DNA of 51,651 bases from a virus. Shown in pieces: positions 1 to 51,651 of this stretch. The position numbers and the translations under genes were made by a program. The DNA is taken from positions 1 to 51,651 of IMG/VR virus record IMGVR_UViG_3300046491_000457; one strand, given 5' to 3'. Every line of letters begins with the position of its first letter. Position 1 is the stretch's first letter. The notes beneath the pieces were generated by a model that worked only from the letters and a program-made list of their open reading frames with translations, had not been told where the DNA came from and did no database searches.

Positions 1-1323
1 ATGTCAGAAACACAGCCTCAGCCCGCAAAGGCGCTGAATTGGCGTACCGCCGAGTACCATCCCAAACCTTCCCAGGACACGACAGTTAGTACATCATCCA
101 GTACATTGACCGATAACCCCACAGGGAATGTACTGGTGGCCCTCACTGATACCGCACTTCGACAGGCAAAACCCAAGGACAAACCCTATACGCTCGCCGA
201 CTCGCTTGGATTGACGATGTACATCGCACCAGGCGGAGTGAAGAGCTGGCACTTCCGTTTCACCTGGCTGGGCAAACAGGTCCGCATTTCGTTGGGCACA
301 TACCCAGAGATTGGATTGAAAGAGGCACGAGCGCGGCGTGATGAAGCCCGCGAAGAGGTAGCGCAGGGAGTTGACCCGCGCGAATCGAGAAAGGAGAAAA
401 GGGTTCAGGCCCTTGAGGAGAGCGGCTACACATTCCGCCGCGTGTATGAGGAGTGGTTCGCCTTCCGCAAAGGAAAGCTGACGCCGGGCACCTTGCGGGT
501 GATAAGCAACGCCATGGAACTGGACTGGCTGCCGGTCTTCGGTAGCCGGCAGATCAACTCGATAACCCGTTCGGACATCGTGAGCATCGTCCGCCGGATA
601 GAGAAGCGCGGATCAGTCGCGACCGCAGTGAAGACACGGCAGCTGATGGGGCAGGTTTTCCGGTACGCGATCGCTACCGGAGTTATCACAGTCAACCCCA
701 CGGCAGAAATGCACGCAGTCACGGAGAAGATCGGACAGCATCAGCCGCACCCGTTTCTGCCCATCAGCGAGTTGCCGAAGACGCTGGCGACGATTAACGC
801 CGCGAATGTTGGCCAGCAGATCAAGTCGGCCTTCATGCTCATGCTTTATTCAGCAGCACGCCCGGGCGAGGTTCGGCACGCCGAATGGTCGGAAATCGAT
901 CTGGACTCGGCCACCTGGACCATACCGGCAAGCAAAATGAAGATGCGCCGTAACCATGCCGTGCCCCTCCCGACGCAGGCGGTTGAGCTACTGAAGACCA
1001 TGCTTCCCCTAACCGGGCATCTGCAGTACGTGTTTGTGAACCGGACCGACAACAAGCGGCCGATCGGCACCAATTATGCGAACGGGGTGATCGAGCAGTG
1101 CGGGTTGACCGGCATACAGTCCCCGCACGGATTCAGGCATCTGTTCTCAACCGAGATGAACCACAAGGGTTACAACCGAGACTGGATCGAGCGACAACTG
1201 GCGCACGCGGACACCAGCATCATCCGCGACGTCTACAACCATGCCACGTACCTTGAGCAGCGCCGGGACATGATGCAGGAATGGGCGGACATCATCACGA
1301 AGGCCGCCAAGGGTAAGGTGTGA
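1..1323 (+). CDS. int: Tyrosine recombinase / phage integrase (P4-type, DUF4102 N-terminus)
   Basis: Site-specific recombinase that inserts and, with the excisionase, removes the prophage. An N-terminal DUF4102 arm-binding domain spans about residues 47-135, a core-binding domain about 145-235 and the catalytic domain 255-430. Catalytic residues are visible: R287 (in ARPGE), K314, H376-x-x-R379, H402 and nucleophile Y412. The reading frame starts at the window edge and has about 45 extra residues before VALTDTALRQ, where family members normally begin. A GTG at 136 preceded by AGGG is a good alternative start, and a TTG at 106 is another. The extra residues overlap a candidate att core, so they may be host-encoded. 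It converges with the UmuD-like gene. Confidence 0.93.
   Translation: MSETQPQPAKALNWRTAEYHPKPSQDTTVSTSSSTLTDNPTGNVLVALTDTALRQAKPKDKPYTLADSLGLTMYIAPGGVKSWHFRFTWLGKQVRISLGTYPEIGLKEARARRDEAREEVAQGVDPRESRKEKRVQALEESGYTFRRVYEEWFAFRKGKLTPGTLRVISNAMELDWLPVFGSRQINSITRSDIVSIVRRIEKRGSVATAVKTRQLMGQVFRYAIATGVITVNPTAEMHAVTEKIGQHQPHPFLPISELPKTLATINAANVGQQIKSAFMLMLYSAARPGEVRHAEWSEIDLDSATWTIPASKMKMRRNHAVPLPTQAVELLKTMLPLTGHLQYVFVNRTDNKRPIGTNYANGVIEQCGLTGIQSPHGFRHLFSTEMNHKGYNRDWIERQLAHADTSIIRDVYNHATYLEQRRDMMQEWADIITKAAKGKV
99..109. repeat. Candidate attL core (direct repeat CAGTACATTGA)
   Basis: Eleven bases, CAGTACATTGA, are repeated exactly at 49675-49685, the end of the excisionase gene. Both copies sit next to a second AGTACA (86-93 here, TTAGTACA at 49686-49693 on the right). 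The position just upstream of the usual integrase start fits an attachment site. The match is short, so chance is possible. Confidence 0.35.
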
Positions 1324-1357
1324 GCTTGCGTAATGCAGACCACCTTCACCTTCATGC

Positions 1358-1696
1358 TCAATTCCTGTCGTGGTCCCGGATACTGTAGGTGACCACGCCC
1401 CATACCTCGAATTCATCGTTCTCAAGGATGTAGCGCGCCGGGTATTTGGGATTCGCCGACGTCAGCACTGGCATTCCGTCGACGAACGACAGGTATTTCA
1501 CCAGCGGATCGCGGTTGACCAGGGCAATCACGACTCTGCCGGCGGCAGGCTCCATGCCTTTATCCACGATCAGGATGTCACCGGAAAAGATTCCGGCACC
1601 CTGCATGCTGTCGCCTTCCACCTTTATTAGGTAGGTGCCAGGGGCTCGGATGTTGAGTAGCTGGTCGAGGGAGATTTTCTGCTGATCGAAAAGCAT
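1358..1696 (-). CDS. UmuD'-like S24 peptidase-fold protein, SOS-regulated
   Basis: A 112-residue protein resembling UmuD/RulA. The catalytic serine S30 lies in GDSM and the catalytic lysine K67 in LVKYL, with the conserved NPKYPARYILE stretch after them. The first residues (MLFDQQKISLDQLL) align with about residue 34 of E. coli UmuD. The N-terminal segment that carries the self-cleavage Cys-Gly/Ala-Gly site is therefore absent, and the protein looks born in the processed UmuD' form. There is no UmuC/RulB partner next to it. A LexA box lies 15 bp upstream. A role in SOS mutagenesis or in binding a host UmuC is inference. It is convergent with int, with 34 bp between the stops. Confidence 0.8.
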   Translation of the reverse strand: MLFDQQKISLDQLLNIRAPGTYLIKVEGDSMQGAGIFSGDILIVDKGMEPAAGRVVIALVNRDPLVKYLSFVDGMPVLTSANPKYPARYILENDEFEVWGVVTYSIRDHDRN

Positions 1697-1710
1697 GGCT
1701 AAGCTCGTAA

Positions 1711-1726
1711 CTGTATATTCGTACAG
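1711..1726 (-). promoter_or_regulatory. LexA (SOS) box of the UmuD'-like gene
   Basis: CTGTATATTCGTACAG is a full CTG-N10-CAG palindrome 15 bp before the ATG at 1696. A minus-strand promoter fits over it, with -35 TTGACC at 1748-1753, a 17-bp spacer and -10 TTAACT at 1725-1730. LexA bound at the box would cover the -10 element and the start site. Confidence 0.85.
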
Positions 1727-1767
1727 TTAACGAGACTCGCAGGGGTGGGTCAATACTGTATAGGATG

Positions 1768-1792
1768 ACCGCTGACAGATGACGTCAGCGGT
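1768..1792. terminator. Hairpin downstream of the zinc-ribbon gene
   Basis: ACCGCTGAC, a seven-base loop and GTCAGCGGT form a perfect 9-bp stem. The plus-strand side is followed by TTCGCTTGTT, and the minus-strand side has no T-run. It may end minus-strand transcription from 1858-2049, or separate that gene from the SOS promoter. Function is inferred only from structure. Confidence 0.4.
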
Positions 1793-1857
1793 TTCGCTTG
1801 TTGAGCGCGGTGCTCAAGCTGAGCGGTGGGGCTATTGCGGGGTGTTGCGCAACCGGA

Positions 1858-2049
1858 TTAGTCGCGTAGGTACCAAACCGCAGACGCTGGAAGCGCAGCG
1901 ATGACTGACTGGCAAGTCACCGATCCGCACAAGATCATAGCGATTGGCTTTTCAGAGTTTCTCACCTCTTCATGGCTGAAGGCCACAAAGTCAGTGCTGC
2001 CGCATTTTGGGCATTTTGGGGTGTATTCACTAGCAGGCTTGCGGTCCAA
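1858..2049 (-). CDS. Small zinc-ribbon protein, unknown function
   Basis: A 63-residue protein with CPKC near residue 13-16 and a second, looser pair (C41 and C46) that together could bind one zinc ion. The start is a TTG at 2047-2049, supported by a perfect AAGGAG eight bases upstream. Small proteins of this kind are frequent in Pseudomonas prophages, but I cannot assign a role. It stands alone between the SOS gene and the glycosyltransferase operon, on the opposite strand to the latter. Confidence 0.6.
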   Translation of the reverse strand: MDRKPASEYTPKCPKCGSTDFVAFSHEEVRNSEKPIAMILCGSVTCQSVIAALPASAVWYLRD

Positions 2050-2326
2050 TTTCGTATCTCCTTATCCAGCCGTCGCGCCGGACCGACTTCATACCTCAAA
2101 TATCCTTCGCTTTCCACCTATTCTGACCAACCTTCGCGGCATCGTTTAGATGGTCGGTCGTGCATATCGGCGGCGATTTTTGCGCGAAGGCTTGCCAGGC
2201 TGTATTCTGCGCACCTGCCAAACACCAGACGATTACGCCGAAACGAGCCATACAACGGCCATTGGCGAGCCGTGCGAGCAATGAAAGCTTTCACGGCCGG
2301 ATGCACATGCGATTTAGGAGCGACAA
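2050..2326. other. Intergenic leader of the glycosyltransferase operon
   Basis: About 280 bases between divergent genes. Short overlapping reading frames exist on both strands, but none has a convincing ribosome site plus protein-like composition. A promoter for the operon starting at 2327 must lie here, yet I see no clear -35/-10 pair. Confidence 0.4.
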
Positions 2327-3613
2327 ATGCTTAAGGAAGTACCGAAGCCGGAAGCCCCTGCGGCCAAACTCAGCCTTCAGGAAACGCTTCATAAGATTAG
2401 GCCCGATATTGATCTTGAAACCGTTATCGGCCTGATCATTGATGAGGCAAGCTACTACAGGGATAACAAGGATGTGCAGCGGGCCGGTGCTCGGGCTGTC
2501 AATCATTACTATAAGTTTGGCGAGAAAGAGAAGCGCAAGTTCACCTTGCCTCGCCTGGGGTTCACCCGAACCCTGACGCCAAGCGTCGTCACGCGCGGTC
2601 GGACGCTGTATTACACAACCGCAACCAGCGACAACGCATCGTGGCTGTATCGCTGCGTCTTCCCCTTCAAAACCGATGGGGTCCAGAGCAATGACATTTT
2701 CATGTCAGGCACAAACCTGCTGAGCACCATTCTTATTGCGGTCTTCTCTTCGAAGAAGATTGTCATGATGCGGCCAATTTACACGCCAACAACGGTGTAT
2801 CTGATCCAGCTGTGCCGGCGGATAGGCGTTCACGTCCAGTTCGATTACGACGACCTGCTGCTGCCTGAGTTTGCAAGGCAGAGAGGAGCTTGCCGCTCTG
2901 GCCTGCGCGGGCACAAAGAGGATTTCAGCGAATCGCTGAAGCAATCTTCACTCGCTTCGCATGCCGAATCCTTCACATGCTCCACAGAGGCTATTGCCGC
3001 CGAGCTCAGGAAAATAAACCCGAATGTGGAAGTGCGGAAAAACAAACTTCCGGTTTCCATGTTCGAGGATCAGATTGAGATGCTCGCCAGGGTGAAGTCA
3101 AAAACCCCTGAGCATCGGAAGCTGAGAATCCTCTATTTGTCTGGCAGCAACACCCACAAGCGCGACTTCTCGACCATCATGGGTCCGCTGGTCAGGATCG
3201 CTCAGGAATATCCTGACCGGTTCTCCCTGACATTCATGGGTAGCCTGTCGGATTACTCCGGCCTGTTTCGCACGTTAGGTGTCCAGTCCGACGTCAAGCC
3301 TTCGGTGGATTTTTCGGAAATGCTCAAGATAATTCGAGAGCACGATGTTGTTCTCGTGCCTCTGGAGTTCAGTGTTTTCAACCACTGCAAGTCAAACATC
3401 AAGTACGTAGAGAGTGCATGCCAGGGCGTTCCGGTGATTGCAAGCTCGGTGGCCGAGTTCGCTTCCTCCATAAAAAACGGAGTGAACGGCTGGCTTTGTG
3501 ATGATGAGCATCAGTGGTATGACACCCTGAAAAAGGTAGTCCTAAAGCCGAGGTTGACGGTTGACTGTGGTGTCAGGGCGTTCGCGCACGCAAAAGCGGA
3601 GTACAGCGTATGA
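2327..3613 (+). CDS. GT4-like glycosyltransferase, probable lysogenic-conversion gene
   Basis: A 428-residue GT-B-fold glycosyltransferase. The acceptor half includes FDYDDLLLPEF (about 172-182), typical of polysaccharide glycosyltransferases. The donor-binding half starts near YLSGSNTHKRDF (270-281) and ends with SNIKYVESACQGVPVIAS (356-373) and NGVNGWL (384-390), the usual nucleotide-sugar region. There is no signal peptide or transmembrane segment, so it should act on the cytoplasmic face. An AGGAG stands seven bases before the ATG. It overlaps the next gene by ATGA, so the two are translationally coupled. It sits outside the late operon, is transcribed against it, and looks more AT-rich than its neighbours. 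These are moron traits. Modification of O-antigen or another surface glycan is inference. Confidence 0.8.
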   Translation: MLKEVPKPEAPAAKLSLQETLHKIRPDIDLETVIGLIIDEASYYRDNKDVQRAGARAVNHYYKFGEKEKRKFTLPRLGFTRTLTPSVVTRGRTLYYTTATSDNASWLYRCVFPFKTDGVQSNDIFMSGTNLLSTILIAVFSSKKIVMMRPIYTPTTVYLIQLCRRIGVHVQFDYDDLLLPEFARQRGACRSGLRGHKEDFSESLKQSSLASHAESFTCSTEAIAAELRKINPNVEVRKNKLPVSMFEDQIEMLARVKSKTPEHRKLRILYLSGSNTHKRDFSTIMGPLVRIAQEYPDRFSLTFMGSLSDYSGLFRTLGVQSDVKPSVDFSEMLKIIREHDVVLVPLEFSVFNHCKSNIKYVESACQGVPVIASSVAEFASSIKNGVNGWLCDDEHQWYDTLKKVVLKPRLTVDCGVRAFAHAKAEYSV

Positions 3614-4800
3614 GCCGGAAGAACCGTCCAGTGAACAAGGGCGCAGCCCAAAGCCCTGCGATCACCAAAACCGACAGCGTCCTGGCCGACGTGTACAGCA
3701 AGAAAACGGTCGCACAGCAGAAGGAATACAAAGCCGGCGCTGTCACGGGCTCAATTCACCCTTTGGATCGAGTATTGGAGGGAGAATTTATTCTCTATGT
3801 CGCTGCCAACCCGTCACAGGTGGAGATGGCTTGCGCGATGTCGGAGAGCAGCAGGTTCAACTCCTACATCTATAGCGAAGGGTTTGACTTCTACGACCTG
3901 TCGCTCGACTACAAGCGCGCTGAGTTCCTGGGCTCATTGAAGAACGTTGCTGCAATCCTCAAGAGGATCACTCGCATCGTCACCTATATTGGCCAGGTGA
4001 ATTCCAACATTCGCAAGGAGTACCGGAATCTCCTGTCTGCAGCTCTGAAGCTGGAAATCCCGATTATCGAGCTGCCTCACGGCCTGATCCAGTCTGGCTA
4101 TAACCTCGACGATGACTCGCGCTTCATTGACCTGTCGTCCTACTATGAAGGCATCGGAAAGAGTCTGCCTTCAATCGCTTCCATGCGGTTGACCTGGTAT
4201 GGCGAGAACAGCGTTGGGTACCCACGCCATAACGCGTTCAAGAACTTCAAGGACAAGATCGTCCCTCGCTACACAGTGATCACCACAAACACGAACTGGT
4301 TCCTGTACTCCGTCGAGGACAAGCGCCACTTCTTCAACGTGGTGTTCAAGTTCGCCGAGAGGCACCCTAACCGGATCTTCATCTGGTCGCCTCATCCTGC
4401 TGAGTCGAATGAACAGACCTACTCCAACCATGTGATCCCGCTGCGCCCGGCGAACGTGCTTACGTACGGACTGACAAAAGACATCTTTTTCGATGGCATC
4501 GAAGGATCAAACGACCTCATCGCCTACTGTGAAGACGGGATCTCGACTCTCAGCACTTGCATCCTCGAGTACGAAATCCACAAGAAGAACGTTCAAGTGT
4601 TCTCTACTGTTGGAGTCGAGAACATATTGAGCGCCTTCACAAGCTGCAAAACGTTCGAATCCATTGACGAACTGAGCGAAAGCTCGGAGCCAGTAATCAC
4701 TGGCATGCTTGAGGACTACAACAACGAACGGTTCGACGAGCTGGTGGCGATGGCGCCGAAGAGTGATCCTCGGAACAGTATTTACTTGGACCTTGCCTGA
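3610..4800 (+). CDS. Putative cell-surface polysaccharide transferase (GT-B-like), partner of the upstream gene
   Basis: A 396-residue protein that I recognise only weakly. The two short motifs ELPHG (154-158) and WSPHP (259-263) resemble the HG and PHP signatures of CDP-glycerol glycerophosphotransferases and capsule-type GT-B enzymes. No membrane segment or signal peptide is evident. The start overlaps the stop of the glycosyltransferase (ATGA), so the pair is co-translated. The gene ends inside the 3' end of the convergent Rz gene, sharing 19 bp with it. A role with its partner in altering the lysogen's surface glycan is inferred from the context. It could instead be a polysaccharide-export or glycan-binding protein. 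Confidence 0.6.
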   Translation: MSRKNRPVNKGAAQSPAITKTDSVLADVYSKKTVAQQKEYKAGAVTGSIHPLDRVLEGEFILYVAANPSQVEMACAMSESSRFNSYIYSEGFDFYDLSLDYKRAEFLGSLKNVAAILKRITRIVTYIGQVNSNIRKEYRNLLSAALKLEIPIIELPHGLIQSGYNLDDDSRFIDLSSYYEGIGKSLPSIASMRLTWYGENSVGYPRHNAFKNFKDKIVPRYTVITTNTNWFLYSVEDKRHFFNVVFKFAERHPNRIFIWSPHPAESNEQTYSNHVIPLRPANVLTYGLTKDIFFDGIEGSNDLIAYCEDGISTLSTCILEYEIHKKNVQVFSTVGVENILSAFTSCKTFESIDELSESSEPVITGMLEDYNNERFDELVAMAPKSDPRNSIYLDLA

Positions 4801-5306
4801 TTGCCCGCGCTTTTCAGCGAGTCGTAGGATCTTTGGCAGGCCAGTCCGGCCCGACGACTTGCTGTAAGCGCTGCCGCCAGTTCGCCCGCATATCCATCAG
4901 CTTCTGATCGCAGGTCGGCGAGCAAATCGGCAAGGTCTGCGATTGTCTTGCCTCGCTCGGCAAGTCGGGTATTGAGGGCGGCTCGATCGGCAAGCAGCTT
5001 TGTGGTTTGCTCACGCAGGCTGTCAACGTCAGCGCGCTGCTCAGCAGCAAGAGCATCATCTTCTTGTTTCTGGTCGGCTGCATCTTGGCGCACCTGGTCA
5101 ATGTCGCGTTGGCGTTGCTGTTCAGTTTCGCGGGCTTTCTCGCTGGCCTTGGCTGCCTTCGTGGCGATTTCTGCCTTGTAGTCGGAAAGCTCGGTGCGCG
5201 CATCGCTGAGCCGCAGCGTCTGGTAACCCAGTCCTATAGCCAGCACCGCCATCACGGCACCGACCACCCAAACCCAGGCCGGGACGAGCTTTATCGCGGC
5301 GATCAC
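4782..5306 (-). CDS. Rz: Rz-like inner-membrane spanin
   Basis: A 174-residue protein with one N-terminal transmembrane segment (about residues 9-28), then a long charged, Ala/Glu/Gln-rich coiled coil. This is the usual i-spanin layout. It joins the o-spanin to span the periplasm and fuse inner and outer membranes at the end of lysis. The start is GTG at 5304-5306 and overlaps the endolysin stop as GTGA. The Rz1 gene is embedded in another frame inside it. It is the last gene of the late operon and overlaps the convergent transferase gene by 19 bp. Confidence 0.88.
   Translation of the reverse strand: MIAAIKLVPAWVWVVGAVMAVLAIGLGYQTLRLSDARTELSDYKAEIATKAAKASEKARETEQQRQRDIDQVRQDAADQKQEDDALAAEQRADVDSLREQTTKLLADRAALNTRLAERGKTIADLADLLADLRSEADGYAGELAAALTASRRAGLACQRSYDSLKSAGNQARSK
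4814..5083 (-). CDS. Rz1: Rz1-like outer-membrane lipoprotein spanin, nested in Rz
   Basis: An 89-residue lipoprotein in a different frame entirely within Rz. It has a positively charged start (RNKK), a hydrophobic stretch MMLLLLSSALTL and lipobox LTAC. After the cysteine come proline-rich segments (PIEPPSIPDLP). This is the classic embedded o-spanin arrangement of lambda. The ATG at 5081-5083 has a weak AGGTG upstream, and an ATG pair at 5054-5059 would also keep the lipobox. The protein should be lipidated, sorted to the outer membrane and pair with Rz. Confidence 0.85.
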   Translation of the reverse strand: MQPTRNKKMMLLLLSSALTLTACVSKPQSCLPIEPPSIPDLPSEARQSQTLPICSPTCDQKLMDMRANWRQRLQQVVGPDWPAKDPTTR

Positions 5307-5812
5307 GCCAGCACCCCGCCAGCCGCCACGTAGCGGTCAAGTAGGTCCTGCGTTCCGTGCTCGCGCTGACCGTACCCGGCCCCGGGCAGGCTCGCCCATA
5401 TATTCCGGCACTTGGCGATGGCCGACTCAATGCGCCCAGCCTTGATGTCGCCCAAAGCGCTGCGCTCCTTAATAAGCTGCAGGGCCCAACGGTCCTGGCT
5501 GATCGGTCCGAAGTCGGGCAGCTTCAGTTGGTCACGGTAATGGGCGTAGTCCTTCAGCATGAACTGGTACCGGCCCGAGGCGTTCGATGTCTGGCCGCTC
5601 CGACTGAACACTTTCGACTTGCGCCCGCCGGCGAACGGATGCGCGCTGTAGTCGCTGAACAGTTCCAGCACGCCATCAGTGCCGGTGACGATCACGTTGT
5701 AACCGTCATCGCTGCGGCGCAGGTTGTCGGAGCCCAATTCGGACCAGGCCAGCATGTCGAGGAAGGCCAACACATTCTGGCCGCCGGCCACATCAGGTGT
5801 AATTCGCGGCAT
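5303..5812 (-). CDS. R: Endolysin, lambda R-type transglycosylase (GH104)
   Basis: A 169-residue muramidase of the lambda R family, which cleaves the MurNAc-GlcNAc bond by lytic transglycosylation. Hallmarks are AFLDMLAWSELGS (16-28, with the catalytic Glu), the GYNVIVTG stretch, HPFAGGR and ASGRYQFM. There is no signal or SAR segment, so export to the wall depends on a holin. The gene for the best holin candidate lies 22 kb upstream in the same transcript (27923-28144). GGAG stands eight bases before the ATG. The stop overlaps the GTG start of Rz. Confidence 0.92.
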   Translation of the reverse strand: MPRITPDVAGGQNVLAFLDMLAWSELGSDNLRRSDDGYNVIVTGTDGVLELFSDYSAHPFAGGRKSKVFSRSGQTSNASGRYQFMLKDYAHYRDQLKLPDFGPISQDRWALQLIKERSALGDIKAGRIESAIAKCRNIWASLPGAGYGQREHGTQDLLDRYVAAGGVLA

Positions 5813-5829
5813 TCACTTTTCTCCAGACG

Positions 5830-5857
5830 AAAAAAAGCCCCCATTTGGCGGGCAATG
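5830..5857 (-). terminator. Intrinsic terminator after the tailspike gene
   Basis: On the minus strand, GCCCGCC, loop AAAT and GGGGGC (one internal mismatch) are followed by a run of seven T. It lies between the tailspike stop and the endolysin start. It could reduce lysis-gene expression unless late transcription is antiterminated. Confidence 0.65.
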
Positions 5858-5870
5858 GTTCATGTGTGTG

Positions 5871-8162
5871 TTAGGTCAGGCTGGCAGTATCGTCCGGAAT
5901 TTCCCATGCTGTTCCATTGAAGTAGCAGTGGAAAACACGGAAGTTGTTCGCTCCAGCTGCACCTGCTGGCAGCGTCTTGATCTGCGTTGGCGAACCGGTG
6001 GAGGCGCCGCTATAAATGTTGAAGGTCGAGTTCGAACCACCAATCTGCCGCAGGATAATCGTGCACTTGTCACCCAGAACTGCCGAGACCGTATCCAGAT
6101 AGTGCGCACCTACATAGGCACCAGCGCCCGCAACAAGGCTTTCTTTGATGATTGGCGCATCAACCCGAGGCTTGATGTTCCGCGTGAACGCAGCGTTCCT
6201 GTTGGCAACCACGCTGAACTCTGGAACAGCTGTTGATGTTGCCGGAAGCTTGATGCTTGATTTTTCCGCACCAGAGCCCGTGAACACGATAGGGTTGATG
6301 CTTGGTGTTCCTCGCTCGTTGACGTTGTCTGCAAGCTTGAAGCGACTCACGGGGCCGACAAACTCAACCCAAGTACCAACCGTGTCACCGCTAATACCCT
6401 TGAGAGTAACGCCTGCTGCAAGTCCTGCCGCAGAAGCCGAAACCTGTAGTGCCTTGGTGAGTGTCCCTATCTCTCCGCCACTGATTTCTTCTATCACAAC
6501 ATCGGGTGTATCCAGCAAAATTACGCCAACGCCAGCATCCGTGAAACCAGTACCTATCCGAGTTTGGACCTGGCCGATCGTAAGTCCAGCGCAGGAAGAC
6601 GCCTCAATGGCGCCATAGCCTAGCCCGTGGGCCGCAAAGCTTGAGTCTCTGTAAAACTGGTTGGTACCGATGCTGATGTGCCGCCTACGCTCCATTCGAA
6701 TGCCACGATATGCGCAGTTGAGGTGATTGCCGTAAATGAATCCTCCTGGCTTCGATGGGTTCGAGTCGCAGATGATGCCTTCCCACGACCCAACGATCTC
6801 TCCATCGTGTATGGAAAAGCCCTCGGCGTAGTCGGAGACTCGCAGGCCCGATCGGAGTCCGCGCATTTTGTAGGCTTCGACATTGACGTTGACCACGCCT
6901 CGAAGACCTTTCAGCAAGATGCCGTTGTCTTGAACCTGTCCAGCATCCGCGTTTTGCGCAACGTAAAAGCCCTGAATGAAAAGCGTGGCGATATTAGCGC
7001 TCGCGCAATCACCGATGACAATGTTGTCGGCACAACCTGCCGCTCCCCGTACCGCGATGTTTTGGAATGCCCACCGTTGGCTTTTATTGAAAGCCTCGAT
7101 GTTCGCCGCAGTCTTGATAGCGGAAGCGGCAAAAGATCCAGTGTTGTACAGGGTAAGATGAGCTGCACCGCCGAGATTGTATGAGGTGGCCTTGTACGTA
7201 AACTCAATGCCAGTCGCCCCTGGCTCACCTGCGTAACTGAGCAGTGTTGCGCTTTCGCCAGCGCCAACTGGAAAAACGTTCCCGGGGAACTTGCTACCCG
7301 TGATGTTGAAGTTGCCGCGGGGAAAGTAAATTAGCCCGCCGCCAGTGTTTGATACTTCGTCAATAAGCGGCTGGAGGTGTGGGGTGGTGAGCGTTCCTCC
7401 GGGGACCACACCGTAATCGAGCACATTCACGCTCAGACTTTTGATCGAATCGATCAGCGCCTGAAGGTCTGATTGACGAGCAATCGTCGCCGGAAGCCAG
7501 TCTTCAATGATCAGACCATTGCTATCGGCCTGCGGGGTCTTGCCTGGTGCTGGGTCAAGGGTGAAGCGAGCATTGATCTCAGCTACGGCAGCCAGGCTGT
7601 CGTTCGCGGTCCAGCCTTCAGCCTTATAGAGGTACTCGGCCTGATCCTCAGTGTTGAAATATCGATCACCCTCATGCAGCGGGAGTCCGTCATCCCGGGT
7701 GACCGGTGGGACAGCCGCTGGCTGGAGAAAGCCCGCTGTACGCGAGGTAGCAACATCAGCAGCGTCCTCTGCTGCCTGGGCGGCCTCGTTTGATGCAGTC
7801 AGGGCATCCTCGATTGCCTGAGATGACATGGCGGTCTTGCCAGTGTTGACGGCGGCGCCTGCCTGATTCTGCCAGACCGTATAGATGGTGTTCGCGTCAG
7901 CGGACTGCACAAGGAAAATCCCGCCATCAGCGGTAGCGGCCAGACCGGCAGCCGGGGTCTGATAGATGGTGGTAGCGATGCTGATTTTTTCGGCGGCATC
8001 CGACTGAATTTCCAGGATGACTTGTTTCAGGTTCTGAATATTCCCTGAATCGGTAGGGATCGTTCCCGCTGCTACAGCATCGTTGGCAAACCGGAACAGG
8101 ATGTTGCTACCGACTTCTGCTCTTACGGTGGCGATCTCGAGCCGCTGAGTCTGGTCAGCCAT
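5871..8162 (-). CDS. Tailspike with pectate-lyase-type beta-helix
   Basis: A 763-residue receptor-binding protein. Residues 1-240 are a virion-attachment part, with an Ala-rich trimer-like stretch at 112-140. At about 245 the motif VLDYGVVPGG starts a pectate-lyase_3 right-handed beta-helix, seen as repeated short G/N/I/V strands with PRGNFNITG at 281-289, continuing to about 640. The last 110 residues are a separate C-terminal domain. Such spikes bind and often degrade O-antigen or capsule. AAGGAA stands five bases before the ATG. It follows the terminase genes and precedes the lysis genes. The glycosyltransferase pair at 2327-4800 may change the glycan it recognises (inference). Confidence 0.85.
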   Translation of the reverse strand: MADQTQRLEIATVRAEVGSNILFRFANDAVAAGTIPTDSGNIQNLKQVILEIQSDAAEKISIATTIYQTPAAGLAATADGGIFLVQSADANTIYTVWQNQAGAAVNTGKTAMSSQAIEDALTASNEAAQAAEDAADVATSRTAGFLQPAAVPPVTRDDGLPLHEGDRYFNTEDQAEYLYKAEGWTANDSLAAVAEINARFTLDPAPGKTPQADSNGLIIEDWLPATIARQSDLQALIDSIKSLSVNVLDYGVVPGGTLTTPHLQPLIDEVSNTGGGLIYFPRGNFNITGSKFPGNVFPVGAGESATLLSYAGEPGATGIEFTYKATSYNLGGAAHLTLYNTGSFAASAIKTAANIEAFNKSQRWAFQNIAVRGAAGCADNIVIGDCASANIATLFIQGFYVAQNADAGQVQDNGILLKGLRGVVNVNVEAYKMRGLRSGLRVSDYAEGFSIHDGEIVGSWEGIICDSNPSKPGGFIYGNHLNCAYRGIRMERRRHISIGTNQFYRDSSFAAHGLGYGAIEASSCAGLTIGQVQTRIGTGFTDAGVGVILLDTPDVVIEEISGGEIGTLTKALQVSASAAGLAAGVTLKGISGDTVGTWVEFVGPVSRFKLADNVNERGTPSINPIVFTGSGAEKSSIKLPATSTAVPEFSVVANRNAAFTRNIKPRVDAPIIKESLVAGAGAYVGAHYLDTVSAVLGDKCTIILRQIGGSNSTFNIYSGASTGSPTQIKTLPAGAAGANNFRVFHCYFNGTAWEIPDDTASLT

Positions 8163-8218
8163 GTGATTTCCTTGGGGCGAATTTGATGAGCGCGACCAGG
8201 AGCGGTCGACGTATTGAG

Positions 8219-9832
8219 TTATGAAAGCCAGTTGCTGGAGAAGAAGTCGCCGCCACCAGAAATGAGCATGTCGGCTACGGCGTCGAAGATCGTGTCGATC
8301 TGATCATCGTGGTCGTGGGTGTCGTCGGCGGTGAACGCGGATGCTTCGGTGAGGAACGTCGGAACCCAGTCCGTGGGGGCAATGGCCACGCCCCGGTGAT
8401 CCTTCACCTGGTCGATCTTGTTGCCGTGCTCGTCGTAGATGGCGGGCACGAAGACCCGACCAGACTTAAACCACGGCACGGCATCCATGCAGCGCACTAC
8501 TTTGTTGCTGGCGGGGCCGCGCGGCTGGGGTTGAATCTGGATCGATCCCTTTTTGCTGATCGTCTGAATCAGGCCGGTGCCGCTCGACTTGTCCTCGACT
8601 CGCATGTAGCGAAGGGTTGCTGGTCGGAAGTTGTCCCAAGGCTGCCAGCGCTGCCAGACCTTGAGCGCTTCGGTCTCCAGATCACCCGCATCCCATTTGC
8701 CGCGAACAATCTCGATGATGTAAAGGTTGCCATCTATGCCCAGGCCGCAGTGACTGAACACCGAGAAGTCGTGCTGCTCGTCGGTCTTTTGAGCGGTGTC
8801 GACATACACGCCGCGCCAAACAAGAAATGGCAACTGCTCGTAGGTCGGGAACCAGTCGGCATCGATCATGCCGCCAGTCAAGGCGATGGGTGACTGCTGG
8901 TACTGGCTGACCAGTGTGTAGGCATCACGGTCCCACAGCGCCATCAAGTCAAATACCGATTCCTTTGCAGGCCAGTACGACCAGTATTCAACGCCGCCTC
9001 GGACTACTGAGGGCCCGCTGAATACGTCGCGCTCGGCGTGCTCACGGATCTCGCGCGGTAAGCCTTCGATGTACTCGCGCGTCACCAAGGCTGGAACCTT
9101 GATGTGCGAGAAATCGAGGCCCATGCCGCCGGCGAGCAGGAAGCCAGATACGTCATCGGTGTGCAGCCGCTGCTGAGTGCATATAACCGGGGTGTCAGGT
9201 GACGCACGCCGACTGCGTAGCGTGTTGACCACGATCCGCTGAGCTTTGGCGCGCATGGTCGCGCTGAATGCGCTGTCGGCTTTTTCCGGATCATCGAGGT
9301 TGATGAATCCGCTGAAGCCTTCCGAGATGTACCCGCCCCGGACGCCAGTGATCTGTCCGCCAGTTGAGCGGCTGAAGATCTGATGCTTGTTGCGCCCGTT
9401 GTCGTCGGTGACGATCCAATTCGCGACGTCAGCTTTCCCCAGAGCGCAGGGCCAGAGCTCCTGATATTCAGCGCTGGTGATGATCGACTTGATGCGGTTG
9501 GAGTTTTCTTCGACCAGCGATTTCGAGTAGGAAACGCTCAGATTGCGCGTCCGGTCGAACTTCGTCATCACGTATGCAGGCAGGTGAATTGACCAGTATT
9601 CGGTCTTGGTGCCACCTGGTGGCATGTTGAAGACGACGTTCTTGAGCTTGCCCTGCAGGACCTGCTGGGCGGTGTAATCCATGTAGCGGTGATGCCAGTT
9701 GCACAGAAACTTCATCCCCTGATTGATCTGGAAAAAGACGCGCATGAACGCGAGCGGGGAATGCTCGCTGATCATTTTGGATGCTTCTTTTTCCTCCCGA
9801 CTCATTGTTTCCCAGTCGAGAAGCGCGGTCAT
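8219..9832 (-). CDS. terL: Terminase large subunit
   Basis: A 537-residue packaging motor. The N-terminal ATPase has Walker A PPGGTKTE (71-78, a variant of the usual PPGHGKSE) and Walker B FINLDDP (176-182). The C-terminal RNase H-like nuclease has likely metal ligands D345 (VYVDTA), E413 (MRVED) and D509/D510 (HDHDDQID). It translocates DNA into the prohead through the portal and cuts concatemers. The start overlaps the terS stop by ATGA. The gene lies between tail-fibre and tailspike genes, about 16 kb downstream of the portal gene, instead of next to it. Confidence 0.95.
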   Translation of the reverse strand: MTALLDWETMSREEKEASKMISEHSPLAFMRVFFQINQGMKFLCNWHHRYMDYTAQQVLQGKLKNVVFNMPPGGTKTEYWSIHLPAYVMTKFDRTRNLSVSYSKSLVEENSNRIKSIITSAEYQELWPCALGKADVANWIVTDDNGRNKHQIFSRSTGGQITGVRGGYISEGFSGFINLDDPEKADSAFSATMRAKAQRIVVNTLRSRRASPDTPVICTQQRLHTDDVSGFLLAGGMGLDFSHIKVPALVTREYIEGLPREIREHAERDVFSGPSVVRGGVEYWSYWPAKESVFDLMALWDRDAYTLVSQYQQSPIALTGGMIDADWFPTYEQLPFLVWRGVYVDTAQKTDEQHDFSVFSHCGLGIDGNLYIIEIVRGKWDAGDLETEALKVWQRWQPWDNFRPATLRYMRVEDKSSGTGLIQTISKKGSIQIQPQPRGPASNKVVRCMDAVPWFKSGRVFVPAIYDEHGNKIDQVKDHRGVAIAPTDWVPTFLTEASAFTADDTHDHDDQIDTIFDAVADMLISGGGDFFSSNWLS

Positions 9833-10278
9833 AGGCGATCGAGAACAGATTCGAGGGTTTTCTTGTCCACCGTAACCTGCGACTTCGTTTCGATAGCGCC
9901 GCCATTCTTGCCGGTCAGCTCAACGATTTTCTTGTCCAGGCCCAGCAGCTTGGCTTTACCCATGGTCGCTCCTACGGCGGCGGCAGCTTGTGGCGTCTCC
10001 GCCGATAAAGCTGCCTTGCGGGCCTCTTCCAGCTCAAGCAGGAGAGTGTCTACGGTGATCTGGTGACGATCCATCACGCGCTCGCGCAACTCTGCCAGCC
10101 GCTCCTGAACCTGAGGCAGTTGAAGGACGTTGTACCCTTCGCGGCCAATCGTGGCCGTGGCCATGTTGGCGGTGCTGTAGGCGATGCGGTATGACTCGGC
10201 AGCATTCGCGGTTTCAACGTAGGCAAGACAGAACTTTTCCATCTTTTCGCTGAATTTACGCTTGCGCTTCACTTCCAT
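9829..10278 (-). CDS. terS: Terminase small subunit
   Basis: A 149-residue DNA-recognition subunit of the Terminase_2-like group. A basic N-terminus (KRKRKFSEKMEKF) leads into a helix-turn-helix region (AAESYRIAYS, residues 27-36, followed by the IGREGYNVLQLP helix). A central oligomerisation helix and a short C-terminal TerL-binding tail follow. It selects phage DNA and loads TerL. It is translationally coupled to terL (ATGA). There is no gap upstream for a large cos region, so the packaging site may lie inside the gene. Confidence 0.9.
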   Translation of the reverse strand: MEVKRKRKFSEKMEKFCLAYVETANAAESYRIAYSTANMATATIGREGYNVLQLPQVQERLAELRERVMDRHQITVDTLLLELEEARKAALSAETPQAAAAVGATMGKAKLLGLDKKIVELTGKNGGAIETKSQVTVDKKTLESVLDRL

Positions 10279-10279
10279 A

Positions 10280-10477
10280 TCACACCTGCGGACTTACCAG
10301 TTTCCACTTGTACCCGACCCACTTCGGGATCTTGTTCGCTGTGAAAATTGGAGGTTTGGTTTCGGTCGTTCCGGCTGGCAGCAGCCAGTTCCCGGGAACC
10401 ATTGGATCGGCGTCGGCCAGCGTCTCACCCATGTACCAGCCATCAGCGTCGTATTGATAAACAGTCTTCTGGCTCAT
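10280..10477 (-). CDS. Small tail-fibre-associated protein
   Basis: A 65-residue protein starting at the ATG at 10475-10477, which overlaps the fibre gene's TGA (ATGA). It is rich in Tyr, Trp and Pro (YQYDADGWYMGE, VPGNWLLPAGTTETKPP). This pattern resembles the N-terminal part of tail-fibre assembly chaperones of the Caudo_TAP type. Function as a fibre chaperone or fibre tip is inferred from that resemblance and the position. Confidence 0.65.
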   Translation of the reverse strand: MSQKTVYQYDADGWYMGETLADADPMVPGNWLLPAGTTETKPPIFTANKIPKWVGYKWKLVSPQV

Positions 10478-11355
10478 AGGTATCTGATCCACCGCACTTG
10501 AACGAGGTTGACTGGGCGGGCTTCAGGGCCACCGTTCGTGCCAATGCTGACGACGTGCGTGTGGTTACCTGCCGCAGTCGTTGAAATGGTCTGATAGCCA
10601 TCCGTGGATAGGTCCCCAAGCACCGCGTTTCCCCCAACAGATGTCGAATCAGCCAAGATTTTTTCACGCTGAAACGTCGTCGAGTGCTGGTGCTCACCGG
10701 CATTACTGGTAGAGGCAGAGTGACCGTGCTGAAGGTTCTGGCTCGGCTGTGGCGTATTGCCTAATCCGCGACCGGTATCTACGCCTCTACCGTCATCAAG
10801 CATGCGTGGGAACATGCCGCGCCAATCGGGAAGCCTGAACTGGGTGCTGAGCTCGCCGCCGGTGTTGTAGTCGGTGGTGATTTTGGCGAATAGCTTCGGG
10901 TATGCCGATCGGAGCAGTAACGCGCCGTTGCATTTCAGCCAGCCCGAGTCAGGCGAGCCGTTATGGGCGACGTCCTTATATTCACCAACGGTGAAACTGG
11001 AATACAGGCTCGCGCCGATGAGACGCCAGTAAGCAGCGCTGCTGGGAGGTGAATTACCGACATTGCCGTCTGCGATCGACTCGTAATAGAGGCCGTCTTC
11101 TGCAAGGCAAGGCGCCCCGTTTGAGTAAACCGCCTCGTTATGCCAGGTCATCGCGCCATGGCGCTCGATGTCCTGCAGCGCTGAGTCGACCCGGTTATGC
11201 CAATAATTCTCCTGGCCGGCAGGAGGTGCGTCCTTGTCCTGGCCGCCTTCCCAGCCGGTGCCGATCCTGAGGTCACCGGGGTTCTGAAAAACCGTCGAAA
11301 CATTCTGCGTCTCGACGTCTTCTGCCCAGCGCTTGTTAAAGGCTTGTCTTGCCAT
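10474..11355 (-). CDS. Tail fibre with collar domain and HxH metal-binding tip
   Basis: A 293-residue fibre. Residues 1-115 are an attachment region. A tail-collar domain follows (WLKCNGALLLRSAYPKLFAKI at 139-159, then FRLPDWRGMFPR at 173-184). The tip carries HGH (210-212), HQH (222-224) and HTH (265-267), the HxH pairs that coordinate iron in T4 gp37-like fibres. It ends in VNLVQVRWIRYL, a typical end for this family. It follows the baseplate genes and precedes its probable chaperone. Together with the 763-residue tailspike the phage seems to carry two receptor-binding proteins. Confidence 0.87.
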   Translation of the reverse strand: MARQAFNKRWAEDVETQNVSTVFQNPGDLRIGTGWEGGQDKDAPPAGQENYWHNRVDSALQDIERHGAMTWHNEAVYSNGAPCLAEDGLYYESIADGNVGNSPPSSAAYWRLIGASLYSSFTVGEYKDVAHNGSPDSGWLKCNGALLLRSAYPKLFAKITTDYNTGGELSTQFRLPDWRGMFPRMLDDGRGVDTGRGLGNTPQPSQNLQHGHSASTSNAGEHQHSTTFQREKILADSTSVGGNAVLGDLSTDGYQTISTTAAGNHTHVVSIGTNGGPEARPVNLVQVRWIRYL

Positions 11356-12014
11356 CAGGACACATCTCCGGGCAGTGTGAAGTTTGCAAAGTTGTAGATG
11401 CGGTCAGAGGCCTGCTCGATCGCGGCGATGTTTGTCGGCAGGATGAATATCTGGCCGATGCGCGTACCTTGCGGGCGAGGGATGATGTCGAAGTTGTCGA
11501 GCAGGTACTGCGTGGTGTTGTCCAGTTCTGAGGCGATTCCGATGTCGAATGACTTGTCGCCGTTGCTTGCGAGCGCGGTCACCTTGACGCCGATCACGAT
11601 TTCCAGAAGCTGAATGATGCTGTCGCTGGTGCCGTCGCTGACATTACGTGCGATCTTGGCCTTGATCAGTTTCCGGTACAGGTCATTGTTGAGCGGCGCG
11701 TCGACCGCGGCACCATCACCGATGTAAGGAGCGACGTTGTAGTTGGTGTAGCTGTCGTTCCCTGCGTAGCCGAAGACGTCATATGCTGCCCCGCGAAGGA
11801 TCGGCCGAGGGATTCCCACGATACGACCGATCACGTCCAGCTGTTCGCCGGTTACCGTGTCAACGTCATAACTGCCGTAGATCTGGTCGATAGCGGGTTC
11901 CAGGCTATCGTTGGCGACCTGAGGCAGATGCGTCAGCCACTTCAGCATGAGTGGCTTGCCGCGATACTGGTTGATGATCCGCTTCTTCGCCCGCTCGACG
12001 TGGTCCATGTTCAT
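11355..12014 (-). CDS. Baseplate protein, DUF2612
   Basis: A 219-residue protein of the DUF2612 group, found after gpJ-like proteins in contractile-tailed phages and taking the place of P2 gpI. Visible hallmarks are an N-terminal helix-rich part (VERAKKRIINQY, LTHLPQVAND) and the GEQLDVIGRIVGIPRP motif (56-71). It likely links the wedge to the tail fibre. Its ATG overlaps the stop of the gpJ-like gene (ATGA). Confidence 0.82.
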   Translation of the reverse strand: MNMDHVERAKKRIINQYRGKPLMLKWLTHLPQVANDSLEPAIDQIYGSYDVDTVTGEQLDVIGRIVGIPRPILRGAAYDVFGYAGNDSYTNYNVAPYIGDGAAVDAPLNNDLYRKLIKAKIARNVSDGTSDSIIQLLEIVIGVKVTALASNGDKSFDIGIASELDNTTQYLLDNFDIIPRPQGTRIGQIFILPTNIAAIEQASDRIYNFANFTLPGDVS

Positions 12015-13270
12015 AGCGTCACCGTAACGTCGATGTTGTCAGGATCGAAGGTGGCCATCTGCGCGATACCCGGCTGGATAGGCGTTAAGCCCTGGCTTAC
12101 GGCGCTGGTCCCGATCGTCAGGCTGATGATGTAGCTGTCGCCGTACTGCCCAAGGATCTTGTTGACGGGTGTGTACAGTCGGCCTACCGGAACAAGCTCG
12201 CCTATGTCGTAGCCGCCCTGGTTGAATCCGGACACCGATTCGCCGGCAAATAGCGACTTGGTCGAGTCCTCGATGATGGCCGTCCTTAGACGATCCTCGA
12301 TGTCGAAAGGAAGGTTTCCGACCTTTTTGACATTCAAAGCAACGAACACAGGAAGCCCGACAGCGCGCTGGAAGGTCATTGTTTCCACGTTGCCGGTGGT
12401 GGGAGACGTTACCTCGACCTTCACCCCGGTAGCTCCCGGTGGGTCAACCCATGTGTCTGTCTTGGTGCTATAGCGCGGATACATCGGGGTGCCTGGGTTG
12501 TATTTCGCATACATCGCTTTGCCGATGTCTGCATCCGATCCACCGTTCACAATTACCGCGATGGCCGTGTACGGAATCCCGTCTGGATCCGTTGGCGAAT
12601 CACTGTTGTTCTCCAGGATCTTGACGTCGGTGACCCCTGACACGTTGGCGATGCTGGCCAGCATGTTGTCTTTCATGTTGCTGCCAGCCAGCGCTACCGA
12701 GTTGTTTCGGCGCGCCCTGAACTCAACATCGGACTCTGCCGCCTCACCAGGTGTGGCCTCGCCGTTGGTAACAGACGACCAGCCTGGGTAAGGAGTGCCA
12801 ATGATGCTCAGCTCGCCGGCCCCAGCCAGAACTCGGCCAGAGGTCGAACAGGTCGCGAATCCCGTCGCGCTCTGGCTGATGCCGATAACGATGGCTGAGG
12901 TTGTCAGCCACAGCGTGTTGTCGATCTTGCTGCGAATCTGCGAAAGAGCTGGCAAGACCGTCCCGGCAGGGCCTGTGATGGTGATAGGCGCGACCGAATA
13001 GGTAGCGGCGCGAATCTGCACGCCTGAGATTTTCCCGATGTCGCGCAGTGCCTCGCCCGTCGCGCTGTCCGGATCCTTGCTGCGGTAGGCCGCAACCACA
13101 CCCTCGTCCAGGTTCGCCATCAGTTCGGCCTCAATGCCGACCAGCTCCCCATCCGGCGAGTCAGGATCAAGGTTCCAATCCGGATCGATGGCCAGCAGCT
13201 TTTGTTTGAGGGCCGCCAGGTAATCGTTGAGCGATTCGCCAGTGATGCCTTGATCTGTGATTTCAGCCAT
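12011..13270 (-). CDS. gpJ: Baseplate J-like protein
   Basis: A 419-residue baseplate wedge protein of the gpJ/gp47 family. The N-terminus reads GITGESLNDYLAALK, followed by DPDWNLDPDSPDG, a hallmark of this group. The central part has VSGVTDVKILENNSD and the family's typical SPTDPDGIPYTAIAV. It forms the wedge periphery with the gp25-like and DUF2612 products, whose genes flank it with overlaps. Confidence 0.92.
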   Translation of the reverse strand: MAEITDQGITGESLNDYLAALKQKLLAIDPDWNLDPDSPDGELVGIEAELMANLDEGVVAAYRSKDPDSATGEALRDIGKISGVQIRAATYSVAPITITGPAGTVLPALSQIRSKIDNTLWLTTSAIVIGISQSATGFATCSTSGRVLAGAGELSIIGTPYPGWSSVTNGEATPGEAAESDVEFRARRNNSVALAGSNMKDNMLASIANVSGVTDVKILENNSDSPTDPDGIPYTAIAVIVNGGSDADIGKAMYAKYNPGTPMYPRYSTKTDTWVDPPGATGVKVEVTSPTTGNVETMTFQRAVGLPVFVALNVKKVGNLPFDIEDRLRTAIIEDSTKSLFAGESVSGFNQGGYDIGELVPVGRLYTPVNKILGQYGDSYIISLTIGTSAVSQGLTPIQPGIAQMATFDPDNIDVTVTL

Positions 13271-13635
13271 TAAACGATCGCCTGCACGTAGTTGATGTCT
13301 GCGCTGTCGCCATTCGAGCTGACGATCGTCGCGCTCACTGTGAGTTCGCGGGTTGCAGGGTCCGAGGTAACGCTGAAGGCGGTCATGCCGGCGCAGCCCG
13401 GGGCAAGGAGAATCCGGCGACGGATGACCGCTTCGCGTGACGCGAGCCGTGACCCCTTGCCCAAGACGCTGCCGAACCAGTCGGTACCGTCCGAGGTATC
13501 AAGAAACCACTCTCCAAGAAAGAATTTGAGCCGCGTGCGCACGTTCTGGGCGACCTCTTCGGCGGTGTAGCCGGTCAGCAGCTTGTTTTGACCCAAGGCC
13601 AGATCGCCGTCTGCATCTAGTTTTCTGACTGTCAT
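13270..13635 (-). CDS. Baseplate wedge protein, gp25/gpW-like
   Basis: A 121-residue wedge protein. It begins MTVRKLDADGDLALGQNK and has EEVAQNVRTRLKFFLGEWFLD (26-46), the helix that in T4 gp25 forms the core bundle triggering sheath contraction. In sheath-bearing phages it sits between spike and gpJ genes, as here. Its ATG overlaps the spike gene's stop. Confidence 0.88.
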   Translation of the reverse strand: MTVRKLDADGDLALGQNKLLTGYTAEEVAQNVRTRLKFFLGEWFLDTSDGTDWFGSVLGKGSRLASREAVIRRRILLAPGCAGMTAFSVTSDPATRELTVSATIVSSNGDSADINYVQAIV

Positions 13636-14318
13636 GGGATAGGTACCAAGCTTGTTCCGTCACCCGACTCGACGCCGGAGGTCCTGTGTGTTTTCAGGCT
13701 GATTTCGCCAGCGAACACATCGTTAGGGGTTGTGACCAGGCTTGCAGGGGTTATGGTTACGCCGTTGATGTTCACAGTGCCGTCGGCAGCGATGGTGATG
13801 AAGCCAGATCCATTGCTAAGCGAGATGGATGCGTCATCTTTTAGCCACGCGTACATCGATCCGCTGTTATTTCTCAGCCGGATGCCGTTGTTAGCGAAAC
13901 CAGTGATCGCGCCCGGGATCGAGCGGATTCCCGGCATGAAATAGGCGTCATTGATCGAGAATCGGCGTGGCTCCGACTTCACTGCAACGCCGCCTTGATC
14001 GACCCAGGAGTCGATGCACTCCTGCGAGAAGAGCAGCGCGCCCTCTGTGCCAGCGTCGACGCGACACTCCAGCGTTCCGCCAGAAGCACCCCAGAACTGC
14101 ACCGGCACATGGATGATCGGCCGGCGCTCAGTTTTTGCGCCTTGGCGGTCCTCCAGCATCAGCCCGATCTGGACTTCGGCCAACTGGCTCACAGGATCAA
14201 AGCTGAGGACATGGCCGGGGATGCTGGTGCGTACGTTGTCTTTCAGGTACTCGCCGAAGATCTCCCGCAGCATCTTTGAGAACTGCGCCTGCGTGCGCGA
14301 CGAAAGCGGATCGTTCAT
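13632..14318 (-). CDS. Baseplate spike, Gp138/gpV-like
   Basis: A 228-residue membrane-puncturing spike. An N-terminal OB-fold (about 35-115, GHVLSFDPVSQLAEVQIG onward) matches the Gp138 N-terminal domain. A short beta-helix follows, with strands such as GIRLRNNSGSMYAWL and GFITIAADGTVNING. The C-terminus carries KTHRTSGVESG. It tips the tail tube and pierces the outer membrane. It is coupled by ATGA overlaps to both neighbours. Confidence 0.85.
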   Translation of the reverse strand: MNDPLSSRTQAQFSKMLREIFGEYLKDNVRTSIPGHVLSFDPVSQLAEVQIGLMLEDRQGAKTERRPIIHVPVQFWGASGGTLECRVDAGTEGALLFSQECIDSWVDQGGVAVKSEPRRFSINDAYFMPGIRSIPGAITGFANNGIRLRNNSGSMYAWLKDDASISLSNGSGFITIAADGTVNINGVTITPASLVTTPNDVFAGEISLKTHRTSGVESGDGTSLVPIP

Positions 14319-15250
14319 CGAGTGGCCCTATCGGATATCCCTGACTGAGCAGCCGCGCTGAGGCGCAGACAGCTGATATGTGTTTCCCATGGGTCGCCGT
14401 GGGAGTCGCCCAGGAAGGCCAGAGAGTTGACCTTGTAGAAGCCCTCGCCGATGGTGCGCGGGACCTCGTAGAAATACGCCCCGGAGAATTCGAAGTGAGG
14501 CGCCATCGACTCAAGCTTGATGGTGCTGCCGAGCTTCAGCGCAGGGTTGAGCACTGAGCGGATGCCGATCTCGGTGTCAGTCACCACTGGCGAGCCGATC
14601 ATTCCCGTCGCGGAACTGATCGTGTAAACCTGATTCGGCATGGCGAAGCCGCGTTTGATGATCTTGATGGCGCCGTTTTCAACCATCCAATCAAACTGGA
14701 ATGTCTCTGCCAGTTCATTCATGCACGCGGTGGGGCTGCCTTGGAGCACCGTACCGCGCGACCGCCGTTTGAGCCCGGAGAAGTCACCGTAGAACCTGAT
14801 TTCTGCGTTGAACGGCTCTGCGCACGCCTCGATGATCTGAACCGGGTCTGTCTCGGCCGAAAGCGTCAGGTTGATAATGTTCTGATCGCGCTCCTTGGCG
14901 GAGGACTTGCAGAAGAACCGAACGCCACGGGTAGAGCCGCCATCCTCCAGCACGCGCTGGGCGTTGGTGATCTGCCCGGTGAAGATGTTGCCGAAGAGGC
15001 CCGCATAACCAGCATCGAAAGAGATGAACTCGTATTTCTTGGCGATTCCGTCGCCGAGCATCTGCCGAGTGGTGTATGCCGAGACGTTATAGATCGTGAT
15101 TTCAGCAACGCTGAATGCGCCGCCGGCGAAGTGGATCACCTGGAAGGTGACCCGGAGGCCATCGCCGGTGACATCCATTTCGTAAGTCAACGACCCCGTT
15201 TCGCGACCGACCTTCAGCCGGTACCGGCGCATGTAGATTTCGTCAGCCAT
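14315..15250 (-). CDS. Baseplate hub protein (gpD/gp27-like)
   Basis: A 311-residue hub protein from the ATG at 15248-15250, which overlaps the preceding stop by 8 bp. A longer in-frame start at 15280 exists but has less support. The sequence shows the beta-rich hub-domain pattern (TYEMDVTGDGLRVTFQV, then ITIYNVS around 60 and IFTGQITNAQRV near 100). The hub sits between tube end and spike. The place in the operon, directly before the spike gene, fits this. Confidence 0.82.
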   Translation of the reverse strand: MADEIYMRRYRLKVGRETGSLTYEMDVTGDGLRVTFQVIHFAGGAFSVAEITIYNVSAYTTRQMLGDGIAKKYEFISFDAGYAGLFGNIFTGQITNAQRVLEDGGSTRGVRFFCKSSAKERDQNIINLTLSAETDPVQIIEACAEPFNAEIRFYGDFSGLKRRSRGTVLQGSPTACMNELAETFQFDWMVENGAIKIIKRGFAMPNQVYTISSATGMIGSPVVTDTEIGIRSVLNPALKLGSTIKLESMAPHFEFSGAYFYEVPRTIGEGFYKVNSLAFLGDSHGDPWETHISCLRLSAAAQSGISDRATR

Positions 15251-15545
15251 CGGACCACACCAGGGTATTCGTGATGCCAAGGTTGGCGGGTGTCGGCTGC
15301 TCGCCCTCCAGCACCAAGGACCCGTACTCAGTATCCGAAGGCGGATAAAGGCCGGCGAGTAGATCGACGTCTGGTAGCAAGTAACGGCCCGCCGTGAGTG
15401 TCGCGCCCAGCGGCGTCAGGATGTTCACGCGAAACACGCTGAGCCGAACCATCCACTGGAGCTCAATGGTGAGCGTGTTGTCACCCAGCCCGGCGCTGAA
15501 GGTTTGAGCAGGAAGGGCCTGAACCTCGACCTTGTACCGACTCAT
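15243..15545 (-). CDS. Baseplate plug-like protein
   Basis: A 100-residue beta-rich protein (TLTIELQWMVRLSVFRVNIL; YGSLVLEGEQP). It resembles the small baseplate plug family that follows the Dit-like gene in DUF3383-type myoviruses. No catalytic motif is visible. It overlaps the hub gene by 8 bp and the upstream gene by ATGA. The assignment rests on size, composition and order. Confidence 0.7.
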   Translation of the reverse strand: MSRYKVEVQALPAQTFSAGLGDNTLTIELQWMVRLSVFRVNILTPLGATLTAGRYLLPDVDLLAGLYPPSDTEYGSLVLEGEQPTPANLGITNTLVWSDG

Positions 15546-16174
15546 GCGATGACCTCCACGGACGCCGAGCCGGTCGTAACCATTGGCGCACCCTGAGTGG
15601 CAATCGGATCGTTCTGCGCCAGCTGGTCAGCAGAGGTGACGCCTTGGCCGACTTGGGAGCTGATGCGCCGGATCTCCTGAAGCTCGGCGATGAATATCAG
15701 GCCGTCTTCGTCTTCCGGGCGCGTCCGCTGATCAAGTCGAATGATGACCATCTCGGGCATGGTCTCGTATTCGGTCACCAGTTCGATGGGGGCGCGCGAC
15801 TTGAGCAAGGCCGATAGCGCGCGCCAGGTGGTGGCCGAGCGTGTCTCGTCGCTGCCCGCAAGCAGGTAGGCCGACACCGCACTGATTGCCGCGCCAGCTA
15901 CGCCGCCAACAGCCGAAGCGACTGCTCCAGCCCCCATCATCCCGATATCGTCAAGGCCAATCCCCAGCGGGGTGTTGGACACGGCACCCGTCAACAGGTA
16001 GCGATCAGGAAGCAGAATTGCATGATCGTTGACGTTTGCCCCGAACTCGACCGGGAACTGCGTCAGCTGGATCGCCTTGCTGGTGACGCCCTCAAGCTTG
16101 GCATCGAACTCGATAAGCCCCAGAGCAGGCAGCGTTTTCGAAAAGATGCTCATAACGCCGCTCATGACGCTCAT
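15542..16174 (-). CDS. Dit-like baseplate/tail protein
   Basis: A 210-residue protein. The N-terminal half has the segment FDAKLEGVTSKAIQLTQFPVEFGANVNDH seen in Dit-like phage tail proteins, followed by an Ala/Gly-rich hydrophobic stretch (about 80-108) and a second domain with IELVTEYETMPEMVIIRLDQR. It probably forms the ring that joins the tube to the baseplate hub. It is coupled to the tape-measure gene (ATGA). Confidence 0.75.
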   Translation of the reverse strand: MSVMSGVMSIFSKTLPALGLIEFDAKLEGVTSKAIQLTQFPVEFGANVNDHAILLPDRYLLTGAVSNTPLGIGLDDIGMMGAGAVASAVGGVAGAAISAVSAYLLAGSDETRSATTWRALSALLKSRAPIELVTEYETMPEMVIIRLDQRTRPEDEDGLIFIAELQEIRRISSQVGQGVTSADQLAQNDPIATQGAPMVTTGSASVEVIA

Positions 16175-17988
16175 CGTTCTGGGCTCCTGAAATCTTCCAT
16201 CGTTGACTCAGTCAGTCCGCTCATCTGCTCGTTGTAGAGCTGCTTGACCTTTTCCGTGTCGGCGCCGTGGATATGGAACTGGCGGTTATCGGTGTAGGCA
16301 GGGGCTGCCGCGGCTGGCATGGCCTGCTGACTCGGGGCTTCTGCGGCTTTGGCCGGGGGCTGCACGACCGCATCCACTGAGTATTCCCGTGGCGGTTTGC
16401 GGTAGGAGTCGAGCCACGACTTGGTCTGGTCTAGAAAGCCTTCCTGCGGCTGCTCTGGCTTTCCGTAACCGGCGCGGAGCTTCGTCAGTTGCTCGTCGGT
16501 GACTTCGGGAGCCGCCGACTTGGTGTTGCCTGACCCCGCATATGACTGGGCCAGTTCGCCGCGACGCTGCGCCTCACCTGCACGGTCGGCAGGCCGCTCG
16601 TACTCCGATGAAACGATTCCAGCAGCTTCCTGCGGGCTGGCGGCGAGACGCAGCTTGTCGCCGGCGGCGCGCTCCTTGCCCCGCGTCAATTCATGGTTGA
16701 TGAACTCAAGCTGCTCAGCGGCAGAGGCTTTGCGGATATCTTTGCCTGAGTACTTCGCGAAGTTGTCCTGGCGGTCCTTATGCCACTGCGCCAGGCCGTA
16801 AGCCTGGCCGCCGTCACCGACAGCATCCGACCGGAAGCCGCTTTCCTGCTCGATGTTCGCAGCGATACCCATGGCCTGCTCTTCGGTCCAGCCTTTCTGC
16901 CGGAAGAAGTCGATCGTCGCGCCCGCCGCTTCTGCACCGCCTTTCTTCAGGCGGTTGTTGAGCAGTTCACCGTCTTCGCCCTCATTCAGCTTGCTCGAAT
17001 AGAGCACAGCGGCGGCAGTCCCGCCGGCAACTGCAAGCATGGACGCCCCGCCAGCCGCGGCACCTGCACCGGCAGCACCCGCTGCACCTGCCGCGCCGGT
17101 AGCAGCAGCGCCAGCACCGGCTGCGCCAAGGCCGACCAACGCCCGTAGCGCGGCCAGCCCCTTGAGCGCACTCGCTCCACCCATCAGCGCAACGGCTACC
17201 GACACAAGCTCGATGTTTTTCGCCAGACCGCCGAAGAACTCCTGCAGCCCTGAATCGACCAATTCCTTGTTGTCTCGGTAGAAGGCGACAAAGTCTTCGG
17301 CCATTTCGGCGAAGGCCGGCGCCAGCTCACCCGCGATGGTGTTGCCGATGTCGGTGAACACCTGATCCAGTTCGCTGGACGCCTTCGTCAGACGGGCAGA
17401 GTCGTCGATCTGCTTCTGTGTCATAACGGCCAGCTTGCCGCGAACGTCCAACTGCCTTTCGACCTCGGCGCGACCGCGCATCAGCAGGCGGACCGTGGAA
17501 TCATCAAAGCCCAGCGCGTTACCGGCCAGACGCTGATTGAGCGGCGTCATGTGTTCGAACTCGCCCGCGATGTTGGCGAGCGCTTCAGCTGTATCCTGCG
17601 CCTTGATGATCACGTCGGGATTTAGCCCGAGCTTTGCCACATCCCCGAACCATCCGGTGTTGCCTGTGATGGGGGATGCCATCAGGTCCTGAATCTTCTT
17701 CATTGCCGAAAAGGCGTCGGCAGCGTTGCCTCCCTGTGCTGCCAGAGCCTGGCCGAGAGCCTGCACGTTCTGGGTGCTGAGCCCGGTCAATTTGTTGAAG
17801 TTGTTCAGCTCGGTGCCAGCGTTCTTGAAATCGCCTACCACCTTGTCGATCGCGAGCTTGCTGGCCAGCACGGCGCCGAACTGCAGGGCGGATCTGGTGA
17901 GCCCGCCGAACGCCGCGTCGGCCTTCTGGAATGACTTCTCGTCGACCTTGAGTCCGAGCGAGATAAGGAACGATTCCAACACCTTCAC
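16171..17988 (-). CDS. Tape measure protein with internal lysozyme domain
   Basis: A 605-residue tail-length determinant and chaperone substrate. Residues 1-260 are the helical tape-measure part. Residues 262-330 are an Ala/Gly-rich hydrophobic stretch that could insert in the host membrane. Residues 352-470 match a phage tail lysozyme domain, with NIEQESGFRS (378-387, catalytic Glu candidates E380/E382) and YGLAQWH (397-403). A flexible Pro/Ala-rich end follows. It should open local peptidoglycan during DNA entry. The start is GTG at 17986-17988, with GGAGAA upstream. It is short for a tape measure, so a short tail is expected. Confidence 0.88.
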   Translation of the reverse strand: MKVLESFLISLGLKVDEKSFQKADAAFGGLTRSALQFGAVLASKLAIDKVVGDFKNAGTELNNFNKLTGLSTQNVQALGQALAAQGGNAADAFSAMKKIQDLMASPITGNTGWFGDVAKLGLNPDVIIKAQDTAEALANIAGEFEHMTPLNQRLAGNALGFDDSTVRLLMRGRAEVERQLDVRGKLAVMTQKQIDDSARLTKASSELDQVFTDIGNTIAGELAPAFAEMAEDFVAFYRDNKELVDSGLQEFFGGLAKNIELVSVAVALMGGASALKGLAALRALVGLGAAGAGAAATGAAGAAGAAGAGAAAGGASMLAVAGGTAAAVLYSSKLNEGEDGELLNNRLKKGGAEAAGATIDFFRQKGWTEEQAMGIAANIEQESGFRSDAVGDGGQAYGLAQWHKDRQDNFAKYSGKDIRKASAAEQLEFINHELTRGKERAAGDKLRLAASPQEAAGIVSSEYERPADRAGEAQRRGELAQSYAGSGNTKSAAPEVTDEQLTKLRAGYGKPEQPQEGFLDQTKSWLDSYRKPPREYSVDAVVQPPAKAAEAPSQQAMPAAAAPAYTDNRQFHIHGADTEKVKQLYNEQMSGLTESTMEDFRSPER

Positions 17989-18003
17989 GGGCTGTTCTCC
18001 TGG

Positions 18004-18189
18004 CTACTTGGGGCGATTGGCTTCAGCCAGATGGCGGGCGTACAGCATTTCATCCATGGCGAGATTGGCCCGCCTCACCCACCCGAGCGAGTAGGTGCCG
18101 TCCTGCAAGTCCTTGTAGGTGCACAGCGGCGGGCAGAGACCGGGAATCCCTATGCAGGGACGCCAGAGCTCCCAGTCGATTGCGGGGTT
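18004..18189 (-). CDS. Downstream frame of the tail assembly chaperone (-1 frameshift product)
   Basis: An open frame of at least 62 codons overlaps the end of the chaperone gene in the -1 frame and runs past its stop to a TAG at 18004-18006. It encodes WELWRPCIGIPG, then CPPLCTYKDLQDGTYSLGWV and ends AEANRPK. It has no start codon or ribosome site in its protein-like part, so expression by a ribosomal -1 shift, as for lambda G/GT, is the best explanation. It lies exactly between the chaperone and tape-measure genes. I could not pin down a canonical slippery heptamer. Confidence 0.75.
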   Translation of the reverse strand, partial: NPAIDWELWRPCIGIPGLCPPLCTYKDLQDGTYSLGWVRRANLAMDEMLYARHLAEANRPK

Positions 18190-18635
18190 GAGTCGTTCTC
18201 CTGACTCTGATCCACCGCCTCGGCTGAATCGGTAGATTTCTGGAAGAGGGTCAGGAGTCCGGTAAAATCCTCGAACGCATTCCCCAGCGCCAGAACGACC
18301 AGGGTGAAGTAGGTCTTCAGGCGTCCGGAGAAGTCATTCAGCGTGAGCGGCGTGGTCTCGCCTTCCTTGAAGAGCTTGCCCAGCATGCTGTCGCAGATGA
18401 AATTGAAGTCATCCTCCGGAACGCGCGAGAGCATGGTGCCGACGATGCTGCCAGCAATGGCGATCGAGGACGCGCCGCCAACCTCAGCCAGCGCCAGGCC
18501 GCGAATCATCGGCTCGACCCCGTACTTACCCAGCCGGAACAGCACGGCGCGCTGCTTCTCTGCGCTGGGCATGGCAAAGCGGTAGGTCACACCCTCGAAC
18601 GTAATTGTCCGAACCATGGACTCAGCGGCATTCAT
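18150..18635 (-). CDS. Tail assembly chaperone (G-like)
   Basis: A 161-residue protein in the position of the tail chaperone, between tube and tape-measure genes. The ordered part (residues 8-130) ends in an acidic, Ser/Gln-rich tail (STDSAEAVDQSQENDS) typical of the pre-frameshift chaperone. It should bind the tape measure and recruit tube subunits. The ATG overlaps the tube gene's stop (ATGA). The -1 frame beyond the stop encodes an extension, listed separately. Confidence 0.8.
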   Translation of the reverse strand: MNAAESMVRTITFEGVTYRFAMPSAEKQRAVLFRLGKYGVEPMIRGLALAEVGGASSIAIAGSIVGTMLSRVPEDDFNFICDSMLGKLFKEGETTPLTLNDFSGRLKTYFTLVVLALGNAFEDFTGLLTLFQKSTDSAEAVDQSQENDSTPQSTGSSGVPA

Positions 18636-19036
18636 ACAATCACGCCTTTGTTGAATTCCATGACGAAGGTGGCGTCGTTCATGCCTGGGCCGCCTCGGGC
18701 CATGGATTTGCCTTTGGTGACCACACCCTCAGAAAAGACGCCGCCTTCCAGTCCCGCGATAGACGCGTACGACCCGGACACCTCGGCCTTCGCAGTTACC
18801 TGCGATTGCATCGCCAAAGCTTGAGGACTGCCCGGCATGAAGTTGACAGTCAGTCTCAGCCCTGGGTTTTTACGGTGAAAGCGCACTGCATTGCCGCCAA
18901 GGCCTCGGGATAGGATTGCGTTGTCATCAATCCACTCAAGGGTAAACGGTGGGTCAGTGCGGCCCCAGTCATCCAGCACACCAACGCCGGTGATCACCAC
19001 AATCGTGTTTTCTACAGAAAGGTCATTCAAGGCCAT
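18632..19036 (-). CDS. Tail tube protein (DUF3277)
   Basis: A 134-residue inner tube subunit. DUF3277 features are the start ALNDLSVENTIVVITG, FTLEWIDDNAILSR near 31-44 and the C-terminal GPGMNDATFVMEFNKGV. It polymerises into the tube inside the sheath. AAGGAG stands nine bases before the ATG, suggesting strong translation. It directly follows the sheath gene. Confidence 0.92.
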   Translation of the reverse strand: MALNDLSVENTIVVITGVGVLDDWGRTDPPFTLEWIDDNAILSRGLGGNAVRFHRKNPGLRLTVNFMPGSPQALAMQSQVTAKAEVSGSYASIAGLEGGVFSEGVVTKGKSMARGGPGMNDATFVMEFNKGVIV

Positions 19037-19049
19037 GCTCTATTGCTCC

Positions 19050-20180
19050 TTAATCAACTTGAACCGTGACATCGACGGTATGGATGGCACCGGCCCGGAA
19101 CAGGCGCATGGTGATGGGGGCGGCGGCGCGGGCAGACCGTTCGGCATCGCTGATGTCGAGGATGTCGTTCGCCACGGTCAGAACCTCGTAACCCCGGCTC
19201 AGCACTTCCTCGCCAGTCTCATCACTGGTGTAGGTCTGCGCGCCGAGATAACCGTTGTCGATGAACTTCTCCCCGATCTGGGCAGCAGCATCGATCAGGA
19301 TTTGCTGGCCTTCAGGGGTCTGCTTGGCCTTGGTCGGAATCGTTGCGAGGGCGTTGTACAGGCCGACAGTGAGGAAGTTGACGAAGGCGTCCAGGTTGAA
19401 CACATCGTCGATGAACTCGCCGAACGTCGAGGTCGATTTCGAGTTGATGACGCGCCCGTTGTCGACTTCGCCGCCGGTCTCCACCTTGGTGTAGAACACG
19501 GCGCCTTTCTGCTTCATCGCTGCGTATGCAGTCTTGGTCAGGTCTTCAGCGTCGATGCCCGGCAGTTTCTTGAATTCACCGGTGATTGTGGTGTTCGCCG
19601 CGTTGAAGTTCACGCGACTGAATACGGCGGCCAGTTCAAAGCCAGCGTAGGGCGCAGTTGCGTGGCTGAGCACGAACATGCGGCGCGAACCCTGCGTCAC
19701 TGCTTTGCTGACGATGTCCGTCGACAGCGATGGATCACGCACCGCTGCCTGGCTGGTGGTGTAGGCGTAGAACTTGCCAGCTGCATCGCCGGCGGTCGCC
19801 AAGGCAAGCACATCAGCATCGTTCGCGCGAATGGCTGTTTCGAACTCGAACCAGTAGAACCAGACGCCCTTGTTGATCGCGTCGTTCATCGACTCGACAG
19901 GCGTGTCGTCCTCGAGGCGCAGATAGATGCGCAGCGACTTCGGCTTAGGAATGGCAGAGAACCAAGCCAGCGCCGCCTTGTATGGGTCGGACGCTATGTC
20001 GAAATCCTTGGCTACTGCGGACGGGCTGCCGTAGTCGCGGTAGCTGCCCTCTGCAAAGGTCGCATCGCTGGACGAGTCGAAATCAGCGAAGACCATGCCC
20101 GCGCCGAAGTTGGCAGTGCCGAGCCCGGCCGAACTGATCAGCGTGGTGATGTTGATGATGTCTTCAGCCGGATAAGCCAT
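19050..20180 (-). CDS. Contractile tail sheath protein (DUF3383)
   Basis: A 376-residue sheath protein of the DUF3383 family. It is recognised by the overall pattern (an N-terminal I..ITTLISSAG handle, AALAWFSAIPKPKSLRIYLR around 70-90, and ITMRLFRAGAIHTVDVTVQVD at the C-terminus). It makes the tail contractile and so places the phage among myoviruses. A purine-rich AGGGGA precedes the ATG. Its start overlaps the previous gene by 17 bp. Confidence 0.92.
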   Translation of the reverse strand: MAYPAEDIINITTLISSAGLGTANFGAGMVFADFDSSSDATFAEGSYRDYGSPSAVAKDFDIASDPYKAALAWFSAIPKPKSLRIYLRLEDDTPVESMNDAINKGVWFYWFEFETAIRANDADVLALATAGDAAGKFYAYTTSQAAVRDPSLSTDIVSKAVTQGSRRMFVLSHATAPYAGFELAAVFSRVNFNAANTTITGEFKKLPGIDAEDLTKTAYAAMKQKGAVFYTKVETGGEVDNGRVINSKSTSTFGEFIDDVFNLDAFVNFLTVGLYNALATIPTKAKQTPEGQQILIDAAAQIGEKFIDNGYLGAQTYTSDETGEEVLSRGYEVLTVANDILDISDAERSARAAAPITMRLFRAGAIHTVDVTVQVD

Positions 20181-20721
20181 TTACTTCCCCTTGCGCGATC
20201 GCGCCAGATTTTTCGGTTTGCACGTTGAAACCGACGCGATAGATCCGCTGCACGCGGTCTTCTGCGATGGATTCGCCGTAGAGGTAGAGAGTGAGCTGGG
20301 CTCGTTCTTCCATGGCCGCCTGATACAGGCCGGTCAGGTTGTTCGCCGACGACACGCGCGACCATCCGAGCTTGTCGCGGCGCATGATGTTCTTGATGGG
20401 CTCACGCTTGTTTGCCTCGTTGATCGAGGCTGCGTAGGCCATGGCGCCTGTGCGGTAGAAGTTCAGGCTGAACCCCAGCGTGAACTGGGTCGCAACCCGA
20501 ACGATGACGTCCTCGTATTGAGGGTCGTCCAGTGCCGGCACGTTGCGCTGAGTGACGTTGGCTTGCCCGAACTGCGCAGGGTCTTGCAGGCGAACCGCGC
20601 AATACGGTCCCGCTGGAGAAGGGCCGTCAGGGTCGCCGATGATGACGTGATCAGCAGGAAGGCCGGTCGCCGCGACAACGATCCGGCAGACCGTCTTGCA
20701 CAACGCTTTGGTGTCAAGCAT
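20164..20721 (-). CDS. Neck / tail-terminator protein (LIC_12616-like)
   Basis: A 185-residue protein resembling the phage neck-terminator gp12-like family. Typical segments are GPYCAVRLQDPAQFGQ (38-53) and the later FSLNFYRTGAMAYA and LGWSRVSSANNLTGL. It likely caps the tube and sheath at the neck. It overlaps neighbours on both sides, consistent with co-translation. Confidence 0.75.
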   Translation of the reverse strand: MLDTKALCKTVCRIVVAATGLPADHVIIGDPDGPSPAGPYCAVRLQDPAQFGQANVTQRNVPALDDPQYEDVIVRVATQFTLGFSLNFYRTGAMAYAASINEANKREPIKNIMRRDKLGWSRVSSANNLTGLYQAAMEERAQLTLYLYGESIAEDRVQRIYRVGFNVQTEKSGAIAQGEVNGLSG

Positions 20722-21133
20722 TGGCCTGGCCCTCCAGCTTGGATATTTCGTCCGGATCCAGCTTGGCGATCACGGCCCGGCAGAAGTTGTGCCACGGCCT
20801 GAAATCGGTCGCGATGGACTTCCACCAGGTGGCCGGTTTATCAGGCGTCTCGGCGAACACCAGGATGTCGGCGAGCTTTCCTGCGGTTGATGGCTCGATC
20901 CCTTTGCCGTCGTTGCGATGGATCACACGCACGTCATTGATCCGCTCTGCACCGATCTGCAGGAATTCGATTTCCTTGTCACTCACCGGCTGCACGTTCG
21001 CGTCGAAGGTGTCGAAGTAGACCAAGGTCAGCTTTTGCTCGAAGTCCACCACCGCGCTGGCGTAGCGATTGAGCTGCACGCCCTTGTGGGTGATGAAAGG
21101 GCCGCTGACGTGGCCGCGCATGTTCAGGCCCAT
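20714..21133 (-). CDS. Neck/head-tail joining protein, unknown family
   Basis: A 139-residue protein without a motif I can name. Its middle contains VSDKEIEFLQIGAERINDVRVIHRND, and it has PATWWKSIATDFRPWHNFCRA toward the end. Its position between the gp10-like protein and the tail terminator is where small connector or collar proteins are coded in such phages. It overlaps the next gene by 8 bp. Confidence 0.65.
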   Translation of the reverse strand: MGLNMRGHVSGPFITHKGVQLNRYASAVVDFEQKLTLVYFDTFDANVQPVSDKEIEFLQIGAERINDVRVIHRNDGKGIEPSTAGKLADILVFAETPDKPATWWKSIATDFRPWHNFCRAVIAKLDPDEISKLEGQANA

Positions 21134-21636
21134 CAGATTCCCTCTTCGATAGGGTCGCTTCCATCGTCAAGGACGTAGCGAATCGAGCCGAGCAGTCCAG
21201 CGTTGCCGGTGTCGATAAGGGGATTGTCAGCCCCTTTTTTGGCTATGGTCGACGCAGCGTTTGCTGGGGTGCGAAGGTCGATGATTTCTTTCTTGACGTG
21301 ATCCTGGGCGAGGTTGCCCATCTTGTTCAGCAGCATGAGCATGGTCATGTCACCGCTGAGCACTTTGGGGATCATGATTTGTGCGAGGCGCCGGTACTGC
21401 GGCGCGCCCTTGTCGATGGCCGGAGCGAGAAACGGTCGCGCTGGGATATGGCCATCGGCAGAGCCGAAGTTGTTCACCGCTGCGATGGTGGCGATGTTAT
21501 TGCCATCCTCGTAGGTGCCTGCGCCTTTGGGCACACCGACTAGGATTCGAGTGTCGTCTTTCAGTCGTTGTGCAAGATCCTTCAGGGCCTGCTCAACCTG
21601 CTGCTTGCCGATGAGGCTTACGGTGGGGGCGATCAT
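21133..21636 (-). CDS. HK97 gp10-like head-tail/tail-completion protein
   Basis: A 167-residue protein. Features of the gp10/tail-completion group are IATIAAVNNFGSADGHIPARPFLAP (48-72) and the C-terminal PLIDTGNAGLLGSIRYVL, where PLIDTG..L..SI is the usual end. It likely joins the tail to the neck. ATGA overlap with the preceding gene. Confidence 0.8.
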   Translation of the reverse strand: MIAPTVSLIGKQQVEQALKDLAQRLKDDTRILVGVPKGAGTYEDGNNIATIAAVNNFGSADGHIPARPFLAPAIDKGAPQYRRLAQIMIPKVLSGDMTMLMLLNKMGNLAQDHVKKEIIDLRTPANAASTIAKKGADNPLIDTGNAGLLGSIRYVLDDGSDPIEEGI

Positions 21637-22067
21637 ACGCAGATGGCTCCCATGCCAGCCCGGTTGACCAGGTGCAGGTATTCAAGGCCATATGGAGTGA
21701 GCGCCAGTGCTGCCTCCCACGCCGTCAGCGAGGCGTTCGCAGCAGGAACCGCATAAGACACGGACTCGTCTCGCACGCTCTTGCTGGACACGGCGTAGGG
21801 TGTCGAGGCGCTACCGTCCGACGAGGTTGCATCGGAGGTTGCTGCCCTCCACGTCAGATAATGAGCCGTAAGGGCGAACCATCCGCGCTGCAGGAACGAA
21901 TAGGGCTGGTAAAGGCCCCAGCGGCAGGCGCCGAGCTCACTTTTGGCGATGTTCAGCGCCTTGGTGATCTTGGCGTCCGACCATTTGACCGGCTCTGCGA
22001 ACTCTTCGTAGAACTCGCGGAAGTCCGCGACGATCTGCGGCGTCACATCAACATTGATTTCTGCCAC
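21633..22067 (-). CDS. Head-tail adaptor (DUF4054)
   Basis: A 144-residue adaptor of the DUF4054 family. It has F..FYEEFAEPVKWSDAKITKALNIAKSEL near the start and QRGWFALTAHYLTW around 60-73. Such proteins bind below the portal. I chose the GTG at 22065-22067 with AGAGG eight bases upstream. A longer in-frame ATG at 22100 would start inside the preceding terminator. It is coupled to the next gene by overlap. Confidence 0.8.
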   Translation of the reverse strand: MAEINVDVTPQIVADFREFYEEFAEPVKWSDAKITKALNIAKSELGACRWGLYQPYSFLQRGWFALTAHYLTWRAATSDATSSDGSASTPYAVSSKSVRDESVSYAVPAANASLTAWEAALALTPYGLEYLHLVNRAGMGAICV

Positions 22068-22089
22068 GTCGCGCACCTCTGAAATGAAT

Positions 22090-22112
22090 AAGCCCCGCAC
22101 TTGGCGGGGCTT
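22090..22112 (-). terminator. Hairpin between capsid-proximal gene and adaptor
   Basis: AAGCCCCGC, loop and GCGGGGCTT form a perfect 9-bp stem. On the minus strand only ATT-CATT follows. It is probably a weak terminator that lowers expression of the neck genes relative to the capsid genes just upstream. Confidence 0.6.
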
Positions 22113-22130
22113 CTGTGTAGCGGGTCAGCC

Positions 22131-22523
22131 TTACTTCTTGGCGAGCGCCGCCTTCAGGTCCGTCTCCAGCTTCTGGGAACGAGCCTGCTCCTCGGTCAGC
22201 TTGTCCTGCGCAGTCTTGAGCTGGCCCGGCAGGTCCTTCAGGTCCGTCTCCAGCTTCTGACGGCTGGACTGCTCAGCAAAGAGCTTGTCCTTGTAGTGTT
22301 GATTCTCGTCCTGGAGCGTACGAATCAGTGCTGAATAGTCAGCTCCGCCTTCATCAGCCTTGTCCGGCGCACCAGTAACCAGCACGCCGTGCTGTTCCCA
22401 GAACGAGCCTTTCGCCAGTTCGTACTGAGCATCGGTGGTTTGCTCACCGACACCCACCGAGCTGCCATCCGACAGGAACACCGGATTGGCGCTGGTATTG
22501 GTGTAAACCTTCTTCGAAGTCAT
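22131..22523 (-). CDS. Coiled-coil virion-associated protein, unknown
   Basis: A 130-residue protein. The first 55 residues are a small beta-rich part (VYTNTSANPVFLSDGSSVGVGE). The rest is a Gln/Lys/Glu-rich coiled coil. The coiled coil contains an internal repeat of QKLETDLK 28 residues apart, matching a 25-bp DNA repeat. AAGGAGG before the ATG and its place right after the major capsid gene suggest an abundant structural or decoration protein. The function is not recognised. Confidence 0.7.
   Translation of the reverse strand: MTSKKVYTNTSANPVFLSDGSSVGVGEQTTDAQYELAKGSFWEQHGVLVTGAPDKADEGGADYSALIRTLQDENQHYKDKLFAEQSSRQKLETDLKDLPGQLKTAQDKLTEEQARSQKLETDLKAALAKK
22151..22259. repeat. 25-bp direct repeat inside the coiled-coil gene
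   Basis: The same 25 bases, starting CCTTCAGGTCCGTCTCCAGC, occur at 22151-22175 and 22235-22259, 84 bp (28 codons) apart. They encode the repeated QKLETDLK. This suggests a recent in-frame duplication of one coiled-coil unit, so the gene may vary in length between relatives. Confidence 0.8.
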
Positions 22524-22532
22524 GTGACCTCC

Positions 22533-23510
22533 TTAGATGCCGTCGACGTAGGCGTGGGACATCGGAACGCGCAGCTCTGTACCAGCAGTGCGCACCACAC
22601 CGGCCGCCTCGAAGCGCAGACCGCCGTGAGACGGGATAGGCGCGTTCAGCGTGTACGGCATTGGCAGGTGGAACTTCGCGAACTGGGCGTTTTTGGTGTA
22701 CGCCATCATCCGGTCAGTACCGCCGACGCCGGCACCTGCCAGCTGCAGGATTGGCTCGAAGGTGATGTTCAGCACCCGTTCCAGGTAGCTGATCAACGTT
22801 TCCGAGGTGTTCGGGATGCGGAATGTGGTCAGTTGCCCGTACTGCTTGAGCGGCAGCAGGATGTGGGTCGGACGGAAGATGCTGTTGGTTTGCACCGAGT
22901 AAACCTGAAGGATCAGGTTGTTCAGCAGGGTCAGCATGTCGCTTGCTGCGGCATCCGGCGTCTCGGCCAGGATCTGAGCGAAGGTCTTGTTCGCACCGCC
23001 CAGCAGAGTGCCGGTAGCGAGAACAGGAACGCCCGGATACTTGATCAGACCGCCAGTTGCCAGTGAGGGCCAGCGCGCATCACCCACCATCGCAACGCGG
23101 TCAAGCCATTGCTCGGTCAGGGTGCGGGTCGCGATCGGCTTCTCAGCCAGGTAGTTGATCGCACCGCCGAAGCCCTGCGCGTTCGCCATTTCCATGGCCT
23201 TGCCGACTTCGATCTGGGTGTAGGTGTAGCCCAGGCCAGCCTGGACCACGTCAACGCCACCGATCTTCGATGCGATCTCAGCCAGCGGGAAGTCGTGGGA
23301 CAGGTCGCCGATTGGAGCAGGCTCACCCTTGTAGTCGAGGACCTTGAAGCCGATCGACTCGATGTAGTCCGGTGCCGAGGTGTCGACATTCAGCACGCGG
23401 GGATACTTGATCTCCGCGTACGGCTGACGCAGCACTTCCTGTTCGATATACGTCAGGTTGCCGATCAGAAAGCCCAGTTGCGCTTGGGCCTGTGCGTCCA
23501 TTGTTCTCAT
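22533..23510 (-). CDS. Major capsid protein (DUF2184)
   Basis: A 325-residue HK97-fold capsid subunit of the DUF2184 family. Features include AQLGFLIGNLTYIEQEVLRQ near the start, VQAGLGYTYTQIEVGKAMEMA around 88-108 and the C-terminal GGLRFEAAGVVRTAGTELRVP. AAGGAG seven bases before the ATG indicates high expression. It follows the protease and decoration genes in the normal head order. Confidence 0.93.
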   Translation of the reverse strand: MRTMDAQAQAQLGFLIGNLTYIEQEVLRQPYAEIKYPRVLNVDTSAPDYIESIGFKVLDYKGEPAPIGDLSHDFPLAEIASKIGGVDVVQAGLGYTYTQIEVGKAMEMANAQGFGGAINYLAEKPIATRTLTEQWLDRVAMVGDARWPSLATGGLIKYPGVPVLATGTLLGGANKTFAQILAETPDAAASDMLTLLNNLILQVYSVQTNSIFRPTHILLPLKQYGQLTTFRIPNTSETLISYLERVLNITFEPILQLAGAGVGGTDRMMAYTKNAQFAKFHLPMPYTLNAPIPSHGGLRFEAAGVVRTAGTELRVPMSHAYVDGI

Positions 23511-23521
23511 GTGAGCGCTCC

Positions 23522-24031
23522 TTAAGCGGCAATGGTGGTTGGGTTGATGGCCTTGACTTGCATCAGTGCCAACTCACCGGCCGCAGCAGCGGTCAGGAAG
23601 GTGCAGCCCGGAAGCAGGTGATTGCCGGCGGTGCTGGCGTTGGTCAGTTCGCCAGTGGTTGGCTTGGCGTAGACCTGAGCACCGACGGTGGCACCATCGA
23701 TGGTCTTGACCCAGATGCGGCCATGGCTGACACGGCTGGTTTCTTCACCGACGCGGTAGCTGCCTGGAAGGTTCGCGCTGCCTTGACCTTGGCCGGTCAC
23801 GTAGCTGGTGCTGACGCCTACGGTCTTGGCCACGGAGATGCCGAGGAAGAAGCCCACGCCTGCGCCAGGCAGGGCATCACGCTTGGAGGCGGAGCCAGAG
23901 ACCACGGCGCGGGCGAACGGGATGACAACGTCTGCCACACCGGTGGTGACGTCGGCCATAGACAGGTCATTGATCTGACCTTCGTAGGCCTTGCCAGCGT
24001 ACTGGCCAAAGGTATCAATTGCGGTGGCCAT
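23522..24031 (-). CDS. Capsid decoration / structural cement protein
   Basis: A 169-residue protein with a beta-rich, Gly/Ala/Ser-rich composition. It contains ARAVVSGSASKRDALPGAG near 40-58 and the GRIWVKTIDGATVGAQVYAKP segment near 105-125, where such cement proteins have the same layout. It lies between protease/scaffold and major capsid genes, where the head-stabilising protein is usually coded. GAGGTG precedes the ATG. Confidence 0.75.
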   Translation of the reverse strand: MATAIDTFGQYAGKAYEGQINDLSMADVTTGVADVVIPFARAVVSGSASKRDALPGAGVGFFLGISVAKTVGVSTSYVTGQGQGSANLPGSYRVGEETSRVSHGRIWVKTIDGATVGAQVYAKPTTGELTNASTAGNHLLPGCTFLTAAAAGELALMQVKAINPTTIAA

Positions 24032-25131
24032 TACTTTTCACCTCGCAGGAACTTGGAGTAGGTGTCGGAGCCGTCAGTGGTCAGCTTTGGAGCCTTGGCG
24101 GCGTCCTTGGCGAACTGGGTCAGGCTGTCGTTGGTTTTGGTTCCGTCGTCGTCATCGTCATCCTTCTCGTCCGCTTCATCAGCGGCAGCGTCGAACGCGG
24201 CAACAACGTAGGCCTCGGACTTGGTCGCCCAGTCGCGGGTCGGCTTCAGCTGCGCCATGGCGGCGCGCTTGATTTCCAGCGGGGAAACCAGACCTTTGGC
24301 GTCGAAGGACTTCACGACTTTCGAGGCCAGGGCGATGGTGTCGAGGGTGGCTTTGACACGGAGGCCGATGGCAGAGTCAGAGGTGGCCTTTTTGGCTTCC
24401 TCCAGTTCTTCTTCGGCTGCGTCCTTGGTGGCCTCAGCCGTATCTGCGCGATCGCTCGCTTCGTCGAGTGCCTTCATGAGCCGTGCAATGCCGTCCTCGA
24501 CGATCACTGCATGCTCTTCATCCAGCACGACAGAGAGGGTTTTTTTGGAGTCCAGAAAGAGCTTCCGGGTCGCCATAGTGGGGATACCTTTCGGTTTGTG
24601 ATCAAAAATACGGGCGACCTTTCCGGCCCGTGCTGCTTGTACAACCGCGATGTGGTTGATCTTGATGTCGCGCTGCTCGTACTCGTAGGGCGTGCCGTCT
24701 GGGGCAACGCCCGGCGCGCGGACGTATTCAGCCGTGTAGCCTGGAGAGAGCTCCGCTTTGCCTGACTGGATGTCATCGATGGCCGACTGATCCTTGATGA
24801 CCTTGTCGGTTACCAGGTTCTCACCGTCCCGCTCGACGCCGCGTACGTGACCGACCGAGACCTCCTTGAAGGTTTTGGAGTCGACCAGGTCTTCGGGGTG
24901 GTCGTTGGTGACGTCCTTGTCGAGGTACGTCGCCATGGACTCGGGGTCGAACACCTCTTCGGGGGAGCGGTACACGTTGACGATCCGCTCGGGGCCGTCG
25001 AGGTCCAACTCGCTGGAGAGGTACTGATAAACCCCGGTGCGCGCCGCAATGCCCTTCACGCACAGGAAACCTTCAGGCGTGAGGGTGCGAGACGTAGGCG
25101 CGAACGTCTCGTCGATGGTCATTCGTTTCAT
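24031..25131 (-). CDS. Prohead protease with scaffold region (DUF2213)
   Basis: A 366-residue head maturation protein. The N-terminal DUF2213 protease part (about 1-180) shows the probable catalytic His in TNDHPED (74-80) and the Ser in ELSPGYTAEY (127-136). After residue 185 the sequence becomes a long Ala/Glu/Lys coiled coil with a very acidic DEKDDDDDDG run, as in internal scaffolds. An in-frame ATG at 24574-24576, preceded by AAAGG, could start a separate 181-residue scaffold, like lambda C/Nu3. The stop shares one base with the next ATG. Confidence 0.85.
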   Translation of the reverse strand: MKRMTIDETFAPTSRTLTPEGFLCVKGIAARTGVYQYLSSELDLDGPERIVNVYRSPEEVFDPESMATYLDKDVTNDHPEDLVDSKTFKEVSVGHVRGVERDGENLVTDKVIKDQSAIDDIQSGKAELSPGYTAEYVRAPGVAPDGTPYEYEQRDIKINHIAVVQAARAGKVARIFDHKPKGIPTMATRKLFLDSKKTLSVVLDEEHAVIVEDGIARLMKALDEASDRADTAEATKDAAEEELEEAKKATSDSAIGLRVKATLDTIALASKVVKSFDAKGLVSPLEIKRAAMAQLKPTRDWATKSEAYVVAAFDAAADEADEKDDDDDDGTKTNDSLTQFAKDAAKAPKLTTDGSDTYSKFLRGEK

Positions 25132-25134
25132 GGG

Positions 25135-26091
25135 TTACCCGTTCTTGTCGGGGAAGTAGTTCACGCCGGGGATCATGGAGATGGCGACACAGCGGCAGAG
25201 AGGGTGATGCTTGCCCGGCTTCAGCCCGGTTTGTCCGGCCCACGTTGCACCGACACCGACCTTGTAGACTCCCTCGCCAAAGCCGATGTCCTGGCGGGCT
25301 ATGCCGTAACAGCTGATCTTGGCGTTCGGGTATTTCCCCGCAGGGTTACCAGAAACACGCACGTCGCCGGCGTCTTCTGACTTGTAGTACTCGATCCCCG
25401 CTGCAGCCTGTCGCTTCTCGGTCAGGTCGGCGTTGATCTGTGACATCTGGTCTCGCGCTATCAACTTGGCACGGCGGGCGGTGATGCCTGTCTGCTCCTG
25501 AATCTGCCTGGCTATGACTGATGGGGCAGCGCCGCTCTTCATTCCGCCCAGGACGATCGTTTCCACTTTCTGGAAATACTCGGTCTTGACGGACTTGATC
25601 AGGTTGACGTTTTCAGCGATTGAGGCTTCCAGGTAATCCTGCATGCCTTTGGGCCGCGTGATCAGTTCGAAGTCGATACCGACAGCCCGGTTGATCGAGT
25701 TGCGGAAGTCCTCAGCATTATCGGCCTCGGCTCGACTGATCGTGCTCGCGGCCACCCGCTGAACCTGCGCATCAAACAGCGGCGTGACGAATCGCTGTGA
25801 CACGCTGCGAATCGCCTTCAGGATTTCTTCCGTCCAGCTGCCATCGAGCGTCATGCGGCTGTCAGCGATGTAGTCGGGCTTCAACCGCTTGAGCTCAGGC
25901 TCGACGGCCGCAACCAATTCACCCGCCATTAACCGGACCATCGCTCGAAGCTGCCCACGGTAGAACTGCTCCACATCCTTGCTCGGCAGGACCGGTTTAG
26001 GGGCTCGGGGTTTCCTTGGCCGTTTTTCCATCAGTGCTTTGTTGAGGGCGGTCAGGCTTTGAAGCGGCGTCAGCTTTTTGCGGGCTTCCAT
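25135..26091 (-). CDS. Head morphogenesis protein (Mu F / SPP1 gp7-like)
   Basis: A 318-residue minor head protein. The C-terminal Phage_Mu_F part contains ITARRAKLIARDQMSQINADLT (197-218) and ends with HHPLCRCVAISM, where the CxC and H are conserved. It is thought to bind the portal and help DNA ejection or head assembly. Its start overlaps the portal gene by 22 bp. Confidence 0.92.
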   Translation of the reverse strand: MEARKKLTPLQSLTALNKALMEKRPRKPRAPKPVLPSKDVEQFYRGQLRAMVRLMAGELVAAVEPELKRLKPDYIADSRMTLDGSWTEEILKAIRSVSQRFVTPLFDAQVQRVAASTISRAEADNAEDFRNSINRAVGIDFELITRPKGMQDYLEASIAENVNLIKSVKTEYFQKVETIVLGGMKSGAAPSVIARQIQEQTGITARRAKLIARDQMSQINADLTEKRQAAAGIEYYKSEDAGDVRVSGNPAGKYPNAKISCYGIARQDIGFGEGVYKVGVGATWAGQTGLKPGKHHPLCRCVAISMIPGVNYFPDKNG

Positions 26092-27869
26092 TCTTCACCA
26101 CCAAGGACGATTGATGCCAGTGGTAGAGGGTTGGCGCGGATGGCCTCCAGCTCTTCATCTGTGGGGTCGTACTTGAGGCTCAGATGAGGCAAGAAGGTCG
26201 GATAGCTGTGCACGGCGCCAGAAGCTCCGATCTCGTTGAAACGAGCTTGAAGCTCTGGAGAATCCAGCTTAACAACCAACGCACGCCACGGGGCCTGACC
26301 AATAATCTCGTACTCGGTCGTCAGATTGGCTGTGTACAGACCGATTTTCGGTGAGCCTGCTGGAATGCCGTCGCGGGCATAGAACAGGGTCACATGCAGA
26401 TCATCAGCCAGAACGCCACTGCCAATACCAGCGCTCAGCACGTGCTCCGCGATAACGCTGGCAGACAGGCTGTCAGGCTTGACCGAAACGAATCCATTCG
26501 GAGCAGCGTCCGTGGTGGTCTTCCCTCCAAGGTTGAACTCAGGCAAGTCATCCCCGTCATCACCTAATCCTGCGTCCTGGTCCTTCTCTAACTTCTCTTG
26601 CGCGGCGATTTGCTCGTCGGTGATCGCGTAGGTGCCTTTGGCCTGAGCTTTGCGCATCGCATGGCTTGGCTTGATCACACCGTTCTCGATGTACAGCGCA
26701 TCAGCCTGAGCCTCGGCCAGATCCTCCTGAGCCTGCTCGACACCAGAGGTCTGAGCCAGCGGATTCCATTCGAACTCGATGTCGTCCGGGTAGGTGCCCA
26801 GCGCGGAGCGGATCAGCACCTGATCCATAAGCTCGAGGTCCAGCCTCATTTGGCCGTCCTGCTTGCCCTTGATCGTTCCGTGGTAGGTCTTCAGGTCGCC
26901 TTCGCCATTGGCACTCAGTCCGGAGGCTGATTGCCCCCAAAGCTCGGTCACCGGCATCTCGGCAGCGCCTGCCGTCCACACCATGAATTGCTCCATGATC
27001 GAGCTCAGCCCTGAGAACGCGATGCTGTTGCGCTCGTAGGTCTCGCTTTCCTTGTCCAGCAGGCCAAGGTTCACGATGGACTTGAGCATGCCGAACATTC
27101 GGTAGCGCTCGGTCACGTTGTCGCACTGGGCGCTGGCAAGTGCTGCCTTCAAACCACTGACGCTGATCGTGTCGACGTTGGCTTCCAGCACCAGAGAGGC
27201 AATGCCCCCCTTGGTCGCCACCACATCGCGCAGGTCTGACATGCAACGACGCAGACGACTGTCACCCCAACCCTGTTCGAACTGACGCATGCGCCGCGGC
27301 AGGCGAGCACCCGTGCGGCGAATGATGTGGCTGTGATGAATCTTCTGCTGCCCATTCACCATCATGTAGAACTCTGGAAGCATCCAGTTAGGCGCCAGAG
27401 GGTTGGTGAAGTTGAACTCGGTCGGCTGAATGTCCCAGCGGTCGAACACCACCAGGTTCTTCAGCCCGCCCTTTTTGATCTTGTCGAGGTTGAGCGGTTG
27501 GCTCAGGTCCTGTCCGGTCACCATCAGGATCGCAGCACCACCGTACAAGTCAGCCCAGCAGCAGGTATCAAGGTAGGCCTGTTGCACTCCCAAGCGGCGC
27601 TCTTCGTTCGCGATCTCTTTAGCCTGCTTGCCGCTGAATGCCCGCCACTCTCTCAGGGCGTCCTCGTTGGGCTTATCCACGATCCGGCGTGCGAGCCAGT
27701 TCGATTGATACGCCGCTTCCAGCTCATACGGAGTGACGAACTCGAAGCCGAATTGACTGTGTGAGCGCTTGTCCCGGTTGGTGCCAATGTTAGCGACCAT
27801 GTTCGAGAGACTGTCGGTTGTGATGACCGCCCCCGCAGTCACAGAAATTCGCGGTTTATTTGTGGTCAT
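26070..27869 (-). CDS. Portal protein (DUF1073) fused to an Acb1-like 2H phosphoesterase domain
   Basis: A 599-residue protein with two parts. Residues 1-440 are a DUF1073 portal, the dodecameric channel for DNA packaging (FGFEFVTPYELEAAYQSNWLARRIVDKP, MPVTELWGQSASGLSANGEGD). After a linker, residues about 460-599 carry two motifs of the 2H phosphoesterase fold, H492-V-T494 in HVTLFYARDG and H562-L-S564 in FLPHLSLKY. This matches the Acb1 family. Acb1 of T4-like phages degrades cyclic oligonucleotide signals of CBASS defence. Whether the fused domain is active, and whether it is released from the virion protein, is unknown. ATG at 27867-27869. Confidence 0.88.
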   Translation of the reverse strand: MTTNKPRISVTAGAVITTDSLSNMVANIGTNRDKRSHSQFGFEFVTPYELEAAYQSNWLARRIVDKPNEDALREWRAFSGKQAKEIANEERRLGVQQAYLDTCCWADLYGGAAILMVTGQDLSQPLNLDKIKKGGLKNLVVFDRWDIQPTEFNFTNPLAPNWMLPEFYMMVNGQQKIHHSHIIRRTGARLPRRMRQFEQGWGDSRLRRCMSDLRDVVATKGGIASLVLEANVDTISVSGLKAALASAQCDNVTERYRMFGMLKSIVNLGLLDKESETYERNSIAFSGLSSIMEQFMVWTAGAAEMPVTELWGQSASGLSANGEGDLKTYHGTIKGKQDGQMRLDLELMDQVLIRSALGTYPDDIEFEWNPLAQTSGVEQAQEDLAEAQADALYIENGVIKPSHAMRKAQAKGTYAITDEQIAAQEKLEKDQDAGLGDDGDDLPEFNLGGKTTTDAAPNGFVSVKPDSLSASVIAEHVLSAGIGSGVLADDLHVTLFYARDGIPAGSPKIGLYTANLTTEYEIIGQAPWRALVVKLDSPELQARFNEIGASGAVHSYPTFLPHLSLKYDPTDEELEAIRANPLPLASIVLGGEEWKPAKS

Positions 27870-27883
27870 AGATTGATCAATCC

Positions 27884-27920
27884 CGCGCCACGAAATGGAC
27901 GCATCTGAATTCGTGGCGCG
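27884..27920. repeat. Inverted repeat between holin and portal genes
   Basis: CGCGCCACGAA at 27884-27894 and TTCGTGGCGCG at 27910-27920 are perfect 11-bp arms with a 15-bp loop. A related inverted repeat with GCGCCACG arms occurs at 35135-35168. No T-run follows, so it is more likely a protein site or mRNA structure than a terminator. Confidence 0.7.
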
Positions 27921-27922
27921 AG

Positions 27923-28144
27923 TTATTCGTTAACCGGCGGTTCGCGCAGCTTCGATTGCTGGATCACCCTGGACACCGCGACCGCAATGCTGAGCCCCAT
28001 GTTCACGACCGCGAACACCAGTGGATCAACTGCCCCCTGAAACACTGACCACCCCGCCGCTGCCGCATTGAGCACTGCACCGGCCACCGCCAATTGCACA
28101 CTGGTCATTCGCCAGGCCTTACGCCATTCAGGGATGAGTGCCAT
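27923..28144 (-). CDS. Putative holin
   Basis: A 73-residue protein from the ATG at 28142-28144 (a longer in-frame start exists at 28201). It has a short charged start (IPEWRKAWR) and two hydrophobic segments (SVQLAVAGAVLNAAAAGWSVF, about 14-34, and PLVFAVVNMGLSIAVAVSRVI, about 40-60). The end is charged. This fits a small two-helix holin that would permit endolysin release. It lies before the portal gene, 22 kb from the endolysin in the same direction. Its start overlaps the lipoprotein gene. Confidence 0.72.
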   Translation of the reverse strand: MALIPEWRKAWRMTSVQLAVAGAVLNAAAAGWSVFQGAVDPLVFAVVNMGLSIAVAVSRVIQQSKLREPPVNE

Positions 28145-28379
28145 GGTCGATATCCGGGGGCAGTAGTTTTTCAAGGTTCTGGGCGTATCGCTTCCAGTCA
28201 TCCCGGCTCGCTGTCATGCGTCGAAGGTCGGCGTCTCTGGACGCTGACGGCTTAGGGCATTCACTTGGCGCTGACGTGTACCGGTTTACTGTTGTGTGCT
28301 GCACTGGCGGATCAGTCTTAATCACTTCTCTCGGCGCGCAGCCGGCAAGCAAAAACACCACAACCAGTGCGCACCTCAC
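28128..28379 (-). CDS. Small lipoprotein, possible outer-membrane spanin
   Basis: An 83-residue lipoprotein. MRCALVVVFLLAGC ends in a clear lipobox (LAGC), so the mature protein begins CAPREVIKTDPP. The remaining 70 residues are polar with a helical stretch (ADLRRMTASRDDWKRYAQNLEKLL). Size and lipid anchor resemble an o-spanin (Rz1 type). It overlaps a membrane-anchored coiled-coil gene upstream (ATGA) and the holin downstream by 17 bp, which is the arrangement of a lysis cassette. Since Rz/Rz1 are already present at 4.8-5.3 kb, the role is uncertain. Confidence 0.72.
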   Translation of the reverse strand: MRCALVVVFLLAGCAPREVIKTDPPVQHTTVNRYTSAPSECPKPSASRDADLRRMTASRDDWKRYAQNLEKLLPPDIDHGTHP

Positions 28380-28693
28380 TTTGGCCGTCCGTTGAGCGTC
28401 AGCTGCTTCACGGCATCGGTGAGTGTGTCCACGCGGTATTCCTGCTTCTCTGTCGAGGTCTTCACCACGCCAAGGGTCACCCCGTACGCGTCGAGTGTTC
28501 GCTCGATTGAGCCGATCCGCTGGATGGTCACGGCTTGGGTGGTCTGGTAGTTATTCAACGCTACCTGGAGGGACGACAATGAGGACACCACGTAGCTGAA
28601 CGCAGCGAGCGCCCCGAGGGAGATAACGGTTTGCAGGATAGGCACGATGAGCTTGAACATCGTACTGTCAGCGATGCGCGAGACTTCAGTCAT
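28376..28693 (-). CDS. Membrane-anchored coiled-coil protein (spanin- or antiholin-like)
   Basis: A 105-residue protein with one transmembrane segment (FKLIVPILQTVISLGALAAFSYV, about 13-35) followed by a helical region (SSLSSLQVALNNYQTTQAVTIQRIGSIERTLD). The topology could place the helix in the periplasm, like an i-spanin, or serve as an antiholin. It is the first gene of the late operon and overlaps the lipoprotein gene (ATGA). Confidence 0.65.
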   Translation of the reverse strand: MTEVSRIADSTMFKLIVPILQTVISLGALAAFSYVVSSLSSLQVALNNYQTTQAVTIQRIGSIERTLDAYGVTLGVVKTSTEKQEYRVDTLTDAVKQLTLNGRPK

Positions 28694-28710
28694 GGTGACA
28701 TCCAGAATTA

Positions 28711-28733
28711 AAAGGCCCGAAGCATCCGGGCAA
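28711..28733 (-). terminator. Intrinsic terminator in the late leader
   Basis: On the minus strand, GCCCG, a seven-base loop and CGGGC are followed by CTTTTAATT. It lies 20 bp upstream of the first late gene. Confidence 0.6.
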
Positions 28734-28873
28734 AGGAGCGCTGGGGAGCAGCACGATAAGATTCAGGGTCGAATGAGGCCCTCGCTGAACATGGCGATCA
28801 GAGGTTCCGAGGGGTTTGGGGAAATGCACATCCGGGAAAGCATCCACTTTGGTAGCGGCTTTCCTCGGAGGTA

Positions 28874-28905
28874 CAAAAAAGCCCGGCATGGCGTCCGGGC
28901 TTTTT
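28874..28905. terminator. Bidirectional intrinsic terminator
   Basis: AAAAAAGCCCGG, loop CATGGCGT and CCGGGCTTTTT. A strong stem with T-runs on both strands, just after the stop of the exported-protein gene on the minus strand. Confidence 0.85.
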
Positions 28906-28929
28906 CACATCAGGTCACTTCAGGCGTAT

Positions 28930-29220
28930 TCAGCAGATCGGCAGCGCGAAGCTTTCGGGCTTTGGCTTGGCCGAGGTCATTTCGAAGTGATTGCTGGATG
29001 CACGCAGATTGGACTTCAACTGTTCGTCGGTGGACTGGCTGCCCGTTCGCCATGAAGCGAGGGTCATTTCCAGACGCGTGAGCGCCACACCCTGCGGCTC
29101 GCCCATGGTGCGAACCATGTGATACGCGGAGGTTACCGGATCGGCCAGGGCGGTCAGGGAGAAACAGGACAGGCATGCGGCGAGCGCAAGACCCAGGTAC
29201 ATGGAGAGTCGCTTAATCAT
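28930..29220 (-). CDS. Exported small protein, unknown
   Basis: A 96-residue protein from the ATG at 29218-29220, with AGGA seven bases upstream. MIKRLSMYLGLALAACLSCFSLTALA is a standard signal peptide with cleavage after ALA, leaving about 70 residues (DPVTSAYHMVRTMGEPQGVALTRLE...) with no further membrane segment. It lies between terminators, apart from both the early and late operons. This is typical of a moron or a separately controlled gene. I do not recognise its family. Periplasmic location is predicted only. Confidence 0.7.
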   Translation of the reverse strand: MIKRLSMYLGLALAACLSCFSLTALADPVTSAYHMVRTMGEPQGVALTRLEMTLASWRTGSQSTDEQLKSNLRASSNHFEMTSAKPKPESFALPIC

Positions 29221-29254
29221 TCGGCATTCCTCGAGGTTATTTTCGTTCGCCCAC

Positions 29255-29280
29255 AAAAAAGCCCCGCACAATGGCGAGGC
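29255..29280 (-). terminator. Intrinsic terminator after the Q-position gene
   Basis: On the minus strand, GCCTCGC, loop CATTGT and GCGGGGC are followed by six T. It ends leftward transcription after the gene at 29358-30035. Confidence 0.8.
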
Positions 29281-29357
29281 TTTGGGTTGCGTTTGCGCTG
29301 GGGGTGATTTGCGCACTGTGGGAAAATTACCCCAAAACCCCCACCATGGCAAATAGT

Positions 29358-30035
29358 TTATGCAGCATGTTCGGAATTCTCTGCATGAATGACCTGCCAA
29401 ATCGGTTGTTGAGCCTCAATGTCTACCTCGTGGATGGCTTGGCGCAGAAAGTCCCAGATCTCCAACCAGTCACGATTCCAGTGTTTCGGCTCGATGGTGA
29501 TCCCGTACAGCTTATGCATCCCCTCCGCTACCCGTGCCGGCCCCCACGCCGGCCCACCATGAACCTCCGCCTTGTACGACTGCAGGGCCACCGTGATCAT
29601 GCAGTGGACCTTTGCGGACTTGGCGTCGGTCAGCGCCGAGAAATCCACCTCGCTCCAGATCAGCTTCTCGGCGTTGAGCATGTGCACCGCCGTCATGCAT
29701 GGGTGGTACAGGTAGTGCCCGAACTGCTGCACCTGGAACGGCAGTGTGTCGATGGCTCTGAGAACCTTGCCGATGGTCGCCAGGTGAGCGGCACGCGCGG
29801 TTGATCGGCCGATGGGTGTCCGGCGAGTCTCCGAAATGCTGATCCGCTGGCGAACGACCTGAATGCGTTCCTCCTTGTCGTCACCCAACGCAGCGAACAC
29901 GGCTTCCCGGCGTTTTACCCGCTCAGTCCTGACCTTGGTTGCGGTCTCCGCCTTTTCAGCCGCTATCGCGCTAATGGAGGCATTTGATTCGTGCTGTGCG
30001 TCCGACCATGCCTGACGCGCTCCGATAAGTCTCAT
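29358..30035 (-). CDS. Unknown protein in the position of a late antiterminator (Q-like by location)
   Basis: A 225-residue protein. The N-terminal 60 residues are highly charged and basic (AEKAETATKVRTERVKRREAV), followed by an ordered part with FGHYLYHPCM (105-114) and several Trp-rich segments (YGITIEPKHWNRDWLEIWDFL). No catalytic motif is visible. It is the last gene of the leftward early operon, right after NinG and overlapping it by ATGA, and is followed by three terminators before the late genes. Lambda Q occupies this place. The Q role is inference from order alone. No sequence match to Q can be claimed. Confidence 0.6.
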   Translation of the reverse strand: MRLIGARQAWSDAQHESNASISAIAAEKAETATKVRTERVKRREAVFAALGDDKEERIQVVRQRISISETRRTPIGRSTARAAHLATIGKVLRAIDTLPFQVQQFGHYLYHPCMTAVHMLNAEKLIWSEVDFSALTDAKSAKVHCMITVALQSYKAEVHGGPAWGPARVAEGMHKLYGITIEPKHWNRDWLEIWDFLRQAIHEVDIEAQQPIWQVIHAENSEHAA

Positions 30036-30598
30036 GCTGCTGCTCTCCCCTTCAGCTCTTTGGTCTTTGCCCGATACAGCGCCGTCAGCGCCTTCAGTTC
30101 ATCAATCGTGTACTTCTTCGGCTCATGCAGCCCCTCAAGCCACTCAACCGCTTCCAATCCAATCTTCTCGATCAGCCTTGGTCGATACCCCAGCAGGTTG
30201 CCGGACTTGCCCATGTTGCAGTTGCGGTTGCATTGCAGATGGACGTTCAGCGGCTCGAAGCGCAGTTCTGGCGCGGCAGCGGTTGTCCGATAGTGGCCGG
30301 CGCAGTACTGGACATCCGCCGTGGTGCCGCAACTGATGCAGGGCTGGCCGGCATCACGCTCACGAATCCAGGCATTGAAAGCGTGTTGCGTGTCCTTGAG
30401 GTGATCCGCCCTGCTCTTCAGCTTTTCCTTGCGAACCTTGATCTCGCGGCGCTCGCGCTGAGCAATCGACTTGCGCTGCTTTTCCTGCGCCTGGCGGGCC
30501 AGCACTACTGCGCAGTCCGGCGAGCACCATTTCTGAAAGCTGCGGGTCGGCGTGAAGGTCGCGCCACACCCAGCGACTCGGCAGCGCTTCGGCCGCAT
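30032..30598 (-). CDS. ninG: NinG-like recombination protein
   Basis: A 188-residue protein from the ATG at 30596-30598 (a GTG at 30649 would add 17 residues). NinG features are an N-terminal zinc motif (CRVAGC then FQKWCSPDC, residues 6-33), a basic coiled coil, CISCGTT (near 92) and the HNH-like tail AGHYRTT with FEPLNVHLQCNRCN-type residues NVHLQCNRNCNMGKSGN. NinG (Rap) of lambda is a junction endonuclease acting in RecBCD-type recombination. It follows NinB, as in lambda. Confidence 0.88.
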   Translation of the reverse strand: MRPKRCRVAGCGATFTPTRSFQKWCSPDCAVVLARQAQEKQRKSIAQRERREIKVRKEKLKSRADHLKDTQHAFNAWIRERDAGQPCISCGTTADVQYCAGHYRTTAAAPELRFEPLNVHLQCNRNCNMGKSGNLLGYRPRLIEKIGLEAVEWLEGLHEPKKYTIDELKALTALYRAKTKELKGRAAA

Positions 30599-30618
30599 CG
30601 GCTTTGTGGATTGCGGAA

Positions 30619-30720
30619 TCAAAGCCCACCCCCGAATTGATGCGCGCACGGGTTCGAGTGGTAGCTGTGCTCGAGCATGGCGGCGATGGCCCGAATGAGG
30701 CCCTTTGCGAACTCAGTCAT
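30619..30720 (-). CDS. Short coupled ORF between ninB and ninG
   Basis: A 33-codon frame (MTEFAKGLIRAIAAMLEHS...) begins with an ATG overlapping the last codons of ninB by 8 bp, with GGGGTGG upstream, and ends 20 bp before the ninG start. The first half could form an amphipathic helix. It fills the gap in an otherwise tightly packed operon, which favours translation, but it is very short and unsupported by any known family. Confidence 0.4.
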   Translation of the reverse strand: MTEFAKGLIRAIAAMLEHSYHSNPCAHQFGGGL

Positions 30721-31132
30721 AGCGACCACCCCACAGATCCTTCTGCGTCCATCGCACCTGGTGCTCGGCGCCAAACGCGGAAACCCACTCGATCAACTCG
30801 GCGCACTTGCTCACGGTGAGCTTGCTTGTGCGCTCGTACAGGACGTCGATGCCCTTCCCGTCGATAGCCGGGATCATCTGGATCGTTTCGCCGCTCTCAC
30901 GCAGCCATGCGGCGGTGCAGAGTCGTTTCCAAACGGTGACATCCCACTTTCGGCCGGCGTGCTCAACCTGACGGGAGATGTCGGCCAACATGGCGTGCAG
31001 TTTCTTGTTCTGCTCGCCGTTGCGGTCCGGCTCCTTGATGACGATCAGCTTCGGCTTCGTGAAGTCCGTGGCGTGCAGGATGCCCATGAGGCGGCTGGTG
31101 TCTTCGCGGCTGCGCATGAGGACTTCAGTCAT
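30713..31132 (-). CDS. ninB: NinB-like recombination mediator
   Basis: A 139-residue protein of the NinB (Orf) family, which binds single-stranded DNA and replaces RecFOR in phage recombination. Family features are LHAMLADISRQV (44-55), the WDVTVWKRLCTAAWLRESGE stretch (63-82), and IEWVSAFGAEHQVRW near the end. It overlaps the gene upstream by 8 bp and lies ahead of ninG, as in lambdoid nin regions. Confidence 0.9.
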   Translation of the reverse strand: MTEVLMRSREDTSRLMGILHATDFTKPKLIVIKEPDRNGEQNKKLHAMLADISRQVEHAGRKWDVTVWKRLCTAAWLRESGETIQMIPAIDGKGIDVLYERTSKLTVSKCAELIEWVSAFGAEHQVRWTQKDLWGGRYD

Positions 31133-31616
31133 GGCTGGCCTCCTTGCTCATGGCGGCATCAATGGCTGCATCCATCTTCTCTTCGCTGCACTTCGTGCTG
31201 ATCTCGTACTGCACAACGTCATCCTGACGTAGCCAACGATATCGCTCGGCATCCTTACGCAGCGCCTCGTTCTCCAACCTCAGCGCCTCACAGTCAGCCA
31301 GCACATCACTCGGTACGGCCAGTTGCTGTCTCAGATCCAACACCTCAGCCGAAAGCTTTGTGAAGCCTTCCACGGCCTCTTCTAATTTCTTCAGGGTGTC
31401 TTCGTTTTCGAGTTCAAGGCGTTCGTTCTCGGCCTTGAGCTTCTCAATTTTTTCATGGCGCCGGGCCGCAATATCACGCTGAATGTCCAACTGCAGGATC
31501 GCAATTGACCTTTCGTTGATCAGCTCCAGCACCGCGGCAGGTGTAGCCACCGTATAAGCGTGCCCGAGCGAACGATGGTGCTCAGCCAGCGCCTTCAGCT
31601 TCTGAATGTCGGTCAT
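31125..31616 (-). CDS. Coiled-coil phage protein, unknown
   Basis: A 163-residue protein from the ATG at 31614-31616, which overlaps the previous stop. The middle is a long Leu/Glu/Lys coiled coil (KIEKLKAENERLELENEDTL). The end has DAERYRWLR and MDAAIDAAMSK, a C-terminal pattern shared by many small phage early proteins of unknown role. No enzymatic motif. Confidence 0.7.
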   Translation of the reverse strand: MTDIQKLKALAEHHRSLGHAYTVATPAAVLELINERSIAILQLDIQRDIAARRHEKIEKLKAENERLELENEDTLKKLEEAVEGFTKLSAEVLDLRQQLAVPSDVLADCEALRLENEALRKDAERYRWLRQDDVVQYEISTKCSEEKMDAAIDAAMSKEASHD

Positions 31617-31930
31617 GGCTTCACCTTCACGCCTGCGGCTTCGATGGATTGATGGCAGTAGCGAATTGCCTGATTCCAACTAAGGTTCGCGCCTGACTGC
31701 TGAGGCAGCTCAATCACCAGCACTGCGCGTGAGGCTTGCCAGCCAGCCCAGGCAGTTCCGACCAGCGTATTTACGAGATCCGATCCCTCGCCGTGTTTGT
31801 TCAGAACCCGATAAGGAAAGCCGTCATCCATGTCCTCTTCGGTTCTGGATGCGGCGAGCAGTTCGGCATCTACTGCAAACTTGATCGCCGCCCAGGCCTC
31901 GAACTCTTCCCGCATTTTCTCGATGCTCAT
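31613..31930 (-). CDS. Small early phage protein, unknown
   Basis: A 105-residue protein from the ATG at 31928-31930 (ATGA overlap with the small membrane ORF upstream). It begins MSIEKMREEFEAWA and has DLVNTLVGTAWAGWQASRA (59-77), the EFEAW...AW.GWQAS pattern found in many phage proteins of unknown function. The end reads IRYCHQSIEAAGVKVKP. The longer open frame upstream is not needed. Confidence 0.7.
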   Translation of the reverse strand: MSIEKMREEFEAWAAIKFAVDAELLAASRTEEDMDDGFPYRVLNKHGEGSDLVNTLVGTAWAGWQASRAVLVIELPQQSGANLSWNQAIRYCHQSIEAAGVKVKP

Positions 31931-32043
31931 TTGAACAATGCTCCCTGCTGAGCAGGCGCAGTAACCCGCTGAACTTTGTGGTGCAAGCCGTAACCGGCTA
32001 CCACGACGATGATGGTCAGGACGATCCAGATTCGGTTGGTCAT
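31927..32043 (-). CDS. 38-residue membrane protein
   Basis: MTNRIWIVLTIIVVVAGYGL is a single transmembrane segment followed by a short basic tail (HHKVQRVTAPAQQ...). It is linked to both neighbours by ATGA overlaps (32040-32043 and 31927-31930), which is good evidence that it is translated. Role unknown. Possibly it works with the adjacent polytopic membrane protein. Confidence 0.65.
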   Translation of the reverse strand: MTNRIWIVLTIIVVVAGYGLHHKVQRVTAPAQQGALFK

Positions 32044-32378
32044 GAGGCCACCCGCGGCGTGAGCTTCGATTCCGCAGCCACCCGAATGAAAGACGCTGCA
32101 GTCGCATAGATGGCTGCCAGAATCGGGAAGCCGGCATAGACCAAAGCAGCGACGTAAAAGGTATGCACGAGGATTCCAAATGCCTTCTTGTAGAGCGACC
32201 GGCCTTGGATCTTCTCTGCAAGATCCTGAGTCATGCCGAGACACCCGAGGAACAGAAACGCAACCATGATGCTGATCATCCAGAAGGCGAACGTCCTCAC
32301 GTCAGCGCCGCCCAGCACCAGGCTTGCAAGCATCGCTACGTCCATTACGCGCGTGAAAACTTGAGTCGATTTCTTCAT
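32040..32378 (-). CDS. Polytopic membrane protein, unknown
   Basis: A 112-residue protein from the ATG at 32376-32378, with AGGGGG upstream (a GTG at 32384 is too close to it). It has about three hydrophobic segments (VAMLASLVLGGADV, FAFWMISIMVAFLFLGCLG and FGILVHTFYVAALVYAGFPIL). There is no signature of transporter or holin families. It lies among replication and recombination genes in the leftward early operon. A superinfection-exclusion role is possible but not shown. Confidence 0.65.
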   Translation of the reverse strand: MKKSTQVFTRVMDVAMLASLVLGGADVRTFAFWMISIMVAFLFLGCLGMTQDLAEKIQGRSLYKKAFGILVHTFYVAALVYAGFPILAAIYATAASFIRVAAESKLTPRVAS

Positions 32379-32563
32379 ACGCACCCCCTGATCAGACGGA
32401 CGTTGCTAGGCCCTTGCGCTGCCCGACGCTGACTGCCGTCATGGCGCACAAGGCGGTTATCCGCACCCTTGGTCATGAGCGTCATGTCGTGGTAATTCCG
32501 GGAGACCTGGAAGCCCTCAGACTTGAGGGCGTCGATTGTTTTCTGCTGGTTGGGGGTCATCAC
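32375..32563 (-). CDS. Small early protein, unknown
   Basis: A 62-residue protein that begins at an ATG overlapping the stop of the helicase-loader gene and overlaps the membrane protein gene downstream. Composition is polar and basic (KTIDALKSEGFQVSRNYHDMTL). It probably has a small alpha/beta fold. No family recognised. Confidence 0.6.
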   Translation of the reverse strand: MMTPNQQKTIDALKSEGFQVSRNYHDMTLMTKGADNRLVRHDGSQRRAAQGPSNVRLIRGCV

Positions 32564-33378
32564 GAAGCCCTCCGAGGAATGCGCGCCGAGGCCCCTTCGA
32601 ACACAAGGCCAATGCCGCGCCCTTCGCGCAGACGATCCACGCTGCGATCGCCCAGCACGGTGCCAAGCTCCTTGGCGTCGATGTTGGAGATGACGATGGT
32701 GGGCAGCTGCTCCTCGTACCGGCCATTGATCACGGCGAACAGGGTTGCCAGTTCGAACTCAGTCGGCTTGGTGGCGCCTACCTCGTCGATGATCAGCAGC
32801 GATGGTTCGACCAGGCTGGCGAATGCTTCCGCCTCGGTGTAGGTCGCCTTCTCGCCGTAGCTGCCCTTGATGTACTGCAGGAGTCCACCGACGGTGCGAT
32901 ACACGGCTGTCGCCTTGTGGTTCACGATCACGAAGCCAGCGATGGCCGTGGCCAGATGCGTCTTGCCGGTGCCGGGAGTGCCGGTCATCACGATGCAGCG
33001 GCCGTCAGCCATGTGCTGCGGGAAGTTGTCGGCGTACTCGATGCACTTCGCGAGATTGGCTTTCTGATCGGCCGTCTCCGCGCGGTAGTCCTGGAAGTTC
33101 TTGCCCATGAAACGGCGCGGAATCAGGGAGGCCCCCAGCTTGCGCTCCAAGCGCTCTTCGGCGATTCGGGCGTACATCAGGCGCTGTTCTTCCTGATCAC
33201 GGCGCAGCTGAGCGTCGGCGGCGCAGCCGGGGCAGCCCGAGGCGACATCAGAGTTCTTCCGGATGATCGCGGCATAGGCGCCGTGGCTTGGGCATTCAGC
33301 GGCCTGTTTGGCGACCACACTGAAACGGCGCTCGATTTCGTTGACGGTCAGGTCGACCTTCGGGGATTCAGAAGTCAT
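32560..33378 (-). CDS. DnaC-like helicase loader (AAA+ ATPase)
   Basis: A 272-residue ATPase from the ATG at 33376-33378 (an ATG nine bases further upstream is also possible). An N-terminal Cys motif (ECPSHG then GCPGCAA, about 29-52) may bind zinc. The AAA+ domain has Walker A GTPGTGKTH (133-141), Walker B SLLIIDEVG (near 192) and sensor region TIVISN. Like phage P and DnaC, it should load host DnaB at the phage origin. It overlaps the DUF1376 gene by 11 bp. Confidence 0.9.
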   Translation of the reverse strand: MTSESPKVDLTVNEIERRFSVVAKQAAECPSHGAYAAIIRKNSDVASGCPGCAADAQLRRDQEEQRLMYARIAEERLERKLGASLIPRRFMGKNFQDYRAETADQKANLAKCIEYADNFPQHMADGRCIVMTGTPGTGKTHLATAIAGFVIVNHKATAVYRTVGGLLQYIKGSYGEKATYTEAEAFASLVEPSLLIIDEVGATKPTEFELATLFAVINGRYEEQLPTIVISNIDAKELGTVLGDRSVDRLREGRGIGLVFEGASARIPRRAS

Positions 33379-34147
33379 AGGTGCCATCCCCGCGAGCTGT
33401 CAGCCCGGCCTTGTAATCGCGTTGGTCGAAGCCGGTGTGGCGGCTGGTCGGAAGGTGATGGACGTTGCTCGGCGCCTGAACCTCGTCCTCCCAGCGCTTG
33501 CCGTTGAGCCAGGTTGCCGGGTGCGGAATGAACTGGCCGTTGTCCTTGGTCCAACCCGGCGAGACGCACTGCTTGGCGAGACCTTGGGCGATCAGGGTGA
33601 AAAGGTCGTCAGTGACCTTGAGTTTCTTCCACGCCTTTTCGGCGGCTGCTTTTCCTTTCTTGTTCGGGTAGATCTTCCAGAACTTCGGGAACAGGTCGGC
33701 CGCCGGCGCTGGCGCCGAAGTCTTTTGATCTTCTAATGGTTTATGGTTAGTGGTTAATGGTTCTTGGTTAGGTGCCGGTTCGTGCACGAGTGGTGCACGG
33801 TTCGTGCTGTTTGAAGCACGCTTCGTGCGCTTGTCTGCTTCGCGCTTTTCGGCAATTTCTTTGTTTTTCAATGCGGTAGCGTGGTATGCCGCTACTTCGT
33901 CCCGAATGCGGGCCTGCACGTAAAAACCATCAACCACCTCGAAGAATTTGCGCAAAACAAACTCAACAGCTGCGATTTCCTCGTTGTTTTTGGCCCAGCA
34001 CCAGTCGATCGCCTCATCCATGGTGGGGAAGCGTTCACGGTCGTAGCACGCATCGAGCAAGAGCGTGTACGCCCCGTGCTCAAGCATGGAAAGGCGCCCC
34101 GCCTTCTTGTGGTAATCACCGATGTTTCGCTTGAAGTAATGCATCAT
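33368..34147 (-). CDS. Replication initiation protein (DUF1376, O-like)
   Basis: A 259-residue protein. The N-terminal DUF1376 domain has HYFKRNIGDYHKKAGRLSMLEHGAY (3-27) with LLLDACYDRE and AIDWCWAKNNEE. A variable linker (EPAPNQEPLTTNHKPL) follows, then a C-terminal domain with FPKFWKIYPNKKGKAAAEKAW typical of phage O-like proteins. It likely binds the origin and brings in the loader. The linker DNA holds five tandem heptamers and may itself be the origin. Confidence 0.85.
   Translation of the reverse strand: MMHYFKRNIGDYHKKAGRLSMLEHGAYTLLLDACYDRERFPTMDEAIDWCWAKNNEEIAAVEFVLRKFFEVVDGFYVQARIRDEVAAYHATALKNKEIAEKREADKRTKRASNSTNRAPLVHEPAPNQEPLTTNHKPLEDQKTSAPAPAADLFPKFWKIYPNKKGKAAAEKAWKKLKVTDDLFTLIAQGLAKQCVSPGWTKDNGQFIPHPATWLNGKRWEDEVQAPSNVHHLPTSRHTGFDQRDYKAGLTARGDGTYDF
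33738..33772. repeat. Five tandem GGTTNNN heptamers, candidate replication origin
   Basis: GGTTTAT, GGTTAGT, GGTTAAT, GGTTCTT and GGTTAGG follow without gaps inside the O-like gene. The stretch is AT-rich for this genome and next to GTGCACGA/GGTGCACG repeats (33781-33830). Lambda and P22 also keep iterons inside their O-type genes. Origin function is inference. Confidence 0.6.
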
Positions 34148-34422
34148 GCGACCTCCCTTTGATGCTTGAGGGCCGCATTGATGAGGCGCTTTTTCGCGTT
34201 GTTCACTGCACTGCGAGCGACATCCTTTGCTTTGAACTGGTCGAAGCAGAACACTTCAAGTTGCTCGTAAATAGGGTTGTCGCGAGTCACCCTGGCGTGA
34301 TCGTTGTAGGTCTTGTCGAACAAGGCCATGCGATCCAGCAAGGCATACTTAGCGGTGCGCAGTGCGCTCAATGCTTTCGTGTACTCAATGGCGCGCAGGC
34401 CAACGGCCTCTAGTTGGCTCAT
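34144..34422 (-). CDS. Small early phage protein, unknown
   Basis: A 92-residue, mostly helical protein (GLRAIEYTKALSALRTAKYAL at the start, AARSAVNNAKKRL-like VARSAVNNAKKRLINAAL at the end). Its ends overlap the KilA-N gene and the O-like gene by ATGA, so it is part of the co-translated early operon. No family recognised. Confidence 0.65.
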   Translation of the reverse strand: MSQLEAVGLRAIEYTKALSALRTAKYALLDRMALFDKTYNDHARVTRDNPIYEQLEVFCFDQFKAKDVARSAVNNAKKRLINAALKHQREVA

Positions 34423-35213
34423 GATTCGATCCTCAGAGTTTCAGCCATCAAGGCGCGCTGATGGCGAAGCATGAACACCTGATGAAGCTTCGCTTTGCGC
34501 TGCTCGAATTCCATGCCGACGTCTATGAGCGACGCGTTGAGGCGTTGCATGTGCTCGACAGCTTTAATCTGGCATGGCGAAAGGGTGTCGCGGATGGGGT
34601 AATTCGCAGCCAGGCCATGCTCGGCGCGGTACTGCTTGGAAGACCCGCCAAGAACTACTCGGTTGATCAGGTCAAATTCATTGCTGAAATGAAACGGCTT
34701 CAACTCTTTACCAGCGGACAGGCGCGTGTATTTCACAGCGTCCGTCATGGCAAATGATTCGAGGCGCGCCCGCTCACGAGATTGGCGACCTTCCGCGGCT
34801 TCGATCTGTCCAGTCACCACCGCATCGAAGGTGCGAATCACGTGCAGGTGAAATGCCGGGCTTATCCACATTGCGTAGCTGTAGATCAGCTCACGGCTAA
34901 CGTAGGTACCGCCATAACGCCCAGGCTTTGCTGCTATTGGGCTAAAACCCGGATTTTCCGTAATTAAAAACCCTTCAATTTCGGAAGTAGCCTGCAAGCT
35001 CAACCATTCATTAGGTCGAATGTCTTTGGCAACGCCGTCAGCTTTCGCGGCCTTCTCAAGGTCATTAAGAAAATAGCGCCCCTCCTCGTCCTGCCGGATT
35101 TTCACTCCAGAGATAACGATAGGTGCAGAAACCTGCGCCACGTTTTCCGAAACAACGAAACGTGGCGCGGAATGGATTGATGCTGTGTTGACATTATTCT
35201 GTTGAGTGCGCAT
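34419..35213 (-). CDS. KilA-N domain protein, putative regulator or antirepressor
   Basis: A 264-residue protein. The KilA-N DNA-binding domain covers about 36-130, with IRQDEEGRYFLNDLEKAAKA, NEWLSLQATSEIEGFL and GTYVSRELIYSYAMWISPAFHLHVIRTFD. The C-terminal half is helical, with LINRVVLGGSSKQYRAEHG. KilA-N proteins in phages act as antirepressors or regulators. It is the first gene after the 35.25-kb terminator, so its expression may need read-through. The start of the gene contains a perfect GCGCCACGTTT inverted repeat that may be its own target (inference). Confidence 0.8.
   Translation of the reverse strand: MRTQQNNVNTASIHSAPRFVVSENVAQVSAPIVISGVKIRQDEEGRYFLNDLEKAAKADGVAKDIRPNEWLSLQATSEIEGFLITENPGFSPIAAKPGRYGGTYVSRELIYSYAMWISPAFHLHVIRTFDAVVTGQIEAAEGRQSRERARLESFAMTDAVKYTRLSAGKELKPFHFSNEFDLINRVVLGGSSKQYRAEHGLAANYPIRDTLSPCQIKAVEHMQRLNASLIDVGMEFEQRKAKLHQVFMLRHQRALMAETLRIES
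35135..35168. repeat. Inverted repeat inside the start of the KilA-N gene
   Basis: GCGCCACGTTT at 35135-35145 and AAACGTGGCGC at 35158-35168 are perfect 11-bp arms, 12 bp apart. The GCGCCACG core recurs in the inverted repeat at 27884-27920 upstream of the portal gene. Confidence 0.7.
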
Positions 35214-35245
35214 TATTCGCTCCAGAACGTTGTTGCAAGCGCTGT

Positions 35246-35277
35246 AAAAAGAACCGACCTAGTCCGTCGGTTTTTTT
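35246..35277. terminator. Bidirectional intrinsic terminator in the leftward early operon
   Basis: AACCGAC, loop CTAGTCC and GTCGGTT with T-runs on both sides. On the minus strand it lies between the small regulatory genes and KilA-N, matching lambda tR1 in position. Confidence 0.85.
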
Positions 35278-35340
35278 GTGCCTGCGATTTGGTGGTTGAA
35301 TCATTCACTGGCAGTTCCTCATGAGTCCCTCAGGGGCTAA

Positions 35341-35523
35341 TCAGCCCTTACGGAAGGCTCTGACGTTGCTTCTGGATGGGTCAGGACGGAGCTGAGAAAG
35401 CGCTTTGTTGATCAAAAACGCGCCCATTTCTTCAGGCGTCATTCCTTTCAACTTCGCAACAAGCTCAAGCTCGGCCCTGCCCCTCATATCGAGCTGAATC
35501 TCCAGCTCTTTCTTTTCAGGCAC
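35341..35523 (-). CDS. Small early protein, possible ribbon-helix-helix type
   Basis: A 60-residue protein starting at a GTG (35521-35523) with AGGAGGG three bases upstream. EIQLDMRGRAELELVAKLKGMTPEEMGAFLINKAL has one strand and two helices, which resembles an Arc/MetJ-type fold. It could be a DNA-binding regulator. The assignment is tentative. Confidence 0.55.
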   Translation of the reverse strand: MPEKKELEIQLDMRGRAELELVAKLKGMTPEEMGAFLINKALSQLRPDPSRSNVRAFRKG

Positions 35524-35541
35524 AGTCCCTCCTCGGCTACT

Positions 35542-35730
35542 TCAAGCCACGTCAGTCTTCGCGTTAAGCTCTTCCATCATCTGGTTCAAAGCACGCTCGA
35601 GCAGGTCACGCGCCAGTACTGCCTTTTGGGTTCTGTGGAACCTGGCCATTGCTGTAAGTAAATCGTCTGCTACCTCGTCGAGGCGCACCTTCGTAGCCTT
35701 ATCGCGCAGGTGGTTAGGGTCGGTGTACAT
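35542..35730 (-). CDS. Small ribbon-helix-helix-like protein
   Basis: A 62-residue protein from the ATG at 35728-35730, with AAGGAG seven bases upstream. KATKVRLDEVADDLLTAMARF followed by QKAVLARDLLERAL matches strand-helix-helix order. Probably a small transcription factor of the early left operon, following the Cro-like gene. No exact family named. Confidence 0.6.
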   Translation of the reverse strand: MYTDPNHLRDKATKVRLDEVADDLLTAMARFHRTQKAVLARDLLERALNQMMEELNAKTDVA

Positions 35731-35758
35731 GTGCTGCTCCTTGTGGCTGATGAAATGG

Positions 35759-35983
35759 TTAAGCGGCAGTAAGGGATTGCTTTTCAGGAGGGAACGCATC
35801 ATCGAGTCCGCATTTGGCCCCTAGAGCGTTCAATGCCTTGACGATGAGGCGGGCCTCGCTAAGCCCAGGGCTTCGCAGGCCGGATTCGTAGTTCGCCAGG
35901 CGGGACTGATTCCAGCCGAGCGCCCGGCGTAGCGCGGCCTGAGTCACCCCAGCCCTCTCGCGGATCATTCGGACTTGATTCAT
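35759..35983 (-). CDS. cro: Cro-like HTH repressor
   Basis: A 74-residue XRE-type DNA-binding protein from the ATG at 35981-35983, with GGAGGAG upstream. MIRERAGVTQAALRRALGWNQSRLANYESGLRSPGL is a classical helix-turn-helix. It is the first leftward gene, divergent from the CI-like repressor, with an operator in its promoter. By position it should act as Cro, but the direction is mirrored with respect to lambda's usual drawing. The longer frame upstream is not needed. Confidence 0.85.
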   Translation of the reverse strand: MNQVRMIRERAGVTQAALRRALGWNQSRLANYESGLRSPGLSEARLIVKALNALGAKCGLDDAFPPEKQSLTAA

Positions 35984-36008
35984 TTGGTGCTCCTCCATAG
36001 TTGAACAC

Positions 36009-36037
36009 AGGATAAACACGCATCGTGTTAAAGGCAA
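36009..36037 (-). promoter_or_regulatory. Leftward early promoter (Pcro) with operator in its spacer
   Basis: On the minus strand: -35 TTGCCT at 36032-36037, 17-bp spacer, -10 TATCCT at 36009-36014. The spacer contains the palindrome AACACG-ATG-CGTGTT (36015-36029), so a bound repressor would block the polymerase. The 13 bases AACACGATGCGTG recur in the rightward promoter at 37399-37411. Confidence 0.75.
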
Positions 36038-36060
36038 ACACAATAAGTGAAAGCCGGTTA

Positions 36061-36078
36061 TTTCATTTCGTGATGAAA
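36061..36078. promoter_or_regulatory. Palindrome before the CI start
   Basis: TTTCAT, six bases and ATGAAA end nine bases before the cI ATG. It may be an operator for CI or Cro at the repressor's own gene. No Shine-Dalgarno is visible between it and the ATG, so CI may be translated from a leaderless or short-leader mRNA. Confidence 0.4.
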
Positions 36079-36086
36079 TCCCGCGC

Positions 36087-36905
36087 ATGAACGAATCTTT
36101 AGCGCAACGCATCAAGCGGTTAAGAAAAGCGGCCGGCCTCTCACAGGCTGAACTGGCCGAGGCTTGCGGCTGGAAGTCGCAATCTAGGGTGGGAAATTAC
36201 GAGGCAGGTACTCGGGAGCCGACACTCGCGGATCTCGCGGCGATTGCTTCCGCAGTGGGGGTGCCGGAGTCAGAGATTATTCTGAATACCTCCCTCGCCG
36301 CGCCAGTCATAGCTCAATCAGTGGCAACAGGCGCGGTTGATATGGTTCGCGAGATGCTCGCCCAAAGCGGGAAATCCCTGCCGATCCACGTAAAGCAGAA
36401 ACTATTGGCTGCGGCGGAGGCGAACTCTGAGCAATCAAGCAACGTGGTCTCTGCTGATTTCTCTGGACTCCGAGTCAAGCCGGATGAAGTGCTCATTCCG
36501 CAGTACGACATCCGTGCAGCCATGGGGCACGGCCAGGTACCTCCTGACTACAACGAGACGATGCGAAACCTGATCGTCCGTGAGGATGTGCTGCGCGAGA
36601 AAGGCGTGACCTACACGGCGCTGAATGCCTTGGCAGTCATTACTGGATGGGGGCAAAGCATGGAGGGCACCATCAACGACAAGGATCCAGTGATCGTAGA
36701 TCGCGGGGTTACGGAGTTTGTTGGTGATGGAATCTACGTGGTCACCTGGCATGGCTTGCTGTACATCAAACGTCTGCAGATGGCAGATGAAGATCATTTC
36801 TGGCTGATCTCGGATAACGAGAAGCACAAGGATCAGCAGGCCAGAATTGACGATGTAACGATCCACGCGAAGGTTCTGCTGATCTGGAACGCTAGAAAGG
36901 CTTGA
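36087..36905 (+). CDS. cI: CI-type repressor with S24 peptidase domain
   Basis: A 272-residue prophage repressor. The N-terminal XRE helix-turn-helix (GLSQAELAEACGWKSQSRVGNYE, 17-39) is followed by a linker and an S24 peptidase-like C-terminal domain with S191 (GQSMEG in place of the usual GDSM) and K228 (LYIKRL). DNA damage should trigger RecA-assisted self-cleavage and prophage induction. The usual Ala-Gly cleavage site is not obvious. RAAMGHGQ (143-150) is the best candidate. It is divergent from cro and ends at a bidirectional terminator facing the DUF1654 gene. Confidence 0.92.
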   Translation: MNESLAQRIKRLRKAAGLSQAELAEACGWKSQSRVGNYEAGTREPTLADLAAIASAVGVPESEIILNTSLAAPVIAQSVATGAVDMVREMLAQSGKSLPIHVKQKLLAAAEANSEQSSNVVSADFSGLRVKPDEVLIPQYDIRAAMGHGQVPPDYNETMRNLIVREDVLREKGVTYTALNALAVITGWGQSMEGTINDKDPVIVDRGVTEFVGDGIYVVTWHGLLYIKRLQMADEDHFWLISDNEKHKDQQARIDDVTIHAKVLLIWNARKA

Positions 36906-36916
36906 TAACCGCTCAA

Positions 36917-36947
36917 TAAAAGGCCCGCCATTGGAGCGGGCTTTTTT
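36917..36947. terminator. Intrinsic terminator between cI and the DUF1654 gene
   Basis: GCCCGC, loop CATTGGA and GCGGGC, then six T on the plus strand. Convergent genes share it. Confidence 0.88.
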
Positions 36948-36954
36948 ATGCCTG

Positions 36955-37269
36955 CTAGAAAGGTGCCGGCGCCTCCGCCAGCTCCACGTCATCAACCTGG
37001 ACCGGCCGATCATCATCACTGGCCGCTTCCCACTCCAAGGTTATCGATTCTTCCTCGTCGTTTATCGTCAGGTCGATGCCATCTGTGTCTGACAGAACCC
37101 CAAGGATCTCGTCCCACTCCCGCTGACCGTCCGTGTCCAGGCGATGAATCGTCACCCGTCTATCCAGCTGCGCGACGGGATGGTTGACCATGTTCGAGAC
37201 CCTTATTACCAAGCGTTCCATGCCAGTCATGGGCTTGGTTTCACGTTGCTGTTTCTGGGGCTTTGCCAT
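36955..37269 (-). CDS. DUF1654 family protein, SOS-regulated
   Basis: A 104-residue protein of the Pseudomonas-typical DUF1654 family: MERLVIRVSNMVNHPVAQLDRRVTIHR (17-43), REWDEILGVLSDTDGIDLTIND (50-71), SITLEW (75-80). Its biochemical role is not known to me. AAGGAG stands seven bases before the ATG. A full LexA box lies just upstream, so the gene should respond to DNA damage like the UmuD'-like gene. Confidence 0.85.
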   Translation of the reverse strand: MAKPQKQQRETKPMTGMERLVIRVSNMVNHPVAQLDRRVTIHRLDTDGQREWDEILGVLSDTDGIDLTINDEEESITLEWEAASDDDRPVQVDDVELAEAPAPF

Positions 37270-37286
37270 CAGCTACTCCTTGATTG

Positions 37287-37302
37287 CTGTATGCATATAC
37301 AG
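37287..37302 (-). promoter_or_regulatory. LexA (SOS) box of the DUF1654 gene
   Basis: CTGTATGCATATACAG is a perfect CTG-N10-CAG box centred 25 bases upstream of the ATG at 37269. A -35-like TTGAAA on the minus strand (37306-37311) precedes it. Confidence 0.88.
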
Positions 37303-37387
37303 TTGTTTCAAAAAGCATATCCCACCTTTGCAGAGCGCGTCACCAGATTTTTCTCTGTGTTTATTTCAAATAAAATCACATTACGTG

Positions 37388-37416
37388 TTGACGAAATAAA
37401 CACGATGCGTGATAGT
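37388..37416 (+). promoter_or_regulatory. Rightward early promoter with the same operator
   Basis: TTGACG at 37388-37393, a 17-bp spacer and GATAGT at 37411-37416 form a sigma70-like promoter. AACACGATGCGTGAT (37399-37413) fills the spacer and touches the -10. The first 13 bases match the operator in Pcro exactly. It should drive the 37.7-49.7 kb operon and be silenced by the repressor. Confidence 0.72.
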
Positions 37417-37715
37417 TCACCCATCGCAGCGACAAACCAACGGTGCGACAGGGCCTCAAGAGACCCGCCGCTCTTTAACATCGATAGACCGCCGAGCCTT
37501 CAGGCATAGAAGGCCAGCAACCCAACAGGGCAATGCTGCAAACAGGTGTGACGGCAATAGCGCTGTCATTCAAGCGACACGCAAGCCGCGAACGAGGGCG
37601 GAAGCGTGATACCGGATGAGCGACCGGGGCCTGATTTGAAAAATCAGATTTCCTCAATGGCCTTGCATGCAGGGCCATTCGGGAAGCAGCATAGAGTGAC
37701 GATTTAGGAGGTTTT
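37417..37715 (+). other. Untranslated leader of the rightward operon
   Basis: About 300 bases before the first gene with no supported ORF. It contains a boxA (37469-37480), a stem-loop (37496-37514), and two further hairpins: CTGATTT-GAA-AAATCAG (37631-37647) and AATGGCC-N10-GGCCATT (37658-37681). The structured, gene-free leader suggests RNA-level control. Confidence 0.65.
37469..37514 (+). promoter_or_regulatory. nut-like antitermination site (boxA plus stem-loop)
   Basis: CGCTCTTTAACA at 37469-37480 agrees with the NusB/NusE-binding boxA of rRNA operons at 11 of 12 bases and resembles lambda boxA. Fifteen bases later, GCCTTC, loop AGGCATA and GAAGGC form a small hairpin in the position of boxB. 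It lies about 45-50 bases after the predicted start of transcription and ahead of the terminator at 37924. Confidence 0.55.
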
Positions 37716-37904
37716 ATGAACAAGAAGGAATTGGCCGGAATGGCGCCGGAGTTGCTGGAGGCGCTGGAGGAACTTTTCAAAGAGTACTGCAAGCAAATGG
37801 CAAGCGAATACGACTTCCCTGGCCGAGATTGGACGCCAGAGCGCGATGACGACAAGGCTGCCTTGAAGGCCAAGGCGCTGATCGAGAAAGCGCGCAGCAC
37901 GTAA
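37716..37904 (+). CDS. Small acidic early protein, unknown
   Basis: A 62-residue, helix-rich protein (ELAGMAPELLEALEELFKEYCKQM; DDKAALKAKALIEKA). AGGAGG stands five to six bases before the ATG. It is the first gene of the rightward operon and is followed at once by a strong terminator. Its charge is not that of an N-type antiterminator, which would be Arg-rich. Similar small ORFs open rightward operons in Pseudomonas prophages. Confidence 0.7.
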   Translation: MNKKELAGMAPELLEALEELFKEYCKQMASEYDFPGRDWTPERDDDKAALKAKALIEKARST

Positions 37905-37923
37905 CCACAACGAAATCAGACAG

Positions 37924-37946
37924 GCCCGCCAAATGCGGGCTTTTTT
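37924..37946 (+). terminator. Strong intrinsic terminator after the first rightward gene
   Basis: GCCCGC, loop CAAAT and GCGGGC, then six T. Transcription must pass it to reach recT, ssb and the rest, unless there is an internal promoter. Confidence 0.88.
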
Positions 37947-38012
37947 GTGGCTGCGATTCACTGAAGCACCTGGGCGACCGGGTGCTTTGGGAATCCACTG
38001 GAGGAACACGAA

Positions 38013-38660
38013 ATGCCGAATTGGGTAACCAACAAAGTCAGCGCCCCAAAAGAGGTTCTGCAATCGCTGATCAACGCGGATGGTCGGATCGACTTCAACA
38101 TGCTGATCACTTTTGCCGGATCCTTCCCCTGGAGCGGGATTGATAGTGCTGCCGAGCAGTGCGCCGAGGTCATAACCGCTCAACCGCTGGATGGGCACCC
38201 GCTGATTGCCTCACTTCAGCAATCGAATCGCCGAGGCGCCAATGCGCTGAAGCTCAGCGACGAGCAGTTTGAACAGTTCGTACAGATGCTGCGCAACAAG
38301 CGTCAGACCGGGCACTTCCATACCCTGGACTTCGCCAACGCAAACTGGGGCACGAAGTGGAACGCCTGCGACCAAGATCCAGATATCGAATCAGGCACCT
38401 TGAAATTCGATACCGCTTGGAGCTGCCCCGAGCCCGTCCTTAAGGCCCTATCCGCCAAGCATCCTGAAGCCGAAATTTGCGTGGTTTATGCCGATGAAGA
38501 CATCGGTAGCAACTGCGGGACGCTGAAGCTGAAAGGCGGCGACTTTGTGTCTCGTGATGAATCGAAAGGCTGGAACAAAATGTCGGAGGCCGATCAAGAA
38601 AAGTGGCAGGCCTTTGCATATGAGGTGAAAGGCTGGGAGCCGGAGTCGGACGAAGACTGA
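38013..38660 (+). CDS. YubB/DUF1281-like ferredoxin-fold protein
   Basis: A 215-residue protein beginning MPNWVTNKV, the standard start of the YubB (DUF1281) family found on plasmids and phages, with the downstream FDFTHPLDF-like segment HFHTLDFANANWGTKWNACD (about 101-120) and FDTAWSCPEPVLKALS. The N-terminal part has a ferredoxin-like fold in relatives. Molecular role not established. GGAGGAA precedes the ATG. Confidence 0.82.
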   Translation: MPNWVTNKVSAPKEVLQSLINADGRIDFNMLITFAGSFPWSGIDSAAEQCAEVITAQPLDGHPLIASLQQSNRRGANALKLSDEQFEQFVQMLRNKRQTGHFHTLDFANANWGTKWNACDQDPDIESGTLKFDTAWSCPEPVLKALSAKHPEAEICVVYADEDIGSNCGTLKLKGGDFVSRDESKGWNKMSEADQEKWQAFAYEVKGWEPESDED

Positions 38661-38853
38661 CCCATCACTCCTGCGCATTCACAGAGTGCGCAGTGGGATG
38701 TGGAAGACTTCTGCACCGCGCAACGCGGCCCCCTGCATCACCCCCTACCCCACAACGACCGCATCGACAGGTGCCCGCGTGCTTCACGGCACGGGCTTGG
38801 TCACCTGCGCGGGCATCTGATCAATGCGGTCTCAGCTCGCCACGGAGGCGACC
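38661..38853 (+). other. Structured intergenic region
   Basis: About 190 bases without a supported gene. CTGCGCA-N9-TGCGCAG (near 38670-38692) and GCCCG-N14-CGGGC (near 38772) form hairpins, and the stretch CACCCCCTACCCC lies between them. This resembles the recurrent CCCTAT-plus-hairpin units between other genes of the operon. Confidence 0.5.
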
Positions 38854-39138
38854 ATGACTTACGAAGTGATCATTGAGGAGTTCGTCCTCGAAGTGTTCAT
38901 CACCACCATCGTTGATGTGAAAGCTTCGCCGTCCACCTGGGCAAGCGATTGGGACCACAGCGGCTATCGCGAGCTGGAGTTCGAAGTCTGGTCAGGAAAG
39001 AGCTACGACGATGACGGCGTGCCTATGGATCTGGGCAAGAACGGTTGCGCGGCAGCTGCTGAACAGTACGCCGAGGAAATCGAAGCCGAGCTTTGGCGCC
39101 AGATCAATGCGGCAAAGACTGGTCGGAGGGCAGCATGA
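38854..39138 (+). CDS. Small acidic early protein, unknown
   Basis: A 94-residue protein from the ATG at 38854-38856, with GGAGG upstream (an ATG at 38824 lacks one). It starts MTYEVIIEEFVLEVFITTIVD and is rich in Glu/Asp and Trp, with WASDWDHSGYRELEFEVW in the middle. Overlap by ATGA with the next gene. No family recognised. Confidence 0.65.
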   Translation: MTYEVIIEEFVLEVFITTIVDVKASPSTWASDWDHSGYRELEFEVWSGKSYDDDGVPMDLGKNGCAAAAEQYAEEIEAELWRQINAAKTGRRAA

Positions 39139-39353
39139 CACCTCATGACATCGCGATTCACCGGATTGAAAGCGAGCTCAAGTACATCCCGACCTCGATC
39201 CTTCCGGTCCACATTGCAGAGCGGGCCTGTATGGCCGCCTACCTGTCCTACGAACTCTCGGTGATTACCGCTCAAGAGCGTGACGATCTGGTGAAGCGTA
39301 TCCGCGCCGCCGAGATGATTCGCTTCCGTGAGCTTCTGGAGGCTGCAGCATGA
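39135..39353 (+). CDS. Small early protein, unknown
   Basis: A 72-residue helical protein from the ATG at 39135-39137, which overlaps the previous stop. It has IESELKYIPTSILPVHIAERA and a second helix with ITAQERDDLVKRIRAAE. ATGA overlap with the following gene. Role unknown. Confidence 0.65.
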   Translation: MTPHDIAIHRIESELKYIPTSILPVHIAERACMAAYLSYELSVITAQERDDLVKRIRAAEMIRFRELLEAAA

Positions 39354-39544
39354 GCACGCCAATCGTGAAATCCCTGATCGACGAGCAGATCGACGACATC
39401 GAACGAAAGCTGGCGGTGATGGGCTTCGGCCTTCCGTTCAACGAGGTGCTCGGCCTGCCGCGCGAGATGCGGGTGTGTGATCTGAAACAGCGCCTGGCAC
39501 CGAGCATGAAAGGTCGGCGGATCGCGGTGAGGGTTCGGCCATGA
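39350..39544 (+). CDS. Small early protein, unknown
   Basis: A 64-residue basic protein (VKSLIDEQIDDIERKLAVMG; APSMKGRRIAVRVRP), held between neighbours by ATGA overlaps at both ends. The basic C-terminus might contact nucleic acid. No family recognised. Confidence 0.6.
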   Translation: MSTPIVKSLIDEQIDDIERKLAVMGFGLPFNEVLGLPREMRVCDLKQRLAPSMKGRRIAVRVRP

Positions 39545-39858
39545 GCAGTCTTGATCTCTGGAAAGAGCTGATCGCTGAATCACTTGAACAGCATGGCGTG
39601 GCGGCTACTGCCGAGCAGATAGACCTGGTCGCGGAAGACGCTGCGGGGATTGCGGAAAGCATCAGCGAGCATTCCTTTCGCCCAGCCGACCCTATGATGC
39701 GCGAGCTAGCCGAATCTCAGGCAGCGCTTCGGCGTGAGCAGTCCAAGGTCACATGCGCGCCTTGTCATGGCTCAGGAGTCATCACGACATCCGGCCCGTA
39801 CCACGGAAGCACCTCGCAGTGCTGGAAATGCCGAGGTGAAGGTAGGCACACGCCATGA
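39541..39858 (+). CDS. Small protein with DnaJ-like zinc finger
   Basis: A 105-residue protein. The N-terminal 70 residues are helical. The C-terminus has CAPCHGSG (72-79) and CWKCRGEG (94-101), two CxxCxGxG units as in the zinc finger of DnaJ. There is no J domain, so it is not a chaperone of the usual kind. It could bind RNA, DNA or a protein partner. ATGA overlap with both neighbours. Confidence 0.7.
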   Translation: MSSLDLWKELIAESLEQHGVAATAEQIDLVAEDAAGIAESISEHSFRPADPMMRELAESQAALRREQSKVTCAPCHGSGVITTSGPYHGSTSQCWKCRGEGRHTP

Positions 39859-39962
39859 CCCGCTACCAGCACGCCAAGCGTTGGGCATTCTGGCGCGGCA
39901 GCTTCTTCACCCTGCTGTTCTGCTCTGCCTGGATGATCGCCAGCGCTTACGCACCGCACTGA
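39855..39962 (+). CDS. 35-residue membrane protein
   Basis: MTRYQHAKRWAFWRG is a basic start followed by one hydrophobic helix (SFFTLLFCSAWMIASAYA). The ATG overlaps the preceding stop (ATGA), which supports translation. It should sit in the inner membrane. Role unknown. Confidence 0.6.
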   Translation: MTRYQHAKRWAFWRGSFFTLLFCSAWMIASAYAPH

Positions 39963-40023
39963 TTCAACCCCCACCCTATTCAATCGCAGCGCCCCGGCAC
40001 ACGGATGGCGCGGGAGACTCCGC
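39963..40023 (+). repeat. CCCTAT-plus-hairpin intergenic unit (copy A)
   Basis: CAACCCCCACCCTATTCAAT is followed by GCGCC-N13-GGCGC and the ribosome site CGGGAGACTCCGC-ATG. Related units occur at about 44667-44705, 48059-48123 and 49010-49063. Confidence 0.55.
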
Positions 40024-41127
40024 ATGTCTGCAACTCAGCAGATCGTCAGCATTGACGACATCAACGAATCAAACGCTCCAGCCATTTACGTGCTGGGCGG
40101 GCTGAAGCCTTTCCTCGAGCACGCCAAGGCGGAAGTCTCCGGTGAAGTGCCAGACCTCACCACTCGCAAGGGCCGTGAGCGCATCGCCAGCTTGGCGGCA
40201 AAGGTCAGCAAGTCGAAGACGGCGGTCGAGAAGCCGGGCCGCGACTACCTGCGCCGTCTGAAGGAAATGCCGAAGGTTGTCGAGGCCGAGCTGCGCGAGT
40301 TCGTCACCGAGATGGACGCACTGCGAGACCAGGTGCGGCAGCCTCTTACTGAATGGCAGTCCGCCGAGGATGCGCGGGTTGATCGTCACAACGACCGCCT
40401 GACGTGGCTGCGGGAATTGCCGCTGAATCTGTCCGGCGCTACCTCAGTGCACGTCCAAGGCCTCATCGATCAGGCTGACGCTGTCGCGATTGACGATGAA
40501 TGGGAAGAGTTCAAAGCGGAGGCCGCCAGCACCAAGGATCTCGCGATCAAGGCGCTCCGGGCGATCCATGCCGAACTTCAGCGCTACGAAGCCGAACAGG
40601 CTGAACTGGCCCGCCATCGCGCCGAAGCCGAAGCGCGTGCCCAGCGTGAGCGTGAGGCGCAGATCGCCCGAGAAGCCGAAGAGCGCGTGCGCCGTGAAGC
40701 AGAAGCTGCCGCCCAGGCTGAACGCGAAGCCGTCATCCGCAGAGAAGCAGATGCCAAGGCCGCCGCAGAACGCCGCGAGCTTGAACTGAAGCTTCAGGCC
40801 GAACAGGCAGAACGCACAGCTGCACAGGCCGAGGCCAATCGGCTCGCAGCCATCCAGCAGGCCGAGCAGGACCGCATCGCTGCAGAGGAGCGCCAAGCCG
40901 CCGCGGTTGAGCGAGCTCGTCAGGAAGAGCTTGATCGCCAAGCTGCAGCAGTAGCCTTCGAGCTCCAGCAGGTCCAGGCCCGCGAAGCCGACAAGGCGCA
41001 CAAAGGCGCCATCTACAAGGCCGCCAAAGAGGCCTTCATGCAGAACGGCATGACCGAAGACTGCGCACGCCTGGCCGTGAAGCTGATCGCCAGCAACTTC
41101 ATCCCTGCCGTCAAAATCGAATATTGA
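40024..41127 (+). CDS. Coiled-coil protein upstream of recT
   Basis: A 367-residue protein. Residues 1-130 are an ordered part that includes TRKGRERIASLAAKVSKSKTAVEK (47-70), similar to proteins accompanying RecT in phages. Residues 185-320 are a continuous Ala/Glu/Arg/Gln coiled coil. The end (AAKEAFMQNGMTEDCARLAVKLIASNFIP) is again globular. It may be a partner of the recombination pair that follows eight bases downstream. No enzyme motif. Confidence 0.75.
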   Translation: MSATQQIVSIDDINESNAPAIYVLGGLKPFLEHAKAEVSGEVPDLTTRKGRERIASLAAKVSKSKTAVEKPGRDYLRRLKEMPKVVEAELREFVTEMDALRDQVRQPLTEWQSAEDARVDRHNDRLTWLRELPLNLSGATSVHVQGLIDQADAVAIDDEWEEFKAEAASTKDLAIKALRAIHAELQRYEAEQAELARHRAEAEARAQREREAQIAREAEERVRREAEAAAQAEREAVIRREADAKAAAERRELELKLQAEQAERTAAQAEANRLAAIQQAEQDRIAAEERQAAAVERARQEELDRQAAAVAFELQQVQAREADKAHKGAIYKAAKEAFMQNGMTEDCARLAVKLIASNFIPAVKIEY

Positions 41128-41134
41128 GGTCGCC

Positions 41135-42079
41135 ATGAATCAGGCAGTCACCACTATCACGCAGGACATTTACGCGCAGCGGAATCAGTTCGCGAATGTC
41201 CTGACCGACCGGTCGCTCAACTTCGAGCGCGAGGCCGAGTTCGCCATACAGGTGATCACGGCCAACGAGTACGCCACCAAGATCGCCTTGCAGAACCGCC
41301 AGTCGGTGGCCAATGCCATCACCAACATTGCCGCGATCGGCATCAGCCTCAACCCTGCGAAGAAGCAGGCCTATCTAGTGCCGCGTGACGGGAAGATATG
41401 CCTCGACATCAGTTACATCGGCCTGATGGATCTGGCCATGTCTACCGGCGCCATTCGCTGGGCCCAGGCCGAACTGGTCTACGCAGCGGACTCCTTCTCT
41501 CTCAACGGCTTCGACAAGCCGCCATCCCACTCCTACAACCCGTTCGCCAAGGATCGCGGTGAGCCGATTGGTGTGTACGTGGTGGTCAAGACAGCCGACG
41601 GTGACTACCTCACCGAGACGATGAGCATCGACGACGTGAACGCCATCCGTGATCGGTCAAGCGCCTGGAAGGCCTGGATTGGCAAGCAGAAGAGCTGCCC
41701 ATGGGTAACCGACCCTGGCGAGATGGCCAAGAAGACGGTGGTCAAGCGCGGCTACAAATATTGGCCTAAGACGGACCGCCTTGAACAGGCCATCCACCAC
41801 CTGAACACCGATGGCGGAGAGGGCTTGGTTGGGATGCCGGGTTCTGCGCCGAGCGATCCCGAGTTGGTAAACAACTGGATCGACCTGGCAATGAAGGCCG
41901 GCAGCCTCGAATCACTGGCCGACGTGTACCACCAGGGCACGGCAGCTATGAAGCAAGCCAAAGACGCTGCTGGCCATGCCCGCTTCAAGGCGGAAGTGAC
42001 CAAGCGCAGCGAAACCCTTAAAGCAGAAGCCGCGCCCATCGAAGGCGAGGCTGAGGAGGTGTTAGATGGAGCAGCGTAG
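41135..42079 (+). CDS. recT: RecT-family single-strand annealing protein
   Basis: A 314-residue recombinase that anneals complementary single strands. Features are EAEFAIQVITAN (29-40), SVANAITNIAAIGISLNPAKKQAYLVPRDGKICLDISYIGL (59-99) and WVTDPGEMAKKTVVKRGYKYWP (190-211). It works with the exonuclease coded next, whose ATG overlaps the end of recT by 14 bp. Confidence 0.96.
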   Translation: MNQAVTTITQDIYAQRNQFANVLTDRSLNFEREAEFAIQVITANEYATKIALQNRQSVANAITNIAAIGISLNPAKKQAYLVPRDGKICLDISYIGLMDLAMSTGAIRWAQAELVYAADSFSLNGFDKPPSHSYNPFAKDRGEPIGVYVVVKTADGDYLTETMSIDDVNAIRDRSSAWKAWIGKQKSCPWVTDPGEMAKKTVVKRGYKYWPKTDRLEQAIHHLNTDGGEGLVGMPGSAPSDPELVNNWIDLAMKAGSLESLADVYHQGTAAMKQAKDAAGHARFKAEVTKRSETLKAEAAPIEGEAEEVLDGAA

Positions 42080-42698
42080 CGCGGAATGGTTTGCGGCTCG
42101 GCTGGGCTGCGTGACCGCCAGCAAAGTTAAGGACGTGATGGCTAGCGGTCGCGGTGGAGCGCCGTCAGCCACTCGCAAGAATTACATGATGGAGCTTCTG
42201 TGCGAGCGCCTTACCGGCCAACAAGGCGGCGCCGATCTCTCTCGGAATGCTGCAGTGCAGCGCGGCGTTGAGCTGGAGCCGTTCGCAGGCATGGCCTACG
42301 AGTCGGACAAGGGGATCATGATCGTCGAGTCCGGCCTGATCATGCACCCAACTATCGCCCGCTTCGGCGCTTCGCCTGACGGCCTCATCGGTGATGAAGG
42401 TGTGTTGGAGATCAAATGTCCCAACACGGCCACTCACGTCGCAACCATGCAGTCCGGCAGGCATGACCCCCAATACGAGTGGCAGATGCTTGCTCAGATG
42501 GCCTGTACCGGTCGCCAGTGGGCGGACTTCGTGAGCTACGACGACCGCCTGCCAGAGCCGCTGCAATACATCTGCCACCGCTACGAGCGAGACTTCAAGC
42601 GTATTCGGGAGATGGAATCGGAAATCAAAGCGTTCTTGGAAGAGCTCGACGAGCTTGAGCAGGAAATGCGTCAGAGGATGGAGGGCAAAGCAGCATGA
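42066..42698 (+). CDS. YqaJ-type (lambda exo-like) recombination exonuclease
   Basis: A 210-residue nuclease. It starts [20 protein letters not shown], the family's usual motif. The active site is D105 (in SPDGLIG) with E115-I-K117 (VLEIKCPN). It resects DNA 5' to 3' to give RecT its substrate. ATGA overlap with ssb. Confidence 0.95.
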
Positions 42699-43198
42699 GA
42701 GGCGTAAACAAGGTAATTCTGGTCGGAACCTGCGGGCAAGATCCTGATGTCCGCTACCTACCAAACGGCAACGCTGTCACCAACCTGAGCCTGGCTACCA
42801 GCGAGCAGTGGACGGACAAGCAGACCAACCAGAAGGTCGAGAAGACCGAATGGCACCGTGTCTCGCTGTTCGGCAAGGTCGCTGAAATCGCCGGGGAGTA
42901 TCTGCGCAAAGGGTCCCAGGTCTACATCGAGGGCAAGCTACAGACCCGCGAGTGGGAGAAGGACGGCATCAAGCGTTACACCACGGAAATCGTGGTGGAC
43001 ATGCAGGGCCGCATGCAGCTGCTCGGCGGCAAGCCTCAGGACGGGAATCAGCGACAGGCGCATCCGCAGGCCAACGCGGCACGGCAACCGGCGCCGCGCC
43101 AGCAGCAGGCACCTCAACAAAATCAGCAGGCCGCGCCGCCGGATGACTTCGACGACGACATCCCTTTTGCCCCGCTTCCCTATCTCGCAGGTGCCTGA
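42695..43198 (+). CDS. ssb: Single-stranded DNA-binding protein with extended tip
   Basis: A 167-residue SSB. The OB-fold (1-110) has the family start [20 protein letters not shown] and [19 protein letters not shown] Gln/Pro-rich linker leads to the acidic tip DDFDDDIPF. In bacterial SSBs this tip is the very C-terminus and binds partners. Here nine more residues (APLPYLAGA) follow. It coats single strands during replication and recombination. Confidence 0.95.
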
Positions 43199-43200
43199 CG

Positions 43201-43884
43201 ATGATCAGCATGGAACTGAGTGCTGTGCAGCACAACCGTAGCAAGTCAGCAGAAATCGCCGCCGCCATGGCCGAATACGAACGCCGCGGCGGGGTCGTTC
43301 ATGAGCTTAGCGTCACCCGTAGCGTTGCCCTTCCCTTCAATAACGAAACCATCGCGTACGGCTACAAGAACTCCAACGAAAGTGAGCGCAAGGCTCAGGA
43401 AGCACTGGCTCTTGAGCGGCGCACAGCAGAACAGTTGAGGGCCTATGTAGGGCTCGGGCTGAAGCAGGCTGCCGCCGATATGGGGATCAGCTCGAAACGC
43501 CTCGGGCACATCGCCAAGGAATACGGGATCGTCTTTCCGACGAAGGTCAGGCCGCCGTCAGCGCTCGCGCTCAAGCGGCAGGCCGAGGCTCTGCTGGTTC
43601 CGGACATCCGCCGGCGTTTTGCAGAGGGCGCCACCCAGCAGGACGTCATGCGTGAGTTCGCATTCACGCCCGACCAACTCCGCAGAGTGGCGAACGACCA
43701 TACGATCGATCTGCCCGGGGCGGTCGACGAAGCCGAAGATCGGAAGCTGATACCGCGTATCGAAGCCTTCCGTGACCTGGGCATCCCGCGTACGACCTGC
43801 GCCAAGCGAATGGGTATGAGCCAGAAGAAGCTGTGGCGAATCATCGAATCGTACGGCGTTGACTATCCGATGAGTGCTCGATGA
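43201..43884 (+). CDS. Protein with three tandem helix-turn-helix repeats
   Basis: A 227-residue protein. The first 70 residues are unlike anything I know. Then come three similar units of about 45 residues: GLGLKQAAADMGISSKRLGHIAKEYGIVFP, EGATQQDVMREFAFTPDQLRRVANDHTIDLP and LGIPRTTCAKRMGMSQKKLWRIIESYGVDYP. Each unit looks like a helix-turn-helix with the same Y-G-I/V end. The protein should bind DNA at a multipartite site. It may be a late or early regulator, or a factor for replication. It follows ssb by three bases. Confidence 0.75.
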   Translation: MISMELSAVQHNRSKSAEIAAAMAEYERRGGVVHELSVTRSVALPFNNETIAYGYKNSNESERKAQEALALERRTAEQLRAYVGLGLKQAAADMGISSKRLGHIAKEYGIVFPTKVRPPSALALKRQAEALLVPDIRRRFAEGATQQDVMREFAFTPDQLRRVANDHTIDLPGAVDEAEDRKLIPRIEAFRDLGIPRTTCAKRMGMSQKKLWRIIESYGVDYPMSAR

Positions 43885-43965
43885 AACGCATCAGCAGACT
43901 CGTCGCCCAGCGCAGGCGGCAGGAACACATTCATCTCCCGGCGAGCGGGTTGACGGAGGCCGGTA

Positions 43966-44376
43966 ATGGCTTTGAATCAGAAGCAGCGTGTCGGAGTAAG
44001 AGGTCATCCGTTGAAGACCGTGAGGTATGCAAGGGAGGTCGAACGAACCGTTTGTGGGAACGCTGAATTTGACGGTTTTGTCTGGCAAGAGCTTGAGGCT
44101 CTTAGAAAAGACCGGGAGCGCGCGACCGGCATCAAGTGGGCAATCGATCACATGTATCCACTAACTGGTGAGGCTGTATCCGGCCTACACACCGCCTCTA
44201 ACTGGCAGCTCATTCCAGCATGGATGAATAACCAGAAGTCACGCAGGCCTTGGCTGTGCAACCCAGATGAGTGGATTTTGTGCATAAACAGGCCAGTGCT
44301 ATTGGCTTTCTGGGGCTGGCGAACCTGGCGAAAGCTGGAAATCATTCAGCAATACGAGGATGGAATGTATGGCTAA
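43966..44376 (+). CDS. HNH endonuclease-like protein
   Basis: A 136-residue protein from an ATG with GAGG six bases upstream. The core WAIDHMYPLTGEAVSGLHTASNWQLIPAWMNNQKS (58-92) follows the phage HNH pattern DHI-PL-G--V-GLH---N-Q-I----N--K. D60-H61 and H75 plus N78/N89 are likely catalytic or metal-binding residues. It may act in DNA packaging or recombination, or as a free-standing nuclease. Confidence 0.8.
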   Translation: MALNQKQRVGVRGHPLKTVRYAREVERTVCGNAEFDGFVWQELEALRKDRERATGIKWAIDHMYPLTGEAVSGLHTASNWQLIPAWMNNQKSRRPWLCNPDEWILCINRPVLLAFWGWRTWRKLEIIQQYEDGMYG

Positions 44377-44617
44377 GACACCAGCCCAACGCCAGCAGGA
44401 CAAACGAGACCGCGACAAGAAATCGAAGGAGGAGCGCGAGGCCTTGCTCTTGTCACGCCGCATCGTCACGGACCTTTATCACAACGATGATGCTGCGCTT
44501 AAGCGAGTCATGGTCCGGGCCAAGATCGAAGAAGAGCAGGACATGATTTCTCGGCTCATTCGCGGAGCTGACCGCATGCCGGACGATCAGCTTAACGATC
44601 ACATTCGTATTGCGTGA
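44369..44617 (+). CDS. Small charged early protein, unknown
   Basis: An 82-residue, strongly charged protein from the ATG at 44369-44371, with GAGGA eight bases upstream. The first 30 residues are Lys/Arg/Glu/Gln-rich (TPAQRQQDKRDRDKKSKEER), followed by a helical part (HNDDAALKRVMVRAKIEEEQ). Its start overlaps the HNH gene by 8 bp. No family recognised. Confidence 0.65.
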   Translation: MAKTPAQRQQDKRDRDKKSKEEREALLLSRRIVTDLYHNDDAALKRVMVRAKIEEEQDMISRLIRGADRMPDDQLNDHIRIA

Positions 44618-44725
44618 CGCGCGGCCGTGACACTTCCCGGCCCCATGCCGGTCACCACGTATAGCCCACCACCAACCTATTCGCCACCGAACTTTCGGAG
44701 GCTTGATTCTGCATGGAGCATTGCC

Positions 44726-45253
44726 ATGAGTGAATTTCAAATCAGCGAGGCCCAACTCGGCCTGCTCTGGCACACACTGGGTATTCGGCCGGAGAGTCGG
44801 TATCACCGGGCAGTGTCTCGCAATTACTTCCTGACCAGCCCCGGCTACGACGACGCGAACAACCTGGATGTGCTGGTTGCGCAAGGTCTGATGAAATGCG
44901 GAAAGCCACCGGCGTTCTGTGATCAGTCCGAAGTGGTTTACCGGGCGACCGATGCAGGCGAGCTCTTTGCGCTTCGGAAGATGCCACCCCCGCCCAAGCT
45001 CACGAAGTATCAGCAGTACCTGGACGAGGATATCGACTGCTCTTTTGCGGTGTGGTTGGGTATCGAAAAGCCAAAGCTGGAGCATCGCGGAACAAGCTGG
45101 TGTAGCAAGGATCGACAGTTTAGGTTTAAGACCAGCCGGGCGGTGGGCGATTGGTGCACAACGCAAAAAGATGCGAAGGCCAGCTATAAAGAGGCGTTGA
45201 AGAACTCGCCCAAGCCTGGGCGCAGTGGGCAAGCCTGTTACAGCGAGTTCTGA
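44726..45253 (+). CDS. Early phage protein, unknown
   Basis: A 175-residue protein from the ATG at 44726-44728, with GGAG seven bases upstream. It begins MSEFQISEAQLGLLWHTLGI, continues YHRAVSRNYFLTSPGYDDAN, and ends with KDAKASYKEALKNSP. Pseudomonas and other Gammaproteobacterial phages have similar proteins of unknown role. The longer upstream frame would read through the CCTAT-hairpin element and is not preferred. Confidence 0.7.
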   Translation: MSEFQISEAQLGLLWHTLGIRPESRYHRAVSRNYFLTSPGYDDANNLDVLVAQGLMKCGKPPAFCDQSEVVYRATDAGELFALRKMPPPPKLTKYQQYLDEDIDCSFAVWLGIEKPKLEHRGTSWCSKDRQFRFKTSRAVGDWCTTQKDAKASYKEALKNSPKPGRSGQACYSEF

Positions 45254-45266
45254 TCACGCCAGCGCA

Positions 45267-45482
45267 TCAGCCGCCTTCCCCACCGCTGAAATCAAGCGCA
45301 TCAGATGCAACCTCGATCTCTCGGATAGCGGCAACAACAGACGGCGATACGCTCTTAGGCAGCAACGTCAGCGACCCAATTGCCTGCTCGCAAAGCTCAT
45401 CGACATCAACGTGAAGCTCGCGCGCTGCGTTCAGTACAGCTTCGAGCGCGATAGATAGCGCCAATTCCCGGTTCTCGCTCAT
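45267..45482 (-). CDS. Small protein coded against the rightward operon
   Basis: A 71-residue protein on the minus strand. ATG at 45480-45482 has GGGAGAAGG just upstream. MSENRELALSIALEAVLNAARELHVDVDELCEQAIG is a convincing amphipathic helical protein, followed by LLPKSVSPSVVAAIREIEVASDALDF. It fills the 290-bp gap between two plus-strand genes, so it likely has its own promoter in the lysogen or acts as an antisense transcript. Function unknown. Confidence 0.6.
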   Translation of the reverse strand: MSENRELALSIALEAVLNAARELHVDVDELCEQAIGSLTLLPKSVSPSVVAAIREIEVASDALDFSGGEGG

Positions 45483-45543
45483 GACCTTCTCCCTTCCTGT
45501 GGAGAGGTAAGCGTAGGCCATTCCCAAACCGCATGGAGCTTCC

Positions 45544-46827
45544 ATGACATACGAACTACACCTGGGCGACTGCCTCGAGGTGCTGCGCGGCATGCCTGCC
45601 GACTCCATCGACAGCATCGTTACCGACCCGCCATACGGAATCCGCTTCATGGGCAAGAGCTGGGACGGGCAGGACATTGAGGATCGGGCAGCCTACCGAG
45701 CGAGCATGCCATCCCACGCTGGAGCATGCGGCCCGAACGGCGGACACCGCTCCATCGCGGCGGAAGCCGGGAAGTACGACCTGACGCCGACCGGCATGCG
45801 CGCCTTTCAGGCCTTCACCCTCGACTGGGCAACCGAATGTCTGCGAGTACTCAAGCCTGGTGGGCATCTACTTTCGTTCGCTGCCGCCCGTACTTATCAT
45901 CACATGGCGGTGGGCATCGAGATGGCTGGTTTCGAGATCCGCGACCAGATCATGTGGGTATTCGGCAGCGGCTTCCCCAAGTCGCACAACCTGAAGGACG
46001 AGTACTCCGGCTGGGGCACCGCCCTAAAGCCAGCGCATGAGCCGATCTGCATGGCGCGCAAGCCGTTCGCCGGAACGGTTGCAGCCAATGTGGCTGAGCA
46101 TGGTACTGGAGCGATCAACATAGATGCGTGCCGTGTTGAGCCGACTGGTGAAAGCCGACAGCGACTAGGTGAACCGTCAGCTGATCAGCGATATACGGAG
46201 CAAGGTGGCACTAACTTCGCTGCAAAGCCTGGCGTTCGGGGCGGTGATTCCGCCGGTCGCTGGCCAGCGAACTTAATTCACGACGGTAGTGATTTGGTGA
46301 TCGCCATGTTTCCGGAGTCGCAGGGACAGCAGGGGCCTAGCAGGGATAGCTCACGCTCAAAAGCAAACACCTATGGCGAGCCGAGCGACAACGGAAAAGA
46401 GTACGTGCCGCGCGGTGATACTGGTAGCGCAGCCCGCTTCTACTACTGCGCCAAAACAAGCCGCGCCGATCGCCACGAAGGCCTTATCGACCCCGGCCCA
46501 CAATTCAAGCAAGGCACCACCCTGCGCAAGGTCCAGACCACTGACACCAAAGGAAACAACCACCCCACGGTGAAACCCACCGAACTGATGGCCTACCTGC
46601 TCCGCCTTGTCACCCCAATCGGCGGAACGGCTTTGGACCCATTCATGGGCTCTGGCAGCACGGGAAAGGCCGCGATGATCGAGGGCTTCAACTTCATCGG
46701 CATCGAGCAGGACGCAGCGTATATGTCCATCGCCACTGCGCGCATAGCCCACGCCGAGGCAAAGAGTCAGATGCAGCAGGCCGAACAGCAGCTGCAAGAG
46801 CAACAGCTGAGCCTGTTCAGCGCCTGA
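45544..46827 (+). CDS. DNA adenine/cytosine-N4 methyltransferase (beta class)
   Basis: A 427-residue site-specific methyltransferase. Motif IV DPPY is at 28-31 and motif I DPFMGSGSTG at 365-374, an order (IV before I) of the beta class. The target-recognition part lies between them. The end is Gln-rich. No restriction enzyme is coded beside it, so it is an orphan. It probably protects phage DNA from host restriction or alters gene expression. GGAG five bases before the ATG. Confidence 0.93.
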   Translation: MTYELHLGDCLEVLRGMPADSIDSIVTDPPYGIRFMGKSWDGQDIEDRAAYRASMPSHAGACGPNGGHRSIAAEAGKYDLTPTGMRAFQAFTLDWATECLRVLKPGGHLLSFAAARTYHHMAVGIEMAGFEIRDQIMWVFGSGFPKSHNLKDEYSGWGTALKPAHEPICMARKPFAGTVAANVAEHGTGAINIDACRVEPTGESRQRLGEPSADQRYTEQGGTNFAAKPGVRGGDSAGRWPANLIHDGSDLVIAMFPESQGQQGPSRDSSRSKANTYGEPSDNGKEYVPRGDTGSAARFYYCAKTSRADRHEGLIDPGPQFKQGTTLRKVQTTDTKGNNHPTVKPTELMAYLLRLVTPIGGTALDPFMGSGSTGKAAMIEGFNFIGIEQDAAYMSIATARIAHAEAKSQMQQAEQQLQEQQLSLFSA

Positions 46828-46838
46828 CCAACCCCAAA

Positions 46839-46884
46839 GTAACCTCCAGAGGTTACATCTCGAAAAGTAACCTGATTGGGTTAC
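46839..46884. promoter_or_regulatory. Two tandem GTAACC-N6-GGTTAC palindromes
   Basis: GTAACC-TCCAGA-GGTTAC at 46839-46856 and GTAACC-TGATTG-GGTTAC at 46867-46884 begin 28 bp apart, in the short gap before the gene at 46897. Identical 6-bp arms and variable spacers suggest two operators for one dimeric regulator. Confidence 0.65.
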
Positions 46885-46896
46885 AGGGATATCGCC

Positions 46897-47085
46897 ATGC
46901 ATGAACCAGTTCAACAAGTCCGAGCCACTGTGCTGCTGGGTCGTGACGGTATGCATCGAATCAGCCTTCACCGCTTGCCTCAGGTTCATCTGACCCCGGC
47001 GCAAGCTCTGAGCATTGCAAGAGAAATCAACCAATACGCCATCGACGCCATGCGGGCTGACGGTGAGCGGGAGGAAGGGAAATGA
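46897..47085 (+). CDS. Small early protein, unknown
   Basis: A 62-residue protein from the ATG at 46897-46899. It has VRATVLLGRDGMHRISLHRL (beta hairpin-like) and a helix LTPAQALSIAREINQYAIDAM. It is preceded by two palindromes, so its transcription may be controlled separately. ATGA overlap with the next gene. Confidence 0.65.
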   Translation: MHEPVQQVRATVLLGRDGMHRISLHRLPQVHLTPAQALSIAREINQYAIDAMRADGEREEGK

Positions 47086-47501
47086 GCGAGGTAAAGCAAT
47101 ACACGTTCACGGGCGCCGCTGGCGTTTACATCTATCTGGCGGATTATGAGCGCCTGCAGGCCGAGAACGCCGCGCTCCAGCAGCGCTTGAACGTCGCGGA
47201 TCAGCGGATTGATGAGCTCGATGATGCGGCCACAGTCGCGTCGATGCGCATCCGAGAACTTGATTTGACGTTCGGACGCTACCTGCTCGGCATGAAGTCT
47301 GCTGTCATCGCGAATGAGTCAGGTGGCAACGGTATGGAATGGATCTTCAACGGGCTGGCTGGACCGGGCGAGTTACCCCCTGAGGATGAGATCGATGCTC
47401 AAGCGTACTTCGACCGTGAGGTAGAGGCTATCGATGCCGGCCTTGCCGAGGTGTTTGCATTCCATGACGCGCGTCGCAAGGCCATTCAGGTGAAACAATG
47501 A
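47082..47501 (+). CDS. Early phage protein, unknown
   Basis: A 139-residue protein. A short coiled coil (DYERLQAENAALQQRLNVADQRI, 21-43) is followed by a globular part with GNGMEWIFNGLAGPGELPPEDE. The C-terminal half (AYFDREVEAIDAGLAEVFAFHD) is helical. ATGA overlaps with both neighbours. No family recognised. Confidence 0.65.
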   Translation: MSEVKQYTFTGAAGVYIYLADYERLQAENAALQQRLNVADQRIDELDDAATVASMRIRELDLTFGRYLLGMKSAVIANESGGNGMEWIFNGLAGPGELPPEDEIDAQAYFDREVEAIDAGLAEVFAFHDARRKAIQVKQ

Positions 47502-48058
47502 CCCACGAAACCAAACTTCTTCCCTGCCCGTTTTGCGGTGTGCAAGCTGTAGCCACTGATGAAATGTTCGGAAGCGTAATCCACTGTGACCACCTGCATA
47601 CCTGTCCGCTTGATGGTCATGAAAAATTTGCAGCTGCCGTTCATGAGTGGAACACGCGCGCCGCCCCTGCCGAGGATGTCCGCGCAGTGGTGGATGAGCC
47701 GGTTCATATCATTGCTGTAGCGGTCACTCGCGAAGATGACGAAGAAGGTTTGCGGCTTGAATGGCTGCTTGAAGGCGGCATTTCTGAACTCGAGTTCGCA
47801 GGTACAGTGCTCTTCGCCATGCCTGAAGCGAACGACTTGTGCGACGAGGATGGAAGCGCAGAGCTTCGCCGCCGGCCGAAATGTTCGGAGCACCTCCGAA
47901 CACAAGGCAAGCTGCTCCCGCATCACGCACTACTGCCACACCCGCCACGTCACGAAGGCTTCCTTCAGCCAGAGCGCGAAGTGCCCGGCTACACGCTCGA
48001 TCAGATGAAGGAATACGGCGCCCTGTGCGCTGCTGAAGCCTCGCGCCAGAACAAGTAA
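47498..48058 (+). CDS. Lar-like restriction alleviation protein (N-terminal domain)
   Basis: A 186-residue protein. Residues 5-55 form a Lar-type zinc ribbon: KLLPCPFCGVQAV, a second pair of cysteines/histidines (HCDHLHTC), and HEWNTRAA, the standard end of the domain. Lar of the Rac prophage reduces type I restriction of unmodified DNA. The rest of the protein is an unrelated C-terminal part of unknown role. The assignment of restriction alleviation is by domain similarity. Confidence 0.72.
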   Translation: MTHETKLLPCPFCGVQAVATDEMFGSVIHCDHLHTCPLDGHEKFAAAVHEWNTRAAPAEDVRAVVDEPVHIIAVAVTREDDEEGLRLEWLLEGGISELEFAGTVLFAMPEANDLCDEDGSAELRRRPKCSEHLRTQGKLLPHHALLPHPPRHEGFLQPEREVPGYTLDQMKEYGALCAAEASRQNK

Positions 48059-48123
48059 CCCCGCCGCCCGTTCGGCCCCACCCTATCCCTATTGCCTGCT
48101 GCGTATGCGGCGAGGACGAAGTC
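48059..48123 (+). repeat. CCCTAT-plus-hairpin intergenic unit (copy C)
   Basis: The stretch CGGCCCCACCCTATCCC is followed by TGCTGCGTATGCGGCG and the ribosome site GAGGACGAAGTC-ATG. It resembles the units at 39963-40023 and 49010-49063. Confidence 0.5.
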
Positions 48124-48786
48124 ATGTCTGAAGAAATGAAAACTGTCGAACTCAGTAGCTATCAGGAAATCCTGAGCCTGCTCAAATTGCAGGATGGTGA
48201 AGACCCAGTAGAGGCCGTATACAAGCTGGTTCGGATCGCCGACGGTGTATTCGACGCGCTGCAGCCGATAGGCGCGAATCATCGCCGCTGCCCGCCCACC
48301 ATCATTGCCAACGTCGAGGGGCTGAAACGCAGCGCTGAAGAGGATCACCCGCTTGCTGATCGATATCGCTTTCTGCGCGAGCCAAAGGCCAGTGCGCCAG
48401 TGACCCTGCCAGAAGAAGAATGGATTGTCGTGGGCATGGCCAGCCATGAGGATGTCTTGCACGGCGCCGATCTCGACAGAGCGATCGACGAGGCGATGGC
48501 AGGAAAGCGCTACACCTTCGATCCTGAAAATGGCCCACTGCTCTGCTACCAGGTTGGCGAATGCGACTGGGTCGCGGCGCAGAACCCAGAGCAGGCGTTG
48601 GCGGTTATGGCGGAAATGAGCGGCGACTGGCTTCATGAAAACACGGATGACTTCGACGTCGAGCTCGCCAGCGATAGCGCCTTGGATCAGGAGTGGCGCG
48701 ACGAGGACGAGCACTTCGTCGTGGGAACGCTCCGCCAATGGCTGGGCGAAGCAACTGAGCCGAAATATCTGATCGGTACGGAGTAG
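48124..48786 (+). CDS. Early phage protein, unknown
   Basis: A 220-residue acidic protein. The middle has LADRYRFLREPK, a motif shared with many phage early proteins, and ADLDRAIDEAMAGKR. The C-terminal region is acidic (TDDFDVELASDSALDQEWRD). No catalytic motif. GAGGA seven bases before the ATG. Confidence 0.65.
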   Translation: MSEEMKTVELSSYQEILSLLKLQDGEDPVEAVYKLVRIADGVFDALQPIGANHRRCPPTIIANVEGLKRSAEEDHPLADRYRFLREPKASAPVTLPEEEWIVVGMASHEDVLHGADLDRAIDEAMAGKRYTFDPENGPLLCYQVGECDWVAAQNPEQALAVMAEMSGDWLHENTDDFDVELASDSALDQEWRDEDEHFVVGTLRQWLGEATEPKYLIGTE

Positions 48787-48790
48787 CCCC

Positions 48791-49009
48791 ATGGCGTGCA
48801 TGCGCATCGAGCACGGATTCGTCTGTGGCTCGCCATTCTTCAGGCTGCCCCTCGCTGACGGCACCCGCGTGTACATGAGCTGGCACAACTATCTCGGCCC
48901 GCTGTTCTTCCGCGACAGGTATGAGCAGCGCGAGATAGAGGACTGGTACGACAAGCCTCTCATCTGTGAAGCACTCGACTGGTTCTGCAATCGCGGCCAC
49001 CGAGCCTAA
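48791..49009 (+). CDS. Small early protein, unknown
   Basis: A 72-residue aromatic-rich protein (RVYMSWHNYLGPLFFRDRYEQ; EALDWFCNRGHRA) beginning five bases after the previous stop, with GGAG just overlapping that stop. It has three cysteines but no CxxC pair. Role unknown. Confidence 0.65.
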   Translation: MACMRIEHGFVCGSPFFRLPLADGTRVYMSWHNYLGPLFFRDRYEQREIEDWYDKPLICEALDWFCNRGHRA

Positions 49010-49063
49010 CCCCTTCCCCATCTATCCACATGCCTGCCGGTGTACGGCGGGCGGGAGATACGC
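49010..49063 (+). repeat. CCCTAT-plus-hairpin intergenic unit (copy D)
   Basis: CCCCTTCCCCATCTATCCAC is followed by GCCTGCCG-GTGTA-CGGCGGGC and the ribosome site GGGAGATACGC-ATG. Related units at 39963, about 44667 and 48059. Confidence 0.55.
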
Positions 49064-49450
49064 ATGCCTGAAATAAAATGCGATTACGGACACACAACTC
49101 ACGTCGGCACGCCGCAGTGGATCGAGCTGCTCACCCTTGACCAGATGCGACGGGCTGTCGAGCTGATGGGCGAAAAGATAACCGCGGCCGAGGCCCAGCC
49201 CAAGCGGGTGATTTGGCGAGTGTGTTGTGGCGGGTTGTGCCTCGCCAATTACCAGGAAGACCGCTACGAGGCGGCGGCCGATCACTTCCAGCGAGTTTAC
49301 AGAGAGTCGTTTATGGAAGAAGCCGGCGAGTACGTGAGTAAGCCTTACGGTACCGAGACTTTCCGGCGCCGTTTGCCGAGCATCGAAATCGAGCGCGTAA
49401 CGCAGTTCGAATACGAGACCGAATGGTTTCCACCACTCAACCCCGCATAG
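49064..49450 (+). CDS. Early phage protein, unknown
   Basis: A 128-residue protein from the ATG at 49064-49066 with GGGAG upstream. It has IKCDYGHTTHVGTPQWIELL at the start and WRVCCGGLCLANY near 50, with several Cys/His that could bind zinc, then VYRESFMEEAGEYV. It is the last gene before the excisionase. No family recognised. Confidence 0.65.
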   Translation: MPEIKCDYGHTTHVGTPQWIELLTLDQMRRAVELMGEKITAAEAQPKRVIWRVCCGGLCLANYQEDRYEAAADHFQRVYRESFMEEAGEYVSKPYGTETFRRRLPSIEIERVTQFEYETEWFPPLNPA

Positions 49451-49472
49451 ACCCCGGACGGAGGTAGCCACC

Positions 49473-49685
49473 ATGGCTGCAGCACAGAATATTGATCGAC
49501 TCCTGCGCCTCGACGAGGTGCTTCACACCACCGGCCTGGGTCGGAATACTGTTTATCGCAGAATCAGGGAGGGCACTTTCCCGAAACAAGTTAGAATAGG
49601 CCCCAACTCGGTCGCCTGGCGCCAGTCCGACATCTCTCAATGGATGACTGATCTGACCCCCAGCAACGACCAATCAGTACATTGA
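49473..49685 (+). CDS. xis: AlpA-type excisionase / recombination directionality factor
   Basis: A 70-residue winged-helix protein of the AlpA family: RLLRLDEVLHTTGLGRNTVYRRIREGTFPKQVRIGPNSVAWRQSDISQWM. It should bend attachment DNA and favour excision by the integrase. GGAGG upstream. It is the terminal gene of the rightward operon, so its expression is tied to the early promoter. Its final codons overlap the candidate attR core. In the circular phage form it would be next to int. Confidence 0.9.
   Translation: MAAAQNIDRLLRLDEVLHTTGLGRNTVYRRIREGTFPKQVRIGPNSVAWRQSDISQWMTDLTPSNDQSVH
49675..49685. repeat. Candidate attR core (direct repeat CAGTACATTGA)
   Basis: CAGTACATTGA overlaps the excisionase stop codon and matches 99-109 exactly. 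Host DNA is recognisable 64 bp further right (queD). The short match makes it tentative. Confidence 0.35.
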
Positions 49686-49699
49686 TTAGTACACTGAAC

Positions 49700-49724
49700 A
49701 CGGGGCTTTTTCTGGAGGCCCCGG
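49700..49724 (+). terminator. Hairpin after the excisionase gene
   Basis: CGGGGC, an 11-base loop and GCCCCG form a stable stem in the gap before queD. There is no long T-run, so termination is possible but not certain. It may belong to the host or to the phage. Confidence 0.45.
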
Positions 49725-49748
49725 TTTACCAGCCATACAGGTCTTAAA

Positions 49749-50105
49749 TTGGAAATCTTCAAGGAATTTACGTTCGAATCCGCTCATCGTCTTCCTCACG
49801 TTCCGGAAGGCCACAAGTGCGGCCGTCTGCATGGCCACTCTTTCCGGGTGGCGATCTATCTGCAAGGCGAGCCGGATCCGCATACCGGCTGGATTCGCGA
49901 TTTCTCCGAGATCAAGACCATCTTCAAGCCGCTTTACGAGCGTCTGGACCACAATTACCTGAACGACATCCCTGGCCTGGAAAACCCGACCAGCGAAGTC
50001 TTGGTCAAGTGGATCTGGAATGAGCTCAAACCGCTGCTGCCTGAACTGTCGGCCATTCGCATCCACGAGACCTGCACCAGCGGTTGTGTTTATCGCGGTG
50101 ATTGA
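49749..50105 (+). CDS. queD: 6-carboxy-5,6,7,8-tetrahydropterin synthase (host)
   Basis: A 118-residue host enzyme of queuosine biosynthesis. It converts dihydroneopterin triphosphate to 6-carboxytetrahydropterin. Zinc ligands are H13 (ESAHRLP), H28 and H30 (LHGHSF), with C24 (HKCGRLHGH) as a catalytic Cys and H67 (DHNYL) and E105 (IHETCTSG). The start is TTG at 49749-49751, with AGGT upstream. The native start or promoter may have been altered by the prophage, because the phage ends 64 bp before it. Confidence 0.95.
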
Positions 50106-50121
50106 TGGGTATGGGATCTGC

Positions 50122-50151
50122 AAAAAACCACCTTCGCGGTGGTTTTTTTTT
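50122..50151. terminator. Bidirectional terminator between queD and the omptin gene
   Basis: AACCACC, loop TTCGC and GGTGGTT with A- and T-runs. Serves queD and the convergent omptin gene. Confidence 0.9.
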
Positions 50152-50168
50152 GGCCCGGAGAAATGCGA

Positions 50169-51128
50169 TCAGAAACGGTAATTCAGCGCCAGGCTGGACA
50201 ACACCGTTCTGCTCGATTGCCCACCGGATTTGCCGCTGTAGTGGGTGCGCTCGCCACTCTCCAGATCCTTGACCCGCGTGCTGCCGCTGGACTCGCCATA
50301 CATTTGATAATCGACCCCCGCCTTGACCGAGAACTGCGGATGGAAACGGTACGACAGCCCCAGCGCCAGACTTTGCATCCGTCCTCGATTGCCGTTATTG
50401 CCGGTAAATGTCAGGTCACGTAGATGGTGCTGGTCGTAGTCTCTGGCCTTGACCCATTGGCTGTACTTGAAGCGGCTTTCCAGCGTCCAGTTGCGATAGT
50501 TGTAGATGCCCACCAGTCCAACATAGGGTGTTTCGTAGGTTTGGCGGTAGGTGATGCCTTTCAAACCATCAGGGATGGTCCCGGAGATGTCCCGATAGCC
50601 GTCGTCCGAAGAGTAAAGGTAGCTACCGCCCCGGGCCTCCCATTCGAACTGGCTGCGCTGGTAACCCAGCACGACGCCCAGCGCCAGCTCATCGCGCTTC
50701 AGGGCCCATGCCGTCGCTGCAAAATCCGCCTGCCACGCCTGCTTGATTCGCGTATCCGGATGATTGGATCGATGCGTCCAGTCTGCATCGTCGTCAAACC
50801 AGTCGTAGTCTTTCATGTGCCCGTCGCCCTTCGCGACCTGCGTCCAACCGCTTGCGTCCAGCGACAGCCAGTCCAGTGGCTGGTAGCTCAGACCCAGGTG
50901 CAGCGTGGGCACCTGCTTGATGTCCCAGTTCAATTGGCTGATCTTCCTGCCACCTTCGTCGACGTCGTAGACTTTTTCCTGCGACTGGCCGTTCAACAAC
51001 CCGACACCCAGGCTCACTCCCACACTTCCCAGCCGGAACCGCTGTTCATCTGTCGTCTGTGCACGCGCGACCGCTTCCTGCCCGAAAGCAAAGAGCCCAA
51101 GCATCACCAGCGTTTTCCGTCCCTTCAT
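50169..51128 (-). CDS. Omptin-family outer-membrane protease (host)
   Basis: A 319-residue omptin (OmpT/Pla-like) from the ATG at 51126-51128, with GGAG six bases upstream. A longer open frame lacks a better start. The signal peptide is about 22 residues (GLFAFGQEAVARA). The catalytic pairs are conserved: DYDWFDDD corresponds to OmpT D83/D85, and DYDQHH to OmpT D210/H212. The last residues LALNYRF are a beta-barrel end. It is a ten-stranded barrel that cleaves peptides at the cell surface, preferring basic residues in relatives. Confidence 0.92.
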   Translation of the reverse strand: MKGRKTLVMLGLFAFGQEAVARAQTTDEQRFRLGSVGVSLGVGLLNGQSQEKVYDVDEGGRKISQLNWDIKQVPTLHLGLSYQPLDWLSLDASGWTQVAKGDGHMKDYDWFDDDADWTHRSNHPDTRIKQAWQADFAATAWALKRDELALGVVLGYQRSQFEWEARGGSYLYSSDDGYRDISGTIPDGLKGITYRQTYETPYVGLVGIYNYRNWTLESRFKYSQWVKARDYDQHHLRDLTFTGNNGNRGRMQSLALGLSYRFHPQFSVKAGVDYQMYGESSGSTRVKDLESGERTHYSGKSGGQSSRTVLSSLALNYRF

Positions 51129-51411
51129 CGACCACTCCACATCGTTCATTCGAGGATGCGCCGGGCATTTGAATACCTCGGCAAGCGGCGAAAGGATGAA
51201 GCTTGATGAAGGATGTTTCTGCCAGACCACTCCCATTGATACGCGTGAAAACCAGAAGATCGACTGTGGACATGTCCTACAAAGATCAGGTGACGCCACG
51301 ATTGACAATCGATTATCGGGAACAGGCAGCAGAAATCTGTTTGTCCGATTGCCAGGTCAAATCAGCATCCAGACACGCCGCAACCTTGTAGCAATGGCTA
51401 ACCCTGAAGGG
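51129..51411. other. Intergenic region upstream of the omptin gene
   Basis: About 280 bases between two minus-strand genes. It must contain the omptin promoter. I see no clear sigma70 promoter or operator and no RNA gene. Confidence 0.4.
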
Positions 51412-51412
51412 A

Positions 51413-51448
51413 CAAAAAAAGGGCCATCCGCTCTCACGGACAGCCCTT
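51413..51448 (-). terminator. Intrinsic terminator after pepN
   Basis: On the minus strand, AGGGC-GTCCG and CGGAT-GCCCT pair, followed by seven T. Ends pepN transcription. Confidence 0.85.
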
Positions 51449-51468
51449 CATTCAACCGCCTGGCTGAT

Positions 51469-51651
51469 TTATGCCAAGCTTTTGCTCACCACCTCAAACA
51501 CATCCGGCGACAGCTGGCCGGAGGCGCGGATGCGCTCCAGTTCGCCTTTCATCAGCGCCTGACGCTTGTCGTCGTATTTGCGCCAGCGGGTCAACGGCGC
51601 CAGTTGGCGCGAGGCGATCTGTGGATTGAAGCCGTTCAGTTCGATGACCAG
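51469..51651 (-). CDS. pepN: Aminopeptidase N, C-terminal end (host, partial)
   Basis: The last 60 residues of an M1-family aminopeptidase N. NGFNPQIASRQLAPLTRWRKYD and LMKGELERI followed by LSPDVFEVVSKSLA are the usual C-terminus of bacterial PepN. The rest of the gene, including the zinc site, continues past the window edge. The stop TAA lies at 51469-51471. Confidence 0.93.
   Translation of the reverse strand: MVIELNGFNPQIASRQLAPLTRWRKYDDKRQALMKGELERIRASGQLSPDVFEVVSKSLA

Follow-up and report, generated by a model that had tools for sequence, protein, structure and literature searches.

The window analysed here, a 51,651-nt stretch of viral DNA (IMG/VR record IMGVR_UViG_3300046491_000457), encodes a portal protein whose C-terminal tail was likened in an earlier note to Acb1, the phage enzyme that cleaves the cyclic nucleotide signals of CBASS. 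The features are collected in Table 1. Both the DUF1073 portal family (PF06381, Phage_portal_3) and Acb1 (PF23474) scored far above their cut-offs within one ORF, which bears out the claimed fusion; the coordinates given for it were correct to within one codon. The Acb1 match covered residues 460–580 (E 9e-19, 68.1 bits; overall the domain scored 68–72 bits against a curated cut-off of 27), and the portal tail found Acb1 (7t26) in the PDB from sequence alone (E 8.5e-8). An AlphaFold2 model of the domain, built on an alignment of 68 relatives, had a mean pLDDT of 90.3 and a pTM of 0.84. When this model was compared with the PDB by Foldseek, Acb1 7t26 came first (E 1.7e-8, TM 0.76/0.81); the Acb1 structures 7t26 and 7t27 ranked above the BCSR5 phage phosphodiesterase, which in turn ranked above the 2H enzymes LigT and Usb1. 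For the full-length portal model, the top structural match was the portal of cyanophage Pam3 (8hds). The two HxT/HxS motifs that had been pointed out are located as claimed and fall on H44/T46 and H113/T115 of T4 Acb1, with a spacing of 70 residues compared to 69 in Acb1. The catalytic tetrad is present as HVT...HLS, and the Ser at the last position is shared with 16 of 79 related domains. Paired H-hydrophobic-T/S motifs 60–85 residues apart occurred in just 77 of 20,000 shuffles of the portal tail; the pair is not a product of chance. Residues 458–599 thus form an intact-looking Acb1-family 2H phosphoesterase domain, with a modelled fold closest to that of Acb1.

Table 1. Features of the portal locus, with positions in the window, strand and supporting evidence.
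Feature	Position	Strand	Evidence
599-aa portal protein, Acb1-family domain at its C-terminus	26070..27869	−	ORF; Pfam PF06381 and PF23474; PHROG portal phrog_146
Portal core, residues 48–391, Phage_portal_3	26697..27728	−	Pfam E 6.6e-95; full-length model vs Pam3 portal 8hds E 1.3e-23
Linker, residues 425–457	26499..26597	−	Low-confidence stretch 436–456, pLDDT <50 in full-length model
Acb1-family 2H phosphoesterase domain, residues 458–599	26073..26498	−	Pfam PF23474, AF2 pLDDT, Foldseek, dN/dS
Catalytic motif 1, H492-V-T494	26388..26396	−	Aligned with T4 Acb1 H44/T46
Catalytic motif 2, H562-L-S564	26178..26186	−	Aligned with T4 Acb1 H113/T115
K595 at Acb1 adenine-contact position E141; four residues, then end, no W147 lid	26085..26087	−	Alignment
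495-nt insertion/deletion cassette holding the Acb1 domain	26056..26550	−	blastn; 29 nt instead in L008
MuF-like head morphogenesis protein; 22-nt overlap with portal end	25135..26091	−	phrog_324 E 1.8e-55; Phage_Mu_F just under Pfam cut-off

The domain resembles the known Acb1 enzymes (T4 gp57B and FBB1 Acb1) in its 2H fold and catalytic H-x-T/H-x-[TS], as well as in the aromatic residues F460 and Y556 at the positions of Y12 and F107, and in the nearly invariant E592 at the position of T4 E138. It differs from them in being fused to a portal rather than free, in the Ser that replaces the last Thr, and in its substrate contacts. Acb1 enzymes of the T4/FBB1 type cleave 3'3'-cGAMP and cAAA; E141 contacts adenine and a lid carrying W147 closes over, and substituting nucleotide-contacting residues disrupts the activity of T4 Acb1 (PMC9117128). 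In our alignment, which is anchored in this region by E592 and the following Pro, the adenine contact is replaced by K595, and Lys is found here in 11 of the 12 readable window-type domains. The W147 lid is absent from all 14 window-type domains, the portal ending shortly after K595; this loss is weaker evidence than the change of E141 to Lys, because three of the four free Acb1-like proteins examined also lack the lid Trp. The sphingomonad-type domains kept E141 in 45/55 and W147 in 50/55 cases. Given K595 and the missing lid, cGAMP activity of the domain cannot be assumed.

The loss of the specificity residue and the lid would also suit an enzyme of the same fold acting on another nucleic-acid substrate, namely a 2H enzyme similar to Usb1 or LigT that works as an RNase or in RNA-end processing, on RNA that infection damages or that is synthesised in its course. 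LigT and Usb1 follow next in the structural comparison, and an RNase role was one option offered by Iyer et al. 2017 (PMC5512222). We nevertheless regard an RNA substrate as unlikely: 7t26 is far ahead of LigT and Usb1, whose Foldseek E-values were 2e-4 or worse, the Pfam 2'-5' RNA ligase models stayed under their cut-off where Acb1 was well over its own, and there is no evident reason for an RNA-repair gene to ride on a portal. A precedent for a 2H enzyme that is part of a larger viral protein and removes an immune nucleotide signal is the C-terminal 2',5'-phosphodiesterase of rotavirus VP3, the capping enzyme of the core particle (PMC8406329); unlike the activity considered here, it cuts linear 2'-5' oligoadenylate and not cyclic 3'-5' signals, and it is a weak structural match to the window domain.

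When IMG/VR and bacterial genomes were scanned, about 90 distinct Acb1-type domains emerged, nearly all of them C-terminal to portals. Among 80 unique domains (T4 numbering), H44 and T46 were each present in 80/80, H113 in 79/79 and T or S at position 115 in 77/79. The domain is under purifying selection, with dN/dS values of 0.11–0.19 between the more distant pairs including the window, similar to those of the portal core. Most of the portals bearing the domain belong to Phage_portal_3 and the others to Portal_Mu (confirmed for records L078, L082, L103, L134–L136 and L140); the domain has joined two portal families. In the Portal_Mu members inspected, it precedes an extra C-terminal extension of roughly 90–100 residues. 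The 399 sphingomonad-family genomes contained 14 Acb1 domains above the cut-off, and every one was a portal fusion (10 Phage_portal_3, 4 Portal_Mu). Both the occurrence in two portal families and this exclusive association with portals are new. In the domain tree, free Acb1-like proteins fall between the window-type and sphingomonad-type fusions, which is consistent with at least two separate portal fusions; this reading is tentative, given the short alignment and the meeting of long branches. Larger architectures were also seen: L119 (622–3894) encodes a 1091-aa protein composed of Phage_portal_3, the Acb1 domain and about 430 further residues of unknown type, and three Gordonia phage proteins of 880–1100 aa (BFVD A0A9E7E548, A0A0K0N719 and A0A649VPI5), one of them called structural, carry a similar 2H domain.

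SMODS cyclases were present in 3 of the 14 fusion genomes compared to 42 of the 399 overall, with about 1.5 expected. The co-occurrence is not clearly over expectation, and a link of the fusion to CBASS in host genomes was rejected on these counts. An anti-CBASS role would be a plausible one for the portal domain.

The domain is not a fixed part of the portal. Portals that are 95–98% identical to the window portal over residues 1–448 end near residue 470 and lack the domain. Where the closest relative without the domain (L008) has 29 nt, the window carries 495 nt, between flanks that are 95.1% and 93.2% identical. On a portal-core tree of close relatives, in which the truncated record L030 was scored as domain-free, the domain was gained or lost four times, and supported branches force at least three of these changes. 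Relocation of Acb1 to another gene was rejected, as none was found elsewhere in the records of seven domain-free relatives. Between the window and record L002, dS was 0.21 in the portal and 0 in the domain; the cassette region was therefore exchanged recently. Overall, the comparisons describe the domain as an accessory, exchanged element that is retained under selection. A patchy accessory distribution is typical of counter-defence genes. It is new that the domain resides in a cassette of 495 nt, which some phages have and others lack even where their portals are up to 98% identical.

The earlier note had further suggested that the domain could be expressed as a separate piece. Synechococcus phage Yong-M3-232 (L034) is a natural example: owing to a tandem duplication of 127 nt (1464–1590/1591–1717) at the 3' end of its portal, the portal ends early and the whole domain, its catalytic motifs intact, lies in an ORF of its own. 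The suggestion found no support in the window itself: the portal linker has no ATG start, just a weak TTG at codon 442, and an internal start was rejected. The survival of the domain as an ORF of its own bears on the possibility that it is an inert passenger, or adds just bulk or contacts to the portal crown. The existence of domain-free relatives, which makes the domain dispensable for portal function, would agree with a passenger, as would the Mu-type portal of L135 (1240–3228, − strand), in which the first catalytic His has become Tyr (YVT); its close relative L134 retains HVT. We find an inert domain improbable in view of the near-invariant catalytic residues across the 80 domains, the purifying selection and the intact motifs in L034.

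The position of the domain in the particle could be assessed from the Pam3 portal, the only solved virion portal that we found with an Acb1-type domain. This protein (621 residues) carries the domain at 469–619 (profile E 3.6e-38). Just 442 of the 621 residues are modelled in 8hds; these align to the portal core and do not include the domain, and a Foldseek search of the PDB with the window domain model gave no match to 8hds. The Pam3 domain is thus flexible or cut off. Its absence from the model of the virion is a new observation, because of which the domain is probably mobile, on a flexible tether; the linker of the window portal, too, is of very low confidence in the full-length model. The two portals share the fold and the same C-terminal domain; the Pam3 domain differs in that it looks closer to the sphingomonad-type branch, with a Trp kept near its end.

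Portal C-termini generally face the head interior, and the portal stays in the phage particle. The first of these points would suit a domain that acts at the start of infection, either packaged in the head or set free from the portal, and then injected together with the phage genome; the unmodelled Pam3 domain would likewise fit cleavage and release, and packaging with injection has been proposed for MuF- and portal-fused 2H domains (Iyer et al. 2022; PMC9503650). Retention of the portal in the particle argues against this, as does the lack of a separate expression start in the linker, and a domain tethered to a dodecamer could not travel down the tail unless it was cut loose. We consider action by injection improbable. 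The earlier proposal of delivery or release at infection gained no direct support from Pam3, the sole solved example found, with its domain unmodelled.

The reading that we favour, with moderate confidence, is that the portal carries a flexibly tethered, probably active Acb1-family 2H phosphodiesterase, which degrades a host cyclic-oligonucleotide alarm in the cytoplasm during late expression; cytoplasmic action in late infection is more likely than injection. Upon expression of the late operon, portal subunits would be made in the cytoplasm, where the attached domain would use metal-free 2'-OH attack to cleave the alarm signal (that of CBASS or of a related system), and abortive infection would be held off during head assembly. 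The portal would serve as a late-expressed carrier, with a packaging role that is independent of the domain. Since both the adenine contact and the lid are altered in the window-type subclade, its target may be another signal than that of T4 Acb1, or a broader range of signals. The late cluster that includes the portal also contains the MuF-like gene and those for the major capsid protein (22533–23510), baseplate J (12011–13270) and the candidate terminase (8219–9832). A CBASS sensor was reported to interact with a phage prohead protease, a capsid-assembly product that counts among the reported CBASS triggers (PMC12409349), so co-expression of the domain would be timely; on the other hand, late expression might be too late to stop CBASS. 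A bolder version, which we think doubtful, is that portals have been used repeatedly to carry a swappable signal-degrading enzyme that acts late, and that the window-type subclade has shifted to another nucleotide signal, away from the CBASS signals that contain adenine, the change of E141 to Lys and the loss of the lid marking the shift.

A 2H-portal fusion that counters nucleotide signalling is already a published prediction. Iyer et al. described fusions of 2H domains to portal and MuF proteins and suggested RNase or signal-degrading roles (PMC5512222), and later suggested that packaging and injection are directed against SMODS and related signalling (PMC9503650). Those fusions share with the present one the architecture, in which a MuF or portal protein carries a 2H domain, and the proposed role against nucleotide signalling; unlike here, the accessible parts of the two papers do not name Acb1 or treat the window subclade, the presence and absence of the domain or the altered substrate contacts. 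Our literature search, which reached few subscription papers, found no experiment or biochemical data on any portal fusion. If active, the domain would make an essential structural protein double as a counter-defence enzyme, and it could account for the protection of phages that lack an early anti-CBASS gene when capsid-assembly proteins trigger the alarm. The prediction can now be tested directly on natural phage pairs whose portals are up to 98% identical but of which only one member has the domain, and relatives that keep or have lost the adenine contact are available for comparison.

The host of the phage is probably Pseudomonas, since almost every phage record with similar DNA is that of a Pseudomonas phage. 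Terminase_6N and Terminase_3 profile searches of the window gave no match and phrog_2 was uninformative; the idea that a terminase is missing was rejected, as a large-subunit candidate (Terminase_6C, − strand) sits at the distal end of the late cluster, some 16 kb away from the portal. Directly upstream of the portal, a holin gene (27923–28201) is found instead. Near one end of the prophage record there is a gene for an Omptin-family outer-membrane protease (50169–51308, −), and near the integrase end one for a glycosyltransferase (2327–3613, +), which possibly alters the host surface. DNA methylase and Lar-like restriction-alleviation genes (45544–46827, +, and 47498–48058, +) may have anti-restriction functions.
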